64,000 bases of DNA from an uncultured Prevotellaceae bacterium (GTDB lineage Bacteria > Bacteroidota > Bacteroidia > Bacteroidales > Bacteroidaceae): positions 62,001 through 126,000 of the forward strand of contig ONFA01000003.1 in NCBI GenBank assembly GCA_900316975.1, given 5' to 3'. Each line of letters starts with the position of its first letter. The first letter of the stretch is position 1. The notes under the pieces are model-generated. The model was not told the origin of the DNA and ran no database searches. It was given only the letters and a program-made list of their open reading frames with translations. Positions 1 through 64,000 of this stretch are shown here, piece by piece. The position numbers and the translations under genes were made by a program.

Positions 1-349
1 GCAATTCAACATTCTCCACTGCTGTGGTTTTTGCCAATAGGTTATAATTCTGGAACACGAAGCCAATCTTGCGGTTGCGCAGTTTGGCGCGTTGGTTCTT
101 GGACATTTTGCGGACGGGAGTGCCGTCGAGATAGTATTCGCCAGAAGTGGGCGTGTCGAGGCATCCCAATTGATTGAGCAGGGTCGATTTGCCTGAGCCT
201 GATGTTCCCTGTATGGTCACGAACTCGCCTTCGTAAATCTTAAAACTGACACCACGCAAGGCTTTCACTGTTTCTGAGCCGACCTGAAAGTAGCGTTTCA
301 CGTTGTCGAGTTCGATGACAACTTTACGATTGTCTTTTTGTTCGTTCAT
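1..349 (-). CDS. MacB-like ABC transporter ATP-binding protein (N-terminal part, cut by window edge)
   Basis: Reading leftwards from the ATG at 349, the frame stays open to the window edge and gives about 116 residues beginning MNEQKDNRKVVIELDNV. It contains a Walker A motif of the form GTSGSGKST, followed by a Q-loop segment (IGFVFQNYNLL). This is the nucleotide-binding domain pattern of MacB/LolD-type exporters. The start lies 22 bases after the stop of the membrane-fusion gene, so it is the third gene of an efflux operon (outer membrane channel, adaptor, ATPase) and would energise the pump from the cytoplasmic face. The Walker B and signature motifs and any fused permease lie outside the window, so MacB versus a separate ATPase cannot be decided. 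Confidence 0.9.
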   Translation of the reverse strand, partial: MNEQKDNRKVVIELDNVKRYFQVGSETVKALRGVSFKIYEGEFVTIQGTSGSGKSTLLNQLGCLDTPTSGEYYLDGTPVRKMSKNQRAKLRNRKIGFVFQNYNLLAKTTAVENVEL

Positions 350-371
350 CTTCAATCTTTCTGTTTGTTGA

Positions 372-1613
372 TCATCTTTGGAAATTGCCGCCATTGGGTC
401 TGCCACCACCTGCACCAGGAGCACCTGCACCACCTTGTGCGCCACCGGCGCCATTAGCGCCGCCACGGTTTCTGTTACCGCCTGGACGTGGCATGAATGG
501 GTTGGATGTTGCTGGTCCTTCAGACTCTTCCTTGCCGCCGATGATTTCGAAGTCTGTGAGCACTTCTGTACCCGCCTTCACACCTGACAAAATCTCTGTG
601 AGCATGCCATTACTGATGCCGACTTCCACTTTATGTGCCTTGAAGACATTACCTTCTTTTGTCCAAACCTTAAAGGGAGATTGTACATCTTCCACCGTTT
701 CGCCTTCCTGTAGGAGTGCTTCGTTAGGAGTAAAGCGCAAAGCACGGGCAGGAACAGCCAGCACATCATTCTTCTCCATCGTGTAGATGGTTACGTTGGC
801 TGTGAGTCCTGGCTTCAATTTCAGTTGGTCGTTGGGAGCGGAAATGACCACCTCGTAAGTGACCACATTGCTTTCAGTCGTTGCTTGCTGGCGCACTTGA
901 GTGACTGCACCTTCGAATACGTCATCTGGGAATGCGTCCACTGTAAAGGTGACACGCTGTCCTTCTTTCACACCGCCGATGTCGGCCTCGTCAATGTCTG
1001 CAATCACACGCATGTCTGTCAAGTCCTGTGCAATGATGAAGAGGGTAGGGGTGGTCATGGCTGAAGCCACCGTCTGTCCTTCTTCTACTTCCTTGGAAAG
1101 GACCACACCATCGATAGGTGATGTGATGGTGGCATAGCCAAGGTTCGTCTGGGCTTCAGACACATTCTGTTGCTGTACACGTACCTGCTGCACTGCCTGC
1201 TCGTAGTTCAGCTTGGCATTTTCATAGTCATTAGCAGAAACAAGACCTTTGTCGTAGAGTGTTTTATATCGCTTATAATTCGCTGATTGATAATTGAGTG
1301 AGGATTGTGCGTTAGAGAGGTTGCTCTGCGCGGATGCCAATTTGGAAAGGAGGTTGGTCTTGTCGAGTTCGGCAATGACTTGACCGCGATGCACCTCTGA
1401 ATTGTAGTCCACATAGATGCGGTCGATGATACCAGACACCTGCGTACCGACTTCCACCTCTGTCACAGGCTCAATCGTACCTGTGGCAGTGATACTGGTG
1501 GTAATGTTCTGCTTCTCTACAGGAGCGGTGGAATAGGTAACCTTGGGAGTTTCGCTACATGCAACAAAGGTGGTTGCGATGATGAGTGCTGCGAATATGT
1601 TGTTTGTCTTCAT
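372..1613 (-). CDS. Efflux RND/MacA-type periplasmic adaptor subunit, lipoprotein
   Basis: A 413-residue membrane-fusion protein linking an inner-membrane transporter to a TolC-type channel. The N-terminus is a lipoprotein signal with a lipobox ending in Cys19 (TTFVAC). A lipoyl-like half motif follows (VEVGTQVSGIIDRIYVDYN), then an alpha-helical hairpin rich in Gln/Asn/Ala at about residues 85-160, the second lipoyl half (ATITSPIDGVVLSKEVEEG) and the beta-barrel region. The last 40 residues are Gly/Asn/Arg-rich and low complexity, as in many Bacteroidales adaptors. It lies between the TolC-like gene upstream and the ATPase gene downstream on the same strand. The partner arrangement favours a MacA role over an RND adaptor. 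The substrate is unknown. Confidence 0.92.
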   Translation of the reverse strand: MKTNNIFAALIIATTFVACSETPKVTYSTAPVEKQNITTSITATGTIEPVTEVEVGTQVSGIIDRIYVDYNSEVHRGQVIAELDKTNLLSKLASAQSNLSNAQSSLNYQSANYKRYKTLYDKGLVSANDYENAKLNYEQAVQQVRVQQQNVSEAQTNLGYATITSPIDGVVLSKEVEEGQTVASAMTTPTLFIIAQDLTDMRVIADIDEADIGGVKEGQRVTFTVDAFPDDVFEGAVTQVRQQATTESNVVTYEVVISAPNDQLKLKPGLTANVTIYTMEKNDVLAVPARALRFTPNEALLQEGETVEDVQSPFKVWTKEGNVFKAHKVEVGISNGMLTEILSGVKAGTEVLTDFEIIGGKEESEGPATSNPFMPRPGGNRNRGGANGAGGAQGGAGAPGAGGGRPNGGNFQR

Positions 1614-1684
1614 TGTCAGTTTTCTTTTTATGGTTTGTAGTTTTCGAAGTAATTGGAGTGGTTCGGAGAATTTAGACGATTATT

Positions 1685-3025
1685 TTATAGTTTAAGCCTC
1701 TCTCCTGCATAGAATCTGAGCATGGCGCTGTTGAGCAATGCTGTGTATTTGGTTTGTAGCAGTTGCTGTTCGGCTTGCAGCAGGTTGTTCTTTCCTGTTG
1801 TCAGTTCCACAATGTTCTTAAGACCAAGGTTGAACTGTTCGCTGACGAGGTCATAACTTTCCTGCATGCTTCTCACATTCGCCTTGGCATAGATGTATTG
1901 CTGTTGCGAGGTGGTAGCGTTCAGCCAATAGTTCTCAATGGTTGAGTAGAGTTGCTTTTGCTGTTCTTGCAAGTTCAGTTCGCTGGTTTGAAGCGCATAT
2001 TTTGCCTTGCGAATGTTGGTGCGAGCCTGATGATTATCGAACAGCGGCATGGATACTGTCAAACCTAAAGAGTTGCTCATGTTGTTCTTCACTTGCTTGA
2101 AAAACTCGGTGTGCTGACCTGATGAGTTGCTGGAGCCGATGCCTGCCGTCATGGAGAGGGTGGGTTTGTATCCAGCGCGAGCAGAGGAAATCGCCACTTC
2201 CGACGATTCAATGTTCAGTTTGCTCGACTGAATCTCAGGGCGGTTCTCAAGGGCGGCATTATAGACTGATTGTTCGTTGGGAATGATGGAAAGCACCTGT
2301 GTATCGCTCACCTCGGGCACTGCGATATCGAAGGACTCGGCATCATGTATCTCAAGCAGTTGCTTCAGTTGTAATTTGTAGTTGGCGAGTTGCGACTGTG
2401 CTTGCACCAGTGAATATTGGTCTTGGCTCACCTGTGCCTCCAATTGCACAAGGTCAACTCGGGCAAGGCTGCCCACCTCGACCATCGTCTTTGCACGGTC
2501 GCGCTGCATTTCGCTTGACTTGATGATTTCCTCGCACACTCTGACTGCTTCTGTTTCATACAGAATCTGCACGTACAGTTGGGCAATTTGCTCTTGAATG
2601 GTGTTTGCCTGCTGCTCGATGCCCAATTCGGCTATTTTCTCAGTCAGTTTGTTCTGCTTGATGGTGTTTGTGTTGCGATTACCGTTCCACACCGTCCAGT
2701 TGGCGTTGATGCCATAGGAACCGTTATAAGAAACGGTGTTTCTGCTGGTGGTCATCGAGCCGTTTGTGAGGTTGATGGTCGATTCGGCGAAAGGTCGCCA
2801 CGACATGTTTTGGTTTGTGCTGAATGACACTGAAGGAAATAGGGCAGATTGACTCTGCAAGACATCCTCGTGATCAGAGGCCACTGTTATTCGCTTCTGT
2901 TGCAACTGAATATTGTTGGCGATGGCATAATCGAGACATTCTTGCAGTGTCCAGATTTTTTGCCCCCAAGCCGCAGTGCCTGTCAACAGAATTGATAGCG
3001 TGGCCAGTAAATGTTTCTTGTTCAT
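1685..3025 (-). CDS. TolC-like outer membrane efflux protein
   Basis: A 446-residue outer-membrane channel component. The chosen start (ATG at 3025, MNKKHLLATLSILL) begins a clear Sec signal peptide ending at AWGQ. The frame is open further upstream, but that extension would run into the 3' end of the RNase P RNA gene and is rejected. Two repeated OEP-type halves are visible, each with long Gln/Ala/Asn-rich helices, e.g. around LVQLEAQVSQDQYSLVQAQS and the C-terminal NNLLQAEQQLLQTKYTALL. It is the first gene of the efflux operon with the adaptor (72 bases downstream) and the ATPase. The neighbours suggest a tripartite exporter of the MacAB-TolC kind. Confidence 0.93.
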   Translation of the reverse strand: MNKKHLLATLSILLTGTAAWGQKIWTLQECLDYAIANNIQLQQKRITVASDHEDVLQSQSALFPSVSFSTNQNMSWRPFAESTINLTNGSMTTSRNTVSYNGSYGINANWTVWNGNRNTNTIKQNKLTEKIAELGIEQQANTIQEQIAQLYVQILYETEAVRVCEEIIKSSEMQRDRAKTMVEVGSLARVDLVQLEAQVSQDQYSLVQAQSQLANYKLQLKQLLEIHDAESFDIAVPEVSDTQVLSIIPNEQSVYNAALENRPEIQSSKLNIESSEVAISSARAGYKPTLSMTAGIGSSNSSGQHTEFFKQVKNNMSNSLGLTVSMPLFDNHQARTNIRKAKYALQTSELNLQEQQKQLYSTIENYWLNATTSQQQYIYAKANVRSMQESYDLVSEQFNLGLKNIVELTTGKNNLLQAEQQLLQTKYTALLNSAMLRFYAGERLKL

Positions 3026-3119
3026 TGTTTGTCTGTTAGTTGCCGAGTTTAAAGAACCCGTTAAACTTGAAAAGTTTAATATTATTGATGATACTTTAAC
3101 ATACTTTATAATAAAAAAG

Positions 3120-3532
3120 GAAAGCAGTCGGGCTGTAAGCCGGGTTCTGTACACTCCGAAGAGCGTGTCTGTCATTTATCTACTCCATGAGTCACCTCAT
3201 GGCTCTAGCGTTCTACCCTCCACCGCATGAGCCCCGGTCCTGTCGCATTGCTGCTCAGACCTTCGTCAACTCGGGCGGGCAACCCTCTCTCGGGTGGTTT
3301 ACATGAACTTGCAGCTCCCAAGATGCACAGCCGACATGTCGCCATGCCGCTGGTGAGCTCTTACCTCACCTTCTCACCATTTCTGCCCGAAGGCAGTTGT
3401 TGTTTTCTTCTGCATTACTCAACCCTTACGGACTGCTTCTACATTAGGAAGTGGGATGCCCTGCGCTGCCCGGACTTTCCTCTTTAGTCATCCTGAGGGA
3501 CAACTCCAGCGACAGACCGTCCGGCTGCTTTC
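3120..3532 (-). ncRNA. rnpB: RNase P RNA (bacterial class A)
   Basis: The minus strand carries the two universal RNase P signatures at the right distance. One is GAGGAAAGTCCGGGC near the 5' end (about 3472-3486). The other is AGAACCCGGCTTACAG near the 3' end (about 3128-3145). The outermost P1 helix pairs GAAAGCAG at 3525-3532 with CTGCTTTC at 3120-3127. The length, about 413 nt, is usual for Bacteroidetes. It matures tRNA 5' ends. It is separated from the TolC-like gene by about 95 AT-rich bases. Confidence 0.97.
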
Positions 3533-3538
3533 AACTTG

Positions 3539-3546
3539 CAAAGTTA
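3539..3546 (-). promoter_or_regulatory. -7 promoter element of rnpB
   Basis: TAACTTTG on the minus strand lies directly upstream of the P1 helix, matching the Bacteroidetes -7 consensus TAnnTTTG and placing transcription initiation near 3532. A TTTG at the ideal -33 distance is not present. The nearest are 13 and 23 bases away. Confidence 0.6.
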
Positions 3547-3650
3547 ATCAAAAATGTGACAAAAAAAGGCAAACCATGGAAAAATGGCTTGTCTTTTTAA
3601 GTTTTTTTGTATGAAAGAGTTCGGTTTGCCTCAAAAACACATGAAAAGCG

Positions 3651-5783
3651 TTACTCTGCAGAGCAATCTTCCCATAGGAGCACAGCCCCGTTTCGTCGTG
3701 CTGGGTCGGGACCTGCAAAGTCCATAGAGTAGGGGCTACCCGTGGTGGGTGACTTGCCGACGTATCGGTGGTTCTTCAGCGAGTAGAGCATGAAGTCGTG
3801 ATCAAGATAGTCTTGCCAGAGGAACACCTCGGCTTCCTGTTCGTTGGTTGTGAAACGCACATCGCCAGCCAATCCTTCGCCATACACCTTGATGTAGCGG
3901 CCATCCACACACTTCAGTGCCACTTTTCCGTTGCCCTTGTCGATGAGCTGGAACTGTGTGCGCTGACTCTTGTCGCCAGAGTGGGTGTCGTAGAGGATGC
4001 CGTGAGGGTCGCAAACGGCAGGACGACCTGTCGCCTTGTTGATGATGCGGAAAGTCTTTCCGTAAGGGATGTTCTTTGAGCGGTCAGCCTTAGGTTCCTC
4101 CACCGTGAAGTTGTCAAACTCCGCATAGCCTCCGTTCTTGCCCTTCACGTTGAAGGCAAAGAGCGCATGGCGTGATCCCTGGAAGGTGATGAGTTGATAG
4201 CTCAAGGGAATCTCGTAGCCAATCGTTTGAAACGTTACGCCATCGGTTGAGTAGGCATACTGCATTTTATCGTTGTCGTAGTCACCAATACAGCGAAGCC
4301 AAATTTTTCCCCTTGGTAAGCTGACGGGAAAAACCACGGGCGGTAGTTGCGGCTTGTTTTTGCCTTGATCCCAAAAGCGGAGGAGGAAAGTTCGGGTGTG
4401 GTCATCTCTCATAATACCTATCCAGGAGCAAGGGACATTGATATTGCCCAATCCTGCCACATCCCCATCTTTCAGCCCTTTCACCGAAAGTTCCACGGTG
4501 GCAATACTCTGAGGGCCTATCACACGTTGAGTGAGCGAATTGCGTGCCCACATCAGCTGTTCGGCCGGCATGGAGTTGAGACGAAGTCTGCCCCCCCTCA
4601 GGCTCCACATCTTGTCATCAGGGTTGTGGTTCCACTGCCACACACGCCCCAACTGTTTCCCGTCGAAGTTCTCGTTGCGAACGTAGGGTGCATGTGGTGC
4701 AACGGGGGTGTCTCCGATACCATAGTAACCTTCTGCCGTGCCCGGCTTAAACCATGTGCGTGGAGCCCTCCCAAGATTTCCCTTCAATCCTACCATGGGC
4801 CAGCCATCTTTCCATGTCATCGGCATCAAGCACACGGTGCGGCCAATGGAGTGAAAGTCCATCATGAAGAGTGCCCACCATGAGCCGTCCTTGTATTGCA
4901 CGATACCCCCCTGATGGGCATTAGTGCAAGCCGTAGCGTCCTTATCCACAGGACCAAGACCGAATTTTGTGTCATCTTCGCCGATGCGGTATTTCACGCC
5001 ATGTGGCACCTGTGTGAGCGATGCGGCATGGTAGCCATAGGTCTCATCTGCTGTGATGACACGCGTCTCGTAAGGTCCCCAGATGCTCTTGGAGCGAGAG
5101 CATAGTGTGCGGCCATTGGGCCTATAGTCGGTGCTGATCAGGTAGTACATCCCATCAATCTTATACATGTGATGCCCTTCGCCCACACCGTTCCCTTCGG
5201 GAATGATGACCCTTTCAGTCCCTTCGATGGGACCACTCATGTCAGGTTTCAGTTCTGTGCACTTCACTGTGCCATATCCATGAATGGCATAGATTTTCCC
5301 GTCATCGTCAAAAAGCACGCCAAGGTCGTAGATGTCACCCTTCATGTTGTGGTGTGTCCAAGGTCCCTTGATGTCCTTTGCTGTGTAGCATTGCAAGCCT
5401 TTTCCGTTGATGTTGGAGAACACGTAGAACTGCCCGTTGGCATAACGAATGCAAGGTGCCCAGATGCCCTGACCGTAAATCTCCTTGTGATTCTTCAGCG
5501 AGAAAGCCTCGTCGTCGAAGTCAAAGCGGTCGAAGCAGTACGAGATGTTCTCCCAGTTCACCAAGTCTTTTGAGTGCAGAATCACCAATCCTGGCACAGT
5601 ATGCATCGTCGTGCCAGCCAGATAGAAATCATCGCCCACACGCAAGATGTCGGGGTCGCTAAATTCATCATAGAAAAGTGGATTCGTAAATGTCCCGTTG
5701 CCGTTGTCTGCTGTCCAGGACTTGGTTTGTGCATGGCCACAAAGACAGGTGACCAAAGTTAGTAAAAATAGTGTTAATCTCAT
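3651..5783 (-). CDS. Glycoside hydrolase family 43 (xylosidase/arabinofuranosidase-like) with C-terminal trefoil-like module
   Basis: A 710-residue secreted enzyme. The start at 5783 (MRLTLFLLTLVTCLCGHAQ) gives a Sec signal peptide; the longer open frame upstream would not. The five-bladed GH43 domain occupies roughly residues 30-330. Its catalytic acids are the base Asp in FSDPDILR, the Asp region in LGVLFDDDGKIYAI and the acid Glu in GVGEGHHMYKIDGMYYL. A beta-sandwich of the GH43 C2 type follows (about 360-560). The last 140 residues resemble a beta-trefoil (FRIINKATGRPAV, VALKCVDGRYIKVYGEG), probably a carbohydrate-binding module. It is divergent from the GH26 mannanase gene, sharing a 155-base intergenic region, which suggests joint control in hemicellulose breakdown. 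The exact substrate cannot be read from the sequence. Confidence 0.9.
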   Translation of the reverse strand: MRLTLFLLTLVTCLCGHAQTKSWTADNGNGTFTNPLFYDEFSDPDILRVGDDFYLAGTTMHTVPGLVILHSKDLVNWENISYCFDRFDFDDEAFSLKNHKEIYGQGIWAPCIRYANGQFYVFSNINGKGLQCYTAKDIKGPWTHHNMKGDIYDLGVLFDDDGKIYAIHGYGTVKCTELKPDMSGPIEGTERVIIPEGNGVGEGHHMYKIDGMYYLISTDYRPNGRTLCSRSKSIWGPYETRVITADETYGYHAASLTQVPHGVKYRIGEDDTKFGLGPVDKDATACTNAHQGGIVQYKDGSWWALFMMDFHSIGRTVCLMPMTWKDGWPMVGLKGNLGRAPRTWFKPGTAEGYYGIGDTPVAPHAPYVRNENFDGKQLGRVWQWNHNPDDKMWSLRGGRLRLNSMPAEQLMWARNSLTQRVIGPQSIATVELSVKGLKDGDVAGLGNINVPCSWIGIMRDDHTRTFLLRFWDQGKNKPQLPPVVFPVSLPRGKIWLRCIGDYDNDKMQYAYSTDGVTFQTIGYEIPLSYQLITFQGSRHALFAFNVKGKNGGYAEFDNFTVEEPKADRSKNIPYGKTFRIINKATGRPAVCDPHGILYDTHSGDKSQRTQFQLIDKGNGKVALKCVDGRYIKVYGEGLAGDVRFTTNEQEAEVFLWQDYLDHDFMLYSLKNHRYVGKSPTTGSPYSMDFAGPDPARRNGAVLLWEDCSAE

Positions 5784-5884
5784 GTTGTTAAAATAATTAG
5801 TTGTTGTTTCGTTGGGCAAAGTTACGCTTTTCTTTGGAAGAAACCCTAAAAAAGTTTCATTTTTCCACAATTCTTTGAGGTTTA

Positions 5885-5916
5885 TTTGTCCGCGAGCGGG
5901 ATTCTGACTACTTTTG
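5885..5916 (+). promoter_or_regulatory. Promoter of the GH26 gene
   Basis: TTTG at 5885-5888 and TACTTTTG at 5909-5916 are separated by 20 bases, an excellent match to the Bacteroidetes primary sigma factor promoter. The start codon follows 22 bases later. On the opposite strand TAACTTTG at 5816-5823 could serve the divergent GH43 gene. Confidence 0.75.
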
Positions 5917-5938
5917 TCATTATTTTCGTGGAAAAATC

Positions 5939-7036
5939 ATGATGAATATGTATAAATGGCTATTAACCTTGCTGATGCTGACATCCATGCTTCCAGTGTT
6001 CGGAAACAAGACAATCAGGGAGGAGGAAACAACTGAAACGATTTGTGACGTTCAACGCTCTCCAGAGACCACCCGATTGCTGAACTACCTGCACAGCATC
6101 TATGGCTCGAAAACTCTCTCTGGCACATGCGCCAACGTGAACTGGAACATCAACGAGGCGGAATGGGTGCATCATCATACGGGCAAATGGCCCGCACTCA
6201 ACTGCTTCGACTTCATCCACTTGCCTTTTTCACAATCAGATGGGTGGATTGATTATTCAAACACGAAAGTGGTGGAGGATTGGCATGAAGCAGGCGGCAT
6301 CGTGGCACTCATGTGGCATTGGAATGTCCCTGCCAACAACAGTCGTGGTTATGCTTTCTATTATGGCAAGGAAGACGAAAAGACCCTCTTCGATGTGCGC
6401 AAGATTTTTGATGAGGATTCAGAAGAATACGCTCGGATGATCAAAGATATCGACCAAGTCGGCATCTATCTGAAAAAACTGGCAGAAAAGGGAATCCCTG
6501 TCATCTGGCGACCTCTCCATGAGGCAGGTGGTCGTTGGTTTTGGTGGGGCATGGATGCCGAGGCATGCAAGCAGTTGTGGAAGGTGATGTATCGACGATT
6601 TGCCGATGCTGGCATCAACAACCTCATTTGGGCTTTCACCCCCGCAGCAGCCTGGAAAGAACCCTACAGCAAAGGCTTCGACTGGTATCCAGGCGACGAA
6701 TATGTGGACATTGTTGGCATGGACGTCTATAACCAACCTTCAGCCGCCGACTGCTACCAACTCGACTTCCAATTCCTCCAAGAACAGAAGCCCCTCAAGA
6801 TGGCTGCCCTGACAGAATGCGGTTCCGTTGCCCCCATCTCCGCCCAGTGGAAAGCTGGTGCCAAATGGCTTTTCTTCATGCCTTGGTACGACTACGGTCG
6901 TACTGCCAACCCCTCCTCCGAAGCCTTCGGCAGCCCCTCCCACAGCAATGCCTCCATCGACTGGTGGCAAGATGCCTTCAGTCGCGATTTCGTGCTGACA
7001 CGCGAAGACGTGAAGCGTCATCTACATTCTTTTTGA
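5939..7036 (+). CDS. Glycoside hydrolase family 26 endo-beta-1,4-mannanase
   Basis: A 365-residue secreted GH26 enzyme with a hydrophobic signal (MYKWLLTLLMLTSMLPVFG). The TIM-barrel hallmarks are complete: the acid/base Glu195 in WRPLHEAGGRWFWW and the nucleophile Glu293 in AALTECGSV, with LIWAFTP and YPGDEYVDIVGMDVYN strands between them. Family members hydrolyse beta-mannan and glucomannan. It is transcribed away from the GH43 gene and has its own good promoter. No SusC/SusD pair or sensor lies near it, so it is not in a classical polysaccharide utilisation locus within this window. The start is the first ATG of the MMNMYK cluster; the third Met is equally possible. Confidence 0.93.
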   Translation: MMNMYKWLLTLLMLTSMLPVFGNKTIREEETTETICDVQRSPETTRLLNYLHSIYGSKTLSGTCANVNWNINEAEWVHHHTGKWPALNCFDFIHLPFSQSDGWIDYSNTKVVEDWHEAGGIVALMWHWNVPANNSRGYAFYYGKEDEKTLFDVRKIFDEDSEEYARMIKDIDQVGIYLKKLAEKGIPVIWRPLHEAGGRWFWWGMDAEACKQLWKVMYRRFADAGINNLIWAFTPAAAWKEPYSKGFDWYPGDEYVDIVGMDVYNQPSAADCYQLDFQFLQEQKPLKMAALTECGSVAPISAQWKAGAKWLFFMPWYDYGRTANPSSEAFGSPSHSNASIDWWQDAFSRDFVLTREDVKRHLHSF

Positions 7037-7155
7037 GAGCGTCCCTGCCTGGATTTTTCAAAGTCTGCAATTCACTTACTACATCATCAGCAATGTACGA
7101 GTCGCTGAAGGTGTAGAGGCATCCCCTTTCATCTTGCAACGCGTGTTTTTACTCA

Positions 7156-7225
7156 GCCAAGCAATTCATTTTGCTCATGCGCATGAGGTAGCGTAGCGGT
7201 GCTGTGCAGCCTTCTTGGCGGCATT
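7156..7225 (-). pseudogene. Degenerate fragment of the 3' end of nifJ
   Basis: On the minus strand these bases read NAAKKAAQHRYAT before diverging, which matches the C-terminal segment DAAKKAAQHRYAT of the full-length pyruvate:ferredoxin oxidoreductase encoded at 13334-16888. The nucleotide match covers the run from GCTCATGCGCA to GCAGCCTTCTTGG with small deletions. It lies just after the end of the SANT-domain reading frame and marks the left edge of the accessory block. The bases between 7037 and 7150 show a weak coding-like minus frame (ALQDERGCLYTFSDSYIADD) that may be another gene remnant. Confidence 0.75.
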
Positions 7226-7232
7226 AGAGAGG

Positions 7233-7454
7233 TTAGATAAGTCCTAATTTCCTTAATCTTGAACGGATGGCACCAGGTTTTCGGGCAAAGAGTTCGCAAA
7301 GTTCTTCGGTGTTTTTGCCTGCTTTGAACAGTTGGATGAGGGTTTCTTCTTCTGACTGAGTCCAAGGTTTGTAGGCATTAGGGTGTTCTTTTCGGGTTTC
7401 TACGATATAGTTGGGGGTATCATCTTTAGATATGACACCTTGGATGGTTTTGTA
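7233..7454 (-). pseudogene. In-frame SANT/Myb-like C-terminal extension beyond a stop codon
   Basis: Immediately after the TAA (7455-7457) that ends the upstream frame, the same frame continues for 73 codons to a TAA at 7233-7235. The segment contains a typical tryptophan-anchored SANT/HTH unit (KPWTQSEEETLIQLF, then ELCELFARKPGAIRSRLRKL), a module often found at the C-terminus of Bacteroidales nucleic-acid enzymes. It has no start codon or ribosome site of its own near its 5' end. It is therefore best read as the severed tail of the SLOG-nuclease protein, by a recent nonsense mutation, or as a product of stop-codon readthrough. Confidence 0.7.
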
Positions 7455-8573
7455 TTATGATGAAAACTCGTCAAAGCAGAGTGGGGCATTGATGTTCGTT
7501 CGTTTGAAAAGCTTGAGTTGTGAAGGTTCATACACAAGAGCGTTCGGGTTCGTTTTGCTGGGTGTCATTACGAAAGTGGCTTTTTCCAAAGGAATGATAT
7601 AGATGTCTTCTGGTTCGCATGGTTCTCCACCAATGCCGAGAAAGATGAACACGGGCAAGTCTCTTTCTTCGGAAAATTCTTGATAAGCAGTGAGTTGTTC
7701 AGGCGAGAACAAATCCATCATCGCGGAATGATTGAGGAACTTCCTCCACTTACATTCAATGGCGACATTGTGCTTTGTTTCCACTTCTTCAATCAGAAAA
7801 TCGGGGTAACTATTGTTCTTGGGAAACACATCACCCATTGTCTTGTCACCTCTCCATTCCTTCAGCACATACTTATCGTTCTTTATATCCAACAACTCCA
7901 GTACAAACTCCTCAAATTCACGTCCTTTCAGCACATCCTCAGGCATGGTAATGGCACGGATGCGTTCTCTTACAGCAAGATATGTTCGGTTCAGTCGTTT
8001 CTTGATTTCGTGAATACTGTAGTCTTCATAGAACATCCTCAACAGAATCTTGTCTTCTCCAACTGTCCATCGCTGATAACTGTTATCCGGCTCTGCCGCA
8101 ATGTTTGACGTAATATTATCCGTAAGAGCCTCAAAGTTGGTCTTGCCAGATAACAACGGGAACAGACTCCCATATTTGTCAATATATCCACCCACGATAC
8201 GGTCTGCCACCTTACTGATAAGATACTCATTTCTATCTCTTGGTGACCACCGCCTTCTGTCCATTTGTTTCATTACCACAACCAGCATCCGTCCCTCTTT
8301 CAAGGCTTTCTGTATCTGCACGTTATTCTCCTCCCGAAACCGATTCATCACCACCAATATTGTAGGCACTTGATTCACCACCAGCGACTTCATCACCTCC
8401 ACCTCCAGTTCCGACGTATTGCAACACACAACCACATCTTTCTCTGTCAGCGATTCCACCCATCCAAAAATCCTCTCATACGTTCCCCATGGTGCTCGCT
8501 TCGAACACACAAACAAAGTCTTCTTTCTCTTCAGAAGTTCTTGATTCCCTATATATTGGATGGCACGAAACAT
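7455..8573 (-). CDS. SLOG/DprA-like, SANT and PD-(D/E)XK nuclease multidomain protein
   Basis: A 372-residue protein, not a family I can name. Residues 1-140 look like a DprA/SLOG Rossmann domain (TLFVCSKRAPW, VPTILVVMNRF, then PRDRNEYLISKVADRIVGGY, the latter like the DprA R-x-RN-I motif). Residues 165-208 form a SANT/Myb-like helix-turn-helix (RWTVGEDKILLRMF ... LAVRERI). Residues 215-330 fit a restriction-type PD-(D/E)XK fold: GREFEEFVLELL, Asp258 in YPDFLI, Glu273-Cys-Lys275 in VAIECKWRKF. All three parts suggest DNA sensing or cleavage. The frame continues after the stop into a second SANT unit. A -7-like TACTTTTG lies at 8630-8637 upstream. The context is an accessory block, so a defence or DNA-uptake role is possible but is inference. 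Confidence 0.6.
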   Translation of the reverse strand: MFRAIQYIGNQELLKRKKTLFVCSKRAPWGTYERIFGWVESLTEKDVVVCCNTSELEVEVMKSLVVNQVPTILVVMNRFREENNVQIQKALKEGRMLVVVMKQMDRRRWSPRDRNEYLISKVADRIVGGYIDKYGSLFPLLSGKTNFEALTDNITSNIAAEPDNSYQRWTVGEDKILLRMFYEDYSIHEIKKRLNRTYLAVRERIRAITMPEDVLKGREFEEFVLELLDIKNDKYVLKEWRGDKTMGDVFPKNNSYPDFLIEEVETKHNVAIECKWRKFLNHSAMMDLFSPEQLTAYQEFSEERDLPVFIFLGIGGEPCEPEDIYIIPLEKATFVMTPSKTNPNALVYEPSQLKLFKRTNINAPLCFDEFSS

Positions 8574-8641
8574 GATGTGTTAGAAATAAGTTTCAACGGC
8601 AAAACGGGACTGATTGAAAAAACAGTTCACAAAAGTACAAG

Positions 8642-8674
8642 AATCGGCTCAAACATGCAAGCGTTTGAGCCGAT
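8642..8674. promoter_or_regulatory. 13-base inverted repeat upstream of the SLOG-nuclease gene
   Basis: Perfect 13-base arms (AATCGGCTCAAAC at 8642-8654 and GTTTGAGCCGATT at 8662-8674) enclose 7 bases. It sits 5 bases upstream (minus sense) of the TACTTTTG box at 8630-8637. It could be an operator of the minus-strand gene, or a terminator; the T-rich flank is on the plus-strand side. The rest of 8574-8866 holds nothing else recognisable. Confidence 0.5.
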
Positions 8675-8866
8675 TTCTTTTGATAATTGAGCCAATTTGG
8701 TGTTATTCGCCTAAAAGTGATGTCTGGGGGCTTCGGAGGATGAAAACCAAACACCATTTGATCATTGGAAATGATGGTGGCTTGATAGGTGGAATAAACG
8801 TATATTAACGTCTTGGCATTAAACCGATGATTTAGTGAATGTTATAATCACTTGTATAAATCAATA

Positions 8867-9892
8867 TTAGCAAAAATCATCGAAGACCTCGCCACCAGTC
8901 CATTCTTTTCCTTGGGCTAATGTGAAATATTTTAGGGCTCCTTTTTCTTCAAAAAATGTTCCTTTGCTTTCATGAAAAAAAATCCCATCTTTATAGGTTA
9001 CGCGCGATAGTGCCCAAGGTTTCATGGAGTGTTCCTCACCATTCCGTGTCATCACCCAAAGCGATGTGCCTTCCTCGACAATGGCGGAGTCCACAACAAG
9101 TGAATTATATAGGTTGTTTCTGCAGAATACAGTATTAATCTCTAAATTCGATTGATACATTTTGAGGGGATTGTCTGTCAGTTCTTTGGGACAACATGGA
9201 AATTCAGATGGTGTGCGCCAACCGATTTGTACCGCATTGGGAGTGAGGGATTGCGTTTTATTGGAGTTTGTGACAGGCTCTGGCGTTATATGCTTTTGTT
9301 TGGGGGACATTGGAGAATAAGATAGGAATGTAGACTTCCGATCTTGAAATATCCACTCGCCAAGACTCCCACCCTGTGGCTTGGGATGCTCTTTTGCCCA
9401 GTTGGTCAGTCGCTCTAATGAAGTACGCGCTTCTTCTGGAGAAACAGCCCGCATCCAATTGAAATTTGGGTCTGTCTTTTCGTGTCCTTGCAAGATGGAC
9501 GGGTCAGCAAGAAAAACTTCAATGCTACCGCAAATGTTCTCTATCCTTGCACGGGTAATGGGATTGTTCAAAGCATTTTCCAATCGTGTCAACCATCGTA
9601 GATTCTCGGGGCGGTTATTGCGTCGGTTCGTGTCGATGTGGTCAACAACGTGCTGCTCTGTAGGTGGATTTCCATGAAAGGCAAAGGCCACAATCCTATG
9701 GACTCTTTGCCCCGCAATTTCCATGTAGCCAGTCTTCTCGTTTGGCTTTCCGAACGTCCAAACATTATCATCCTTGCGGATGCGTTTTCCTTCGCGTGGA
9801 TGACGCATGACTGCACCATTGTCTCGAACCGAATAGTGCTCGTCCTTGTAAACGCAGTCCTTAACTTCGTTGAAATCGTCGACACTTATCAT
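8867..9892 (-). CDS. HNH endonuclease (HNH_3/NUMOD-type), free-standing
   Basis: A 341-residue protein with a homing-endonuclease-like N-terminal half. It contains an HNH_3-type motif, HRIVAFAFHG then VVDHIDTNRRNNRPENLRWLT (positions about 62-100) with the conserved His-Asp-His and Asn residues, preceded by a NUMOD-like strand (GYMEIAGQRV). The C-terminal 230 residues are not recognised and contain a Trp-rich region. It is the last of three closely spaced minus-strand genes (6 bases after the small secreted protein). Free-standing HNH proteins of this type are often mobile, and it lies inside the nifJ-bounded accessory block. The target site and any toxicity are unknown. Confidence 0.8.
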   Translation of the reverse strand: MISVDDFNEVKDCVYKDEHYSVRDNGAVMRHPREGKRIRKDDNVWTFGKPNEKTGYMEIAGQRVHRIVAFAFHGNPPTEQHVVDHIDTNRRNNRPENLRWLTRLENALNNPITRARIENICGSIEVFLADPSILQGHEKTDPNFNWMRAVSPEEARTSLERLTNWAKEHPKPQGGSLGEWIFQDRKSTFLSYSPMSPKQKHITPEPVTNSNKTQSLTPNAVQIGWRTPSEFPCCPKELTDNPLKMYQSNLEINTVFCRNNLYNSLVVDSAIVEEGTSLWVMTRNGEEHSMKPWALSRVTYKDGIFFHESKGTFFEEKGALKYFTLAQGKEWTGGEVFDDFC

Positions 9893-9898
9893 ATACTA

Positions 9899-10297
9899 CT
9901 AATATATTCCTTCTTTTTCACGTATGATTCCAATGAAATAATCACTGTCATTGCTTTTTTGGACAACAATCTGGTTGAAGTTTCTTTTACCAACTTGGAC
10001 TTGCCCTCCAGAAAAGACATATAGAAAGACATTCTTTAAGGTTTTCTTCCATACAGTTTTCCCATCAGAATCTTTTACGGTAACCTTAACCTTATACTTG
10101 TCCGTTATATAATAATCTGGGGTAGTAGATTTGAATGTCATAACAACATCATAGTAATATTTACCCTCCAAATCTAAGAGGGCAACACGTCGCACAACTT
10201 CTGTATCCGTAAGTGGTTTTGCTGTTTCTGCTTCTTGCGCAATGATATTAGCACTGTACGAAAGGAAAGATAACATCATCAAAATAAATATCTTCAT
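9899..10297 (-). CDS. Small secreted protein of unknown function
   Basis: 132 residues. A signal peptide is clear (MKIFILMMLSFLSYSANIIAQ), so the mature part of about 110 residues is periplasmic or exported. It is beta-rich with alternating Val/Thr/Lys strands (YYYDVVMTFKS, DKYKVKVTVKDSDGKTVWKK), resembling a single immunoglobulin-like or lipocalin-like sandwich. I do not recognise a family. It starts 12 bases after the 185-residue secreted protein and ends 6 bases before the HNH gene, so the three are probably one transcript. Confidence 0.75.
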   Translation of the reverse strand: MKIFILMMLSFLSYSANIIAQEAETAKPLTDTEVVRRVALLDLEGKYYYDVVMTFKSTTPDYYITDKYKVKVTVKDSDGKTVWKKTLKNVFLYVFSGGQVQVGKRNFNQIVVQKSNDSDYFIGIIREKEGIY

Positions 10298-10309
10298 AGC
10301 TATTGCAAT

Positions 10310-10867
10310 TTAAAGGTCATCCATTTCATCTTGTGTATTCTCCTTGAAGTTCACCATGTCCTTGTAATCGACATGGAGAAAGAAGTTGTTTTGTGCTGAA
10401 TAGCCCGTGGAAACAATAAAGAGGTCAATAGTTCCATTGTCAACCAAATAGGAATGTTGCATGAAATTCTGCAAATAGTCATCTTCCACCTCATCCGACT
10501 GCTTGTACTCTGTGCCATATTTAGCATCAAGCTTTCTTTCCATGCTGTGCTGTAGTTGCTCCACCAAATCTTTCCCGTATCGGCTGATGACAGCCTTTGC
10601 ACGATAGACTTTTCTTGTTCTCGGATTGTACCAGACCACAATCTGCGCATCTTCACCAGAAAATGTTCCATCAAATACTCGTACTCCTGTAGGTTGTAGC
10701 TTAGATTGTGGCGAAACGGTCAACCCTTTTGCTTGCAACTTAGTTTGGAAATCGGAAATGCTGCCGTTCAATTCGATTCCCATAAACTTCAAGTGCTCTT
10801 TCGGCTCTTGTGCCTGTGCAAGAATTCCCATTAGACAGGCAATGATGATAAATGCAACCTTTCTCAT
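10310..10867 (-). CDS. Secreted hypothetical protein of a Bacteroidales family
   Basis: 185 residues with a Sec signal (MRKVAFIIIACLMGILAQAQ). The mature protein opens with HLKFMGIELNGSISDFQTKLQAKG, a pattern in many small Bacteroidales periplasmic proteins where the segment precedes two alpha/beta repeats of unknown role. No catalytic motif is visible. The C-terminal tail is acidic (NTQDEMDDL). It is first in the three-gene run with the small secreted protein and the HNH gene. No convincing promoter was found directly upstream. Confidence 0.8.
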   Translation of the reverse strand: MRKVAFIIIACLMGILAQAQEPKEHLKFMGIELNGSISDFQTKLQAKGLTVSPQSKLQPTGVRVFDGTFSGEDAQIVVWYNPRTRKVYRAKAVISRYGKDLVEQLQHSMERKLDAKYGTEYKQSDEVEDDYLQNFMQHSYLVDNGTIDLFIVSTGYSAQNNFFLHVDYKDMVNFKENTQDEMDDL

Positions 10868-10929
10868 TGTTTGCTGTTTAGTTTTACTTCAATTTCTCTG
10901 AACGTAAGAGGCGCAGACTTTCGCCATAC

Positions 10930-11038
10930 GCTTCACGGTTCACCACAAACCACAACTATATACGGGAAATCTGCGCCCATTATGGGGCAGCTCCTATAAT
11001 AGTTGTTGCTCTTTGGTTCAAGGTGGTGATTGTGAAGC
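10930..11038. repeat. Compound imperfect inverted repeat, possible structured RNA
   Basis: Three consecutive arm pairs nest in register: GCTTCAC (10930-10936) with GTGAAGC (11032-11038), TCACCAC (10940-10946) with GTGGTGA (11023-11029), and ACAACTAT (10952-10959) with ATAGTTGT (10999-11006). A small CCCATTATGGG hairpin lies inside. Together these could fold into one long interrupted stem of about 110 nt. Confidence 0.5.
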
Positions 11039-11177
11039 TATAGAGCATTATGTCTTTACACTCTTTTGCAGAATGCGGTGGCAAAATTACGGAAAAGAAT
11101 TGTAATAAACGAAGAAAACGAAAAAAAAGTGAGGGGTGATGGCTTTTCTTTCTCTGTATGAGTGTTGCCTCCGCTAT

Positions 11178-11233
11178 CGTACTTACGATACCCCCGTTAT
11201 CGTAATTACGGCAATGGGTATGTCGTAATTACG
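11178..11233. promoter_or_regulatory. Three 10-base palindromes with exact 23-base spacing
   Basis: CGTACTTACG at 11178, CGTAATTACG at 11201 and CGTAATTACG at 11224 start exactly 23 bases apart. The second and third are perfect palindromes; the first differs by one base. The flanks also partly agree (TATCGTA before the first two). Such phased palindromes are typical of operators or iterons bound by a dimeric protein. No adjacent gene explains them. Confidence 0.6.
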
Positions 11234-11301
11234 TCTGTGGGTGTGTCAGTTGTGGGGGGGAGACGGGTGTGTGCCTTGGGATATGTCCGTTGGCGGCATC
11301 T

Positions 11302-11494
11302 GTGTTGCAGTGTTGCAGTGTTGCAGTTCTCCAAATGCTCTTCCACTCGATGAAAAATCTGATGAATACTATTTATATATTATATATATTATTATATTAT
11401 ATATAGTTATATATAAATATATAATCTATTACTTTAATTTGCCGTTGACTTCCTTGAATCATTTTGGAACTGCAACACTGCAACGCTGCAACAC
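11302..11494. repeat. Inverted 28-base TGTTGCAG arrays flanking an AT-rich core
   Basis: The left arm (11302-11329) has three tandem TGTTGCAG units; the right arm (11467-11494) is its reverse complement with one mismatch. The 137 bases between them are dominated by TATATAAT runs. There is no conserved spacer pattern as in CRISPR. Confidence 0.75.
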
Positions 11495-11560
11495 ATAAAC
11501 GCTTGTGTGGTAAAAATTGATGGGAAAAGGGTGAAGAATGATGACAAGAGGAATGATGCA

Positions 11561-11625
11561 CAAGAAAACGCACTGAAAAAATGCAATTCTGAATAAAAGT
11601 TGCATTTTTTCAGTGCGTTTTCTTG
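11561..11625. repeat. Perfect 26-base inverted repeat
   Basis: The arm at 11561-11586 (CAAGAAAACGCACTG followed by a TGAAAAAATGCAA-type end) is exactly reverse-complementary to 11600-11625, with a 13-base loop. It immediately precedes the duplicated nifJ terminator at 11634. It could be a strong bidirectional terminator or the remnant of a small palindromic mobile element. Confidence 0.7.
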
Positions 11626-11629
11626 CGTA

Positions 11630-11664
11630 AAAAGGATGCCGAATCATCATGGAACGGCATCCTT
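11630..11664 (-). terminator. Duplicate of the nifJ terminator hairpin
   Basis: GGATGCCG (11634-11641) and CGGCATCC (11655-11662) form a stem around a loop nearly identical to the one at 13279-13307. On the minus strand a short T run follows. It is part of the duplicated nifJ 3' end. Confidence 0.7.
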
Positions 11665-11691
11665 TGGGATGATGATATGTAAGTAAGTTTA

Positions 11692-11938
11692 TTACTCTGC
11701 TGAGTAGTCAATCTTGCTCATGCGCACATAGGTAGCGTAGCGGTGCTGTGCTGCCTTCTTGGCTGCGTCGAAGAGCTCCTGAGCCTCGGCTGGACATACC
11801 TTCTTGAGAGAGAGGTAGCGAACCTCACCGTCAAGGAATTGACGGAGCAGCGAGTGCATGCTGAATTCATTTGAGCATTGCCGAGTCGTGACGGAAGAAG
11901 ACGAAGTCAATGTCTGGAAGTTATCCCAGTTAGGAGCC
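11692..11938 (-). pseudogene. Second partial copy of the nifJ 3' end, with an internal insertion
   Basis: The minus strand reads APNWDNFQ, then about 25 foreign residues (TLTSSSSVTTRQCSNEFSMH...), then FLDGEVRYLSLKKV and onwards to the same terminal residues KIDYSAE as full-length pyruvate:ferredoxin oxidoreductase. The nucleotide match to 13334-13507 is nearly exact outside the roughly 72-base insertion. The match extends downstream through the terminator and ends upstream at GGAGCC near 11938. Only about 58 codons of the 1184-codon gene are present and no start is evident, so it is a non-functional tail duplicate rather than a gene. Confidence 0.85.
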
Positions 11939-11997
11939 TGTTCAGTCGCACAGACTCTTATTTTATTGGATAAGTTCTGCAATAAAACAATAAAATA

Positions 11998-12029
11998 TTT
12001 GGAGGTATCGAAAATAATACCTAATTTTG
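11998..12029 (+). promoter_or_regulatory. Promoter of the DUF4160/DUF2442 pair
   Basis: TTTG at 11998-12001 and TAATTTTG at 12022-12029 are 20 bases apart, an excellent Bacteroidetes promoter. It lies 30 bases before the first start codon. Confidence 0.75.
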
Positions 12030-12059
12030 CGGCGTAATAACAATTAAAAGAATAGTTTT

Positions 12060-12299
12060 ATGCCAGAGGTCTTTAGATTTTTGGGTTTCTCGTTCTTCTT
12101 TTTCAGCAGAGAGCATGAGCCTGTGCATGTACATGTTGAGGGCAATGGCGGAATGGCTAAGTTTACATGGAACGGAACAGAGTTTGAGCTGAATGAGAAG
12201 CAAGGAATCAAGGCAAATGACTTCAAGAAGATAAAAAGAGTGATAGATGATAATGCCGATATAATCATGAAGCGCTGGAAGGATTATTTTGAAAATTAA
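12060..12299 (+). CDS. DUF4160 domain protein (toxin-antitoxin-like pair, first gene)
   Basis: 79 residues, the usual size of DUF4160 proteins. The family signature is present: FFFFSREHEPVHVHVEGNGG followed by MAKFTW and the C-terminal IKANDFKKI...I..N...IMKRWKDYF. Members commonly sit beside a DUF2442 gene, as here (the next gene starts 15 bases downstream), and the pair is proposed to behave like a toxin-antitoxin module; no biochemical role is established from the sequence. It is driven by the strong promoter at 11998-12029 and lies in the nifJ-bounded accessory block. Confidence 0.85.
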   Translation: MPEVFRFLGFSFFFFSREHEPVHVHVEGNGGMAKFTWNGTEFELNEKQGIKANDFKKIKRVIDDNADIIMKRWKDYFEN

Positions 12300-12313
12300 A
12301 TGGAGGAGTGTCT

Positions 12314-12775
12314 ATGAAAATCAAGGAAATCTGGTTTGATGCCAACCACATTTGGGGCAGAGACGAAGCAGGAAAGGAATATAAGCAGTCACTTCTTTGG
12401 TATCCAAAGTTGCGAGCTGCATCTGCAGAACAGCGAAGCCAATATACTTTCGGCTTTGATGGCATTCATTGGCGGAATCTGGACGAGGACATCAGCTTCG
12501 AGAGTTTTGAGTACGAGGACACTGAGCCAAGTGCCATGCAGCGATTCTTTCTGACACACAAGGAAATAAACGTTGCGGAGTTTGCCCGTTCCATGGACAT
12601 GAACCCGACATTGCTTCGGAATTACATCAATGGATTCAAAAAACCTTCCAAGGAACGTGAACAAGACATAATGAACCACATCAAAAAATTGGGCGAAGAC
12701 ATGATTCAGGCATCATGCTATTCGTATAGGACAGACTTTGAGTCCGAATCGATGTTGGTTGCAGAACCATCATAA
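12314..12775 (+). CDS. DUF2442 domain protein with C-terminal HTH
   Basis: 153 residues from the ATG at 12314, preferred to the upstream GTG at 12308 because GGAGGAG at 12302-12308 is then a well-spaced ribosome site. The N-terminal 75 residues are DUF2442 (KIKEIWFDANHIWGRDEAG ... GIHWRNLDEDISFESF). Residues 85-130 form a helix-turn-helix of the XRE/HigA kind (INVAEFARSMDMNPTLLRNYINGFKKPS). This suggests it binds DNA and may autoregulate the two-gene operon as an antitoxin would. That function is inferred from the domain and neighbour, not shown. Confidence 0.82.
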   Translation: MKIKEIWFDANHIWGRDEAGKEYKQSLLWYPKLRAASAEQRSQYTFGFDGIHWRNLDEDISFESFEYEDTEPSAMQRFFLTHKEINVAEFARSMDMNPTLLRNYINGFKKPSKEREQDIMNHIKKLGEDMIQASCYSYRTDFESESMLVAEPS

Positions 12776-12837
12776 CTGCAATAAGAAGACGGAGAATATT
12801 GATTGTTGATTTCATTTTCACAATCATTATACATCAC

Positions 12838-12865
12838 AAGAGCCCGTGCAATCGCACAGGCTCTT
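12838..12865. terminator. Hairpin terminator between convergent genes
   Basis: AAGAGCC (12838-12844) pairs with GGCTCTT (12859-12865), extended by GTGC/GCAC inside, and is followed by TATTGTTTTC. It lies after the DUF2442 gene and before the stop of the convergent DUF2809 gene. A similar but mismatched sequence (GAGCCTG...CAGACTCTTATTTT) lies at about 11935-11963. Confidence 0.65.
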
Positions 12866-12886
12866 ATTGTTTTCATATATGCTGTT

Positions 12887-13264
12887 CTATACAGAATTTC
12901 GTTCCATGCCTCGGAACAAGCAGAAGATGAGGAGAATGCCAATCAAGTAGGCAAGGAGGTCTGTCCACAGGAAACCCTGCCCGAGCATCATGTGGCCGAT
13001 GAATGTGCTGCGGAAGGACACTAACCATGACCAGCGAAGAATTTGCGAAAACTCCACGAGGAAGGAGTGCATCAGGCTGATGATTGCCACCAGTCGCAGA
13101 GATTGCTTAACCAAGATGATACGCCAGAGACAAAAGACCATCATCGCCCAGAGTGCATCACCTGTTTCTTCGGGAATCCACTTGAGATGTCTGGAATAGA
13201 GTCCTAAGGGTATCAGCACAATGATTCCAATCAATGAGACCAAAATCTTTCTCTGTATAGGCAT
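12887..13264 (-). CDS. DUF2809 family membrane protein
   Basis: 125 residues with four predicted membrane helices: ILVSLIGIIVLIPLGLY, GDALWAMMVFCLWRIIL, LVAIISLMHSFLVEFSQ and LLAYLIGILLIFCLF. The sequence GLYSRHLKWIPEETGDALWAMMVF is characteristic of DUF2809 (VanZ-like small integral membrane proteins of unknown role). The start at 13264 is only 9 bases after the T run of the nifJ terminator on the same strand. It must therefore be transcribed by readthrough of that terminator or from a promoter hidden inside the end of nifJ, which fits insertion right behind nifJ. Confidence 0.8.
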   Translation of the reverse strand: MPIQRKILVSLIGIIVLIPLGLYSRHLKWIPEETGDALWAMMVFCLWRIILVKQSLRLVAIISLMHSFLVEFSQILRWSWLVSFRSTFIGHMMLGQGFLWTDLLAYLIGILLIFCLFRGMERNSV

Positions 13265-13272
13265 CGAGGTTT

Positions 13273-13307
13273 AAAAATGGATGCCGAACCATGATGGAAC
13301 GGCATCC
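13273..13307 (-). terminator. Rho-independent terminator of nifJ
   Basis: GGATGCCG (13279-13286) and CGGCATCC (13300-13307) form an 8-bp stem, followed on the minus strand by ATTTTTAA. It begins 26 bases after the nifJ stop. Confidence 0.85.
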
Positions 13308-13333
13308 TTTTGGATTGATGTTATGTAGGTTTA

Positions 13334-16888
<3,555 letters not shown>

Positions 16889-16988
16889 AATTTTAGTTAA
16901 TTATATGATGTATATTACAATTCGTTTGAAGTGCTATAGCATAAGATGATACAGCACCCTTTTATTTGTTTTGTGAAAAAATCCTTGC

Positions 16989-18170
16989 TTAATAGAGAAA
17001 TCCGAAAAGCCAGAGGGGAATTTGGTTGCCCTCGCCAATGTCGCACTGATTCACAGCGTAAAGGGCTTTGGCCTTGCTTTTCAACTTGGTGCTGTGCTCT
17101 GCAATCTTGAACTCTACCTGCTCGTCAACGAGGAAGGAACAAAGGTTGCCGTGCTTGTTTACCTTGTGGTCTTTCCAGAGTGTGTTGCAGAAGAAGGTTT
17201 CCAACACATCATGCTCGTCAAAGCAACGAGGATAAAAACTGTACATCAGATTGGAATTGTGAAGCAGTACACGCGCTGGTTTCTTGGGGAACTCGTCGCC
17301 TTTTCCGTAAATCATGTTTACTAGACGTGCTTCTTCCAGATACTTGATGTAGTGCATCACCGTAGCACGGCTCATTCCAAGTTCCTGTGCCAATTGACTG
17401 ACATTAGGAACGCTACTGCCGCTTGTGGTGAGCATATAGAAAAGTTGTTTGATTTTCGCCAAATACTTGAGTTCAATCTGCTTGACAAGCAGAATGTCCA
17501 CTTCTATCATCATGTTCATGTTCTTCAACAGGTTCTCACTGTAGTTGGCCTTGTCAAGGAAGAACGGGTAGAAACCATGGTGGAGATATGCTTGAAAATA
17601 CTCGCGGGGATTAACCTTTGCGAAAATTTCGGTGGCAATTTGTTTATGGTTGGAGATGATCTTGTCCAGCGTATAAGAAGGCAGTTGTAGCCCAGTGGTG
17701 AGGTTCAAGAATTCGCGGAAAGAAAAACCACGTAGATTGTAAGATTTTACAATGCCGTTCAATTCGGGATTTTCTTCTTTCAGACGCATTACAGGCGAAC
17801 CTGTGAAAACTATTTTCAAGCCCGGGTAGCGGTCATAACATTCGCGCAATTGTGCGCTCCAGTCGGGCTGCTTAAACACTTGGTCAATGAGCAACACTTT
17901 GCCCCCTGAATGATAAAACTCACCAGCAAACTCTGTGATGCCGACATTTTGGACGTAAAAGTTGTTAGTGTTAATGTACAAACATGAATGGTCGTACGGT
18001 GAGAAATGCTCTTTGGCATACTGTAGCAAGAAGGTCGTTTTACCTACGCCACGAGCACCTTTGATGCCAATCATTCGGTCTTTCCAATTGATCTCGTCCA
18101 TCAGGTCACGACGCACGGGAGCCTTTAGATGCTCTACCAAATAAGCATGTGTGCGGAAAAAGGATTCCAT
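16989..18170 (-). CDS. AAA+ ATPase, DUF4143 family
   Basis: A 393-residue ATPase of the archaeal-type AAA_14/DUF4143 class, which is expanded in Bacteroidales. Walker A is GARGVGKTT at about residues 38-46; Walker B is VLLIDQVFKQ; a sensor-like strand KIVFTGSPVMRL follows. The middle contains LRGFSFREFLNL, typical for the class. The C-terminal half has a winged-helix stretch (SVPNVSQLAQELGMSRATVMHYIKYLEEARLVNMI) followed by a nuclease-like beta region of the DUF4143 domain. The cellular role is unknown. It is a monocistronic gene with its own promoter, between nifJ and the thiamine operon. Confidence 0.88.
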   Translation of the reverse strand: MESFFRTHAYLVEHLKAPVRRDLMDEINWKDRMIGIKGARGVGKTTFLLQYAKEHFSPYDHSCLYINTNNFYVQNVGITEFAGEFYHSGGKVLLIDQVFKQPDWSAQLRECYDRYPGLKIVFTGSPVMRLKEENPELNGIVKSYNLRGFSFREFLNLTTGLQLPSYTLDKIISNHKQIATEIFAKVNPREYFQAYLHHGFYPFFLDKANYSENLLKNMNMMIEVDILLVKQIELKYLAKIKQLFYMLTTSGSSVPNVSQLAQELGMSRATVMHYIKYLEEARLVNMIYGKGDEFPKKPARVLLHNSNLMYSFYPRCFDEHDVLETFFCNTLWKDHKVNKHGNLCSFLVDEQVEFKIAEHSTKLKSKAKALYAVNQCDIGEGNQIPLWLFGFLY

Positions 18171-18244
18171 GATTTTCTTGTTTTTAGAATGTCATTCGCG
18201 AATGTCACTTCGAGCACAAAAAGCCTTTGTGACGAAAATTTGTG

Positions 18245-18276
18245 CAAAAGTACGACTTTTTTCCTTAAAATGCAAA
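18245..18276 (-). promoter_or_regulatory. Promoter of the AAA+ ATPase gene
   Basis: On the minus strand TTTG (18273-18276) and TACTTTTG (18245-18252) are separated by 20 bases. The start codon is 75 bases downstream. The leader contains a small TTCGCGAA-centred palindrome near 18195. Confidence 0.7.
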
Positions 18277-18437
18277 CTTGACTTTGCAAAAAAAAGTTTT
18301 TCTTTGAAAATATTTTTTTAGAAAAGGTTTTTGTTCTTGAAAAAGTGATTTTGTAGGCGATTACGGTTCTTTATGCGGAACGTTTAGTGGGGTGAACTTT
18401 TAGGTGTGGTGTAGTCGAGGGGTACGTTGTTTTTTGT

Positions 18438-19235
18438 TTAAAAATTCCAGATGGGGCCGTTGCCGTGTCCGATGTGCAGGTCTTTCCCTCCACGAATGGC
18501 TTTGGATACAAACTTCTTTGCCATTCCAACAGCGGTCTCCAGTGGGTTGCCAAGAGCCAATGCGCAGGCGATGGCGGAAGAAAGGGTGCAGCCAGTTCCG
18601 TGGAGGTTAGTGCTGCCGATCTTTTCGTTCTGGTATTCATGTACACTTCCATCAGTGAGGAACAAGCGGTCGGTCATGATTTCCCCTTTGGCGTGGCCTC
18701 CTTTGAGAAGAACATTGGTATCGTATTGCTGTGTGAGGGTTTGACCTGCCTGCAAGTAGTCAAATGGAGTGGCGAGGGAGTGTACCAACAGTTGCTCGGC
18801 TTCGGGAATGTTGGGCGTGATGAGGTGGCAGAGAGGAAAGAGGTGTTTTTTGATGTATTGGATGCAATCGGAAGACATCAGGCGATGACCGCTGGTGGAA
18901 ATCATGACGGGGTCATACACAATGGGGGTGTTCATTCCGTTTTTTTGCCCCCAATCATGTAATGTATCAACAATAATTGTTGCAGATTCAGCGTTTGGTA
19001 TCTGTCCAATTTTGATGGATTTAACGTCAAAATCATCAAGAATCGCTTGAAGTTGTGAACTGATTACCTTGGAGGGTACAGGCATCACGTCCTGTACTCC
19101 CATCGTGTTTTGCGAAGTGAGTGCTGTGATGACGGTTGCACCATAGCAACCCATGGCCGTGATGGTCTTCAGGTCTTGTTGAATGCCAGCCCCAGCTGAG
19201 GGGTCGCTGCCAGCTATGCTTAATACTATTTCCAT
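18438..19235 (-). CDS. thiD: Hydroxymethylpyrimidine/phosphomethylpyrimidine kinase
   Basis: 265 residues, normal length. ThiD phosphorylates HMP and HMP-P to HMP-PP, the pyrimidine half of thiamine. The ribokinase-type signature is clear: ALSIAGSDPSAGAGIQQDLKT at the N-terminus (as VLSIAGSDPSAGAGIQQDL), DPVMISTSGHRL in the centre, TPNIPEAEQLL, and the C-terminal GTGCTLSSAIACALALG anion hole with the catalytic Asp replaced by Thr-Gly-Cys context typical of the family. It is the last gene of the thi operon and overlaps the preceding TenI-like gene by 10 bases, so translation is probably coupled. Confidence 0.96.
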   Translation of the reverse strand: MEIVLSIAGSDPSAGAGIQQDLKTITAMGCYGATVITALTSQNTMGVQDVMPVPSKVISSQLQAILDDFDVKSIKIGQIPNAESATIIVDTLHDWGQKNGMNTPIVYDPVMISTSGHRLMSSDCIQYIKKHLFPLCHLITPNIPEAEQLLVHSLATPFDYLQAGQTLTQQYDTNVLLKGGHAKGEIMTDRLFLTDGSVHEYQNEKIGSTNLHGTGCTLSSAIACALALGNPLETAVGMAKKFVSKAIRGGKDLHIGHGNGPIWNF

Positions 19236-19762
19236 GCGTCGCCGAGGATCATGGCTCCTCCGAAGCCCATTTGTTTGATGAGTGGAAGTTTGTCGAATGT
19301 GATGCCGCCAAGTGCCATCACCCGATGGTCGATGATGCCCTCCTCGTGTGCCCTTGCAATGTCTTCGGCTGTGAAGGCGGAGTGATAGCCTTGCTTTGAA
19401 ATGCTGTCGAAGATAGGGCTAAGGCTGAGGTAGGTGAAGGGATGGCATTTCTTTTCAGCCAACTCTTCGATGGAGTGGCACGAGATGCTGAGTTGTCCTT
19501 TCCATCCTTCAGGAGGAAGAGGGTTGCGGCTGTTCAGGTGGATGCCTCTCAACGGATAAGTGAGGGCGAGTGTGTGGTGGTCGTGCAAGACGAGCCGCTG
19601 ATGCAATTCTGCAGGAATGGCACGGATGAGTGCTTCCAGTTCCTGCCGTGTGGCCTGTGGTTTGCGCAGATGGATGAGGTCTATATCTCCTCGGCGGAGC
19701 AACTGAACAATGCGTTCAGCTTCTCCGTCGAAGAAATGAGGGAGTGTGATAACGATGGTCAT
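19226..19762 (-). CDS. ThiE/TenI-like thiamine phosphate synthase family protein
   Basis: 178 residues from the ATG at 19762, which overlaps the thiH stop (ATGA), giving coupled translation; the longer upstream frame only reads through thiH antisense-free sequence and is rejected. The TIM-barrel ThiE fold is present in short form: LIHLRKPQATRQELEALI, RLVLHDHHTLAL, GIHLNSRNPL, ISCHSIEEL, YLSLSPIFDSISKQG and MALGGI. Compared with the true ThiE in the same operon (24170-24787), several diphosphate-binding residues differ, so it may be a TenI-type thiazole tautomerase or a divergent synthase. Position in the operon confirms a thiamine role. Confidence 0.85.
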   Translation of the reverse strand: MTIVITLPHFFDGEAERIVQLLRRGDIDLIHLRKPQATRQELEALIRAIPAELHQRLVLHDHHTLALTYPLRGIHLNSRNPLPPEGWKGQLSISCHSIEELAEKKCHPFTYLSLSPIFDSISKQGYHSAFTAEDIARAHEEGIIDHRVMALGGITFDKLPLIKQMGFGGAMILGDAWK

Positions 19763-20892
19763 GCGGTGTGTCCGAACAGGTCGAAGGAGGCATCCCAGTC
19801 TTTCCAGACGGGTTCGCGTCCTAATTCTTTGAGGCGTTGATTGATGACTTTTGCCGTGCGTTCGTCGCTGACGGTGAACTGCTCCAAGGCTTGCGGATAG
19901 GTGTGGTAGCCTCCGGGGTTCACTTTGCTTTCGGCCGACATGGTGGTGACTCCCAGCGTGCACATGTGGTCGCGGATGAAGGCGGGCTCGCGTGTAGAAT
20001 AAGAGATGTCAACGTCGTGGTCGAAGATGCGCATGGCGAAAGTGGCTTGTGCCAGTTCGCGGTCGGTCATGTAGCAGTTGGGGTGAAAACCTTCGTTTTG
20101 TGCAGGACGCATGCGTGGGAAATTCACCGAGTATTTGGTCTTCCAGTAGTGCTTCTGCAGGTAGCGCAGATGGTGGGCCATCATGGTCACATCGGTGCGC
20201 CATTCTTTCTCCAAGCCGATGAGCACACCCATGCCGATGGAGTGCACTCCTGCCTGTCCCATGCGGTCGAAGCCGTCGCAACGCCACTCGAACTTGCTCT
20301 TCATGCCCCGTGGGTGGTAAAGGTTGTAGTGGTCGCGGTTGTAAGTCTCCTGGAAACAAATGACTCCATTCAAGCCGTGGCGGGTCAGTTCCTTGTAGTC
20401 TTCGGCCGAGAGGGGCATCACCTCTATCTTGATGTTGGAAAAGTATTTTTTGGCGATGTCGATGGCCTTGGCGAGATAAGGCACCCCAGCCTTGGCTGGA
20501 TTCTCACCTGTCACGAGCAGGATGTTCTCGAAAGGAGCCAACTGCTTGATGGCCTTATACTCGTCTTCAATCTGTTCGGGCGTGAGGATGGTGCGTGCCA
20601 TCGGGTTTTCTCTGTGAAAGCCGCAATAGACGCAGGAATTGGAGCAGGAGTTGGTGATGTAGAGAGGTATGAACATCGACATCGTCTTGCCAAATCGCTC
20701 CTCTGTGTATTTGCGCGACAAACGTGCCATTGTTTCGAGATAAGGCTCTGCGGCAGGTGAGAGCAGGGCCATGAAGTCGTTCACGTCGCAATGTTCTTTG
20801 GTTAAAGCACGTCGCACATCGGTGTCAGTCATGGAGGCAATCCGTTCGGTTGTCTCGTCCCAACTGATTTTCTTTAATTCTTCTGAAAACAT
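19759..20892 (-). CDS. thiH: 2-iminoacetate synthase (radical SAM)
   Basis: 377 residues, the usual ThiH length. It cleaves tyrosine using S-adenosylmethionine to give dehydroglycine for the thiazole ring. The radical SAM cluster motif CxxxCxxC is seen in NSCSNSCVYCGFHREN at about residues 81-95. Other family segments are LLVTGENPAKAGVPYL, EVMPLSAEDYKELTRHGLNG and the C-terminal ALEQFTVSDERT. It starts 6 bases after thiF and overlaps the TenI-like gene by 4 bases. Anaerobes typically use this oxygen-sensitive enzyme instead of ThiO, which fits the organism. Confidence 0.96.
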   Translation of the reverse strand: MFSEELKKISWDETTERIASMTDTDVRRALTKEHCDVNDFMALLSPAAEPYLETMARLSRKYTEERFGKTMSMFIPLYITNSCSNSCVYCGFHRENPMARTILTPEQIEDEYKAIKQLAPFENILLVTGENPAKAGVPYLAKAIDIAKKYFSNIKIEVMPLSAEDYKELTRHGLNGVICFQETYNRDHYNLYHPRGMKSKFEWRCDGFDRMGQAGVHSIGMGVLIGLEKEWRTDVTMMAHHLRYLQKHYWKTKYSVNFPRMRPAQNEGFHPNCYMTDRELAQATFAMRIFDHDVDISYSTREPAFIRDHMCTLGVTTMSAESKVNPGGYHTYPQALEQFTVSDERTAKVINQRLKELGREPVWKDWDASFDLFGHTA

Positions 20893-20898
20893 AATCTT

Positions 20899-21702
20899 CT
20901 ATTTCTTTTTGCTGCAAGGCTGAAAAGCATACTCTTTCAGGCTTGTGATAGTGGGATGCTGGCCGCAGAGGGGGCATCCTTCGTTCTTGGGGAAATCAAA
21001 TCTTTGCCATTTCATTGTGAGAGCATCGAATGTGAGCAGGGCATTGTAAAGCGGTTCACCCACACCAGCCAGACACTTGATGGCCTCGGTGGCTTGCACC
21101 GTTCCGAGCATGCCGGCGATACTGCCCAGCACACCCACTGTGGCACATGTCTCCACATCGGAAATGGCTGGAGGCTCGGGGAACAGGCAGCGGTAGCAAG
21201 CGGTGCCGGGACAGTGTGTCATCACCTGGCCGGCATATCGGCTGATGCCCCCCATGCAGAAAGACTTTCCGAGCATCACACAGGCATCGTTGACCAAATA
21301 TTTGGTGGCAAAGTTGTCTGTCCCGTCAATCACAAAGTCGTATGGACGAATGAGTTCCAGCGCATTGTCTTCGCTGAGATAAATCTCATGCTTGGCGATG
21401 TTGAGATCGGGGTTGATGGCTTTTAGTTTCTCTTCTGCCGAATCTACTTTGGGCCTCCCCACATCGGGGGTGGTGTGGATGACTTGCCGTTGCAGATTGG
21501 TCAAACTCACTTGGTCGCCATCCACCAGTCCGATGGTGCCCACTCCTGCTGCTGCCAGATAGAGAGAGACGGGGGAGCCTAATCCTCCTGCTCCCACTAT
21601 GAGCACCTTGGACTGCAAGAGGCGCTGTTGCCCTTCCTTGCCGAAGCCGTCCAAAATGAGGTGGCGATTGTAGCGCCGTTTCTGTGTGGGGGTCAGTTCC
21701 AT
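20899..21702 (-). CDS. thiF: ThiS adenylyltransferase
   Basis: 267 residues from the ATG at 21702 (MELTPTQKRRYNRHLILDGFG), two bases after the thiC stop. ThiF activates the ThiS C-terminal glycine by adenylation and passes sulfur on. The nucleotide-binding GAGGLGSPVSLYLAAAGVG and the Asp in GLVDGDQVSLTNLQRQ are intact. Two zinc-site pairs are visible (CYRC and CPLC). The active-site Cys is probably in the VETCATVGVLG segment. There is no C-terminal rhodanese domain, so another sulfur carrier must be involved. It could also act as MoeB, but the operon settles it. Confidence 0.95.
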   Translation of the reverse strand: MELTPTQKRRYNRHLILDGFGKEGQQRLLQSKVLIVGAGGLGSPVSLYLAAAGVGTIGLVDGDQVSLTNLQRQVIHTTPDVGRPKVDSAEEKLKAINPDLNIAKHEIYLSEDNALELIRPYDFVIDGTDNFATKYLVNDACVMLGKSFCMGGISRYAGQVMTHCPGTACYRCLFPEPPAISDVETCATVGVLGSIAGMLGTVQATEAIKCLAGVGEPLYNALLTFDALTMKWQRFDFPKNEGCPLCGQHPTITSLKEYAFQPCSKKK

Positions 21703-21704
21703 TA

Positions 21705-23402
<1,698 letters not shown>

Positions 23403-24173
23403 TTAGTTTAAGAATGCGGTTAAAGGACTGGATGCTTCGGCACAATCGACAATGGCTCCAAGACCTGCCTCATATGCCTGACGGCCGGCAATAACTGCCT
23501 GGCGGAAGGCATCTGCCATAGCAACGGGGTCACCTGCTACGGCAATGGCGGTGTTGACCAGACAACAGTCGGCTCCCATTTCCATCGCCTCGGCTGCATG
23601 GCTGGGGGCACCAATACCCGCATCCACCACAACCGGCACAGTAGCCTGTTCAATGATAATCTGCAGGAAGTCCTTCATACGTAAGCCCTTATTTGTGCCG
23701 ATAGGGGCAGCCAAAGGCATGACGGTGGCAGCACCTGCCTCTTCCAGATGCTTGCAGAGAGTGGGGTCTGCCTGGCAATAGGGAAGCACGACGAAGCCTA
23801 ACTTGACCAGTTGCTCCGTTGCTTTGAGCGTTTCAACCGAGTCAGGCAACAGATAGCGTGGGTCGGGGTGAATTTCCAGTTTCAGCCAGTTCGTTCCGAA
23901 GGCCTCGCGAGCCATCTGCGCAGCAAACACTGCTTCTTCGGCATTGCGCACACCCGAAGTGTTGGGCAACAGCTGGATGTTCTTGTTCCGTGTGATATGG
24001 GTGAGCAGGTCATCCTGCTTGTCGTTCAGTTCAATACGCTTCATGGCCACAGTGACCATCTCTGTCTGCGAAGCCTCGATGGCACGTGCCATCAGGTCGT
24101 TGTTGTTAAACTTTCCCGTTCCGAGAAAAAGGCGAGAGCCAAACTCCCGTCCTGCAATGACTAATTTACTCAT
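23403..24173 (-). CDS. thiG: Thiazole synthase
   Basis: 256 residues. ThiG builds the thiazole phosphate from deoxyxylulose phosphate, dehydroglycine and ThiS thiocarboxylate. The family motifs are [13 protein letters not shown] at the start, [28 protein letters not shown], and [20 protein letters not shown], all with the Schiff-base lysine region intact. Its ATG overlaps the thiE stop by 4 bases. It forms a complex with ThiS, whose gene is at the head of the same operon. Confidence 0.97.
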
Positions 24174-24787
24174 GGTTTTGTGATATTGATGATTTTTTTC
24201 ATTTCGTCAATCGGTTTCTCCGCATGGAGAATGGTGCCGCTGAGCGCAATGCCCGTAACTCCTGTCTGCATGATGGCAGGAATATCCTCCGCCGTAATAC
24301 CGCCAATGGCGACAATGGGCAAGTGGATGTTGGCTTCCTCCATCTGCTCCACAATGTGACGATAGCCCTCAAGACCCAATACTGGCGAAAGGTTTTTCTT
24401 GGTCGTGGTGAATCGGAAGGGGCCACAACCGATGTAGTTGGCGGAAGCCTCATAGTGAGCCTTTACATCCTCAAAAGTATTGGCTGTTCCACCAATGATG
24501 AATGCACTTCCCAACACTTTTCTTGCCTCACTGATAGGCATATCGTTCTTTCCCAGATGCACTCCGTCGGCACCGAGTTCTTTGACCAGTTCCACGCGGT
24601 CGTCTATGATGAAGGTAGCACCGACATCTCTGCACATTTGTAGTGCTTCGATGGCAACAGGGCGCACTTCCTCATCGGGTGTGTCCTTCATGCGCAGCTG
24701 AATCCAACGGCATCCACCTTCAAGTGCCAAGCGGATGGAATCGAGATAGGAGTAGCGTTCCGTGTAGTGAGAGATGAATTGCAGCAT
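24170..24787 (-). CDS. thiE: Thiamine phosphate synthase
   Basis: 205 residues. ThiE joins HMP-PP to thiazole phosphate. Its TIM-barrel phosphate and Mg sites are conserved: [69 protein letters not shown] and [19 protein letters not shown]. It follows thiS by 3 bases and overlaps thiG by 4 bases. It is more canonical than the second ThiE-like protein at 19226-19762, so it is the likely true synthase. Confidence 0.96.
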
Positions 24788-24790
24788 GCC

Positions 24791-24988
24791 TTATCCTCCA
24801 CAAGCGGCTTTGATGATGATCACGTCTGCGCCTTCTGCTATAGGTGTGTTTGCCCATTCCGTGCGCGGAATCATCTGGTTGTTGATGGCCACAGCCACTC
24901 CTTTTTCTGGCAGACTCATTTCCTGCGCCAATTCTTGCAGATTGGTAGAGGTGATGCTTGTCTTCTTGCTGTTAATGTTAATGTCCAT
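24791..24988 (-). CDS. thiS: Sulfur carrier protein ThiS
   Basis: 65 residues from ATG 24988 (MDININSKKTSIT), ending in the obligatory Gly-Gly (IIIKAACGG) that ThiF adenylates and converts to a thiocarboxylate. The ubiquitin-like fold is supported by LQELAQEMSLPEKGVAVAINN and MIPRTEW. It is the first gene of the thi operon, just after the riboswitch leader. A longer upstream frame runs through the riboswitch hairpin and is rejected. Confidence 0.95.
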   Translation of the reverse strand: MDININSKKTSITSTNLQELAQEMSLPEKGVAVAINNQMIPRTEWANTPIAEGADVIIIKAACGG

Positions 24989-25010
24989 ATATATAAATAA
25001 TGTATAAATG

Positions 25011-25062
25011 AAGCAACCCCGAATAGTCGGACATACACTGTCGTTGACTACTCGGGGCTGCT
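25011..25062 (-). terminator. Expression-platform hairpin of the TPP riboswitch
   Basis: On the minus strand two 18-base arms (25045-25062 and 25011-25028) pair completely if two G-U pairs are allowed, with a 16-base loop, followed by CATTTATAC. The 5' arm includes CCCCGAG (25050-25056 region), which is complementary to CTCGGGG in the 5' strand of the aptamer P1 stem. This allows a switch between antiterminator and terminator. Confidence 0.65.
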
Positions 25063-25093
25063 TGTTCTTGCCATGTGGCAAATCTGATGTCAC

Positions 25094-25176
25094 TTTTCCC
25101 TGCGCCGGCATTACCCGTATCAGGTTCTATGGGTGTAATCTCAGCCTTTACTTATTCAGTATCAGCACCCCGAGCA
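25094..25176 (-). promoter_or_regulatory. TPP riboswitch (THI element)
   Basis: The minus strand reads GGGGTGCTGATAC..., then GGCTGAGATTACACCCATAG, then AACCTGATACGGGTAATGCC and GGCGCAGGGAA. These are the conserved P2/P3 CUGAGA and P4/P5 ACCUGA...AUGCC..CGUAGGGAA elements of the thiamine pyrophosphate aptamer in the correct order and spacing. It precedes thiS by about 105 bases and should repress the eight-gene thi operon when TPP is abundant. Confidence 0.96.
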
Positions 25177-25189
25177 TGTTATTTGTCTG

Positions 25190-25219
25190 CAAATATAGTG
25201 ATTATTTTTCATATACAAA
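25190..25219 (-). promoter_or_regulatory. Promoter of the thi operon
   Basis: On the minus strand TTTG (25216-25219) and TATATTTG (25190-25197) are 18 bases apart, slightly tighter than usual. It lies about 14 bases upstream of the riboswitch. Confidence 0.65.
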
Positions 25220-25264
25220 TATGAAACGGAATTTTTCTTATTTCAAAGTGATGATTCTTTTTTT

Positions 25265-26311
25265 TTATCCTACGATTTGTGGATATTGCATGGTGGAACA
25301 ATGCAGAGAACCATGCTGAAGGATGAGCACTCGACAATCGATGCCGATGACTTCTCGATTGGGAAATGCGATTTTCAGTTGGGCAAGGGCTTCGCAATCC
25401 TTGTCTGGTTGATGATAAGTAGGAACAAGTACGGCACGATTGATGATGAGGAAGTTTGCATGTGTGGCGGGAAGTTTGTTGCCGTCCTCATCAAAGCAAG
25501 GGTCGGGAAGTGGTAGCGGAAAGAGAGTATAGGGTTTATCTTCCACTGTACGAAGGGACAGCAGCTCTTGTTCCATGGCTTGCAGTTCCTCATAGTGCTC
25601 GTCTTGTGGGTTATAGCATTTGACATAAGCGATGGAGGTTGGTGAACAGAAGCGGGCAATAGTGTCGATGTGTCCGTCTGTGTCATCACCAGCTAACCAT
25701 GAGTGATGAATCCATAGAACTCGTTTCGCCTGAAAGTAACTTTTTAGTTTCTCTTCAATCTCTTGCTGAGAGAGTGTGTTGTTTCTGTTTTCCGCAAGCA
25801 GACAACTTGATGTGACCATCAGTGTACCTTCACCATCGCTTTCTATACTGCCACCTTCAAAAACGAAGTCAAGGTGGTTTCTATATTCAGCCTTTGTGCC
25901 AATAGCACAGTATTGGGCCGTCAGATAAGGTAGAATTACCTTGTTGATTTGGTTGTCATGGTTGGCTGCAAACTTCAGCCCCCAACCGTTGAACTGGAAA
26001 TCGTTGAGGAGTACTCGTTTCTGTGCGGAATCAATGCAGGTGATAAAAGCGTGGTCACGCGCCCATGTGTCGTTGGTGGGGCATGGAACAAACGTGATGC
26101 CTGCCATATTGACACCTCGTTGGATGAGGTCGGCTCTTGTCATGTCGGGATATTGAGCAACAATGAGAACTGGTTCATACTTGCTTATCTCTCGTACAAT
26201 CTCACAAAAACAATCAATGGCATCAGTCAGCACAGGTGCCCAATCCGTATCCTTGTGAGGCCACGTGAGTTGCACAAATGCTTGCTGATGCCATTCTGCT
26301 GGGAAAAACAT
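25265..26311 (-). CDS. Agmatine deiminase / peptidylarginine-deiminase family protein
   Basis: 348 residues, the typical AguA length. The family hydrolyses guanidino groups, in AguA converting agmatine to N-carbamoylputrescine. Substrate-site segments are complete: TWARDHAFI, FQFNGWGLKF, FEGGSIESDGEGTLM and DTDGHIDTIARF, and the catalytic Cys338 in GSLHCSTMQ near the C-terminus. No aguB-type carbamoylputrescine amidase is adjacent. It starts 12 bases after the tandem GH43 gene and so is probably cotranscribed, although the functions look unrelated. Confidence 0.9.
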   Translation of the reverse strand: MFFPAEWHQQAFVQLTWPHKDTDWAPVLTDAIDCFCEIVREISKYEPVLIVAQYPDMTRADLIQRGVNMAGITFVPCPTNDTWARDHAFITCIDSAQKRVLLNDFQFNGWGLKFAANHDNQINKVILPYLTAQYCAIGTKAEYRNHLDFVFEGGSIESDGEGTLMVTSSCLLAENRNNTLSQQEIEEKLKSYFQAKRVLWIHHSWLAGDDTDGHIDTIARFCSPTSIAYVKCYNPQDEHYEELQAMEQELLSLRTVEDKPYTLFPLPLPDPCFDEDGNKLPATHANFLIINRAVLVPTYHQPDKDCEALAQLKIAFPNREVIGIDCRVLILQHGSLHCSTMQYPQIVG

Positions 26312-26323
26312 GGTTTTTCTGTG

Positions 26324-28285
26324 TTATTTTTTCAATGGAGTAGGACCATTCAATGTTGGTTTGACAGGGATGATGTTTCCCTTCTTGTCGAAAGTCATCT
26401 TGTCGATGCATACTTCTCGATGGATGCCAGGATCATGGTCAATGAAGTTCTTGTTGATACGGTGGTAGCAGATGTACCAATCATCCTTACCCTTCAACTG
26501 CAATACAGAGTTATGTGCAGTGCCGTATATTTCCTCTTCTGGCAGTTGCTCGATAACGCGGTAGTGCTGTTCGTCAATCTGAATATCGCCTAGAGGGGAT
26601 GTGCTGGTTCCGTAGCATACATGGTAGTTGGGTGATCCTGTATCATCAACTGACCAAAGGAAGTAATAAATCCCCTTACGATAAAAAACGTATGGTGCCT
26701 CGCGATAGGCCCATGTCTGAAGGTTCCCTCCTTTGGGAGTGAGGTTCTTGGTCGTTTGTTTCTTTATTGAAAGCATGTCGTCTGTCAGTTCGGCACCAGC
26801 CATAAATCCGTTGCCCCAGTAGAGGTAGTATTTCCCAGATTTTGGGTCTTGGAACACATCCACGTCTATGGCTTGTCCACCACGGACTCCATTGGGACGA
26901 TCTGCGTCAGTGATGATGGGTGTGCCCGAATCCACAAAAGGTCCTGTCGGAGTGTTGCTGATAGCCACGCCGATTTCCTTGCGGTTACTCTTGGGATTGT
27001 GTGCAGAGAAATAGAAATAATATTTGTAGGAACCATCTTTCTGTTTGCGCTCAATGATGCATGGAGCCCATGCGTTGCCTGTTGCCCATTTCACTTGATC
27101 ACCCTTCACGTCAAGCATTTTCCCTTCATCTTTCCAATTGGCGAGGTCGGAGGAGGAAAATACACTGAAATCGTGACCTCCCCAACCAGGTGTTCCATCA
27201 GTTGTACTATAAATGTAGTACTTTTTTGTCAAATTGGAATAAAGAATTTCGGGGTCGGCATGGAAACCGGAAAGGATGGGTTGATTATGATTGCTAAAGA
27301 CTTTCAGAAGCCGTTCTTTCTCAGTCCGTGTGATGGGCATGATGGTGCCGTGGCGTGGGGTGAACTTTCCCTTTGTTGCCGTATTTTGCACGAATTCGAA
27401 AGTCTTGAGATCATGAGATTTGCAGAATTGGTAGTGACCGTTGCCATAGCAGTCATACATGATAATCCACGATTTACCATCGAGGCTCTTGCACACGCCA
27501 ACACCTTCCACGGCTTCCTGGGTCTGCTCTACATGCCCCTCGATCATTTGCCACTTGTCGGTCAGGTTTTTGGCCACTGCTTGATAGATGCCGCGCCCAG
27601 ACTCCTGCTTGTAGAAGAGGTGGTAGAGTTGGTCTGCCTCATTGTAAACGATGTCTCCATCGATGGTAGCGTTGCCTGCATCGAAGAGCCATTGTGGCTC
27701 TCCTTCAAGATCTGTGAAATCCTCGTTGGCATATTGGTAATATATCTTGTCGAACGAACCTGGGTCACTGGTGCGAAGGGAATAAAACACCATGTATTTC
27801 CCCACTTGATGGTCATAGATGGTTTCTGGTGCCCAAACACGAATGACATTCTTCCATTTCTTTGTATATCGAGTAGGGAAATTGATTACAGAATGTTGCC
27901 AGTTGATGAGGTCTGTTGATTTTAGCAGCACCATGCCGCGATTGCTTGACCATCCCAGGCTTGACTTCATGTCTGTTGCCACCATATAGAAAGTTTTTCC
28001 GTCTTCACCACGAAGAATGTGTGGGTCACGTACACATTGTGTGAAGGCGATGGTGTCAGATGAGATGACGGGATAACCATCATTGAGAGGTGTGAAGTTA
28101 TAGCCGTCGTCGCTGATGGCATAGCAAATCTGCTCGTCCTTCGGGTCGTTACTGTTGAAATAGGTGAACAGGTATGCCACCATCTCGTCTGGATTCTCTG
28201 ATGAAGCCTGTGTCGTGTTGCTGGCGAATGAGGGCATCGCCAACAGGATGTAAAGCGTTGTGGTTAATAAGAATTTGTTGTTCAT
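26324..28285 (-). CDS. Secreted protein with two GH43-like domains
   Basis: 653 residues with a signal peptide (MNNKFLLTTTLYILLAMPSFA). Two five-bladed propeller domains are in tandem. The first (about 30-320) has CVRDPHILRGEDGKTFYMVATDM, RVWAPETIYD and the blade TIDGDIVYNEADQLYHLFYK. The second (about 335-640) has FHADPEILYSNLTKKYYIYST, GNAWAPCIIE, QAIDVDVFQDPKSGKYYLYWG and EAPYVFYRKGIYYFLWS, a clear GH43 arabinanase/xylosidase pattern. The second domain is probably the catalytic one; the first may be a divergent partner with its own activity. Substrate likely arabinan or arabinoxylan side chains. It is the first gene before the agmatine deiminase-like gene. Confidence 0.88.
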   Translation of the reverse strand: MNNKFLLTTTLYILLAMPSFASNTTQASSENPDEMVAYLFTYFNSNDPKDEQICYAISDDGYNFTPLNDGYPVISSDTIAFTQCVRDPHILRGEDGKTFYMVATDMKSSLGWSSNRGMVLLKSTDLINWQHSVINFPTRYTKKWKNVIRVWAPETIYDHQVGKYMVFYSLRTSDPGSFDKIYYQYANEDFTDLEGEPQWLFDAGNATIDGDIVYNEADQLYHLFYKQESGRGIYQAVAKNLTDKWQMIEGHVEQTQEAVEGVGVCKSLDGKSWIIMYDCYGNGHYQFCKSHDLKTFEFVQNTATKGKFTPRHGTIMPITRTEKERLLKVFSNHNQPILSGFHADPEILYSNLTKKYYIYSTTDGTPGWGGHDFSVFSSSDLANWKDEGKMLDVKGDQVKWATGNAWAPCIIERKQKDGSYKYYFYFSAHNPKSNRKEIGVAISNTPTGPFVDSGTPIITDADRPNGVRGGQAIDVDVFQDPKSGKYYLYWGNGFMAGAELTDDMLSIKKQTTKNLTPKGGNLQTWAYREAPYVFYRKGIYYFLWSVDDTGSPNYHVCYGTSTSPLGDIQIDEQHYRVIEQLPEEEIYGTAHNSVLQLKGKDDWYICYHRINKNFIDHDPGIHREVCIDKMTFDKKGNIIPVKPTLNGPTPLKK

Positions 28286-28314
28286 AAAGGGTAATGTTTA
28301 TTTGTGTGTGATGA

Positions 28315-29013
28315 TTATTTGTGCCCGGTAAGGAATACTTCTGCCTTCTTGATGTCGTCAGCATGGTCAACATCGAGAATCTTGCTGAAGGGGTAGGCTT
28401 TCAGTTGAAACCCCTCCTTCACTAACTGTCGTTGGAAATTTCTCATCCTCGATTGTCCTTCCTGGATGCATTTGTCGATGACAGGAAAACTCTTTTCGCT
28501 CAGTCCGTAAATGCCACCTGATATATATGACTGCGGTTCGTTATCGAGAAAGGCTGTGATATTAAGTTGTTTGTCTGTCGCAATGTAGAGCGGTTTTTCA
28601 TCATCGATGTAATCCGTCACTGCCATCAAACCATCATGACAAGATGCCTCCCATGCTTGGATATATTGTTTGAATTCGTTTTCGTGGAAGATAGTGTCAA
28701 CCGTGGTAAGACAGAATTTCCCATCTCCCATCACCTGACGCAATTCGTAGAAACTGTGCATGGATGAAGGGGTGGTTTTGACAATTAGGTGTATCTTTGG
28801 ATTCTCTTCTTGTAGTTGGCGGAGATGCTCCTGTATGAGTGTCGTCAAATTGTTGGTGATGATGTAAATGTCTTCGGCTTCACAATCATTAAAGATGCGG
28901 ATGAGACGGTCTATCATCGCTTCACCATTCACTTTGACCAAAGGCTTAGGCAGTTCCACTCCCTCTTGTGCCATCCGTGTTCCCTCTCCTGCTGCAAGAA
29001 TAGCAAACTTCAT
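28315..29013 (-). CDS. Sugar-1-phosphate/NTP nucleotidyltransferase family protein
   Basis: 232 residues. The N-terminal nucleotide-binding signature MKFAILAAGEGTRM, followed by LPKPLVKVNGEAMIDRLIRIF, is that of the NTP_transferase superfamily. A metal-binding Asp is likely in FCLTTVDTIFHENEF, and the C-terminal metal site DVDHADDIKKAEVFL is also typical. The substrate sugar or alcohol phosphate cannot be deduced. It lies between the prs gene and the tandem GH43 gene on the same strand, 64 bases after prs, from which a hairpin separates it. Confidence 0.88.
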   Translation of the reverse strand: MKFAILAAGEGTRMAQEGVELPKPLVKVNGEAMIDRLIRIFNDCEAEDIYIITNNLTTLIQEHLRQLQEENPKIHLIVKTTPSSMHSFYELRQVMGDGKFCLTTVDTIFHENEFKQYIQAWEASCHDGLMAVTDYIDDEKPLYIATDKQLNITAFLDNEPQSYISGGIYGLSEKSFPVIDKCIQEGQSRMRNFQRQLVKEGFQLKAYPFSKILDVDHADDIKKAEVFLTGHK

Positions 29014-29028
29014 GTAATAGGCAATTGA

Positions 29029-29071
29029 TAATTGGCTATTCGGGCAGGAAATTCCACGACAGCCAATTATA
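29029..29071. terminator. Hairpin between prs and the nucleotidyltransferase gene
   Basis: ATAATTGGCT (29029-29038) and AGCCAATTAT (29062-29071) are perfect 10-base arms around 23 bases. It follows the prs stop on the minus strand and may end that transcript, though there is no long T run. Confidence 0.45.
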
Positions 29072-29077
29072 CATACA

Positions 29078-30016
29078 TTAGAAATTGAATTCCTCGCTCA
29101 CGCTCTTCTGCTCCGAAACGGCACGAATGGCACGGGCAAACATCTCTGCAATGGAGAGTTGCACCACCTTGGGACATTTTTGTGCGTAGGGGATAGAGTC
29201 TGTGAACACCATTTCTTCCAGTGCTGACTGCTGTACACGGTCACTGGCAGGATCACTCATCACGCAGTGGCTGGCAACAGCGCGTACACTTTTGGCTCCA
29301 GCCTTCATCATCTCATCGGCAGCACGTGTAATGGTTCCTGCTGTATCCACCATGTCGTCAACAATCACAACGTCCTTGCCTTTCACGTCACCGATGATTT
29401 GGATGGAGTCAACCACGTTTGCTTGTAAGCGCACCTTGTTGCAGAGCACCAATGGGGCGTTCAGTTTTTTTGCAAACAGACGCGCACGTTTGGCACCACC
29501 AACATCAGGTGTGGCAATGACCAAATCTGACAAGTGAAGATTCTCCACGTAAGGAACTTCCACGAGTGAACCATAGAGGTGGTCAACTGGCACATCGAAA
29601 AAGCCCTGAATCTGGTCGGCATGAAGGTCCATGGTGATGAGGCGGTCTATGCCTGCCACGCTAAGTAAATCTGCCACAAGTTTGGCTCCGATGCTTACAC
29701 GGGGTTTGTCTTTTCTGTCCTGACGTGCCCATCCGAAATAGGGGATGACAGCCACGATACTACGGGCACTGGCACGTTTGGCCGCATCAATCATCAGCAG
29801 CAGTTCCATCAGGTTGTCGCTGTTGGGAAATGTCGATTGAACAAGGAAAACATCGTTTCCACGGATGGACTCCTCAAAAGACACTGCAAACTCACCATCT
29901 GCAAAATGTGAAATCACCATATTGCCAAGTGGACAGCCCAAACTTTGGCAGATGCGCTCTGCTAAATATCTTGTTTTTGTACCGGAAAATACCTTAAAAG
30001 GTCTTGCTTCACTCAT
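29078..30016 (-). CDS. prs: Ribose-phosphate pyrophosphokinase
   Basis: 312 residues. It makes PRPP from ribose 5-phosphate and ATP for purine, pyrimidine, NAD and thiamine-linked pathways. The signature region is intact: FADGEFAVSFEESIRGNDVFLVQST, DLHADQIQGFFDVPVDHLYGS, and the PRPP-binding loop VVIVDDMVDTAGTITRAADEM. Length and motifs match class I PRPP synthetases. A good -7 box TACCTTTG (30059-30066 on the minus strand) lies 42 bases upstream. Confidence 0.97.
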   Translation of the reverse strand: MSEARPFKVFSGTKTRYLAERICQSLGCPLGNMVISHFADGEFAVSFEESIRGNDVFLVQSTFPNSDNLMELLLMIDAAKRASARSIVAVIPYFGWARQDRKDKPRVSIGAKLVADLLSVAGIDRLITMDLHADQIQGFFDVPVDHLYGSLVEVPYVENLHLSDLVIATPDVGGAKRARLFAKKLNAPLVLCNKVRLQANVVDSIQIIGDVKGKDVVIVDDMVDTAGTITRAADEMMKAGAKSVRAVASHCVMSDPASDRVQQSALEEMVFTDSIPYAQKCPKVVQLSIAEMFARAIRAVSEQKSVSEEFNF

Positions 30017-30058
30017 GTTTTTTCTAACTGTTTAGAACGTTGATAGGTTATTTCTGTG

Positions 30059-30066
30059 CAAAGGTA
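30059..30066 (-). promoter_or_regulatory. -7 promoter element of prs
   Basis: TACCTTTG on the minus strand, 42 bases upstream of the prs start. A TTTG at -33 is not apparent. Confidence 0.5.
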
Positions 30067-30166
30067 CGAATAATTCGGAATTTATAGGGCGGAAAACGGG
30101 AGTTTTTTCATCTTTGATTTTTACTTTTTCCGTTTCCGCTTTCTATTTTTCATTTTCCTCCTTTTT

Positions 30167-30469
30167 TCAGAAAGCACTTTCCATGTGAAAATAGAGCCCT
30201 TGTCCGTACTCGTTTTCTGCTTCGCTGGCAAAAATGTTGAAGTCAATTCGGATGTGTTCGCGATCAGGAAATGGAACGGATACCACTGCTTTGGCATGGG
30301 AGGCATCTCCTTGAGATTGTTTCACAATGACTAATGGATACTTCTCTTCTGCTTGTTGGATGAACTTTTCGAGCAGTATGGAGGCATTGCCGTATGTGTT
30401 TTTATCCTCTACGCTGATACTTACGGGAAAATGCCCCTTTGGATAATTCGTTTGTTTCTTTTCATTCAT
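30167..30469 (-). CDS. Conserved hypothetical protein, about 100 residues
   Basis: 100 residues without signal peptide or membrane segment. The body shows an alpha/beta pattern (GHFPVSISVEDKNTYGNASILLEKFIQQAEEKYPLVIVKQ) and a beta pair (HAKAVVSVPFPDREHIRIDFNIFASEAEN). I do not recognise the function; Bacteroidales genomes carry similar small proteins. It lies between prs and the divergent small membrane protein gene. Its upstream region has no strong promoter. Confidence 0.7.
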   Translation of the reverse strand: MNEKKQTNYPKGHFPVSISVEDKNTYGNASILLEKFIQQAEEKYPLVIVKQSQGDASHAKAVVSVPFPDREHIRIDFNIFASEAENEYGQGLYFHMESAF

Positions 30470-30560
30470 AAAAGAATGTGTTTATTTGCCAAAACCTGCT
30501 TTTTATCATAAATAAGGTTAAAAAATATGCTCATTCTATAGCGGCAAACTTTTTAACTCC

Positions 30561-30568
30561 TATCTTTG
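30561..30568 (+). promoter_or_regulatory. -7 promoter element for the small membrane protein/OmpH-like pair
   Basis: TATCTTTG at 30561-30568, matching TAnnTTTG, lies 31 bases before the ATG at 30600. No TTTG is seen at -33. Confidence 0.5.
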
Positions 30569-30599
30569 CAATAATTTTGAACGCAAAGGTAGCAAAATA

Positions 30600-30803
30600 A
30601 TGTTGAAAATATTTATTTTTTGTGTCATAATTATTGGCATTGCGGTGCTTTTGATGAGTGTTCGTATTCTTTTGAAGAAGAATGGGCGCTTTGTGAAGAC
30701 ACATGTCAGTCAGTCGAAAGCAATGCGCGACAGAGGTGTCACCTGTGTACAGAGTCAAGAATTTGCCATGCGCCACAAATCGCCATATGCCATCAAAGAG
30801 TGA
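30600..30803 (+). CDS. Small single-pass membrane protein
   Basis: 67 residues. An N-terminal helix (MLKIFIFCVIIIGIAVLLMSVRILL) is followed by a basic, Cys-containing cytoplasmic or periplasmic tail (KKNGRFVKTHVSQSKAMRDRGVTCVQSQEFAMRHK). This tail pattern recurs in small Bacteroidetes proteins of unknown function that lie beside envelope genes. The OmpH-like lipoprotein gene follows after 22 bases, so the two are probably cotranscribed. Confidence 0.75.
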   Translation: MLKIFIFCVIIIGIAVLLMSVRILLKKNGRFVKTHVSQSKAMRDRGVTCVQSQEFAMRHKSPYAIKE

Positions 30804-30825
30804 GAAACAACAGTAATCAAAAGAT

Positions 30826-31449
30826 ATGAAAAAAATCACAACACTTGTCCTTCGAGGACTGATGATGGGTGCCGTTGTTGCAACTATCACTTCATGTAAC
30901 AATGTTAACAATGAAAATGCTTCAGAGGCAACTCCTGCGAAGGCATCCTCCAAAGAGGCCCCTAACTACAAAATTGCGTATGTGTTGATAGACACACTCA
31001 CATCTCAGTATCAGAAGTGTAAGGACCTGGAGGAGGAATTCACAAAGAAGCGTGCCAATGCCGAGTCAACAATCAATGCGAAAGGCAAGAACTTCACGGC
31101 GCAGATGCAAGAATTTAATCGTAAGTACCAGAGCAATCAGTTCACTCAGCAACAGTTTGAGGCAGAACAGGCGCGTCTTGCCAAGTTGCAGCAGGATTTG
31201 CAGGATTTGGAGGCACGTTTGAGCAATTCTCTTCAGGAAGAGTACCAGAAAGAGTTTCAGGCTTTGACCGATACGATTCAAAACTTCACCAAGTCATACG
31301 CCAAGGAGAAAGGTTATGATTTTATCCTTTGTAAATCATCTGGTATTGACAATGTGCTCTATGCTAACGAGGCATACGATGTGACAGACGAGGTAGTGAA
31401 AGCCTTGAACAAGCGTTATACAAAAAACGCTCCTAAGAAAAATGAATAA
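30826..31449 (+). CDS. OmpH/Skp-family lipoprotein
   Basis: 207 residues. A lipoprotein signal ends in the lipobox TSCNN (Cys25). A long coiled-coil stretch follows (about 70-150; KCKDLEEEFTKKRANAESTI, QQQFEAEQARLAKLQQDLQDLEARLSNSL), then a C-terminal beta segment (AKEKGYDFILCKSSGIDNVLYA). This is the Skp/OmpH layout of periplasmic chaperones that hold outer-membrane proteins. Unlike E. coli Skp, it is lipid-anchored. It is followed by a bidirectional terminator. Confidence 0.88.
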   Translation: MKKITTLVLRGLMMGAVVATITSCNNVNNENASEATPAKASSKEAPNYKIAYVLIDTLTSQYQKCKDLEEEFTKKRANAESTINAKGKNFTAQMQEFNRKYQSNQFTQQQFEAEQARLAKLQQDLQDLEARLSNSLQEEYQKEFQALTDTIQNFTKSYAKEKGYDFILCKSSGIDNVLYANEAYDVTDEVVKALNKRYTKNAPKKNE

Positions 31450-31529
31450 ATAAAGAATGAAGGAATGAAAAGTTGCCCTCAACTGTCAACTCTCAACTCC
31501 TTTCACTCCAATTAAGAGACAGATAAAAA

Positions 31530-31565
31530 AAGGGAGGCAGTCAAGTGATTGCCTCCCTTTTTTTA
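31530..31565. terminator. Bidirectional terminator between the OmpH-like gene and htpG
   Basis: AAGGGAGGCA (31530-31539) and TGCCTCCCTT (31550-31559) form a 10-bp stem with a T run on the right and an A run on the left, serving both convergent genes. Confidence 0.85.
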
Positions 31566-31582
31566 TTGTCTGTTGGTTATCT

Positions 31583-33439
31583 TCATATAAGATCGATGCT
31601 GCGTTTCACGAACTTGTTGAGTGCTTCGCCTCTCAGCAAGCCATTCTGTAAGAGCGCCAAGTCAATGAGTTGGCTAACTACTTCTGGTTTGGCTTCTTTG
31701 ATGCTCTGCTTGATGAGCGGATGGTCGGTGTTGAGCACCAGGTTGAGCATTGTCGGCATTTCTCCATAGAACGCCATGCCCGGCTGCAGGCGCGACATGT
31801 CCTTCATGCGTCGCATATACTCACTCTGCGTCATCACCACGGGTGCTGCAGTCTCGCCCAGTGCCTGTGGCTCCACGTTGAACTCGATTTTGTCAATCTT
31901 CGGCAGAGCGTTCTTGAAGGTTTCGGTGAGTGACTTCTTGTCATCCTCTGGCAGTTCTTCCTTCTTTTCATCATTCTTCACGATGAGTTTATCGACCACA
32001 TCAGAATCGACACGGGTGAATCTGCTCTTCTCAAACTTCTCCTCATAGAGGTTGCACATGGCTGGGTCGAGTTGACCGTCCATCAGCAGCACATTGTAGC
32101 CCTTGGCATTGGCGGCATCGATGTAACTGTACTGGTCATCTTTGTTGTTGGCATACAAGTAGATGAGGTTGCCGTCCTTGTCGGTTTGTTCACCCTTGAT
32201 GAGGGTCTGATACTCCTCGAAAGTGTACATCTTCCCCTCGGTGTCCTTCAGCAGGGCGAAAGCCTTGGCCTTGTCGTAGAAGTCGCTCTCTGAGAGCATG
32301 CCGTAGTTGATGAAAATCTTGATGTCGTCCCACTTCTCCTCAAACTGCTTGCGGTCGTTCTTGAAGATAGACGCCAGACGGTCGCTCACTTTCTTTGAAA
32401 TGTAGGTGGAGATTTTCTTCACGTTCGAATCGCTCTGCAAGTAACTACGGCTTACGTTCAGCGGAATGTCGGGCGAGTCAATCACACCATGCAACAGGGT
32501 CATGAAGTCAGGCACAATTCCCTCCACGTTGTCGGTCACAAACACCTGATTGCAGTAGAGGTTAATCTTATTCTTCTGAATGTCGAGGTTGGTCTTCACC
32601 TTCGGGAAGTAAAGAATACCCGTCAGGTTGAAAGGATAATCGACGTTCAAGTGAATCCAGAACAGAGGCTCATCGCTCATGGGGTAGAGTTTCTTGTAGA
32701 ACTCCTTATAGTCCTCATCCTTCAATTCAGAAGGTTTGCGAGTCCAGAGTGGGGTGGTGTCATTGATGACATCGTCCTCGTCGGTCTCCACACTCTTCTT
32801 CTCCTTGTCGTCCCACTTCGTCTTCTTGCCAAAGGCTACAGGCACGGGGAGGAAGCGGCAGTACTTGTTCAGCAACTCGCTGATTTTGTACTTCTCCAGG
32901 AAGTCCTTGCAGTCATCGTCGATATACATCACGATGTCGGTGCCACGGTCAGTCTTCTCCGCATCCTCGATGGTGAACGAAGGACTTCCGTCGCAACTCC
33001 ACTTCACAGCCTTCGAGCCTTCCTGCCAACTCTTCGTGATGATTTCCACCTTCTTGCTCACCATGAACGAAGAGTAGAAGCCCAAGCCGAAGTGGCCGAT
33101 GATAGCGTTGGCATCCTCCTTGTATTTGTCGAGGAAGTCGTTGGCACCCGAGAAGGCAATCTGGTTGATGTACCTGTCAATCTCCTCTTCGGTCATGCCG
33201 ATACCACGGTCGCTCACGGTCAGTGTGCCCTTGTCCTTGTCGATGCTTACACGCACAGTCAGGTCGCCAGCCTCCTCCTTCAACTCACCCTTGCTAGCCA
33301 GCGTCTTCAACTTCTGCGTGGCATCCACGGCGTTGCTCACAATCTCACGAATGAAAATGTCATGGTCACTATAGAGAAACTTTTTGATGACGGGGAAGAT
33401 GTTCTCGGTTGTAACCCCGATGTTACCTTGTTGAGCCAT
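31583..33439 (-). CDS. htpG: Molecular chaperone HtpG (Hsp90)
   Basis: 618 residues. The N-terminal GHKL ATPase shows EIVSNAVDATQKLKTLAS, VSDRGIGMTEEEIDRYI and HFGLGFYSSFMVSKKVEI. The middle domain (LPLNVSRSYLQSDSNVKKI) and the C-terminal dimerisation domain are complete. It is an ATP-dependent cytosolic chaperone. It lies downstream of clpC on the same strand, with a strong terminator between them, so the two proteostasis genes are separately transcribed. Confidence 0.97.
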   Translation of the reverse strand: MAQQGNIGVTTENIFPVIKKFLYSDHDIFIREIVSNAVDATQKLKTLASKGELKEEAGDLTVRVSIDKDKGTLTVSDRGIGMTEEEIDRYINQIAFSGANDFLDKYKEDANAIIGHFGLGFYSSFMVSKKVEIITKSWQEGSKAVKWSCDGSPSFTIEDAEKTDRGTDIVMYIDDDCKDFLEKYKISELLNKYCRFLPVPVAFGKKTKWDDKEKKSVETDEDDVINDTTPLWTRKPSELKDEDYKEFYKKLYPMSDEPLFWIHLNVDYPFNLTGILYFPKVKTNLDIQKNKINLYCNQVFVTDNVEGIVPDFMTLLHGVIDSPDIPLNVSRSYLQSDSNVKKISTYISKKVSDRLASIFKNDRKQFEEKWDDIKIFINYGMLSESDFYDKAKAFALLKDTEGKMYTFEEYQTLIKGEQTDKDGNLIYLYANNKDDQYSYIDAANAKGYNVLLMDGQLDPAMCNLYEEKFEKSRFTRVDSDVVDKLIVKNDEKKEELPEDDKKSLTETFKNALPKIDKIEFNVEPQALGETAAPVVMTQSEYMRRMKDMSRLQPGMAFYGEMPTMLNLVLNTDHPLIKQSIKEAKPEVVSQLIDLALLQNGLLRGEALNKFVKRSIDLI

Positions 33440-33501
33440 AATGCTATTTACAATTTGACAATTTACTATTTATATTTTATTTTCGTTATGGGAGAAGAGG
33501 C

Positions 33502-33537
33502 AAAAAAAATGCCAGCCATTTCCATGACTGACATTTT
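33502..33537 (-). terminator. Rho-independent terminator of clpC
   Basis: On the minus strand 14-base arms (33524-33537 and 33506-33519), fully paired with G-U allowed, enclose a GGAA-type loop and are followed by eight T residues (plus-strand A run 33502-33509). It begins 17 bases after the clpC stop. Confidence 0.85.
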
Positions 33538-33554
33538 GTCGGTGCTATCATTGT

Positions 33555-36077
33555 CTATTTCTTTTTAATGACAATCCTGTCATCTTTCAATTCTGCCAGA
33601 ATTGTGTCGCCTTCGTGTACTTGCTCCTCGACAATGCGCTCGCTGATGCCGTCTTCCAGATGCTGCTGAATGGCGCGGCGCAATGGACGGGCACCAAACT
33701 GTTTGTCGTAACCTTTCTCGGCAATGAACCTCCGGGCTTCCTCTGTAATTTCGAGGTGCATGCCGAGGTCTTCGATGCGCTTGTACAGGCCTCGGAGTTC
33801 TATGTCGATGATTTGGAGGATGGCATCGAGTTCCAGTTGGTCGAAAGTGATGATTTCGTCAATGCGGTTGAGGAACTCAGGAGAGAACTGCTTGTTGAGG
33901 GCCTTCTGAATGACGGAGCGAGAAACTTCCTTGTCATCCTTGTCGGCCATGGCTGCAAAACCGACACCTCTGCCAAACTCTTTCAGTTGGCGGGTACCCA
34001 CATTGCTGGTCATGATGATGACTGTATTGCGGAAGTCTATGGTGCGCCCCTGCGTGTCGGTCAGACGACCATCGTCCATCACTTGCAGAAGCAGGTTGAA
34101 CACGTCGGGGTGTGCCTTCTCTATTTCGTCTAACAACACAATGGAGTAGGGTCTGCGACGTACTTTTTCGGTCAGCATACCGCCTTCTTCGTAGCCCACA
34201 TATCCCGGAGGGGCACCTACCAGTCGGCTGACGGTGAATTTCTCCATGTATTCGCTCATGTCGATACGGATGAGGGCATCGGTGGAACCAAACATATGTT
34301 CAGCCAATTTCTTTGCCAAGAAGGTTTTTCCAACACCTGTAGGTCCGAGGAACATGAACGTGCCGATGGGACGGTTGGGGTCTTTCAATCCCACGCGGCT
34401 GCGTTGGATGGCATTGACTAATTTGTCAACGGCAGCATCCTGTGCTATGACGCTGTTTTTCAATTCTTCACGCATACCTTTTATACGGATGCCCTCAGCA
34501 TTGGCCATCTTGCTCACAGGAATACCTGTCATCATGGAAACGGTTTGCGCCACTTGTTCTTCGGTTACTTTTTGCCGTTTGTCTTCCAGTGTGTCTTCCC
34601 AGCGCTTCTTCATTTGTTCCAGTTCATCACTGGCGAGTTTTGCACGGTCGCGATAAGTTCCTGCAAGCGCATAGTTTTCATCTCTGACAGCATTTTCTTT
34701 CAGCCGGTTGAGGTCAGCAAGTTCTGCTTCCTTGTCTTCAATCTCTTTGGGTACACAAATGTTTTTGATGCGTACGCGCGACCCGACTTCGTCCAATACG
34801 TCAATTGCTTTGTCGGGGAAACTACGGTCAGTGACATAGCGTTCTGTCAGTTTGACGCATGCCTTCAATGCCTCGTCTGTGTAACAGACATTGTGATGTT
34901 CCTCGTAGCGGTCTTTGATGTTATTGAGAATAGTCAGTGTCTCTTCTGGGGTGGTTTGTTCTACAATCACCTTTTGGAAACGGCGTTCGAGGGCGCCGTC
35001 CTTCTCAATGCTCTTTCTGTATTCATCGAGTGTGGTGGCTCCGATGCACTGTAACTCGCCACGTGCCAAGGCTGGTTTCATCATATTGGCGGCATCCATC
35101 TGCCCGGCTTGGTTACCTGCACCGACAAGCGTGTGAATCTCGTCGATAAAGACGATGATGTCAGGGTTGGAACGTAGTTCGTTGATGATGTTGCGCATGC
35201 GCTCTTCGAATTGTCCGCGATATTTTGTACCAGCTACAACGCTCGACATGTCAAGGCTGACGATGCGCTTATCAAAAAGTACACGTGCCACTTTTCGTTC
35301 GTTGATGCGTGCAGCCAATCCTTCCACAATCGCGCTTTTGCCCACTCCTGGTTCACCAATCAGCACGGGGTTGTTCTTCTTTCGACGTGAAAGGATCTGT
35401 GCCAGGCGCTCTATTTCAATTTCGCGTCCTACCACAGGGTCAAGTTTTCCCTCGGCTGCCGCTTTGGTGAGGTCGAAGCCAAACTTGTCGATGGCAGGCG
35501 TGTCAGAATTACCTTTCTTTGTGGTCTTCGAAGTTGTTGTATTGTTTAAGGCTGGTGCAGGTTCCCCGCTTGATGGTGGTGGGGTTCCTTCCTCATCCTC
35601 ATCTTCTTCGTCAAAGTCAATGTCGTTTTGTGGTTGTGTGGGGGCTTTTTGTGTGCTTAACGAATCGTAAAACTCCTTGTATGTCACATCGCAGTCATTC
35701 AGTACGCGTGCCACCGTGTTGTCGTGTTGTTTAAGAATGGCAAGCAGCATATGCTCAGCATCACTCTCCTCGCTTTTCAACAAACGTGCTTCAAGCACAG
35801 CCAACCGCATGATGGTTGTCGATTGCTTGTTGAGAGCAATGTCGGTGGAAATCAGGGCTTGACCATTGTCTCTCACGGCACGTTCCAGCACCTCCTTGAT
35901 GGAAGGGATGTTGACATAGAACTTTTTTCGCAACAAGTCTATGGCGCGACTTTCGCCGTCACGAATCATCCCCAACATCAGATGCTCAGGGCCAATGTAG
36001 TCATTGTTGAGTCTTAATGCTTCCTCTTTGCTGTATCCGAGGATACGTGTGATTCTTTCAGAATATTTGTAGTTCAT
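33555..36077 (-). CDS. clpC: ATP-dependent Clp protease ATP-binding subunit ClpC
   Basis: 840 residues with two AAA+ modules. The Clp N-terminal repeats occupy about 1-150. A low-complexity acidic linker ([17 protein letters not shown]) precedes the first ATPase (Walker [10 protein letters not shown]; Walker [12 protein letters not shown]). A UVR-type middle domain is then followed by the second ATPase ([47 protein letters not shown]) and the C-terminal arginine region. It unfolds substrates for ClpP in the cytoplasm. There is no ctsR/mcsA/mcsB operon here, as usual in Bacteroidetes. Confidence 0.96.
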
Positions 36078-36143
36078 CTATTGGATGTAATCGTTTGGTG
36101 AATATACAAACAACACTTTCAACAAAACAGGTGCCGAAGAATG

Positions 36144-37448
36144 TCATTGTAGCCATTTTGTCAGTCTCTCAATGATTTCTGCCTTCATGTCTTCGGGCAT
36201 GTTACTGATGCGACTGCCATGACTGCCTCTCGGTTGCACATAGACACGCATATTCTTTTTTTTCTTGCAATTGAGCCATGTGCATACTCCGCTGGCACTC
36301 CAAGGGTCAATCTCTCCGTATATAAATATATGTGTAGGGTCTTCTTTCTTGAGGAACTTCACTGTTCGTTTATAGAGTGTAGCGTCAAAATCATAGTGTC
36401 TTAAACTGTCGGGTAGCATGATTTTTTTCAGATATCCTTTGGTGCTCTTCAGCGAAGTCCATTTCTTAATGGGCTTGAGCGAATATCCGTAATAGCCCAG
36501 TTCCTTGATGGCTTGCACATCGAACGGCATATATTTGTTGGGATAGCGGAAGTAATCTGGTTCTGCCACATTCATGAGGTTGCTGAACCATGTATTGTCG
36601 TCATCGTCCAGCGATGGAATGGTGCTGACTGGAGTGCCCCATTGCCATAGGGCGAAGGGATACTCGAGCACACAATAGTCGTAGATGTCTTCTTCTGGAA
36701 GATAGAAGTGATAGTCGTGCTTGGTGCAATACTCATGGAAAAGCGGCATCAAGTCTTTCTTGCGTTTCATGAATTCCTGCATGGCTTGCTTGACGACCTT
36801 TCTCTCTGCTTTCGTACCTACCTGCTTGGCCAGGAATTTCTCATGCCGTCCATCCTCGATTGCTCGATTGAGTGGTGCCACATAACTCACGCTGACATCA
36901 ACATCGTCAGGGTAAGTGGCACGATAGAACATGGTGGTTTGTCCGCCTTTGCTGATGCCTGTGCTAATCCACTTGCCCGTGAAAAGTTGTCCCATCGTTT
37001 GTCGCACATGGTGGTAATCTGCCAATGAGTTATCGACTGTCATGTAGTCCCAGTTGGTGGGTTGGGGTACGCTCTCGGCGAAGTAGCGGTACTCGCACAA
37101 GATGACGTTGGCATCGAACAGACGGCTCAGCTCCTCTTCATAATCGGGACTTATGCCGTAGTTAGCAAAATAACCTTCAGTAACAATGATGGTGGGCTTG
37201 TTCAAACCTTTCATTCCAATAATGATACGTTCTTTCAGAGTGCCTTTCGATAAAGTCTTCCAATCCACCTGCTGCTCCATCTTCAGTACATATTTCTCCT
37301 TGAAAGTGGAAGTCTCCAATGGCTTCACATCGCTTATGCCCTCCAAAGCGCACAATTGCCGCATGAAGAGGGTTGAGTCATTTTGTGCCGCAAGCCCTAA
37401 AGCCATCAGTGCGGCAACCCCAAGGAGTGCTAATCTTTTCTTATTCAT
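36144..37448 (-). CDS. Secreted serine peptidase, S37 family
   Basis: 434 residues from ATG 37448 (MNKKRLALLGVAALMALGLAAQ), giving a Sec signal; the longer frame upstream is not needed. The alpha/beta-hydrolase triad of the PS-10/S37 family is visible: nucleophile Ser in STGISKGGQTTMFY, Asp in FIYGEIDPWSASGV and His in RGSHGSRISN near the end. Family members are tripeptidyl or prolyl aminopeptidases. The Trp-rich segment CEYRYFAESVPQPTNWDYMT is also typical. It is between clpC and proS on the same strand but with its own signal and probably periplasmic function. Confidence 0.85.
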   Translation of the reverse strand: MNKKRLALLGVAALMALGLAAQNDSTLFMRQLCALEGISDVKPLETSTFKEKYVLKMEQQVDWKTLSKGTLKERIIIGMKGLNKPTIIVTEGYFANYGISPDYEEELSRLFDANVILCEYRYFAESVPQPTNWDYMTVDNSLADYHHVRQTMGQLFTGKWISTGISKGGQTTMFYRATYPDDVDVSVSYVAPLNRAIEDGRHEKFLAKQVGTKAERKVVKQAMQEFMKRKKDLMPLFHEYCTKHDYHFYLPEEDIYDYCVLEYPFALWQWGTPVSTIPSLDDDDNTWFSNLMNVAEPDYFRYPNKYMPFDVQAIKELGYYGYSLKPIKKWTSLKSTKGYLKKIMLPDSLRHYDFDATLYKRTVKFLKKEDPTHIFIYGEIDPWSASGVCTWLNCKKKKNMRVYVQPRGSHGSRISNMPEDMKAEIIERLTKWLQ

Positions 37449-37574
37449 CGTGAACGTACCTGATATTGTCTCAGTCCGGGAGGTGTTGTTCATAAGTTAT
37501 GAATAATTGTTTGTACCATATGAATAATTATTCCAAACTTATGAACGACTTCTCTTTAGGATATGCGGTCTTTG

Positions 37575-39053
37575 TTAGTAGGCCCGTGCAATGAGCACAC
37601 GTGCCTTGGCAGGCTTGCCGCTCACCATGTCGGTGCCTTCGGTCTGTTCAAACATGAAGGGCACACAGCGGATGGTGGCCTGCGTGTCTTCCTTAATCTT
37701 GGCCTCGGTCTCTTCGGTGCCGTCCCAGTGGCAGAGGAAGAAGCCGCCTTCCTTGATGCGCTCCTTGAACTCGTCGTAGTTGTCGCACTCGTAGATGTGG
37801 GCATCGCGGAACTTGATGGCCTTCTGGTAGATGTTCTGCTGGATGTCGTTGAGCAGGTTCTTGATGTAATCCTCAATGCCTTCAATCGCCACATTTTCTT
37901 TTTCCAGAGTGTCACGGCGCATCACTTCCACAAGTCCTTTCTCCAGGTCTCGGGCGCCTAACACAACGCGTACAGGTACACCCTTCAGTTCGTAGTCTGC
38001 AAACTTGAAGCCTGGACGCTTGTTGTCAGCATTGTCATATTTCACGCTGATGCCCATCGCCTTCAGATTCTTTAAGATAGCCTCAGCCTTCTCGTCGAGC
38101 ATTGCCATCTGGTCACCCTTTCCGATAGGGATGATCACTACTTGCAGTGGAGCCAACTTCGGAGGCAGCACCAGTCCGTTGTCATCGGAGTGAGTCATGA
38201 TAAGCGCACCCATCAGACGGGTGGAAACACCCCAAGAAGTTGCCCACGCATATTCCACCTTGTTGTCTTTATTGAGGAACTGCACGTCAAATGCCTTTCC
38301 GAAGTTCTGACCCAAGAAGTGGCTCGTTCCACTTTGCAGCGCCTTGCCATCCTGCATCATTGCTTCGATAGTGTAGGTGTCGAGTGCGCCAGCAAAACGC
38401 TCTGTCTCGCTCTTCACACCTTGAATGACTGGCACAGCCATATATTCTTCTGCAAATTTGGCGTACACTTTCAGCATTTGTTTGGCACGCTCCTCAGCCT
38501 CTTCACGAGTGGCATGAGCCGTGTGACCCTCTTGCCAAAGGAACTCTGATGTGCGGAGAAATAGACGGGTACGCATCTCCCAGCGCATCACGTTGCACCA
38601 TTGATTGCATAAAATAGGCAGGTCGCGATAGGACTTAATCCAATTCTTATAAGTGTTCCAGATGATAGTTTCCGAAGTGGGGCGAATGATAAGTTCCTCT
38701 TCCAGTTTTGCAGCAGGGTCAACCACCACACCATCGTGGGTGTCATTGGTCTTCAAGCGATAATGAGTCACCACAGCGCATTCTTTGGCAAAGCCTTCTA
38801 CGTGTTCAGCTTCCTTGCTCAAGAAACTCTTCGGAATCAGCAGGGGGAAATAAGCATTTTGCACACCAGTCTCCTTGAACATGTCATCGAGCACACGCTG
38901 CATCTTCTCCCAAATGGCATATCCGTATGGGCGGATCACCATACACCCTCTCACGTCAGCCTGTTCTGCTAATTCAGCCTTCACCACCAGTTCATTATAC
39001 CATTTGGAATAATCTTCTGACCGCTTGGTCAGGTCTTTCAATTCTGTTGCCAT
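37575..39053 (-). CDS. proS: Prolyl-tRNA synthetase (archaeal/eukaryotic-type)
   Basis: 492 residues from ATG 39053 ([23 protein letters not shown]). Class II motifs are seen: motif 2 [30 protein letters not shown] and motif 3 in the [26 protein letters not shown] stretch. The anticodon-binding HGTP domain follows (VVIIPIGK). A C-terminal zinc-like domain ends in ARVLIARAY. The short type without editing insertion is the norm in Bacteroidetes. The longer open frame upstream is excluded by the good fit of MATELKDL to homologous starts. Confidence 0.96.
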
Positions 39054-39261
39054 TTTCTTCTTTTTGTCTATCTTTTTTTGATGAAAATTCATTTTGAGCC
39101 ACAAAATTACTGAATATTTAGGAAAAAATCATTTTTTTTCAATTTTATTTGTCACAATGATGAAATATATCGGCGAAAATTGCGATATTTGCACTTGATG
39201 TTACTTTTTTATGTTACAATAAATAATGTTTCTAATATTAACTAAAAAGCAAGTGAAAATT

Positions 39262-39981
39262 ATGAAGAAATCAAAGTTTAGTGCTATGTTGATGGCTGCA
39301 CTTATTGTTCTTTCAGGATGTGGCATGAACAACACTGCCAAGGGTGGTCTCATCGGTGGTGGTGCAGGTGCAGGTATTGGAGCAATGGTCGGTAACCTGA
39401 TTGGAAGAAATGCAGGTGGTACGCTGGCTGGTGCGGCTATTGGCGCTGCTGTTGGTACGGGTGCGGGTCTTCTGATTGGTAAGAAGATGGACAAGATGAA
39501 AGCCGCTGCAGAGCAGGTGCAGAATGCTCAGGTGGAAAGCGTGAAGGACAGCAATGGACTTGATGCTGTAAAGGTTACATTTGATTCGGGTATCCTTTTC
39601 TCATCTGGAAAATCCACACTCAGCGGAACTGCAATGAACAACCTTAACGACTTCACGAACAATGTGTTGAAGGCATATCCGGATTGCGACGTGGCTATTC
39701 AGGGCTACACGGACAATACAGGCTTCAAGGGTTCTACGGCAGAGGAGAGTTTCCAAAAGAACATCAAACTTAGCCAAGAACGTGCTGATGCTGTAAAGTC
39801 TTATCTGTTGGCTCAAGGTGCTGCAACCACTCAGATTAAGAGCAGTACAGGTTTTGGTGAGAACAATCCTGTGGCTGACAATTCAACCAAGGAGGGTAAG
39901 GCACAGAATCGCCGCGTGGAAATCTATCTCTATGCGTCAGAGGCAATGATTAACGCTGCAAACGCTGGTACATTGCAGTAA
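39262..39981 (+). CDS. OmpA-family lipoprotein with glycine zipper
   Basis: 239 residues from ATG 39262. A lipoprotein signal ends in VLSGCGMNN. Next is a glycine-zipper membrane-associated region (GGLIGGGAGAGIGAMVGNLIG and AAIGAAVGTGAGLLIG). The C-terminal OmpA-like peptidoglycan-binding domain (ILFSSGKSTLSGTAMNNLND, AIQGYTDNTGFKGS, SQERADAVKSYLL, AQNRRVEIYL) follows from about residue 105. It tethers the outer membrane to the cell wall. It is followed after 69 bases by the glycosyltransferase gene, a sensible envelope pair. Confidence 0.93.
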   Translation: MKKSKFSAMLMAALIVLSGCGMNNTAKGGLIGGGAGAGIGAMVGNLIGRNAGGTLAGAAIGAAVGTGAGLLIGKKMDKMKAAAEQVQNAQVESVKDSNGLDAVKVTFDSGILFSSGKSTLSGTAMNNLNDFTNNVLKAYPDCDVAIQGYTDNTGFKGSTAEESFQKNIKLSQERADAVKSYLLAQGAATTQIKSSTGFGENNPVADNSTKEGKAQNRRVEIYLYASEAMINAANAGTLQ

Positions 39982-39991
39982 AAACATCGGA

Positions 39992-40026
39992 GCAGGTGCA
40001 GGGCTGACCGTCAGTTTTGCACCTGC
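39992..40026 (+). terminator. Hairpin between the OmpA-like gene and mtgA
   Basis: GCAGGTGCA (39992-40000) and TGCACCTGC (40018-40026) form a 9-bp stem. There is no T run after it, so it may attenuate rather than end transcription into the next gene. Confidence 0.45.
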
Positions 40027-40050
40027 AACGGTTCATAAGATGGTGTGAAA

Positions 40051-40803
40051 ATGGGGAATTTCTTTTCCAAATTGGGGAAGCTGGTGAAGTGGACGCTCAT
40101 CGTCTTATTGGCGGGAAGCATCTTGCTGGTCTTTGCCTTCCGTTACCTCCCAATTTATACCTCACCGCTCATGTTCATAAGGGCGTATGAGCAGGTGAGC
40201 AGGGGAGAACAGATCAGATGGCATCATTCGTGGGTGCCACTTGAGGAAATGTCTGCCGACTTGCCGCTTGCAGTGATGTCGTGTGAAGATCAGAATTTCC
40301 TCATCCACAATGGCTTCGATTGGGATGCCATTCAGAAAGTGATAGATGAACGTGCTGAGGGTGAGCGTTTCCGAGGTGGCTCCACCATCAGTCAGCAGAC
40401 GGCTAAAAATGTGTTCCTCTTTCCAACATCCTCTTCGGGAAAGTTGGCATGGTTCCGCAAAGGTGTTGAGGCTTATTTTACTATTTTGATGGAGTTTATG
40501 TGGGACAAGCAGCGGATTATGGAAGTCTATCTGAACACGATAGAGATGGGGGACGGTATATATGGCGCACAAGCCGTGGCGCAAGAACATTTCGGATGCG
40601 ACGCAAAAAATTTGACCCGTAACCAATGCGCAATGATTGCTATCACGTTGCCCAATCCGATCAAGATGAACTCGGCATCACCGACTAACTATATGTATCG
40701 TCGTCAGTCGTGGTGTCTCCGGCAGATGAAGTGGCTGGGGCATTTCCCTACGAGAGAAGAGATGCTGAAGAATGACGATGCAGATGGAGAAACTGAGGAG
40801 TAA
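40051..40803 (+). CDS. mtgA: Monofunctional peptidoglycan glycosyltransferase (GT51)
   Basis: 250 residues from ATG 40051 (a GTG two codons earlier is an alternative). An N-terminal membrane helix (KWTLIVLLAGSILLVFAFRYL) anchors a GT51 domain. Its catalytic Glu lies in MSCEDQNFLIHNGFDWDAI and the donor-site motif is RGGSTISQQTAKNVFLF. Further conserved blocks are KRGIMEVYLNTIEMGDGIYG-like (QRIMEVYLNTIEMGDGIYG) and LTRNQCAMIAITLPNP. There is no transpeptidase domain. It polymerises lipid II glycan chains at the inner membrane. Confidence 0.94.
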   Translation: MGNFFSKLGKLVKWTLIVLLAGSILLVFAFRYLPIYTSPLMFIRAYEQVSRGEQIRWHHSWVPLEEMSADLPLAVMSCEDQNFLIHNGFDWDAIQKVIDERAEGERFRGGSTISQQTAKNVFLFPTSSSGKLAWFRKGVEAYFTILMEFMWDKQRIMEVYLNTIEMGDGIYGAQAVAQEHFGCDAKNLTRNQCAMIAITLPNPIKMNSASPTNYMYRRQSWCLRQMKWLGHFPTREEMLKNDDADGETEE

Positions 40804-40932
40804 GAGGTGGAAAAACGAGAAGCTGAGGAGTGAGGACATAACCGAGACAGGGTGGAGGGATGAAAGCCCCCTCCGACTCCTCTAGGGGGAGAGGAATGAT
40901 GAGAGATATGAAAAACATTTACAATAAAATAA

Positions 40933-41919
40933 ATGAGAATGGAAAACATAGTGAATGGTTGCAACAGAGGCAGACTTGTCATTTTCCTTCTGTTTTCTTC
41001 CTTCCTGCTGCATGCAGAGAAGTTTGTGTTCACGACTGCGTGGACTCCTCAGGCGGAGTTTGCGGGCTATTATGTGGCTAAGGAGAAGGGTTTTTATCGG
41101 GATGTCGGACTGGATGTGGTGTTTCGGAGTCCTTCTTTGACGGGGTCTGTTTACCATCGTCTGGAGACTGACGGGTGTGATGCGGGCATGTTCTCTTTGA
41201 TGGCTGCCATCGACATCGTTGCCCATGGGACTTCTTTGGTGAATATTTTCCAGACTTCGATGAACAGCAGTTACTTGATTGTTTCCCGATGGGGCAAGAA
41301 TCCGCTTGCCCAGAGGGGGGGGCGTTTGGCTGTCTACATGTCGGAGCCGAATTATTTGGCTTTTATCCTGGACAGGAAACGGCGGATGAATTTTGAGTGG
41401 GTCTTTTTCACGGGCAACATCAATGTGTTTCTTTCGGGGGGTGTGGATGCGATGGCGGTGGTGAGTTACAGTGAGTTCCTGCTGCTGAGGCAGGCGGGGT
41501 TTGAGATGAAGGAGGGGAGCCTTTTCAGGTTTAAGGACCATGGTTACAACATTCAGGAGAATGGTGTGTATGTGAAGCGTGATTATTTTGAGTCTCATCC
41601 TGAGCAGGTGAGGCGTTTTGCGGCTGCCAGCAGGAGGGGGTGGGAGTGGGCTGCCTTGCATCCTGAGGAGACGTTGGACATTGTGATGGGGTATGTGCGC
41701 AGGGAGAATGTTCAGACTAATCGTGTCATCCAAAGGCTGATGCTGGAGGAGATTCTCCGTTTGCAGATTGACTCTGATTCGGGTAGGCGTGAGTTTCGGG
41801 TGCGTCCCGACATGGTGAGGAGGGCGTGTTTGCTGATGAGGGACTTTGGCATGATTGACAGGGAGGTGTCTTATCAGGAACTCATGGGGCGGACTAAACG
41901 GTTGGGAGTTGACAATTGA
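40933..41919 (+). CDS. NMT1/THI5-like periplasmic binding protein
   Basis: 328 residues. A signal sequence (LVIFLLFSSFLLHAEK) is followed by an ABC-type solute-binding fold of the NMT1/THI5 kind: FTTAWTPQAEFAGYYVAKEKGFYRDVGLDVVF, DAGMFSLMAAIDIVAHG, LAVYMSEPNYLAFI and VYVKRDYFESHPEQVRRF. Related proteins bind pyrimidine precursors of thiamine or sulfonates. No permease or ATPase gene lies near; the next genes are two Cache-HAMP sensors. It may therefore serve as the ligand receptor of a signalling pathway rather than a transporter. The gene contains a G8 tract at 41315-41322. ATG 40933 and 40939 are equally plausible starts. Confidence 0.82.
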   Translation: MRMENIVNGCNRGRLVIFLLFSSFLLHAEKFVFTTAWTPQAEFAGYYVAKEKGFYRDVGLDVVFRSPSLTGSVYHRLETDGCDAGMFSLMAAIDIVAHGTSLVNIFQTSMNSSYLIVSRWGKNPLAQRGGRLAVYMSEPNYLAFILDRKRRMNFEWVFFTGNINVFLSGGVDAMAVVSYSEFLLLRQAGFEMKEGSLFRFKDHGYNIQENGVYVKRDYFESHPEQVRRFAAASRRGWEWAALHPEETLDIVMGYVRRENVQTNRVIQRLMLEEILRLQIDSDSGRREFRVRPDMVRRACLLMRDFGMIDREVSYQELMGRTKRLGVDN

Positions 41920-42119
41920 GAGTTGACAGTTGACAGTTAAAGTTAGGGTCAGGGTCAGCCTCTCTAAACTCTAAACACTAAACTCTAACGAACTCAACTT
42001 TCGGAAGTCATAAAAACCACGGATTGCACAGATTTTTCCAAAAGCCCTGCAGGGCTTTCCAATCTGTGAAATAAGAGAGAACCTTTAGCTCGACGAAGTC
42101 AAACTTTAATAACGAACCT
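41907..42119. repeat. Intergenic region with dispersed-type repeats and an 18-base palindrome
   Basis: Directly after the binding-protein stop lies a run of GTTGACA/AGTTGACAGTTGACAGTT direct repeats, also seen in inverted form near 31480-31499. Further right is a perfect palindrome AAAGCCCTGCAGGGCTTT (42041-42058) inside CACAGATT (42027-42034) and AATCTGTG (42061-42068) arms. Such CACGGATT...CACAGATT sequences are common dispersed repeats in Bacteroidetes. Confidence 0.6.
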
Positions 42120-42139
42120 TAAAAAGAAAGACATAGGGA

Positions 42140-43651
42140 ATGAATGTCGTCACTTACATACGTCGTTCGTTGGCTGCACGGCTCAGCATTGGGGTCGGGT
42201 CGTGTGTGGTGTTTCTTTTTGTCTTGGCTCTTGGCGTCTTGTTTCACTATTCGCGGTTGGCGGTGCGTGAGGAGGCGATGGAGAAGGCGACGCAGTCGCT
42301 GGAGAGCACTTTGCTGAATGTGGAGAACACGTTGCATGGGGTGGAGGTGGCTGCCAATAACATGAAATGGTTGGTGGAACAGCATGTTGACACTCCCGAT
42401 TCCATGTACACTTTCAGCCGCAAGATTCTGGAGAACAATCCTAACCTCTATGGCTGCTCCATTGCTTTCGAACCTTTCTTCTATGGGGAGAAGGGGCGGT
42501 ATTTCTCGATTTACTCTAACAATGCGGGTGACTCGATACAAACCGAACAGGAGGGTAGCGATGAATATGAGTATTACTATATGGATTGGTATCTCATTGC
42601 CAAGCTGCTCAATAGACCTTGCTGGGTAGAGCCTTTCCGCGATTATGACAATGGGGGCATTGAGGTGGATGATTTCATCACTTCGTTCTGTCAACCCATT
42701 CGCGATAAGGATGAAAAAATTGTGGGCATCCTCTCTGTTGACTTGTCTCTCACGTGGTTCTCAAAAACTATTTCCCAAGCTAAGCCATACCCCCATTCAT
42801 ACAGTGTCCTGTTGGGAAGGGGGGGGACGTTTCTTGTCCATCCCGATACGACCAAACTTTTCTATGAGTCCATCTTCACTTCCACTCTGGAACATCCCGA
42901 CGAAGAGATGACTGCATTGGGCAAGGCGATGATTGGGGGTGAAAGCGGATATAAGGTGCTGCACCGCGAGGAACAGAACTATTATGTATTCTACAGACCT
43001 TCCACTCATACGGAATGGAGTGTCGCTATTGTTTGTCCTGAAAATGACATTTTTGAACCTTACTACCGGTTGCGTACAAATCTGATAACAATTACGATTA
43101 TAGGTATCTGTCTGCTGCTCTTTTTCTGCCTGTTTATTATTCGCTATAATCTGAGACCGCTCAAACAATTGGGGCTTTCTGCTGAAAGAATATCTCAGGG
43201 CGATTTCGATGTGATTGTTCCCGACAGCAGACGTCGCGACGAGATTGGTCAGTTGCAGCATAGTTTCTATAAGATGCAGTGTTCGTTGGTTGACTATATC
43301 AATAAGATACGTCACTCCACTGAAGTGTTGACCCAACAAAACGCAGAACTGACCAAAGCCACCGAACTGGCAAAGGAGGATGACCGTATGAAGACGGCTG
43401 TCATCAACAACATGACCGGTCAGATGTTACATCCTGTTGACATCATTGTGGCGGAGAACGACCTCATTCGTCAAGAATATAAAAACCTCTCCGAGGAAGA
43501 GATGACACAGCATGTTGACCGCATGCTCGAAAGCACGGAAGATGTGACCCGTTTGCTCAATCAGATCCTGGAGGCTTCCGACGCTTCTTCTGATACGTCT
43601 GCTTCTTCCGATTCCTCTGATTTGTTAAACGAATCCCCAGTGACCCCATGA
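42140..43651 (+). CDS. Cache-HAMP sensor with degenerate, kinase-less C-terminus
   Basis: 503 residues. A first membrane helix (SIGVGSCVVFLFVLALGVLF) and a second (LITITIIGICLLLFFCLFII, about 315-335) bracket a periplasmic double Cache domain (about 40-310; GCSIAFEPFFYGEKGRYFSIY, EGSDEYEYYYMDWYLIA, ILSVDLSLTWFSKTI, HPDTTKLFYESIF). A HAMP domain follows (LRPLKQLGLSAERISQGDFD), then a helical segment MKTAVINNMTGQMLHPVDIIV that aligns with a HisKA box but has Gly427 where the phospho-accepting His should be. No ATPase domain follows; the protein ends in a Ser/Asp-rich tail. It overlaps the next gene by 4 bases. Confidence 0.85.
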   Translation: MNVVTYIRRSLAARLSIGVGSCVVFLFVLALGVLFHYSRLAVREEAMEKATQSLESTLLNVENTLHGVEVAANNMKWLVEQHVDTPDSMYTFSRKILENNPNLYGCSIAFEPFFYGEKGRYFSIYSNNAGDSIQTEQEGSDEYEYYYMDWYLIAKLLNRPCWVEPFRDYDNGGIEVDDFITSFCQPIRDKDEKIVGILSVDLSLTWFSKTISQAKPYPHSYSVLLGRGGTFLVHPDTTKLFYESIFTSTLEHPDEEMTALGKAMIGGESGYKVLHREEQNYYVFYRPSTHTEWSVAIVCPENDIFEPYYRLRTNLITITIIGICLLLFFCLFIIRYNLRPLKQLGLSAERISQGDFDVIVPDSRRRDEIGQLQHSFYKMQCSLVDYINKIRHSTEVLTQQNAELTKATELAKEDDRMKTAVINNMTGQMLHPVDIIVAENDLIRQEYKNLSEEEMTQHVDRMLESTEDVTRLLNQILEASDASSDTSASSDSSDLLNESPVTP

Positions 43652-45567
43652 ATATAATGAACCCCATCACGAAAATAAGACATTCATTATCAACGAGAAT
43701 AGGTCTCTTGGTTATGATTTTTGCGGTGCTCATCTTTGTGGTGTCCATCGGATTCCTGTATGTCAAAACGCGCAACTATGTTCGCGAAGATGCCCTTCGT
43801 CGTGCCTCACAGGTGCTCAACAACACAGTGCTGAGAGTCTCGGTCATCCTGAATGAAGTCGAGATTGCCACCAACAACACCGATTGGCTTGTCCGTACCC
43901 ATTTGCATCCAGACTCGGTTGTGGTTTATTCTCGTCGATTGATTGAAATGAATCCCAATTTCAAAGGGTGCTCCATTTCCTTCGAACCCTATTTCTTTAA
44001 GGAAAAAGGGGAATATTTCTCCGTCTATTCTTCTCGTGAAAACGACGCAATTCGTACCGAACAGGAGGGTAGCGACGAGTATCGTTACTACGATATGGAA
44101 TGGTATTTGATACCCAAGCAGGAAAACAAGCCCTGCTGGGTTGACCCTTTCTATGATGATTATATAGAAGATAATTTCCAGCGTGACATGATCACCTCCT
44201 ATGTCGTGCCTCTCATCAGCAAAGAGGGGCAATGCATGGGTGTCATCTCCGCCGACCTCTCCTTGTCATGGCTCTCTCGGACAATTACCTCGCAGATGCC
44301 TTCAGCCCATTCCTACTGTATCATGTTAGGCAGGGAAGGAACCTACTACATCCATCCCGACACGAAGAAACTCGTTGTTCAAACGATCTTTACCGATACT
44401 GACCCCGACCGCGATGCCGACTTGATAGAACTTGGTAATAGTATGCTTAGGGGAGAAGAGGGCATGAAGCAGTTGCGGCTGAATGATGAGAATTGTTTCG
44501 TATTCTACCGTCAGTTGCCACAGACAGGATGGAGCATGGCCATCATATATCCTGAAAACGAGATATTTCATGGCTACAACCGGCTTTTCTACATCGTGCT
44601 TGCCATCATTTTCGTCGGACTTCTGTTGCTGTTCATCTTGTGCCGCAAGATTATCAACAATGCCATCATGCCAGTCAATCAGCTCGCTAACTTGGCGCGG
44701 CACATCGCAGCAGGAAACTTCGATGAGCATATACCTCGCAGCGACCGCATCGACCCCGTAGGACAATTGCAGAACACCTTCAGCGTCATGCAGGAATCCA
44801 TCTCTGGCTATGTCAACGACATCTATCATGTAAAGGCGGAGATAGAGGAACATAACAATGAACTTGTCCGTGTCAACAAACAAGTACAGGAAGCCCTTGA
44901 AAAAAAGACGGCTTTCATGCAGGATCTCACTCATCAGGTGCGCACGCCGCTCAACATCATCATCGGATTCTCGCAGGTGCTTCGCATGGGGCATCAGTCC
45001 ATCCCCGAAGAAGAGTTGGTGACCATTCTTAATGGCATGCAGGTGAATTCTCAGAACATTAAGGGCATCATTGATAAACTGCTGACTGCTTCCTTTCTTG
45101 AGAGCACGACAAGTGTGCCGAAAGACACCTGGTTTGCTTGCAATGACCTTTGCCGCAAGACACTTGCCAAAATTAAACTCAAATGTCCCGACACTGTCAA
45201 GTTGAAATTTGTCACTTGTGTCCCAGATTCTCTGACCATTCCTGCAATCTCTGACGCATTGCCTAAGATGCTGCAGCAAATGCTTGACAATGCCAACCAG
45301 TTCACACAAGAAGGACTCATCACGTTGGAATGCAGGTTGAAAGACGAACGGAACATCCATTTCATCGTGACCGACACGGGCATAGGTATTGCGAAAAAGA
45401 ATGCCCGTCGCATCTTCATCCCATTCCTTAAACTCGACTATTACAGCGAAGGACTTGGCATCGGTCTTACTCTCATTCGTCGTGGAGCAGAGTTGATGGG
45501 AGGTACTTTCATTCTCGATTCCTCTTACAAAGGAGGCGCCAGGTTTATCCTCACCTTGCCGCTGTGA
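43648..45567 (+). CDS. Cache-HAMP hybrid-type sensor histidine kinase
   Basis: 639 residues, a paralogue of the preceding protein with the same double Cache and HAMP layout (GCSISFEPYFFKEKGEYFSVY, ITSYVVPLISKEGQ, AEKISFLSLSWLSRT-like GVISADLSLSWLSRT). Here the kinase is complete: the HisKA box FMQDLTHQVRTPLNIIIGF with His429, the N box MLQQMLDNANQFTQEG, the G1 box DTGIGIAKKN and the G2 box EGLGIGLTLIRRG. No receiver domain or response regulator gene follows. It is translationally coupled to the kinase-less sensor (ATGA overlap) and likely forms heterodimers or a sensor array with it. Confidence 0.92.
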   Translation: MNIMNPITKIRHSLSTRIGLLVMIFAVLIFVVSIGFLYVKTRNYVREDALRRASQVLNNTVLRVSVILNEVEIATNNTDWLVRTHLHPDSVVVYSRRLIEMNPNFKGCSISFEPYFFKEKGEYFSVYSSRENDAIRTEQEGSDEYRYYDMEWYLIPKQENKPCWVDPFYDDYIEDNFQRDMITSYVVPLISKEGQCMGVISADLSLSWLSRTITSQMPSAHSYCIMLGREGTYYIHPDTKKLVVQTIFTDTDPDRDADLIELGNSMLRGEEGMKQLRLNDENCFVFYRQLPQTGWSMAIIYPENEIFHGYNRLFYIVLAIIFVGLLLLFILCRKIINNAIMPVNQLANLARHIAAGNFDEHIPRSDRIDPVGQLQNTFSVMQESISGYVNDIYHVKAEIEEHNNELVRVNKQVQEALEKKTAFMQDLTHQVRTPLNIIIGFSQVLRMGHQSIPEEELVTILNGMQVNSQNIKGIIDKLLTASFLESTTSVPKDTWFACNDLCRKTLAKIKLKCPDTVKLKFVTCVPDSLTIPAISDALPKMLQQMLDNANQFTQEGLITLECRLKDERNIHFIVTDTGIGIAKKNARRIFIPFLKLDYYSEGLGIGLTLIRRGAELMGGTFILDSSYKGGARFILTLPL

Positions 45568-45734
45568 TTTCATGCACCGTGCGTATAATATTTCGTGCAC
45601 TCAGCGCGTAATATTTCACGCACCATGCCCGTATTGTGGGATTAAAGGCAGTCTTTTATGGTAAATAAATGGAACTTTTATGCGGAAACAAAAGAAAACT
45701 TTGATGAAAAGAGAATAGAGAGAGAATTTTTTCG

Positions 45735-45742
45735 TACCTTTG
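45735..45742 (+). promoter_or_regulatory. -7 promoter element of the aminotransferase gene
   Basis: TACCTTTG at 45735-45742, 43 bases before the start codon. The upstream 45570-45640 stretch contains direct repeats of GCGTATAATATTTCGTGCAC type. Confidence 0.5.
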
Positions 45743-45785
45743 CACAATTATTGTATATTTAAACGCAAAACTTTATCTTTCAGAT

Positions 45786-46991
45786 ATGCCCCAAATATCT
45801 ATACGAGGAACGGAGATGCCCAGTTCGCCCATTCGCAAACTGGCACCGTTGGCTGACGCAGCCAAGAAGCGTGGCGTCAAGGTTTATCACCTCAACATCG
45901 GACAGCCCGACCTGCCCACACCCCAAGTGGCACTCGATGCCATCAAGAACATTGACCGCAAGATTCTGGAATACAGCCCATCGCAGGGTTATCGCAGTTA
46001 CCGCGAGAAGTTGGTCAACTACTATGCCAAGTACGACATCCATTTGACTGCCGACGACATCATCATCACCAGTGGTGGTTCTGAAGCCGTGCTCTTCTCT
46101 TTTTTGGCATGCTTGAATCCGGGCGATGAAATCATCGTTCCAGAACCCGCCTACGCCAACTACATGGCGTTCGCCATCTCGGCAGGTGCCGTCATCCGCA
46201 CCATCGCCACCACCATCGACGAGGGCTTCTCACTTCCCAAAGTGGAGAAGTTTGAAGAACTCATCAACGAGCGCACACGCGCCATCCTCATCTGTAACCC
46301 CAACAACCCTACGGGTTACCTCTATACTCGTCGCGAGATGAACCAGATTCGCGACCTCGTGAAGAAGTATGACCTCTACCTCTTCTCTGATGAGGTGTAT
46401 CGTGAATTCATCTACACAGGCTCCCCCTATATCTCCGCTTGTCACCTCGAAGGCATCGAACAGAACGTCGTGCTCATCGATTCCGTGTCCAAGCGTTACA
46501 GCGAGTGCGGCATCCGTATCGGTGCCCTCATCACCAAGAACGAGGAAATCCGCAAGGCGGTGATGAAATTCTGCCAGGCACGTCTCTCTCCGCCACTCAT
46601 CGGTCAGATTGCTGCCGAGGCAAGCCTCGATGCCCCCGAAACGTATAGCCGTGACATCTACGACGAATACGTGGAGCGACGCAAGTGCCTCATTGACGGA
46701 CTTAACCGCATTCCTGGTGTCTATTCGCCCATCCCAATGGGAGCCTTCTACACCGTGGCACGTCTTCCAGTCGATGACTGCGAGAAGTTCTGTGCATGGT
46801 GTCTTTCTGACTTCAACTACGAAGGTGAGACCGTCATGATGGCTCCGGCTGCAGGATTCTACACCACACCTGGAGCCGGCAAGAACGAAGTCCGTATCGC
46901 CTACGTGCTCAAGAAAGAAGACCTCACCCGTGCCCTCTTCGTGCTGAGAAAGGCATTAGAGGCTTATCCGGGCAGAGTTGATAATCTTTGA
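45786..46991 (+). CDS. Class I/II pyridoxal-phosphate aminotransferase
   Basis: 401 residues of the aspartate-aminotransferase fold. The PLP lysine is Lys236 in LIDSVSKRYSECGIRIG. Other motifs are HLNIGQPDLPTPQVALDAI at the N-terminus, ITSGGSEAVLFSFLACLNPGDEIIVPEPAYANY and ICNPNNPTGYLYTRREM. It converts an amino acid and 2-oxoglutarate pair that the sequence does not reveal. The permease gene follows with overlapping or nearly overlapping start. Confidence 0.93.
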   Translation: MPQISIRGTEMPSSPIRKLAPLADAAKKRGVKVYHLNIGQPDLPTPQVALDAIKNIDRKILEYSPSQGYRSYREKLVNYYAKYDIHLTADDIIITSGGSEAVLFSFLACLNPGDEIIVPEPAYANYMAFAISAGAVIRTIATTIDEGFSLPKVEKFEELINERTRAILICNPNNPTGYLYTRREMNQIRDLVKKYDLYLFSDEVYREFIYTGSPYISACHLEGIEQNVVLIDSVSKRYSECGIRIGALITKNEEIRKAVMKFCQARLSPPLIGQIAAEASLDAPETYSRDIYDEYVERRKCLIDGLNRIPGVYSPIPMGAFYTVARLPVDDCEKFCAWCLSDFNYEGETVMMAPAAGFYTTPGAGKNEVRIAYVLKKEDLTRALFVLRKALEAYPGRVDNL

Positions 46992-47020
46992 TTTTAAAGA
47001 GGAATTCCTCATTCCTAACG

Positions 47021-48268
47021 GTGTCTTTCGAACTTTTCATAGCCAAACGAATTTATGCGGATAAAGCAGAGGACGGGGAACGGTTTTCCCGTCCTGCTAT
47101 TCGTATAGCCATGCTCGGTGTAACCATCGGTGTGGCAGTCATGTTGGTGAGTTTGGCGGTGGTGCTCGGCTTCAAACATGAAGTGAGCGAGAAAGTCATT
47201 GGCTTCGGCAGTCACATTCAGGTGATTAGCCTCACACAGAACCAGAACTATGAGATGATGCCCGTGCTCACCAATGACACCCTCATTCGCAAGGTGAAGA
47301 AGGTGAGGGGGACGGAGCATATTCAGCGCTTCGCCACCAAGATGGGCATTCTCAAGACAGAAGAGAACTTCCGTGGTTTGACCTTCAAGGGAGTGGGAGA
47401 GGACTACGACCTTTCTTTCTTCCGTACTTCTCTTAGAGAAGGGACAATGCCCAAGTTCTCGTCTAAGGAGGCATCTAACGAAATCCTTTTGTCAAAGAAA
47501 GTGGCAGGTGACCTTGGCGTGAAAGTGGGCGACAAGATTTTTGCCTACTTCATGGGCGAGGAATCGATGCGTGCCCGCCGTTTCAAGTTGGCTGGTATCT
47601 TTGAGACCAACATGAATGACTACGACAAGAACTATGCCATCACCGACATCTACACCGTTCGCAAACTCAATGGATGGGATGCTGAGATGTCCTCAGGATT
47701 GGAGGTGACCGTCAATGATTTCGACAGGGTAGAGGAATTGACCAACAAACTCCAGTTTATCCATCAGGGCACTGACCGCCAAGGAGTGACCTACGGTGTG
47801 TTCAGCATCAAGGACATTGCCGCCCACACCTTTGCGTGGCTTTCCGTGCTCGACATGAACGTGGTCATGATTCTCGTTCTCATGATTCTCGTCAGTGCTT
47901 TCACTGTCGTCAGCGGTTTGCTCATCATCATGCTTGAGCGCATCAGTATGATAGGCACCCTCAAAGTCCTTGGAGCCACCAACGTGTCCGTGCGCAACAT
48001 CTTCATCCAGTTCAGCATCATGCTTGTAGGCAAAGGACTCTTTTGGGGCAACATCTTCGGTCTTCTCCTTTGCTGGCTACAACAGCAGTTCCACATTGTT
48101 TCCCTCGATGCCTCCGTCTATTACATCGATTCCGTGCCCATTCAGTTTAATTGGTGGCTTATCCTCGCTATCAACGCAGCTACCCTCCTCATTTCCACTC
48201 TTGTCATCTGGGGCAGTTCCCATCTCATCAGCATAGGGAAACCTTCAGAGACTATTCGGTACGAATAA
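47021..48268 (+). CDS. LolC/LolE/FtsX-like ABC transporter permease
   Basis: 415 residues from GTG 47021 (MSFELFIAKRIYADKAEDG), chosen because homologues start with this (Xxx)FxIAKR sequence; a TTG at 46988 would overlap the aminotransferase stop by 3 bases and cannot be excluded. It has four membrane helices: one near the N-terminus (IAMLGVTIGVAVMLVSLAVVLGF), three near the C-terminus (MNVVMILVLMILVSAFTVVSGLLIIML, FSIMLVGKGLFWGNIFGLLLCWL and WWLILAINAATLLISTLVIWG), around a large periplasmic domain. This matches lipoprotein-releasing or FtsX permeases. A LolD-type ATPase is not in the window; the partner may be elsewhere. Confidence 0.88.
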   Translation: MSFELFIAKRIYADKAEDGERFSRPAIRIAMLGVTIGVAVMLVSLAVVLGFKHEVSEKVIGFGSHIQVISLTQNQNYEMMPVLTNDTLIRKVKKVRGTEHIQRFATKMGILKTEENFRGLTFKGVGEDYDLSFFRTSLREGTMPKFSSKEASNEILLSKKVAGDLGVKVGDKIFAYFMGEESMRARRFKLAGIFETNMNDYDKNYAITDIYTVRKLNGWDAEMSSGLEVTVNDFDRVEELTNKLQFIHQGTDRQGVTYGVFSIKDIAAHTFAWLSVLDMNVVMILVLMILVSAFTVVSGLLIIMLERISMIGTLKVLGATNVSVRNIFIQFSIMLVGKGLFWGNIFGLLLCWLQQQFHIVSLDASVYYIDSVPIQFNWWLILAINAATLLISTLVIWGSSHLISIGKPSETIRYE

Positions 48269-48410
48269 GCCTCAATGTTTTATCACGTTATTCGTAAAGA
48301 AGAACATACCCTCCTTTTTGTATTGCACGTGAACAATAGAACCTTTAGGTTTCCAGCAAATGGAAAAACTTTGCGAATGTGATAGCAAAAGATTTTCCAT
48401 TTTTCTCATA

Positions 48411-48451
48411 CAGAGGGAGGAATGCGGCATCATGTTGCATTCCTCCCTCTG
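48411..48451. terminator. Bidirectional hairpin terminator
   Basis: CAGAGGGAGGAATGC (48411-48425) and GCATTCCTCCCTCTG (48437-48451) form a perfect 15-bp stem between the convergent permease and pectate lyase genes. A second stem AAATGGAAAA/TTTTCCATTT lies at about 48358-48403. Confidence 0.8.
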
Positions 48452-48484
48452 TATGTGTTGTTTTTACAATTTTAACCAGACAAT

Positions 48485-49576
48485 CTACATGTCAAGAGTC
48501 GGACCTGCTCCAGTCTTGGCATCAGTAAGAACTGACTCAACCAGCGTGGCATCGTATGAGGTGTAGGGATAAGTGGGGATGAATTGTCCTTGATTGCCTT
48601 GCTTCAATTCCACATCGTCAACACCCAAACATCCTGTAACCTTGACGTTGAAATCGGCATCTCCATGCCAATCGTACAGATAATTGTCTTGAGCATTCTT
48701 TGTCGTAAATGCACATTTCTCCGCGTAGATATTTGAATAGACACCATAACCTATACAGTAGGTGAAGTCATTGCCGTTGTATAGGCTGTTGACCACATGT
48801 ACCTTCCCAAATCTTACGCGTGGGCATCGCTCGCTGCAACCTTCGCCCCACCAACAATTGATGAACGTGCAGTTTAGCCGTCCAGCATCTTGTTCCACAT
48901 TTTTGTTGCTGTTGCCTATCAGATTGCTGTTGCGGTGGTTGTTGTTGCCACCGCTACCGCTAGCCATCGGGGGAATGAGATAACGGAAGCGCGTCCAACT
49001 GACACAGATGCTGTCTGACCCGTTGACGATATCCATGTTTCCATCAATACCATCTTGAATGTCGCAATGGTCAACCCATACTTTTACGGCTCCCACAAGC
49101 GAGATGTTATCGCTGTTGTTGGCATCAATGTCAAAGGCTCCAGGTCCCAACAGAGTCAGGTTACGAATGATGATGTTGCGACTGCCTTCAAGCAGGAAGA
49201 TGCCCGCCTTCTCGTTTCGTTGCAGATTGCTGATTGAGGCACCTTTCCTTCCGATAATCGTTTTGTTGGAACCGACAGAAATCATATTCTTGAGTGAAAT
49301 ATGTCCTTCTACGTAGATGGTGGCTTCCTTCGTGCCGCTAAGGGCTTCTTTCAGTGCTTCTTCCGTTTTGACGGTGACAGGATTCAACCCGTTCCCGCCC
49401 GTGATGCCTTGTCCAAAACCAACAGGGCTATTCATGTCGTAGGGCGAGAGTGAAACTGGGAAATTGTCTCCGTTGTCATCATTGTCCGAACATGATGAGA
49501 ACGATACGGTTGCTGTCAAAAGCATGGCATATACAATGCCCGTAAGGGAATGTTTAATCAGTGCTTTCTTTTTCAT
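48485..49576 (-). CDS. Pectate lyase, polysaccharide lyase family 1, lipoprotein
   Basis: 363 residues from ATG 49576 (MKKKALIKHS). The signal ends in a lipobox (SFSSCSDND), placing the enzyme on the cell surface or outer membrane. The right-handed beta-helix shows the PL1 signature VKVWVDHCDIQDGIDGNMDI, then WTRFRYLIPP and the catalytic arginine region CSERCPRVRFGKVHVVNSLYN. It cleaves polygalacturonate by beta-elimination. There is no SusC/D pair nearby. It is convergent with the permease gene. Confidence 0.93.
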   Translation of the reverse strand: MKKKALIKHSLTGIVYAMLLTATVSFSSCSDNDDNGDNFPVSLSPYDMNSPVGFGQGITGGNGLNPVTVKTEEALKEALSGTKEATIYVEGHISLKNMISVGSNKTIIGRKGASISNLQRNEKAGIFLLEGSRNIIIRNLTLLGPGAFDIDANNSDNISLVGAVKVWVDHCDIQDGIDGNMDIVNGSDSICVSWTRFRYLIPPMASGSGGNNNHRNSNLIGNSNKNVEQDAGRLNCTFINCWWGEGCSERCPRVRFGKVHVVNSLYNGNDFTYCIGYGVYSNIYAEKCAFTTKNAQDNYLYDWHGDADFNVKVTGCLGVDDVELKQGNQGQFIPTYPYTSYDATLVESVLTDAKTGAGPTLDM

Positions 49577-49891
49577 ACTTATTAGTGTTAAGATGTTTCT
49601 GGGGCAAAGATACAAATAAACCATCAAAAAAAATAAAGAAATAAGATTTTTTTAATTGAGAGGATATTAGAATTAGTTTTTGATGGCATTTTTGAAAAAG
49701 AACTGCACTTTTGTAAAATATCTTAGAGAAATGGAAATATTTTTTAGGTTTGTAAAAAAAAGTGGGAGGAAATTTGTTTTCGTCTTTCATCTTTTGTAAC
49801 TTTGTGGCCGAGAATATATGATAAAGTGAGATGCCAACCTGAGAGGGTTGGTGGGATGAATCGTTTAACTTAATTAAATTCAGCGAATTGA
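49577..49891. other. AT-rich intergenic region before ftsZ
   Basis: The 315 bases between the pectate lyase and ftsZ are AT-rich with runs of A and T. No gene is seen. The right part holds the ftsZ promoter at 49773-49804 and an 88-base leader with no evident structure beyond a GAGAGGGTTGG-type short repeat. Confidence 0.6.
49773..49804 (+). promoter_or_regulatory. Promoter of ftsZ
   Basis: TTTG at 49773-49776 and TAACTTTG at 49797-49804 are 20 bases apart, an excellent match to the Bacteroidetes consensus. It shows that ftsZ is transcribed independently here. Confidence 0.8.
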
Positions 49892-51229
49892 ATGGAAGAG
49901 AATGCTGGCAGAGTGCAGGAGCAGCGTGTGTCCTGTACTGGTGGGCAGATTGGCTCACCTAAGGAGGATGAGTTGCCTCCTTTCAACTTTCCCATTGAGG
50001 ACAAGTCGGAGAGAATTATCAAAGTGATTGGCGTTGGTGGCGGCGGCGGTAATGCTGTGCAGCACATGTGGGAAGTGGGCGTGAAGAACGTCAACTTCGT
50101 CGTGGTCAATACGGACAGTCAGGTACTGGTGCCCAACAAGGTGCCCAACAAGATTCAGTTGGGTGATGGCTTGGGTGCTGGCGGTGACCCTGAGGTGGGG
50201 CGGAAAAAGGCAGAGGAGAGTATTGAGGACATCAAGGCGATGCTGGAGGGTGGTACCAAGATGGTGTTTGTCACGGCAGGTTTGGGTGGTGGCACAGGAA
50301 CGGGAGCCGCTCCTGTGATTGCTCGTGTGGCAAAGGAAATGGGCATCCTGACGGTGGGTGTGGTGACGTTGCCGTTCTTGATGGAACGTCCCAAGCGTAT
50401 CAACATAGCCTTGAAGGGATTGGAGGCGATGAGGAAGTGTGTGGATTCGCTGATTGTGATTAACAATGAGAAGTTGCTGGAGGATGAGCGTTATGTGGAG
50501 ATGGATTGGGATGAGGGGATGCAGAAGGCGGATGAGGTGCTGACCATTGCTACGAAGACGATTGCCGAGATTATCACGGTGAGAGGTAAGGTAAACCGAG
50601 ATTTCAACGATGTGAACACGGTGATGAAAGATGGTGGGGCAGCCGTTGTATCGGTGGCGAAGGCGAGTGGTGAACAGCGCATACTGAAGGCGATGTCAGA
50701 GGCTGTGAACTCGCCGTTGATTGCCAACATGGACAAGCAGAAGACGAAACGACTATTATATATAGTATATAGTGGAAAGAAGAATCCTGCAAAGATGTCG
50801 GAACTGCGTGAAATCAATGCCTTTATGGAAGATTTTGACGAGAACATTGAGGTGCTTTGGGGACATTATCAAGATGATGAACTGGAGGACGAAATCAAAG
50901 TGGCGATAGTGGCCACTGGTTTTGACCAAGCGGACACCTCCACGGGGAATGAGGAGATGTCGGACGAGAAGCGTCTGTTGCAAAGCCTGCGTGAGAAATA
51001 CTATGCGGTGGCTCCACCTGCTGTGCAGGAGAAGAAGAATGAGGAGGAACTGCCCGTGGATGGCGTGACGCAAGAAGAGGCACCAGAAGATGAAGCGCTG
51101 TCGGACGAAGAGGATGGGGTGGATGTGTCAGAGGACAATGAGGAAAACGAAGGCGATTTTCAGTCAAAAAGAGGATCTTTCTGGTCGGCTGTCAAGGAGA
51201 AGTTGAACAGGTGGGTGGAGGAAGTGTGA
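49892..51229 (+). CDS. ftsZ: Cell division protein FtsZ (separate from other division genes)
   Basis: 445 residues. The tubulin-like GTPase core is complete: KVIGVGGGGGNAVQHM, FVVVNTDSQVL, the T4 loop VTAGLGGGTGTGAAPVI and the T7 residues in VNRDFNDVNTVM. Core segments differ from the usual Bacteroidales FtsZ (e.g. LLYIVYSGKKNPAKMSEL). The linker is acidic. The C-terminus lacks a recognisable IPxFL-type FtsA/ZipA-binding peptide and ends in an amphipathic helix (SFWSAVKEKLNRWVEEV). ftsQ and ftsA do not precede it; valS follows. It may be the single FtsZ relocated, or a second paralogue. Confidence 0.92.
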   Translation: MEENAGRVQEQRVSCTGGQIGSPKEDELPPFNFPIEDKSERIIKVIGVGGGGGNAVQHMWEVGVKNVNFVVVNTDSQVLVPNKVPNKIQLGDGLGAGGDPEVGRKKAEESIEDIKAMLEGGTKMVFVTAGLGGGTGTGAAPVIARVAKEMGILTVGVVTLPFLMERPKRINIALKGLEAMRKCVDSLIVINNEKLLEDERYVEMDWDEGMQKADEVLTIATKTIAEIITVRGKVNRDFNDVNTVMKDGGAAVVSVAKASGEQRILKAMSEAVNSPLIANMDKQKTKRLLYIVYSGKKNPAKMSELREINAFMEDFDENIEVLWGHYQDDELEDEIKVAIVATGFDQADTSTGNEEMSDEKRLLQSLREKYYAVAPPAVQEKKNEEELPVDGVTQEEAPEDEALSDEEDGVDVSEDNEENEGDFQSKRGSFWSAVKEKLNRWVEEV

Positions 51230-51300
51230 CCTTGCAATAGGCGAATAGGTGTGTTGTTGACTCCGCTGAAGGTACTTACGTTGGGAAAACTCAATTAAAA

Positions 51301-51332
51301 TTTGGTAATTCTCTCACTTAATCGTAACTTTG
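51301..51332 (+). promoter_or_regulatory. Promoter of valS
   Basis: TTTG at 51301-51304 and TAACTTTG at 51325-51332 are 20 bases apart. The ATG follows 21 bases later. Confidence 0.8.
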
Positions 51333-51353
51333 CAAGTCAAAACTTTTATACCA

Positions 51354-54104
51354 ATGGAATTAGCAAAAAATTATAATCCTTCCGAAGTGGAGGGAAAGTG
51401 GTATCAGTATTGGCTGGACCACAAACTGTTTGCCAGCAAACCCGACGGACGTGAACCCTACACGATTGTGATTCCGCCACCCAACGTGACGGGTGTGCTC
51501 CACATGGGACACATGTTGAACAACACGATTCAGGACATTCTCATCCGCAAGGCGCGCATTGATGGCAAGAATGCTTGTTGGGTGCCGGGCACAGACCATG
51601 CGTCAATCGCTACCGAGGCAAAGGTGGTGAACCGCTTGGCTGAACAGGGCATCAAGAAGCGTGACTTGACCCGTGAGGAGTTCCTGAAGCATGCGTGGGC
51701 TTGGACAGATGAGCACGGTGGCATCATCCTGAAGCAGTTGCGCCATCTGGGTGCTTCGTGCGACTGGGACAGAACGGCGTTCACAATGGACGAGAAGCGC
51801 AGCGAGAGTGTGCTGAAGGTGTTTGTTGACCTCTATAAGAAGGGCTTGATTTATCGTGGCCTTCGCATGGTGAACTGGGATCCGAAGGCACAGACAGTGC
51901 TTTCGACCGAGGAAGTGATTTACCGCGAGGAGAAGAGCCACCTGTTCCACTTGAAGTATTATGTGGCAGACCCCGAAAACCTCAAGTCGGTGGGCGGAAA
52001 GGTGTCTATCGACGAACTGGAGAAGGAGGGCAACGTCATCCATAAGGATTCGAAGGGCTACTATGCTGTAGTGGCCACCACACGTCCTGAAACCATCATG
52101 GGCGACACCGCCATGTGTGTCAATCCCAAAGACCCGAAGAACCAGTGGCTGAGAGGTCACAAGGTGATTGTGCCGCTGGTGAACCGTGTCATCCCAGTGA
52201 TTGAAGACCGTTATGTGGATATAGAGTTTGGTACGGGTTGTTTGAAGGTGACACCTGCTCACGATGTGAACGACTACGCATTGGGCAAGACACACAATCT
52301 CGACATCATCGACATCTTTAACCCTGATGGAACCCTCTCGGAGGAGGCTGGTCTCTATGTGGGTCAAGACCGCATGGAGGTGCGCAAGCAGATTGCCATC
52401 GACTTGCAAGCGGCTGGCTTGATGGAGAAGATTGAGGACTATGACAATAAGGTGGGCTACTCGGAGCGCAACCAAGACACCGCTGTGGAACCTCGTCTGT
52501 GCAAGCAGTGGTTCCTCTCGATGAAGCACTTTGCCGACATCGCTCTGCCTCCTGTGCTGGAAGGAAAGATTAAGTTCTATCCGACCAAATATGTGAACAC
52601 CTACCGCAACTGGATGGAGAACATTCAGGACTGGTGCATCAGCCGCCAACTCTGGTGGGGACACCGCATCCCGGCCTACTTCCTGCCCACTGCTGAGGGT
52701 GAGGAAGAGAAGTATGTGGTGGCTCTGACTCCTGAAGAGGCATTGGAAGAAGCCAAGAAGATGCCAGGTTATGAGAACATCACCATCGACCAGCTGCGTC
52801 ACGACGAGGATGCACTCGACACGTGGTTCTCTTCATGGCTCTGGCCTATCTCTCTCTTCGACGGCATCAACAATCCCGGCAACGAGGAAATCAACTACTA
52901 TTATCCCACTTGCGACCTTGTGACCGCTCCCGATATCATCTTCTTCTGGGTGGCACGCATGATTATGGCGGGTGAGGAATATATGAAAGATGTGCCTTTC
53001 CGCAACGTGTATTTCACGGGTGTGGTGCGCGACAAACTGGGTCGCAAGATGTCGAAGTCACTCGGCAACTCGCCCGACCCGCTGGGACTTATCGACAAGT
53101 ATGGCGCCGATGGTGTGCGTATGGGCATGCTGCTTTCTGCTCCGGCAGGCAACGACATTCTTTTCGACGAGCAACTCTGTCAGCAAGGTGCCGCCTTCTG
53201 CAACAAGATCTGGAACGCATTCCGTCTGGTGCAGGGTTGGGAAGTGAAGAACGACCTTGAGCAGCCAGCCGAGAACAAGAAAACCATTGCATGGATGGAG
53301 GCTGTCATCAAGACGGCATTGGCCGACATCAACAACCTCTATTCACGCTATCGTCTGAACGAAGCCCTCATGGCTGTCTTCAAACTCTTCACCGACGAGT
53401 TCTCTGGCTGGTATCTGGAGATGATTAAGCCTGCTTATCAGGCACCTATCGATGCCGAGACCTATAAGGCAACGCTCCTGTTCTTCGAGCAGCTGATGAA
53501 GATGATTCATCCCTTCATGCCGTTCATCACCGAAGAGTTGTATCAGCATATTGCAGAGCGCAAGGAGGGTGAAAGCATCATGATTGACCCACTCATCCTC
53601 GATGCACCGGATGAGGCAGATGCACGTCTCATTGCTCAGTATGAAGAGGCAAAGCAGGTGATTTCGGGTGTGCGTGCGGTGCGTCAGAGCAAGAACATCT
53701 CGCCACGCGAACCGCTCACATTGGAAGTGGTTCTCAGCGGAACTGATGACCGCAATGTGACGAAGTGCCCTGCACTTGGCCCTATCATCAAGAAGATGGC
53801 TTCGTTGGCCGACATTCAGTATGTGCAGGCAAAGAGTGACGGCACTTCCACCTTCCTGATTGGCACGACCGAATATGCGGTGCAGTTGGGCAACCTCATC
53901 GACACTGAGGCCGAGCTTGCCAAGATGGAGGCAGAACTGAAATACTTGCAGGGCTTCTTGGTGGGTGTGCAGAAGAAACTCAGCAATGAGCGTTTCGTTG
54001 CCAACGCACCTGCTCAGGTGGTGGAACTCGAACGCAAGAAGCAGAGCGATGCCGAAACGAAGATTGCCGCTTTGACGGAGAATATCGCGAAACTGAAAAA
54101 ATAA
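51354..54104 (+). CDS. valS: Valyl-tRNA synthetase
   Basis: 916 residues from ATG 51354 ([20 protein letters not shown]). Class I motifs are both present: HMGH in [21 protein letters not shown] and KMSKS in [18 protein letters not shown]. The editing CP1 domain ([16 protein letters not shown]) lies between. The C-terminal coiled coil typical of ValRS is visible ([23 protein letters not shown]). It charges tRNA-Val in the cytoplasm. It follows ftsZ but has its own promoter. Confidence 0.98.
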
Positions 54105-54125
54105 GGTTCAAGGAAATATCAAAAG

Positions 54126-54159
54126 AAAGCCGCTTGTCATTGCTGATAAGCGGCTTTTT
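54126..54159. terminator. Terminator of valS
   Basis: AAAGCCGCTT (54126-54135) pairs with AAGCGGCTTT (54148-54157) followed by TTTG. It may serve both valS and the convergent GIN-domain gene. Confidence 0.8.
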
Positions 54160-54198
54160 GTGTAATGATAAATTCGTATAATGCGATGTCTTGTTGCC

Positions 54199-54933
54199 TC
54201 AGAAACTAGTCAATTCATTAATGAGGTTCAAGTCTTGAGGATTCTTAATTGCCACATTTTGGGCTTTCCCAGTCAGTTTCATTTTTTGTTTGCCGTCATT
54301 GATGACTACAAGGTTTTTCACGTTGATGTTTGCATTGATGTTGGCGGAACTGCGTGAGTAGATGGTGGCATCCTCAGCATGGAGGTCGGTGAGGGTGATG
54401 TCGCCAATGTCAGTTGATTGCAGATTGAAGGTGGTGCATTCTACTTTCCCGATATTCATCTTTCCTGTGCTGAGCACACCCAGTTGCAGGTCTTCCGTCC
54501 GCCATGTAGCTTCGCTTTCGAAACTGCCGTTTCCGCAAACGCTGACACACTTCAGATTGGGGGCTGACACATATAGTTTGATGTTGCTGGTGCTGCCAAA
54601 TTTGTTGAAGTCTGTGTTGTTGTCGGTTTGAACATTGACGGTGAGCACGTTGCTGTCAAACTCTGTGACGAGATAGTTCAGCAGGGCACTGTCTCCTTCT
54701 GCGTCAATGCTGTAATTCCCTTGTGTGTAGATGATGTCCACACTGCCGAGATTTGTGATGTAACTGAAATCGAAAGGAATGCTGATGTGTTTCTTGATGA
54801 TGTTCAGTTCACGTGTTGCAGGCTTTTCGGATTTGGTGGTTGAATTCTGTCCATCTGCTTTCGGAGCGGAAGATTGGCGACATGACCCCAGCAGGAGCAG
54901 TGACGCAAGTGTGATGATGAATCCGTATTTCAT
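54199..54933 (-). CDS. GIN-domain (DUF2807) lipoprotein
   Basis: 244 residues from ATG 54933 (MKYGFIITLASLLLLGSCRQ), with a lipobox at LLGSC. The mature part is a right-handed parallel beta-helix of the GIN/DUF2807 type: FSYITNLGSVDIIYTQGNYSI, LKCVSVCGNGSFESE and QSTDIGDITLTDLHAEDATIYSRSSANINANINV. Such proteins are widespread in Bacteroidetes outer membranes with unknown function. It is convergent to valS and divergent from the SlyD-like gene; a -7 box TACCTTTG lies on its strand at 54958-54965. Confidence 0.87.
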   Translation of the reverse strand: MKYGFIITLASLLLLGSCRQSSAPKADGQNSTTKSEKPATRELNIIKKHISIPFDFSYITNLGSVDIIYTQGNYSIDAEGDSALLNYLVTEFDSNVLTVNVQTDNNTDFNKFGSTSNIKLYVSAPNLKCVSVCGNGSFESEATWRTEDLQLGVLSTGKMNIGKVECTTFNLQSTDIGDITLTDLHAEDATIYSRSSANINANINVKNLVVINDGKQKMKLTGKAQNVAIKNPQDLNLINELTSF

Positions 54934-54957
54934 AAGTTCTCTTTTTATTTTTCGTTG

Positions 54958-55017
54958 CAAAGGTAATAAATAAAATTGAGAATTATTTTGTTCTTCACAT
55001 GATTTGTACTACCTTTG
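54958..55017. promoter_or_regulatory. Divergent promoters of the GIN-lipoprotein and SlyD-like genes
   Basis: On the plus strand TTTG at 54987-54990 and TACCTTTG at 55010-55017 are 19 bases apart and drive the SlyD-like gene. On the minus strand TACCTTTG occupies 54958-54965. Confidence 0.7.
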
Positions 55018-55056
55018 CAATCTCAAAGTGTATTATATTATTTCAATTTCATTTTT

Positions 55057-55629
55057 ATGGAGATAGACAACAAGTATATCACACTCGCATACAGACTCTA
55101 CACGATAGAGGATGGCGAAGAAGATGAAGAACCAGTTGAAGTGGCGAATCGCCGTCACCCTTTCCAATTTATCAGTGGACTGGGCTTGGTGCTTGCTAAG
55201 TTTGAGGAGAATGTGCGCGATCTTGCGCGTGGCGATGAATTTGATTTCGTCATCCCTTGTGCAGATGCCTATGGCGAATTTAATGACGAACTGATGTTTG
55301 ATGTACCTGAAACCGTTTTCATGGTTGATGGGAAGATAGATTTCAACTATATTCACGAAGGTGCAGTCGTGCCCATGATGGGTGAAGATGGCAGTCGTTT
55401 CAATGCTACCATCATCGAAATCAAGAAAGATGCTGTGACCATAGACCTGAACCATCCACGTGCAGGACAAGACCTTCACTTCAAGGGACACGTCATAGAG
55501 TCGCGTCCTGCCACTAATGAGGAAATTTCGGAGACACTCAATGCCACAAGTGAATGTGCTGGATGTGGTGGTGGATGTGAAGGCGGATGTGGTGGCTGCA
55601 ATGGCGGTGGATGTGGAGGATGCTCATGA
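55057..55629 (+). CDS. SlyD-like FKBP peptidyl-prolyl isomerase with Cys/Gly-rich tail
   Basis: 190 residues from ATG 55057 ([16 protein letters not shown]). The FKBP core and the inserted IF chaperone domain are recognisable ([80 protein letters not shown]). The usual SlyD C-terminus is His-rich and binds nickel; here the last 26 residues instead hold seven cysteines spaced by glycines ([20 protein letters not shown] and CGGCS). This suggests a different metal preference. The stop overlaps the aroC start by 4 bases. Confidence 0.88.
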
Positions 55630-56705
55630 TGAGGAACACGTTTGGACATCTATTTACACTGTCCACTTTTGGCGAAAGTCATGGTGCAGGTATCGGTGGA
55701 GTGGTGGACGGAATGCCGGCTGGCATACCTGTTGACCTCGACTTCATTCAGGCTGAACTGGATCGCCGTCGTCCTGGACAGAGCCGCATCACTACAGGGC
55801 GTCAGGAAGGCGACCGTGTAGAAATCTTGTCCGGGGTATTCGATGGCAAAACGACAGGGTGTCCTATCGGATTCCTCGTGCGCAACACCAACCAGCATTC
55901 TGGTGACTACGAGAATGTGCGCGAAGTCTATCGTCCGTCTCATGCCGACTACACTTACACGCAGAAATATGGGTTGCGTGATCATCGGGGGGGGGGACGT
56001 TCCTCGGCACGTGAAACGATTTCTCGTTGTGTGGGAGGTGCTTTGGCAAAATTGGCATTGCGTCAGTTGGGCATCAGTGTCATTGCCTATACTTCACAGG
56101 TTGGTGACATCGGTATTGATCGTGACTATCAGAAATACGATTTCTCAGAGATAGAAAGAAACCCTGTCCGTTGTCCTGACCCGGAGGTTGCACAACAGAT
56201 GGAACGACTCATCCTCAGCGTGAAGGCTGACGGCGACACCATCGGTGGCATCATCACTTGTGTCATTCAAGGATGTCCTGCTGGATTAGGTGAACCTGCC
56301 TTCTCCAAACTGCACGCTGACCTTGGTGCTGCCATGTTGGGAATCAATGCCGTGAAGGGCTTCGAATATGGTGAGGGATTTAGTGGAGTGGGGCAGAAAG
56401 GCTCTGAACAGAATGACCTTTTTTATAATGATGGGGGTCGTATCAGCACCCGCACCAACCATTCCGGTGGCATCCAGGGTGGCATCTCTAATGGGCAGGA
56501 TATCTACTTCCGTGTCCTCTTTAAGCCTGTTGCCACTCAGTTACGTCCACAATCCACTGTGAATAAGGATGGTGATGAAATCACCCTCGAAGTGAAAGGA
56601 CGGCATGACCCTTGTGTGCTCCCACGCGCTGTGCCCGTGGTGGAGGCGATGGCTGCCATGACCATCCTTGATCATTATTTACTGAATAAAACGGTAAGGA
56701 TGTGA
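55626..56705 (+). CDS. aroC: Chorismate synthase
   Basis: 359 residues from ATG 55626 ([20 protein letters not shown]), which overlaps the SlyD-like stop (ATGA). The last step of the shikimate pathway, using FMN. The three family signatures are present: [33 protein letters not shown] and the C-terminal [18 protein letters not shown]. An earlier in-frame ATG at 55587 lies within the SlyD coding region and is rejected. The active-site motif is encoded by a run of ten G bases (55987-55996). Confidence 0.97.
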
Positions 56706-56774
56706 TGATGTCGTTAACATGTCATTATGTTATCACGATATCTTATCATCTCGAAAATTCAAAATATCACGACC

Positions 56775-57197
56775 ATGAATAAAGTAATGCTGATAGGCAA
56801 TGTGGGTGCTGACCCACAGGTGAAATATCTTGACCAAGGTGTGTGTGTGGCTCAAGTGCGTCTTGCCACCACCGAACGTGGCTACACGCTTCAGAATGGC
56901 ACTCAGGTGCCTGATCGTACAGAATGGCATACCTGTATCTTCTGGCGAAAGATGGGTGAAACAGTCGAGAAGTATGTACACAAAGGCGACAAACTTTATG
57001 TGGAAGGAAAGATTCAGTCACGTGATTGGACAGACCGTCAGGGCATCAGTCGCAAAACTGTCGAAATTATGGTGGACAACATGGAGTTGCTATCTCCGAA
57101 GCCAGCCGGACAATCCGCAGTCCCACATTCAGCCCCTTCTCAGCCAGACACCCCACCTGCTGCTACCCCTTCCGAGAACGGCGACTACCCCTTTTAA
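56775..57197 (+). CDS. ssb: Single-stranded DNA-binding protein
   Basis: 140 residues from ATG 56775 (MNKVMLIGNVGADPQVKYL). The OB-fold core reads VAQVRLATTERGYTLQNGTQVPDRTEWHTCIFW and KLYVEGKIQSRDWTDRQG. The C-terminus ends with the acidic-aromatic tip ENGDYPF, used to recruit DNA-repair partners. It is followed closely by kdsA. Confidence 0.95.
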   Translation: MNKVMLIGNVGADPQVKYLDQGVCVAQVRLATTERGYTLQNGTQVPDRTEWHTCIFWRKMGETVEKYVHKGDKLYVEGKIQSRDWTDRQGISRKTVEIMVDNMELLSPKPAGQSAVPHSAPSQPDTPPAATPSENGDYPF

Positions 57198-57245
57198 TAC
57201 TCTTTCTGCTGACGATCATTTTTTAATTATCAATTTTCGATTAAC

Positions 57246-58001
57246 ATGACTCCCACCATTATAGCAGGTCCATGCGTCATCGAGTCAATGGAATGTCTCG
57301 AAGAGGTCGCTCAAGAATTGGTGCGACTTAACGAAAAGTACGACCTTGACATCATTTTCAAATCTTCCTTTGACAAGGCAAACCGTACTTCCATTCATTC
57401 CTATCGTGGCCCAGGGCTTGAAAAAGGCATACAGATGCTTGCTGATATTAAGGAGAAATACGGACTTCGCATTCTCACCGACATCCACGAGAGTTATCAG
57501 GCACAACCTGTTGGCGAAGTGGTGGACGTGTTGCAGATACCAGCATTTCTTTGCAGACAAACAGATCTCCTTGTAGCAGCGGCACGTACGGGTCGTATCG
57601 TCAATATCAAAAAGGCACAATTCCTTTCGGGTATGGATATGGAGTTTCCTGTGCAGAAAGTGCGTGAGAGCGGAAATGACAACGTATGGCTGACTGAACG
57701 TGGCAACATCTACGGCTACAATAACCTTGCTGTTGATTTCCGCAACATCGCCGACATGCACCGTTTCACCGACACTGTTATCATGGATTGCACCCATTCC
57801 GTTCAGCGTCCTGGTGCAGCTGGAGGCAAAACTGGAGGTAACCGTGAGTTTGTTCCTGCTATGGCATTGGCAGCCAAAGCCTTCGGAGCCAACGGCTACT
57901 TTTTTGAGGTGCATCCCGATCCAGACAATGCTCTTTCTGATGGACCTAACATGCTCTATTTGAACGACCTTGACCGTGTGATTGCAAGTCTATTGGATTG
58001 A
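57246..58001 (+). CDS. kdsA: 3-deoxy-8-phosphooctulonate synthase
   Basis: 251 residues. It condenses arabinose 5-phosphate with phosphoenolpyruvate to Kdo-8-P for lipopolysaccharide. The motifs are IIAGPCVIESMECLEEVA, FKSSFDKANRTSIHSYRGPG, LTDIHES, IPAFLCRQTDLLVAAA and VQRPGAAGGKTGGNREF. It is 31 bases before the kdsD gene, which makes its substrate. Confidence 0.97.
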   Translation: MTPTIIAGPCVIESMECLEEVAQELVRLNEKYDLDIIFKSSFDKANRTSIHSYRGPGLEKGIQMLADIKEKYGLRILTDIHESYQAQPVGEVVDVLQIPAFLCRQTDLLVAAARTGRIVNIKKAQFLSGMDMEFPVQKVRESGNDNVWLTERGNIYGYNNLAVDFRNIADMHRFTDTVIMDCTHSVQRPGAAGGKTGGNREFVPAMALAAKAFGANGYFFEVHPDPDNALSDGPNMLYLNDLDRVIASLLD

Positions 58002-58032
58002 GATGCCCCGAAAACGAACGACAAACTAACAG

Positions 58033-58986
58033 ATGAATCCTATGAATTCAAAAATATATGCAGAGCGTTGTTTACGTGATGAAGCACAGGCTTTGCTCGA
58101 CCTCATTCCACAATTAGATAACAACTTCGAGCAGGTGGTTGACCTCATCCATCACTGCACGGGGCATGTGGTCGTGACAGGAGTGGGTAAGTCTGGTCAT
58201 GTGGGAGCCAAGATTGCTGCTACCCTTGCATCGACTGGTACGCCTGCCATTTACTTGAATGCCCTTGATGCCTTGCATGGCGATCTCGGCATGATTATGA
58301 ACAATGACATCCTCTTCATGATTAGCAATTCAGGCAATACCGATGAACTTTTACGTATCATAGCCTCGCTTGAAGACCGTCATATTCCAATCGTTTCCAT
58401 GACAGGTGAATCCGACTCCTTGCTGGCGCAACATTCCACATACCATATTTTGTGTAGTGTGGAGCGTGAAGCATGTCCTCTCAACCTTGCTCCCACCTCC
58501 AGCACTACCGCTGCGATGGCGATGGGCGATGCACTTGCTTGTGCCTTGATGGAGGTGCGTAAGTTTCGTGCAAAGGATTTTGCCCAGTTCCATCCTGGAG
58601 GTTCGCTTGGACGTAAACTTCTTGTCAGGGTGAAGGATGTGATGTACACCGACAATTTCCCCATTGTTCCGCCTGCCATGCGCCTATCTGATGCCCTTAT
58701 CATCATCAGTGGTGGCAAACTTGGCTTGGGTGTCGTGATGGAAGGCGATGAAATTCTTGGTATAATCACCGATGGTGACATCCGCCGTGCTGTCGAGGGT
58801 GCCCGTGAAAATTTCATCAATCTGCCTGTCAGCGAGGCCATGACTCGCACCCCAAAGACAATTTCGCCCGAAACGAAACTCACCACTATTCAGCAAATGT
58901 TCCGCAACCACAAGATACATGCCCTTCTCGTTACAGACCATGGCAAACTTGTTGGTATTGTTGATTACTTTGCTATCATGAATTAA
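58033..58986 (+). CDS. kdsD: Arabinose-5-phosphate isomerase
   Basis: 317 residues. It isomerises ribulose 5-phosphate to arabinose 5-phosphate, the KdsA substrate; the two genes are adjacent. The N-terminal SIS domain shows VVVTGVGKSGHVGAKIAATLASTGTPAIYL, GDLGMIMNNDILFMISNSGNTDELL and the active-site LAPTSSTTAAMAMGDALA. Two CBS domains fill the C-terminal half (IVPPAMRLSDALIIIS and ISPETKLTTIQQMFRNH). A bidirectional terminator follows. Confidence 0.96.
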   Translation: MNPMNSKIYAERCLRDEAQALLDLIPQLDNNFEQVVDLIHHCTGHVVVTGVGKSGHVGAKIAATLASTGTPAIYLNALDALHGDLGMIMNNDILFMISNSGNTDELLRIIASLEDRHIPIVSMTGESDSLLAQHSTYHILCSVEREACPLNLAPTSSTTAAMAMGDALACALMEVRKFRAKDFAQFHPGGSLGRKLLVRVKDVMYTDNFPIVPPAMRLSDALIIISGGKLGLGVVMEGDEILGIITDGDIRRAVEGARENFINLPVSEAMTRTPKTISPETKLTTIQQMFRNHKIHALLVTDHGKLVGIVDYFAIMN

Positions 58987-59062
58987 TCTCTGTTGCGCTC
59001 TATTATTGACTATCGGGTTATGACAACAGCATTTGCTCATCTTGCCCTTTGGGGATAAAGTA

Positions 59063-59097
59063 AAAAGCCTTGCATCGTAGCGTGATGCAAGGCTTTT
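59063..59097. terminator. Bidirectional terminator
   Basis: AAAAGCCTTGCATC (59063-59076) and GATGCAAGGCTTTT (59084-59097) form a perfect 14-bp stem between convergent kdsD and the lipoprotein gene. Confidence 0.85.
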
Positions 59098-59126
59098 CTT
59101 TTATTGTTGTGAAATGTAGTTGTTGC

Positions 59127-59750
59127 TTATTGATTCTTTTCCACGTATTCCAGCATCTCGATGAGGAGATCCTGACTGTTGTCGCCCACTTCTTCCCAAG
59201 AGTTGATGCGCCACTGGTCACCTTCCCAATCGAGAGCGAGAACAGTGTGCATCCATTGTTCGCCACAAGCCAAGTCAAAGGTGGCAGTTGCCATGTTGCC
59301 AGTGGTGAGTTCCACCTTGATATTCTTTGGGGTGAGGGGAGTGCCGAGACCATAAGTCCAACGAATCTCATCATTGTAGAAACGCTGTTGGTCAAGAGGT
59401 TTCTTCGCATTGATGGCGCGTACCTGCTGGAGCGTCTCGTTCCAGTATTGAGTGCAGTACATGGCATCGAGGTCAATATTGTTCTCCAGTCCGTCTTCGC
59501 TGGGCGTGAAGGCGCGGCTGACATCGGCATAAATCTTTTTGATTTGTGCGGCTACAGCCTCTTCTGTCCATTGATCATCGGGAGCGATACCCTCAGGACC
59601 GTCTGCCTGCATGGTGTCGGTTGGATGGAATGCGATACTGTCAGTAAGGCTGTCTGTTTTGACTTCGTTGCTGTTGCCTGTCTTGTTGCCGCAGGATGCC
59701 ATCGACAGAACTGCAAGAACGGCAAGGATAGTAAAAAGTGGCTTTCTCAT
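59127..59750 (-). CDS. Conserved lipoprotein of unknown function
   Basis: 207 residues from ATG 59750 (MRKPLFTILAVLAVLSMASC), with lipobox SMASC. The mature portion has an acidic linker, then a helical region (WTEEAVAAQIKKIYADVSRAF) and a beta-rich NTF2-like C-terminal half (IKVELTTGNMATATFDLACGEQWM, VLALDWEGDQWRINSWEEVG). This layout resembles Bacteroidales DUF3828-type lipoproteins, but I cannot name the family. It lies downstream of pheS on the same strand with a gap of about 75 bases. Confidence 0.8.
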   Translation of the reverse strand: MRKPLFTILAVLAVLSMASCGNKTGNSNEVKTDSLTDSIAFHPTDTMQADGPEGIAPDDQWTEEAVAAQIKKIYADVSRAFTPSEDGLENNIDLDAMYCTQYWNETLQQVRAINAKKPLDQQRFYNDEIRWTYGLGTPLTPKNIKVELTTGNMATATFDLACGEQWMHTVLALDWEGDQWRINSWEEVGDNSQDLLIEMLEYVEKNQ

Positions 59751-59824
59751 GTTGTTGATGTTTTTTATGAAAAAAGAAAAGGGCATGCAGGGTGACAGCA
59801 TGTCCTTTTTTCTTACGTTGTTGA

Positions 59825-60844
59825 TTAGTTGGCAGCCTCGAACTCCTTCAGGAAACGGACATCATTCTCAGAGAAGAGACGGAGGTCTTTCACCTGATAT
59901 TTGAGATTGGCGATGCGTTCGATGCCCATACCGAAGGCATAACCTTTGTACTTGGTAGAGTCGATGCCATTGGCTTCGAGCACGTTGGGGTGTACCATGC
60001 CGCAACCGAGGATCTCCAACCAACCGGAGCCTTTGCACATGCTGCAACCCTTGCCCTTGCAGAGGGTGCAGGATACGTCCATCTCTGCACTGGGCTCAGT
60101 GAAGGGGAAATAGGAGGGACGGAGACGAATCTGAGTGTCTTCGCCAAACATCTCCTTGGCAAAAAGAAGGAGCACCTGCTTGAGGTCGGTGAAACTGACC
60201 TGCTCATCCACATAGAGTCCTTCCACCTGATGGAAGAAGCAGTGGGCACGGGCAGAAATGGCCTCGTTGCGATACACACGTCCAGGGCAGAGCACACGGA
60301 TAGGGGGCTGCTGCTTTTCCATCACACGAGCCTGTACCGAACTGGTGTGGGTGCGAAGAATGATGTCAGGATGCGCCTCCACAAAGAAGGTGTCCTGCAT
60401 GTCGCGGGCAGGGTGGTCTTCAGCGAAATTCATGGAAGAGAACACGTGCCAATCGTCCTCCACTTCAGGACCTTCAGCGAGTGAGAATCCGAGACGTGAG
60501 AAAATATCGATGATCTCGTTTTTCACGAGCGTAAGTGGATGGCGGGTGCCGAGTGGAATAGGGTAGGGAGTGCGAGTGATGTCAAGGTGGTTCACCTCCG
60601 TCTCCTGTACGGCAAAATTGTCGCGCAGCGAGTTGATCTTCTCCATCGCCTTATTCTTCAGTTCATTGATTTTGATGCCAATCTCTTTCTTCTGTTCTGC
60701 AGGCACATTGCGGAAGTCTGCCATGAGGGCAGTGATCTCACCCTTCTTGCTCAGATATTTAATGCGGAGTTGTTCAATCTCTTCGGCTGACTGTGCCTTG
60801 AGACCTTCAACCTCCTGGAGTAAACTTTGAATTTTTTCTAACAT
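59825..60844 (-). CDS. pheS: Phenylalanyl-tRNA synthetase alpha subunit
   Basis: 339 residues, standard length. Class II motifs 1-3 appear as SFSLAEGPEVEDDWHVFSSMNF, RTHTSSVQARVMEKQQ with RVYRNEAISARAHCFFHQVEGLYVDE, and YAFGMGIERIANLKYQVKDLR. The N-terminal coiled-coil tRNA arm occupies about 1-85. The zinc-like CTLCKGKGCSMCKGSGW segment is a Bacteroidetes feature. pheT is not adjacent. A minus-strand -7 box lies 40 bases upstream inside the divergent repeat region. Confidence 0.97.
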   Translation of the reverse strand: MLEKIQSLLQEVEGLKAQSAEEIEQLRIKYLSKKGEITALMADFRNVPAEQKKEIGIKINELKNKAMEKINSLRDNFAVQETEVNHLDITRTPYPIPLGTRHPLTLVKNEIIDIFSRLGFSLAEGPEVEDDWHVFSSMNFAEDHPARDMQDTFFVEAHPDIILRTHTSSVQARVMEKQQPPIRVLCPGRVYRNEAISARAHCFFHQVEGLYVDEQVSFTDLKQVLLLFAKEMFGEDTQIRLRPSYFPFTEPSAEMDVSCTLCKGKGCSMCKGSGWLEILGCGMVHPNVLEANGIDSTKYKGYAFGMGIERIANLKYQVKDLRLFSENDVRFLKEFEAAN

Positions 60845-60883
60845 ATTTCTTCTTTGCTATTAGTCTTTTTCCGAAAAACTTTG

Positions 60884-61015
60884 CAAAGGTAGTGAAAATA
60901 ATTAGGAATTAGGAATTAGGAATTAGGAATTGTTACTTTTTTGATGAAAAAACACTTAATGTGGCAAATAATTCCCAATTCCTAATTCCTAATTCCTAAT
61001 TCTTTACTACCTTTG
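60884..61015. promoter_or_regulatory. Divergent promoters of pheS and the DUF4348 lipoprotein within an ATTAGGAATT inverted array
   Basis: The minus-strand TACCTTTG (60884-60891) serves pheS; the plus-strand TACCTTTG (61008-61015) serves the lipoprotein gene. Between them AATTAGGAATT repeats at 60900-60931 face the inverted copy at 60975-61003, so nearly the whole region is self-complementary. Confidence 0.7.
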
Positions 61016-61034
61016 TATCGTTTTTGAAAAAGAT

Positions 61035-61877
61035 ATGAGAAAAGGTTTAGTTTTAGCAGTTGCGGCGGGTTGTCTTCTGATGTCGTGCAAGGACAAGAAG
61101 ATGACTAATGTCTTCGATACAGAAGATGAACCTGAAGAAGATTCTGTGGAGGCATTTATAGGCGACACACTTCACCTTTTTGATGAAATAGAGCCGCCGG
61201 CTGCTGTGGATGAACTGTTTGATGACTTTCTCTATAACTTTATTGACGATGCACATTTTCAAGGTCAGCGCATCGTGTATCCTTTGCCGTGCAAGACGGG
61301 TGATGAGGAGGAAAAACTGACCCAGCAGGAATGGCCGCAATATGACCATTTCAAGAATCAGGAACTTTTGTCTGTGATTTATGAGCGTGAGCAGGACTTT
61401 GTGTTGTCGAAAGACACGTCGATGCAGAGTGTCGCTGTGGAGTGGATTGGGTTGAAGAGCGACGAGGTGGAGAAATTCCACTTCAATCGTGTGGAGAACA
61501 AGTGGATGCTGACGGAAATAGACAAGAAGCATAGGAGTGAGATCCCGAATGGCGATTTCTTGAATTTCTATGCCCGATTTGTTGCCGACAGCATCTTCCA
61601 GCGTGAAGCATTGGCTGAGCCAGTGAAGGTGATTCTCACCTCGGAAGATGGTGAGGAGGAGCCGCAAGAAGAGCATCTGAATGCTGACGAGTGGTTTGAA
61701 ATGCGGCAGAGTTTGCCCTTGCCGACCGATGCTATCGTGAATGTGAACTATGGTCAGGCGAGCATCAGCCAGAACCGAAAGATTCTGATGCTGCAAGGCT
61801 TGGGCAATGGCATGCAGATGAAGTTCAAGTTCAACAAGCAGGACGATGGTTGGAAACTGATGGAAATTGAATATTAG
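61035..61877 (+). CDS. DUF4348 domain lipoprotein
   Basis: 280 residues. Signal and lipobox MRKGLVLAVAAGCLLMSCKD. The DUF4348 pattern follows: DDFLYNFIDDAHFQGQRIVYPLP, EQDFVLSKDTSMQSVAVEWI and FLNFYARFVADSIFQREALAEPVKVIL. The protein is strongly acidic. Function is unknown; such proteins occur near cell-wall or tRNA synthetase genes in Bacteroidales. The murB gene follows after 43 bases. Confidence 0.85.
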   Translation: MRKGLVLAVAAGCLLMSCKDKKMTNVFDTEDEPEEDSVEAFIGDTLHLFDEIEPPAAVDELFDDFLYNFIDDAHFQGQRIVYPLPCKTGDEEEKLTQQEWPQYDHFKNQELLSVIYEREQDFVLSKDTSMQSVAVEWIGLKSDEVEKFHFNRVENKWMLTEIDKKHRSEIPNGDFLNFYARFVADSIFQREALAEPVKVILTSEDGEEEPQEEHLNADEWFEMRQSLPLPTDAIVNVNYGQASISQNRKILMLQGLGNGMQMKFKFNKQDDGWKLMEIEY

Positions 61878-61920
61878 TTGATAGTTTTGTGTTTAGAGTT
61901 TAGTGTATAGGGGTTAGAGA

Positions 61921-63012
61921 ATGAAAGATTTTTCGAATTATAGTTTGCTGAACCACAATACGTTTGGAATGGATGTGAAAGCCAAGCGTTATGTGGAATA
62001 TGATACAGAGGAAGAACTCAAGGTCTTGATTCCCACGTTGAGTGGAGAGTTGCTGCACATAGGTGGCGGTAGCAACCTGCTCTTCAAAGCAGACTTTGAA
62101 GGAACGGTGTTGCACAGTGCCATTCACGGCATCGAGAAACAGACCCTCCCCTTACCTTCCCTACAGGGAGGGAGCGGAATCCCAACCAACGAGCAAGGTA
62201 ACAGCCTTTCCTCTGTAGGGGAAACGGGAAAGGGGTCTGTGTTGGTGCGAGTGGGTGCTGGTGTCGTGTGGGATGATTTTGTGGCATGGGCTGTAGAACG
62301 AGGTCTCGGTGGTGTGGAAAATCTCTCGCTCATTCCAGGTGAAGTCGGTGCGAGTGCCGTGCAGAACATTGGTGCCTATGGCGTGGAGGCAAAGGATGTG
62401 ATTGCGTTGGTGGAGGCTGTAGATTTGAAGGCAGGAGAGAAGCGCATCTTTACCAATGCGGAATGTCAATATGCTTATCGCCAGAGCATCTTCAAGAATG
62501 AACTGAAGGGCAAGTATGCCATCACATACGTCACTTACCGATTGCAGAAGAATCCGCAATTGAAGTTGGACTATGGCAACCTTCGTGCTGTCTTAGAACA
62601 AAACTTGCCGCATGGAGAGAATCGCCCAGCGCTTGGGCTGGTGCGCCAAGCCATCATCGACATCCGCAATGCCAAGTTGCCCGACCCAAAGGTGCAGGGC
62701 AATGCGGGCAGTTTCTTTATGAACCCCGTGGTGAGCCGCGAAAAGTTCCTCTCTCTCCAGAAGGACTATCCACAGATGCCTTTCTACGAAGTGGAGGGTG
62801 GTGTGAAGATTCCTGCTGGTTGGATGATTGACCAGTGTGGATGGAAAGGAAAGTCACTCGGTAGGGCAGGAGTGCATGACAAACAGGCATTGGTGCTCGT
62901 CAATCTCGGTGGTGCCACCTCCGACGAAATCATCCGTCTGTGCGACACCATCTGCAAGGATGTACACGATAAGTTCGACATCGACATCCATCCTGAAGTA
63001 AACTTGATATAA
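61921..63012 (+). CDS. murB: UDP-N-acetylenolpyruvoylglucosamine reductase with in-frame insertion
   Basis: 363 residues. MurB reduces UDP-GlcNAc-enolpyruvate to UDP-MurNAc with FAD and NADPH in the cytoplasm. FAD-binding segments [18 protein letters not shown] and [21 protein letters not shown], the Ser in [12 protein letters not shown] and the catalytic Glu of IHPEVNLI are intact. Between residue 74 (GIEK) and residue 106 (VRVGAGVV) it holds about 30 extra Gly/Ser/Pro residues ([16 protein letters not shown]...) encoded by a palindromic repeat element. The insertion sits on a surface loop between FAD-domain strands and the frame is kept, so activity is probably retained. Confidence 0.95.
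62141..62238 (+). repeat. Palindromic repeat element inside murB
   Basis: A 98-base segment bounded by AGACCC (62141-62146) and GGGTCT (62233-62238). Inside are CCCTCCCCTTACCTTCCCTAC and an opposing GTAGGGGAAACGGGAAAGGGG, so most of it folds on itself. A related GCCCCCTCCGACTCCTCTAG/GGGGGAG palindrome is intergenic at about 40869-40895, suggesting a dispersed family. Confidence 0.7.
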
Positions 63013-63016
63013 TTTT

Positions 63017-63901
63017 ATGAAAATCACAATACTTGGTTCTGGAACCTCTTGTGGAGTGCCTCAAATAGGGTGTCCTTGTAAGGTTTGCACATCGACAGAT
63101 CCGAAGGACAAGCGGTTGCGCACTTCGGCATTGGTTGAGGTGGGTGGCAAGCGTATCCTTATCGACTGCGGCCCCGATTTCCGTCAGCAGATGCTTCGCA
63201 TCGACTTCAAACCGCTTGATGCCGTGCTCATCACACATGAGCACTATGACCATGTGGGTGGACTCGACGACCTGCGTCCCTATAGCATCTTTGGCGATGT
63301 AGATGTCTATGCCGAAAAGTTCTGTGCCGACCACTTGATGGAGCGCATTCCTTATTGTTTCACCCCTAAGGAGAAACGCTATCCAGGTGTTCCAGCCATC
63401 AATCTGATAGAGATTGAACCGCACGTGCCCATTATTATAAAAGATGTGGAGAAAGTGCCGATGGCTGACGAATATCTGGAAGATGCAGTGAAGATGAAAC
63501 GCCAGCAGGTGTGGGAAGAACTGCGTGCCCTCAAGGAGCGGGAAGGTGAAACGGAGCATGGTGATGTGAACATCCTCCCCATCCGTGTGATGCACGGTAA
63601 ACTGCCCATCGTGGGCTTCCGTATCGATAACTTTGCCTACATCACCGACATGAAGACCATTCCCGACACGGAACTGCCTTATCTGGAAGGAGTGGAATAC
63701 ATGATTGTCAATGGTCTCCGCCACAAAGAGCATCCCAGCCATCAGAGTATTGAAGAAGCCATTGCCTTTACTCAAAAGTTGGGAGTAAAGGAAACGTGGC
63801 TTGTCCACATGAGCCACCATATTGAGCCGCATGCCATCGAGGAGAAGACCCTGCCCCAAGGCATTCATCTTGCCTACGACGGTGAAGTGATAGAGTTCTA
63901 A
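63017..63901 (+). CDS. PhnP-like metallo-beta-lactamase-fold hydrolase
   Basis: 294 residues. The fold and metal ligands are those of the PhnP subgroup: MKITILGSGTSCGVPQIGCPCKVC at the start, LIDCGPDFRQQML, the metal motif HEHYDHVGGLDDLRPY, DADMK-type YITDMKTIPDTEL, and the final His in LVHMSHHI. PhnP proteins are cyclic-phosphodiesterases, but without phosphonate genes near, the natural substrate here is unknown. It starts 4 bases after the murB stop. Confidence 0.88.
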   Translation: MKITILGSGTSCGVPQIGCPCKVCTSTDPKDKRLRTSALVEVGGKRILIDCGPDFRQQMLRIDFKPLDAVLITHEHYDHVGGLDDLRPYSIFGDVDVYAEKFCADHLMERIPYCFTPKEKRYPGVPAINLIEIEPHVPIIIKDVEKVPMADEYLEDAVKMKRQQVWEELRALKEREGETEHGDVNILPIRVMHGKLPIVGFRIDNFAYITDMKTIPDTELPYLEGVEYMIVNGLRHKEHPSHQSIEEAIAFTQKLGVKETWLVHMSHHIEPHAIEEKTLPQGIHLAYDGEVIEF

Positions 63902-63950
63902 TTTCCATCCGATATACCTATTTCTGATTAACCTCTTTTGTAGGTATAGA

Positions 63951-64000
63951 CTCAGCGCACAACGCCTAAAAACACTCATTTTTAGGTATTGTGCGCTGAG
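63951..64000. repeat. Long inverted repeat at the window edge
   Basis: CTCAGCGCACAA.CCTAAAAA-type arms at 63951-63972 and 63979-64000 are reverse-complementary with two mismatches, around CACTCA. A TATACCT/AGGTATA pair lies just to the left. It follows the hydrolase gene and may be a terminator or dispersed repeat. A related CACTCAGCGCGTAAT sequence is at about 45598. Confidence 0.6.

Follow-up and report, generated by a model that had tools for sequence, protein, structure and literature searches.

The stretch of DNA analysed here (the window, 64,000 nucleotides, part of contig C51 of genome G000), from a gut-type Prevotellaceae bacterium, carries a solitary gene, exchanged horizontally, whose product is probably a DNA nuclease. 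Its product combines a DprA-like domain, a SANT-like helix-turn-helix and an Hjc-like nuclease, and a second, C-terminal SANT module has been lost recurrently; the likeliest role would be to protect the cell from phages or from other DNA that invades it. In the window, the C-terminal module is cut off by an in-frame TAA. Sequence comparison identifies this codon as a single, recent and private nonsense event and as one among some ten independent events in which a dispensable, putatively DNA-binding tail was lost. With about ten such losses, a stop that was puzzling by itself becomes an ordinary evolutionary pattern, and the gene family offers alleles with and without the tail as a naturally occurring series.

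Domain composition of the fusion protein

The gene comprises the following features:
7455–8573, minus strand: intact reading frame of 372 amino acids (DprA/SLOG-like domain, SANT-like domain and PD-(D/E)XK nuclease), stop at 7455–7457
8121–8573, minus strand: DprA/SLOG-like domain, residues 1–151, RN motif (R114, N115) and GS motif (G135, S136) kept
7938–8078, minus strand: first SANT/Myb-like helix-turn-helix, residues 166–212, weak match to Pfam Myb_DNA-bind_6, three helices at residues 170–208 in the model
7578–7937, minus strand: PD-(D/E)XK nuclease, Hjc/RecU-like, residues 213–332, with KGREFEE (E219, E221), PD258 and E273-C-K275
7455–7457, minus strand: in-frame TAA, private to the window genome among the homologues found
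7233–7454, minus strand: stranded continuation with a linker and the second SANT module (SANT 7236–7382, stop 7233–7235), in frame in 12 relatives

The initial annotation had described the N-terminus as DprA/SLOG-like, and both profile and structure comparisons agree. Alignment A4 has 71 members, both full-length relatives and relatives with a single domain; of these, PF02481 matches 20 (best 5e-8), TIGR00732 matches 14 and the PADLOC model PsyrA matches 22 (best 7e-15). Neither PF02481 nor TIGR00732 matches the window protein itself, so it is not assigned to DprA proper. When the N-terminal domain was compared with ten resident DprAs by hhalign (probability 86.8%, P=4.2e-6), R114-N115 was paired with the RNR motif of DprA, and CCNTSE with the S-G-L-A-x-G-I-D phosphate/ssDNA loop. 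This loop is not conserved: the fusion protein has CCNTSELE in its place (consensus C-[CF]-N-[ST]-x-E), and S-G is retained in many stand-alone relatives. The alteration of the phosphate-binding loop makes the ligand uncertain. In summary, the window protein shares with DprA/Smf (PF02481, TIGR00732) the Rossmann/SLOG core and the aligned R-N and G-S motifs. It differs from them in its replaced loop, in not being a full DprA and in its fusion to a SANT domain and a nuclease.

The structure was modelled with AlphaFold2 on the intact protein of the related genome G038. With A4 as input, the model reached a mean pLDDT of 88.5 and fell below 50 only at residues 373–386, the linker at the position of the stop; it superseded a model from a six-sequence alignment (pLDDT 39.8), which was unusable. 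Foldseek searches of the PDB returned the DprAs of Helicobacter and Streptococcus (E from 2.3e-5) and the antitoxin ShosA (8zva, E=3.8e-4) for the N-terminal domain, and archaeal Hjc (E from 3.7e-5) and RecU (E=3.0e-4) for the nuclease, all with a probability of 1.0. When the PDB was searched by sequence profile, alignment A1 gave no match and A4 only a weak one to DprA (E=0.07). The nuclease proposed from the letters alone is thus recovered as a fold containing the acidic helix, the PD and the (D/E)-x-K motif. Asp258, Glu273 and Lys275 occur at the positions given for them, and together with E219 and E221 they are invariant in 16 full-length sequences. By sequence and model, the predicted nuclease has a complete PD-(D/E)XK active site. 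The PD-(D/E)XK fold and the KGxxxE, PD and E-x-K motifs are those of the Hjc/RecU Holliday junction resolvases, whereas identity is only about 15% and the domain forms part of a multidomain protein. Relatives of this domain found across Bacteroidota (L061, L062, L065, L066, L069, L113, L121) appear to be membrane-anchored, with an N-terminal hydrophobic segment, an acidic helical region resembling TerB and then the nuclease.

Both SANT modules give weak Pfam Myb matches below the cut-off (E 0.001–0.01) and form three helices in the model. The C-terminal module, of approximately 55 residues (xHPNAYKPWT...IRSRLxKLG), also recurs on other Bacteroidales proteins. Read by eye from the sequence, its carriers are RecQ helicases, methyltransferase-like proteins, an HD-domain hydrolase and several proteins of 640–880 amino acids. 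One such RecQ helicase is encoded in the window's own genome (G000:C66, L122:2358-4448), and further carriers lie at L058, L129, L130 and L132. Judged by these matches, the second SANT module is not unique to the nuclease fusion.

The domain order had been described as one without a known name, and it is nameless in the libraries searched. The window protein matches no family above the cut-off in Pfam, NCBIfam or PADLOC; against the PADLOC 2023 models, the full-length protein gave 0 families for the window and for G038. As an architecture, SLOG-SANT-nuclease found no family match in Pfam, NCBIfam, PADLOC, the PDB, or phage and plasmid collections. It may have been described elsewhere, the literature covered being that under open licence.

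Fate of the C-terminal SANT tail

The 372-residue frame, the TAA and the 74-codon continuation all lie where the initial annotation had placed them. Past the TAA, 73 sense codons and a stop follow in the same frame, ending at 7233. Base composition alone would leave 73 codons open with a probability of about 2.4%; this figure is irrelevant here because the post-stop frame is colinear with the in-frame protein of relatives. The proteins of G038 and G025 run colinearly with the window frame across the stop, with a whole-length identity of 91–97%, and the post-stop peptide matches a profile of the C-terminal SANT built from relatives with E=6e-42. The suggestion of a second SANT domain beyond the stop was therefore correct. 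Uninterrupted homologues were looked for in related genomes and found. The stop position is a sense codon in G038 (97%), G025 (90–93%) and G017 (71–75%), where the whole protein lies in one frame. The homologues do not always end at the same stop, and no relative keeps that of the window. Between the window and G038, five differences are found in the 73 codons after the stop, two of them nonsynonymous, and three substitutions in the tail are specific to the window lineage. The sense codon in three close relatives and an almost unchanged tail are what mark the nonsense mutation as very recent, as had been suspected.

Genome searches gave 32 homologues, 31 with the DprA-like N-terminus and one with the SANT-nuclease part only. 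The C-terminal SANT is intact in 12 of the 32, broken or cut in 10, where a remnant can still be recognised, and absent in the other 10. The lesions in the broken set differ. The window has a nonsense codon; G446, G839 and G827 have frameshifts in the linker, G838 has one at the end of the nuclease, and G853 has one inside it. In G809 and G829, the tail is truncated at the start of the SANT module, and in G003 and G006, a stop or frameshift is followed by decay. When the remainder of the protein is used for a maximum-likelihood tree, the tail changes state on it at least ten times, which is equal to the value for shuffled labels, and broken tips are sister to intact ones in five pairs (L001/L002, L004/L005, L092/L093, L096/L097 and L085/L089). 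The tree itself cannot separate gain from loss; it is the remnants that give the direction as loss. In unsaturated pairs, the core (SLOG, first SANT and nuclease) has a dN/dS of about 0.05–0.2 with or without the tail, and the intact tail has one of about 0.07–0.23. By these ratios, purifying selection acts on the core in every lineage compared. Taken with the recurrent loss, they indicate a tail that is useful where kept yet dispensable, on a core that is maintained. The 372-residue form would be expected to have stayed active. In G446, the detached C-terminal SANT lies in an overlapping frame (L044:2518-2788) in which an ATG of its own shares bases with the upstream stop (ATGAATGA), and this tail might be translated separately as a small protein.

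The initial annotation had also considered readthrough into two isoforms, with and without the second SANT. On such a reading, a regulated or leaky TAA would give small amounts of the long form. The post-stop frame is still protein-like, with the few differences from G038 given above, and beyond this pristine tail nothing speaks for it. Relatives encode the tail in one frame or lose it by different lesions, and the frameshifts among these could not be bridged by readthrough. The stop itself is shared with no relative. Moreover, the nucleotide after the TAA is T, and TAA followed by T is a strong termination context. Readthrough is hardly credible under these circumstances. Translational re-initiation of the window tail is ruled out, as no ATG, GTG or TTG restart codon occurs in frame in the continuation. 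Programmed frameshifting is ruled out as a rule of the family, since the lesions differ in kind and place.

The same continuity in relatives and the same pristine tail would be expected if the TAA were a sequencing or assembly error in a gene that is actually intact. However, tail loss is so common in the family that no error is needed, and the window's genome is 98.8% complete with 0.14% contamination. We consider this explanation improbable for the window; some of the single frameshifts, as well as the TAA, could be assembly errors, the named matches being metagenome assemblies. Most likely, the window cell makes only the 372-residue SLOG-SANT-nuclease form.

Distribution, neighbourhood and putative role

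The gene family is found almost only in one Bacteroidales family, and full-length copies occur in few genomes of the genus. No relatives were found in phages, plasmids or IMG/VR; therefore, the gene is not carried by known mobile elements. Its neighbourhood differs in most genomes, with the gene standing alone among unrelated genes in other genomes, and a search for a constant operon partner gave none. Neighbours of the defence or toxin-antitoxin type are frequent. They include a PIN toxin (G025), HigA-type HTH proteins, an HsdM type I methylase (G836), DUF3990 (G828 and, by eye, G745) and an MNT-type nucleotidyltransferase (G839). A pair of AAA and DUF4276 genes that scores as PADLOC HEC-01 lies directly behind the gene in G819. 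Another such pair, of an AAA ATPase and DUF4276, lies in G025 (L030:1803-3700), within an array of PFOR-end copies of the kind treated below and close to the PIN toxin and a GIY-YIG protein. As raw counts from which background frequency is not subtracted, these neighbours are only suggestive of a defence role. Housekeeping genes surround about half of the copies.

This last setting would agree with a housekeeping or competence-linked function, in which a DprA-type loader and a resolvase process incoming ssDNA or recombination intermediates, and the DprA and Hjc/RecU folds are both related to recombination. Against it stand the patchy distribution, the mosaic structure produced by recombination and the canonical DprA that the window's genome already encodes separately, and we regard such a function as unlikely.

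DprA homologues are known outside competence. E. coli is protected from T7 and lambda by the DprA-PRTase system of P2-like phages, and shosTA, syrTA and rqlHI each use a DprA homologue as the antitoxin (PMC9122126). Stand-alone relatives of the N-terminal domain score as PsyrA, and ShosA is among the structural matches. The protein could accordingly be read as a selfish, toxin-like element, in which the DprA-like half restrains the nuclease like a PsyrA/ShosA-type antitoxin fused to its toxin, and truncation alters the control. The frequent toxin-antitoxin neighbours fit this idea. It is nevertheless decidedly unlikely: the stand-alone DprA-like proteins examined showed no recognisable RecQ or PRTase neighbour in the loci read. 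Beside the fusion gene itself, no RecQ-like helicase or PRTase toxin gene was recognised in the window or in the ORF lists of 25 loci read by eye. In PsyrA, RqlI and ShosA, the partner is a separate RecQ-like helicase or PRTase toxin, whereas the window protein is a fused nuclease with no constant partner. RqlI offers a further parallel to the tail loss, in that its C-terminal HTH is dispensable (PMC4670107).

An antiphage-type nuclease is the most likely role, for which we infer activity, ligand, substrate and defence function alike. The simplest model would place sensor and effector in a single protein, and all its steps beyond domain identity are conjectural. The DprA-like Rossmann (SLOG) domain would probably recognise ssDNA or a nucleotide ligand and detect exposed ssDNA or branched intermediates. 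The SANT domain would hold duplex DNA, and the junction-type nuclease would then cut the DNA detected; the second SANT would act as an accessory DNA-binding tail. The coupling of a sensor-type SLOG domain to an enzyme has precedents in Thoeris ThsA and in phage proteins that join SLOG to HTH, HNH or exonuclease domains (PMC9503650), the phage cases involving a nucleic-acid enzyme. Those fusions are described as belonging to ADPr/NAD-linked SLOG clades, whereas the window protein is DprA-like and carries an Hjc-like nuclease. Tentatively, the family may represent a class of single-gene defence, in which a DprA-type sensor and a Holliday-junction-type nuclease act on ssDNA-bearing or branched phage DNA, and an optional, swappable SANT tail tunes target range or toxicity through its loss or exchange. 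In roles other than competence, DprA-like proteins are increasingly recognised as phage sensors. A DprA-like sensor and a nuclease in one chain make sensing and output testable in a single purified protein.

Allelic exchange and the PFOR-end copies

The window gene and its G025 counterpart are strongly diverged over codons 1–242 (dS 0.7–1.6) and nearly identical over codons 243–446 (dS about 0.04 at the 3' end). This contrast indicates that the nuclease-plus-tail half has been exchanged between alleles. A cluster of substitutions is also seen at window codons 102–127 (8193–8270) against G038, in an otherwise nearly identical gene, and its pattern suggests gene conversion over a short tract of the DprA-like domain.

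The nuclease gene lies within a variable segment flanked by copies of the PFOR gene's 3' end:
7146–7231, minus strand: eroded copy (about 81%) of the PFOR/nifJ 3' end, directly past the second stop
11680–11939, minus strand: second copy (about 95%) of the PFOR 3' end
13325–13515: native PFOR (nifJ-type) 3' end, the native end from 13334

Two of the copies also include the terminator region. A 191-base query from the PFOR end finds several copies in G038, G025, G017, G005, G016 and G010; most of the 45 genomes that represent the genus have a single copy. In a genome of another genus (G268), the gene again follows closely downstream of PFOR, preceded by a HigBA-like pair. The arrays look like a hotspot of integration or duplication at the 3' end of a protein gene; no integrase was recognised among their listed ORFs. 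Adjoining the nuclease gene in the window is a gene for an HNH_3 homing-type endonuclease (8867–9892, minus strand), and G038 has in its place a gene for 629 amino acids without a Pfam match (L029:10756-12642).
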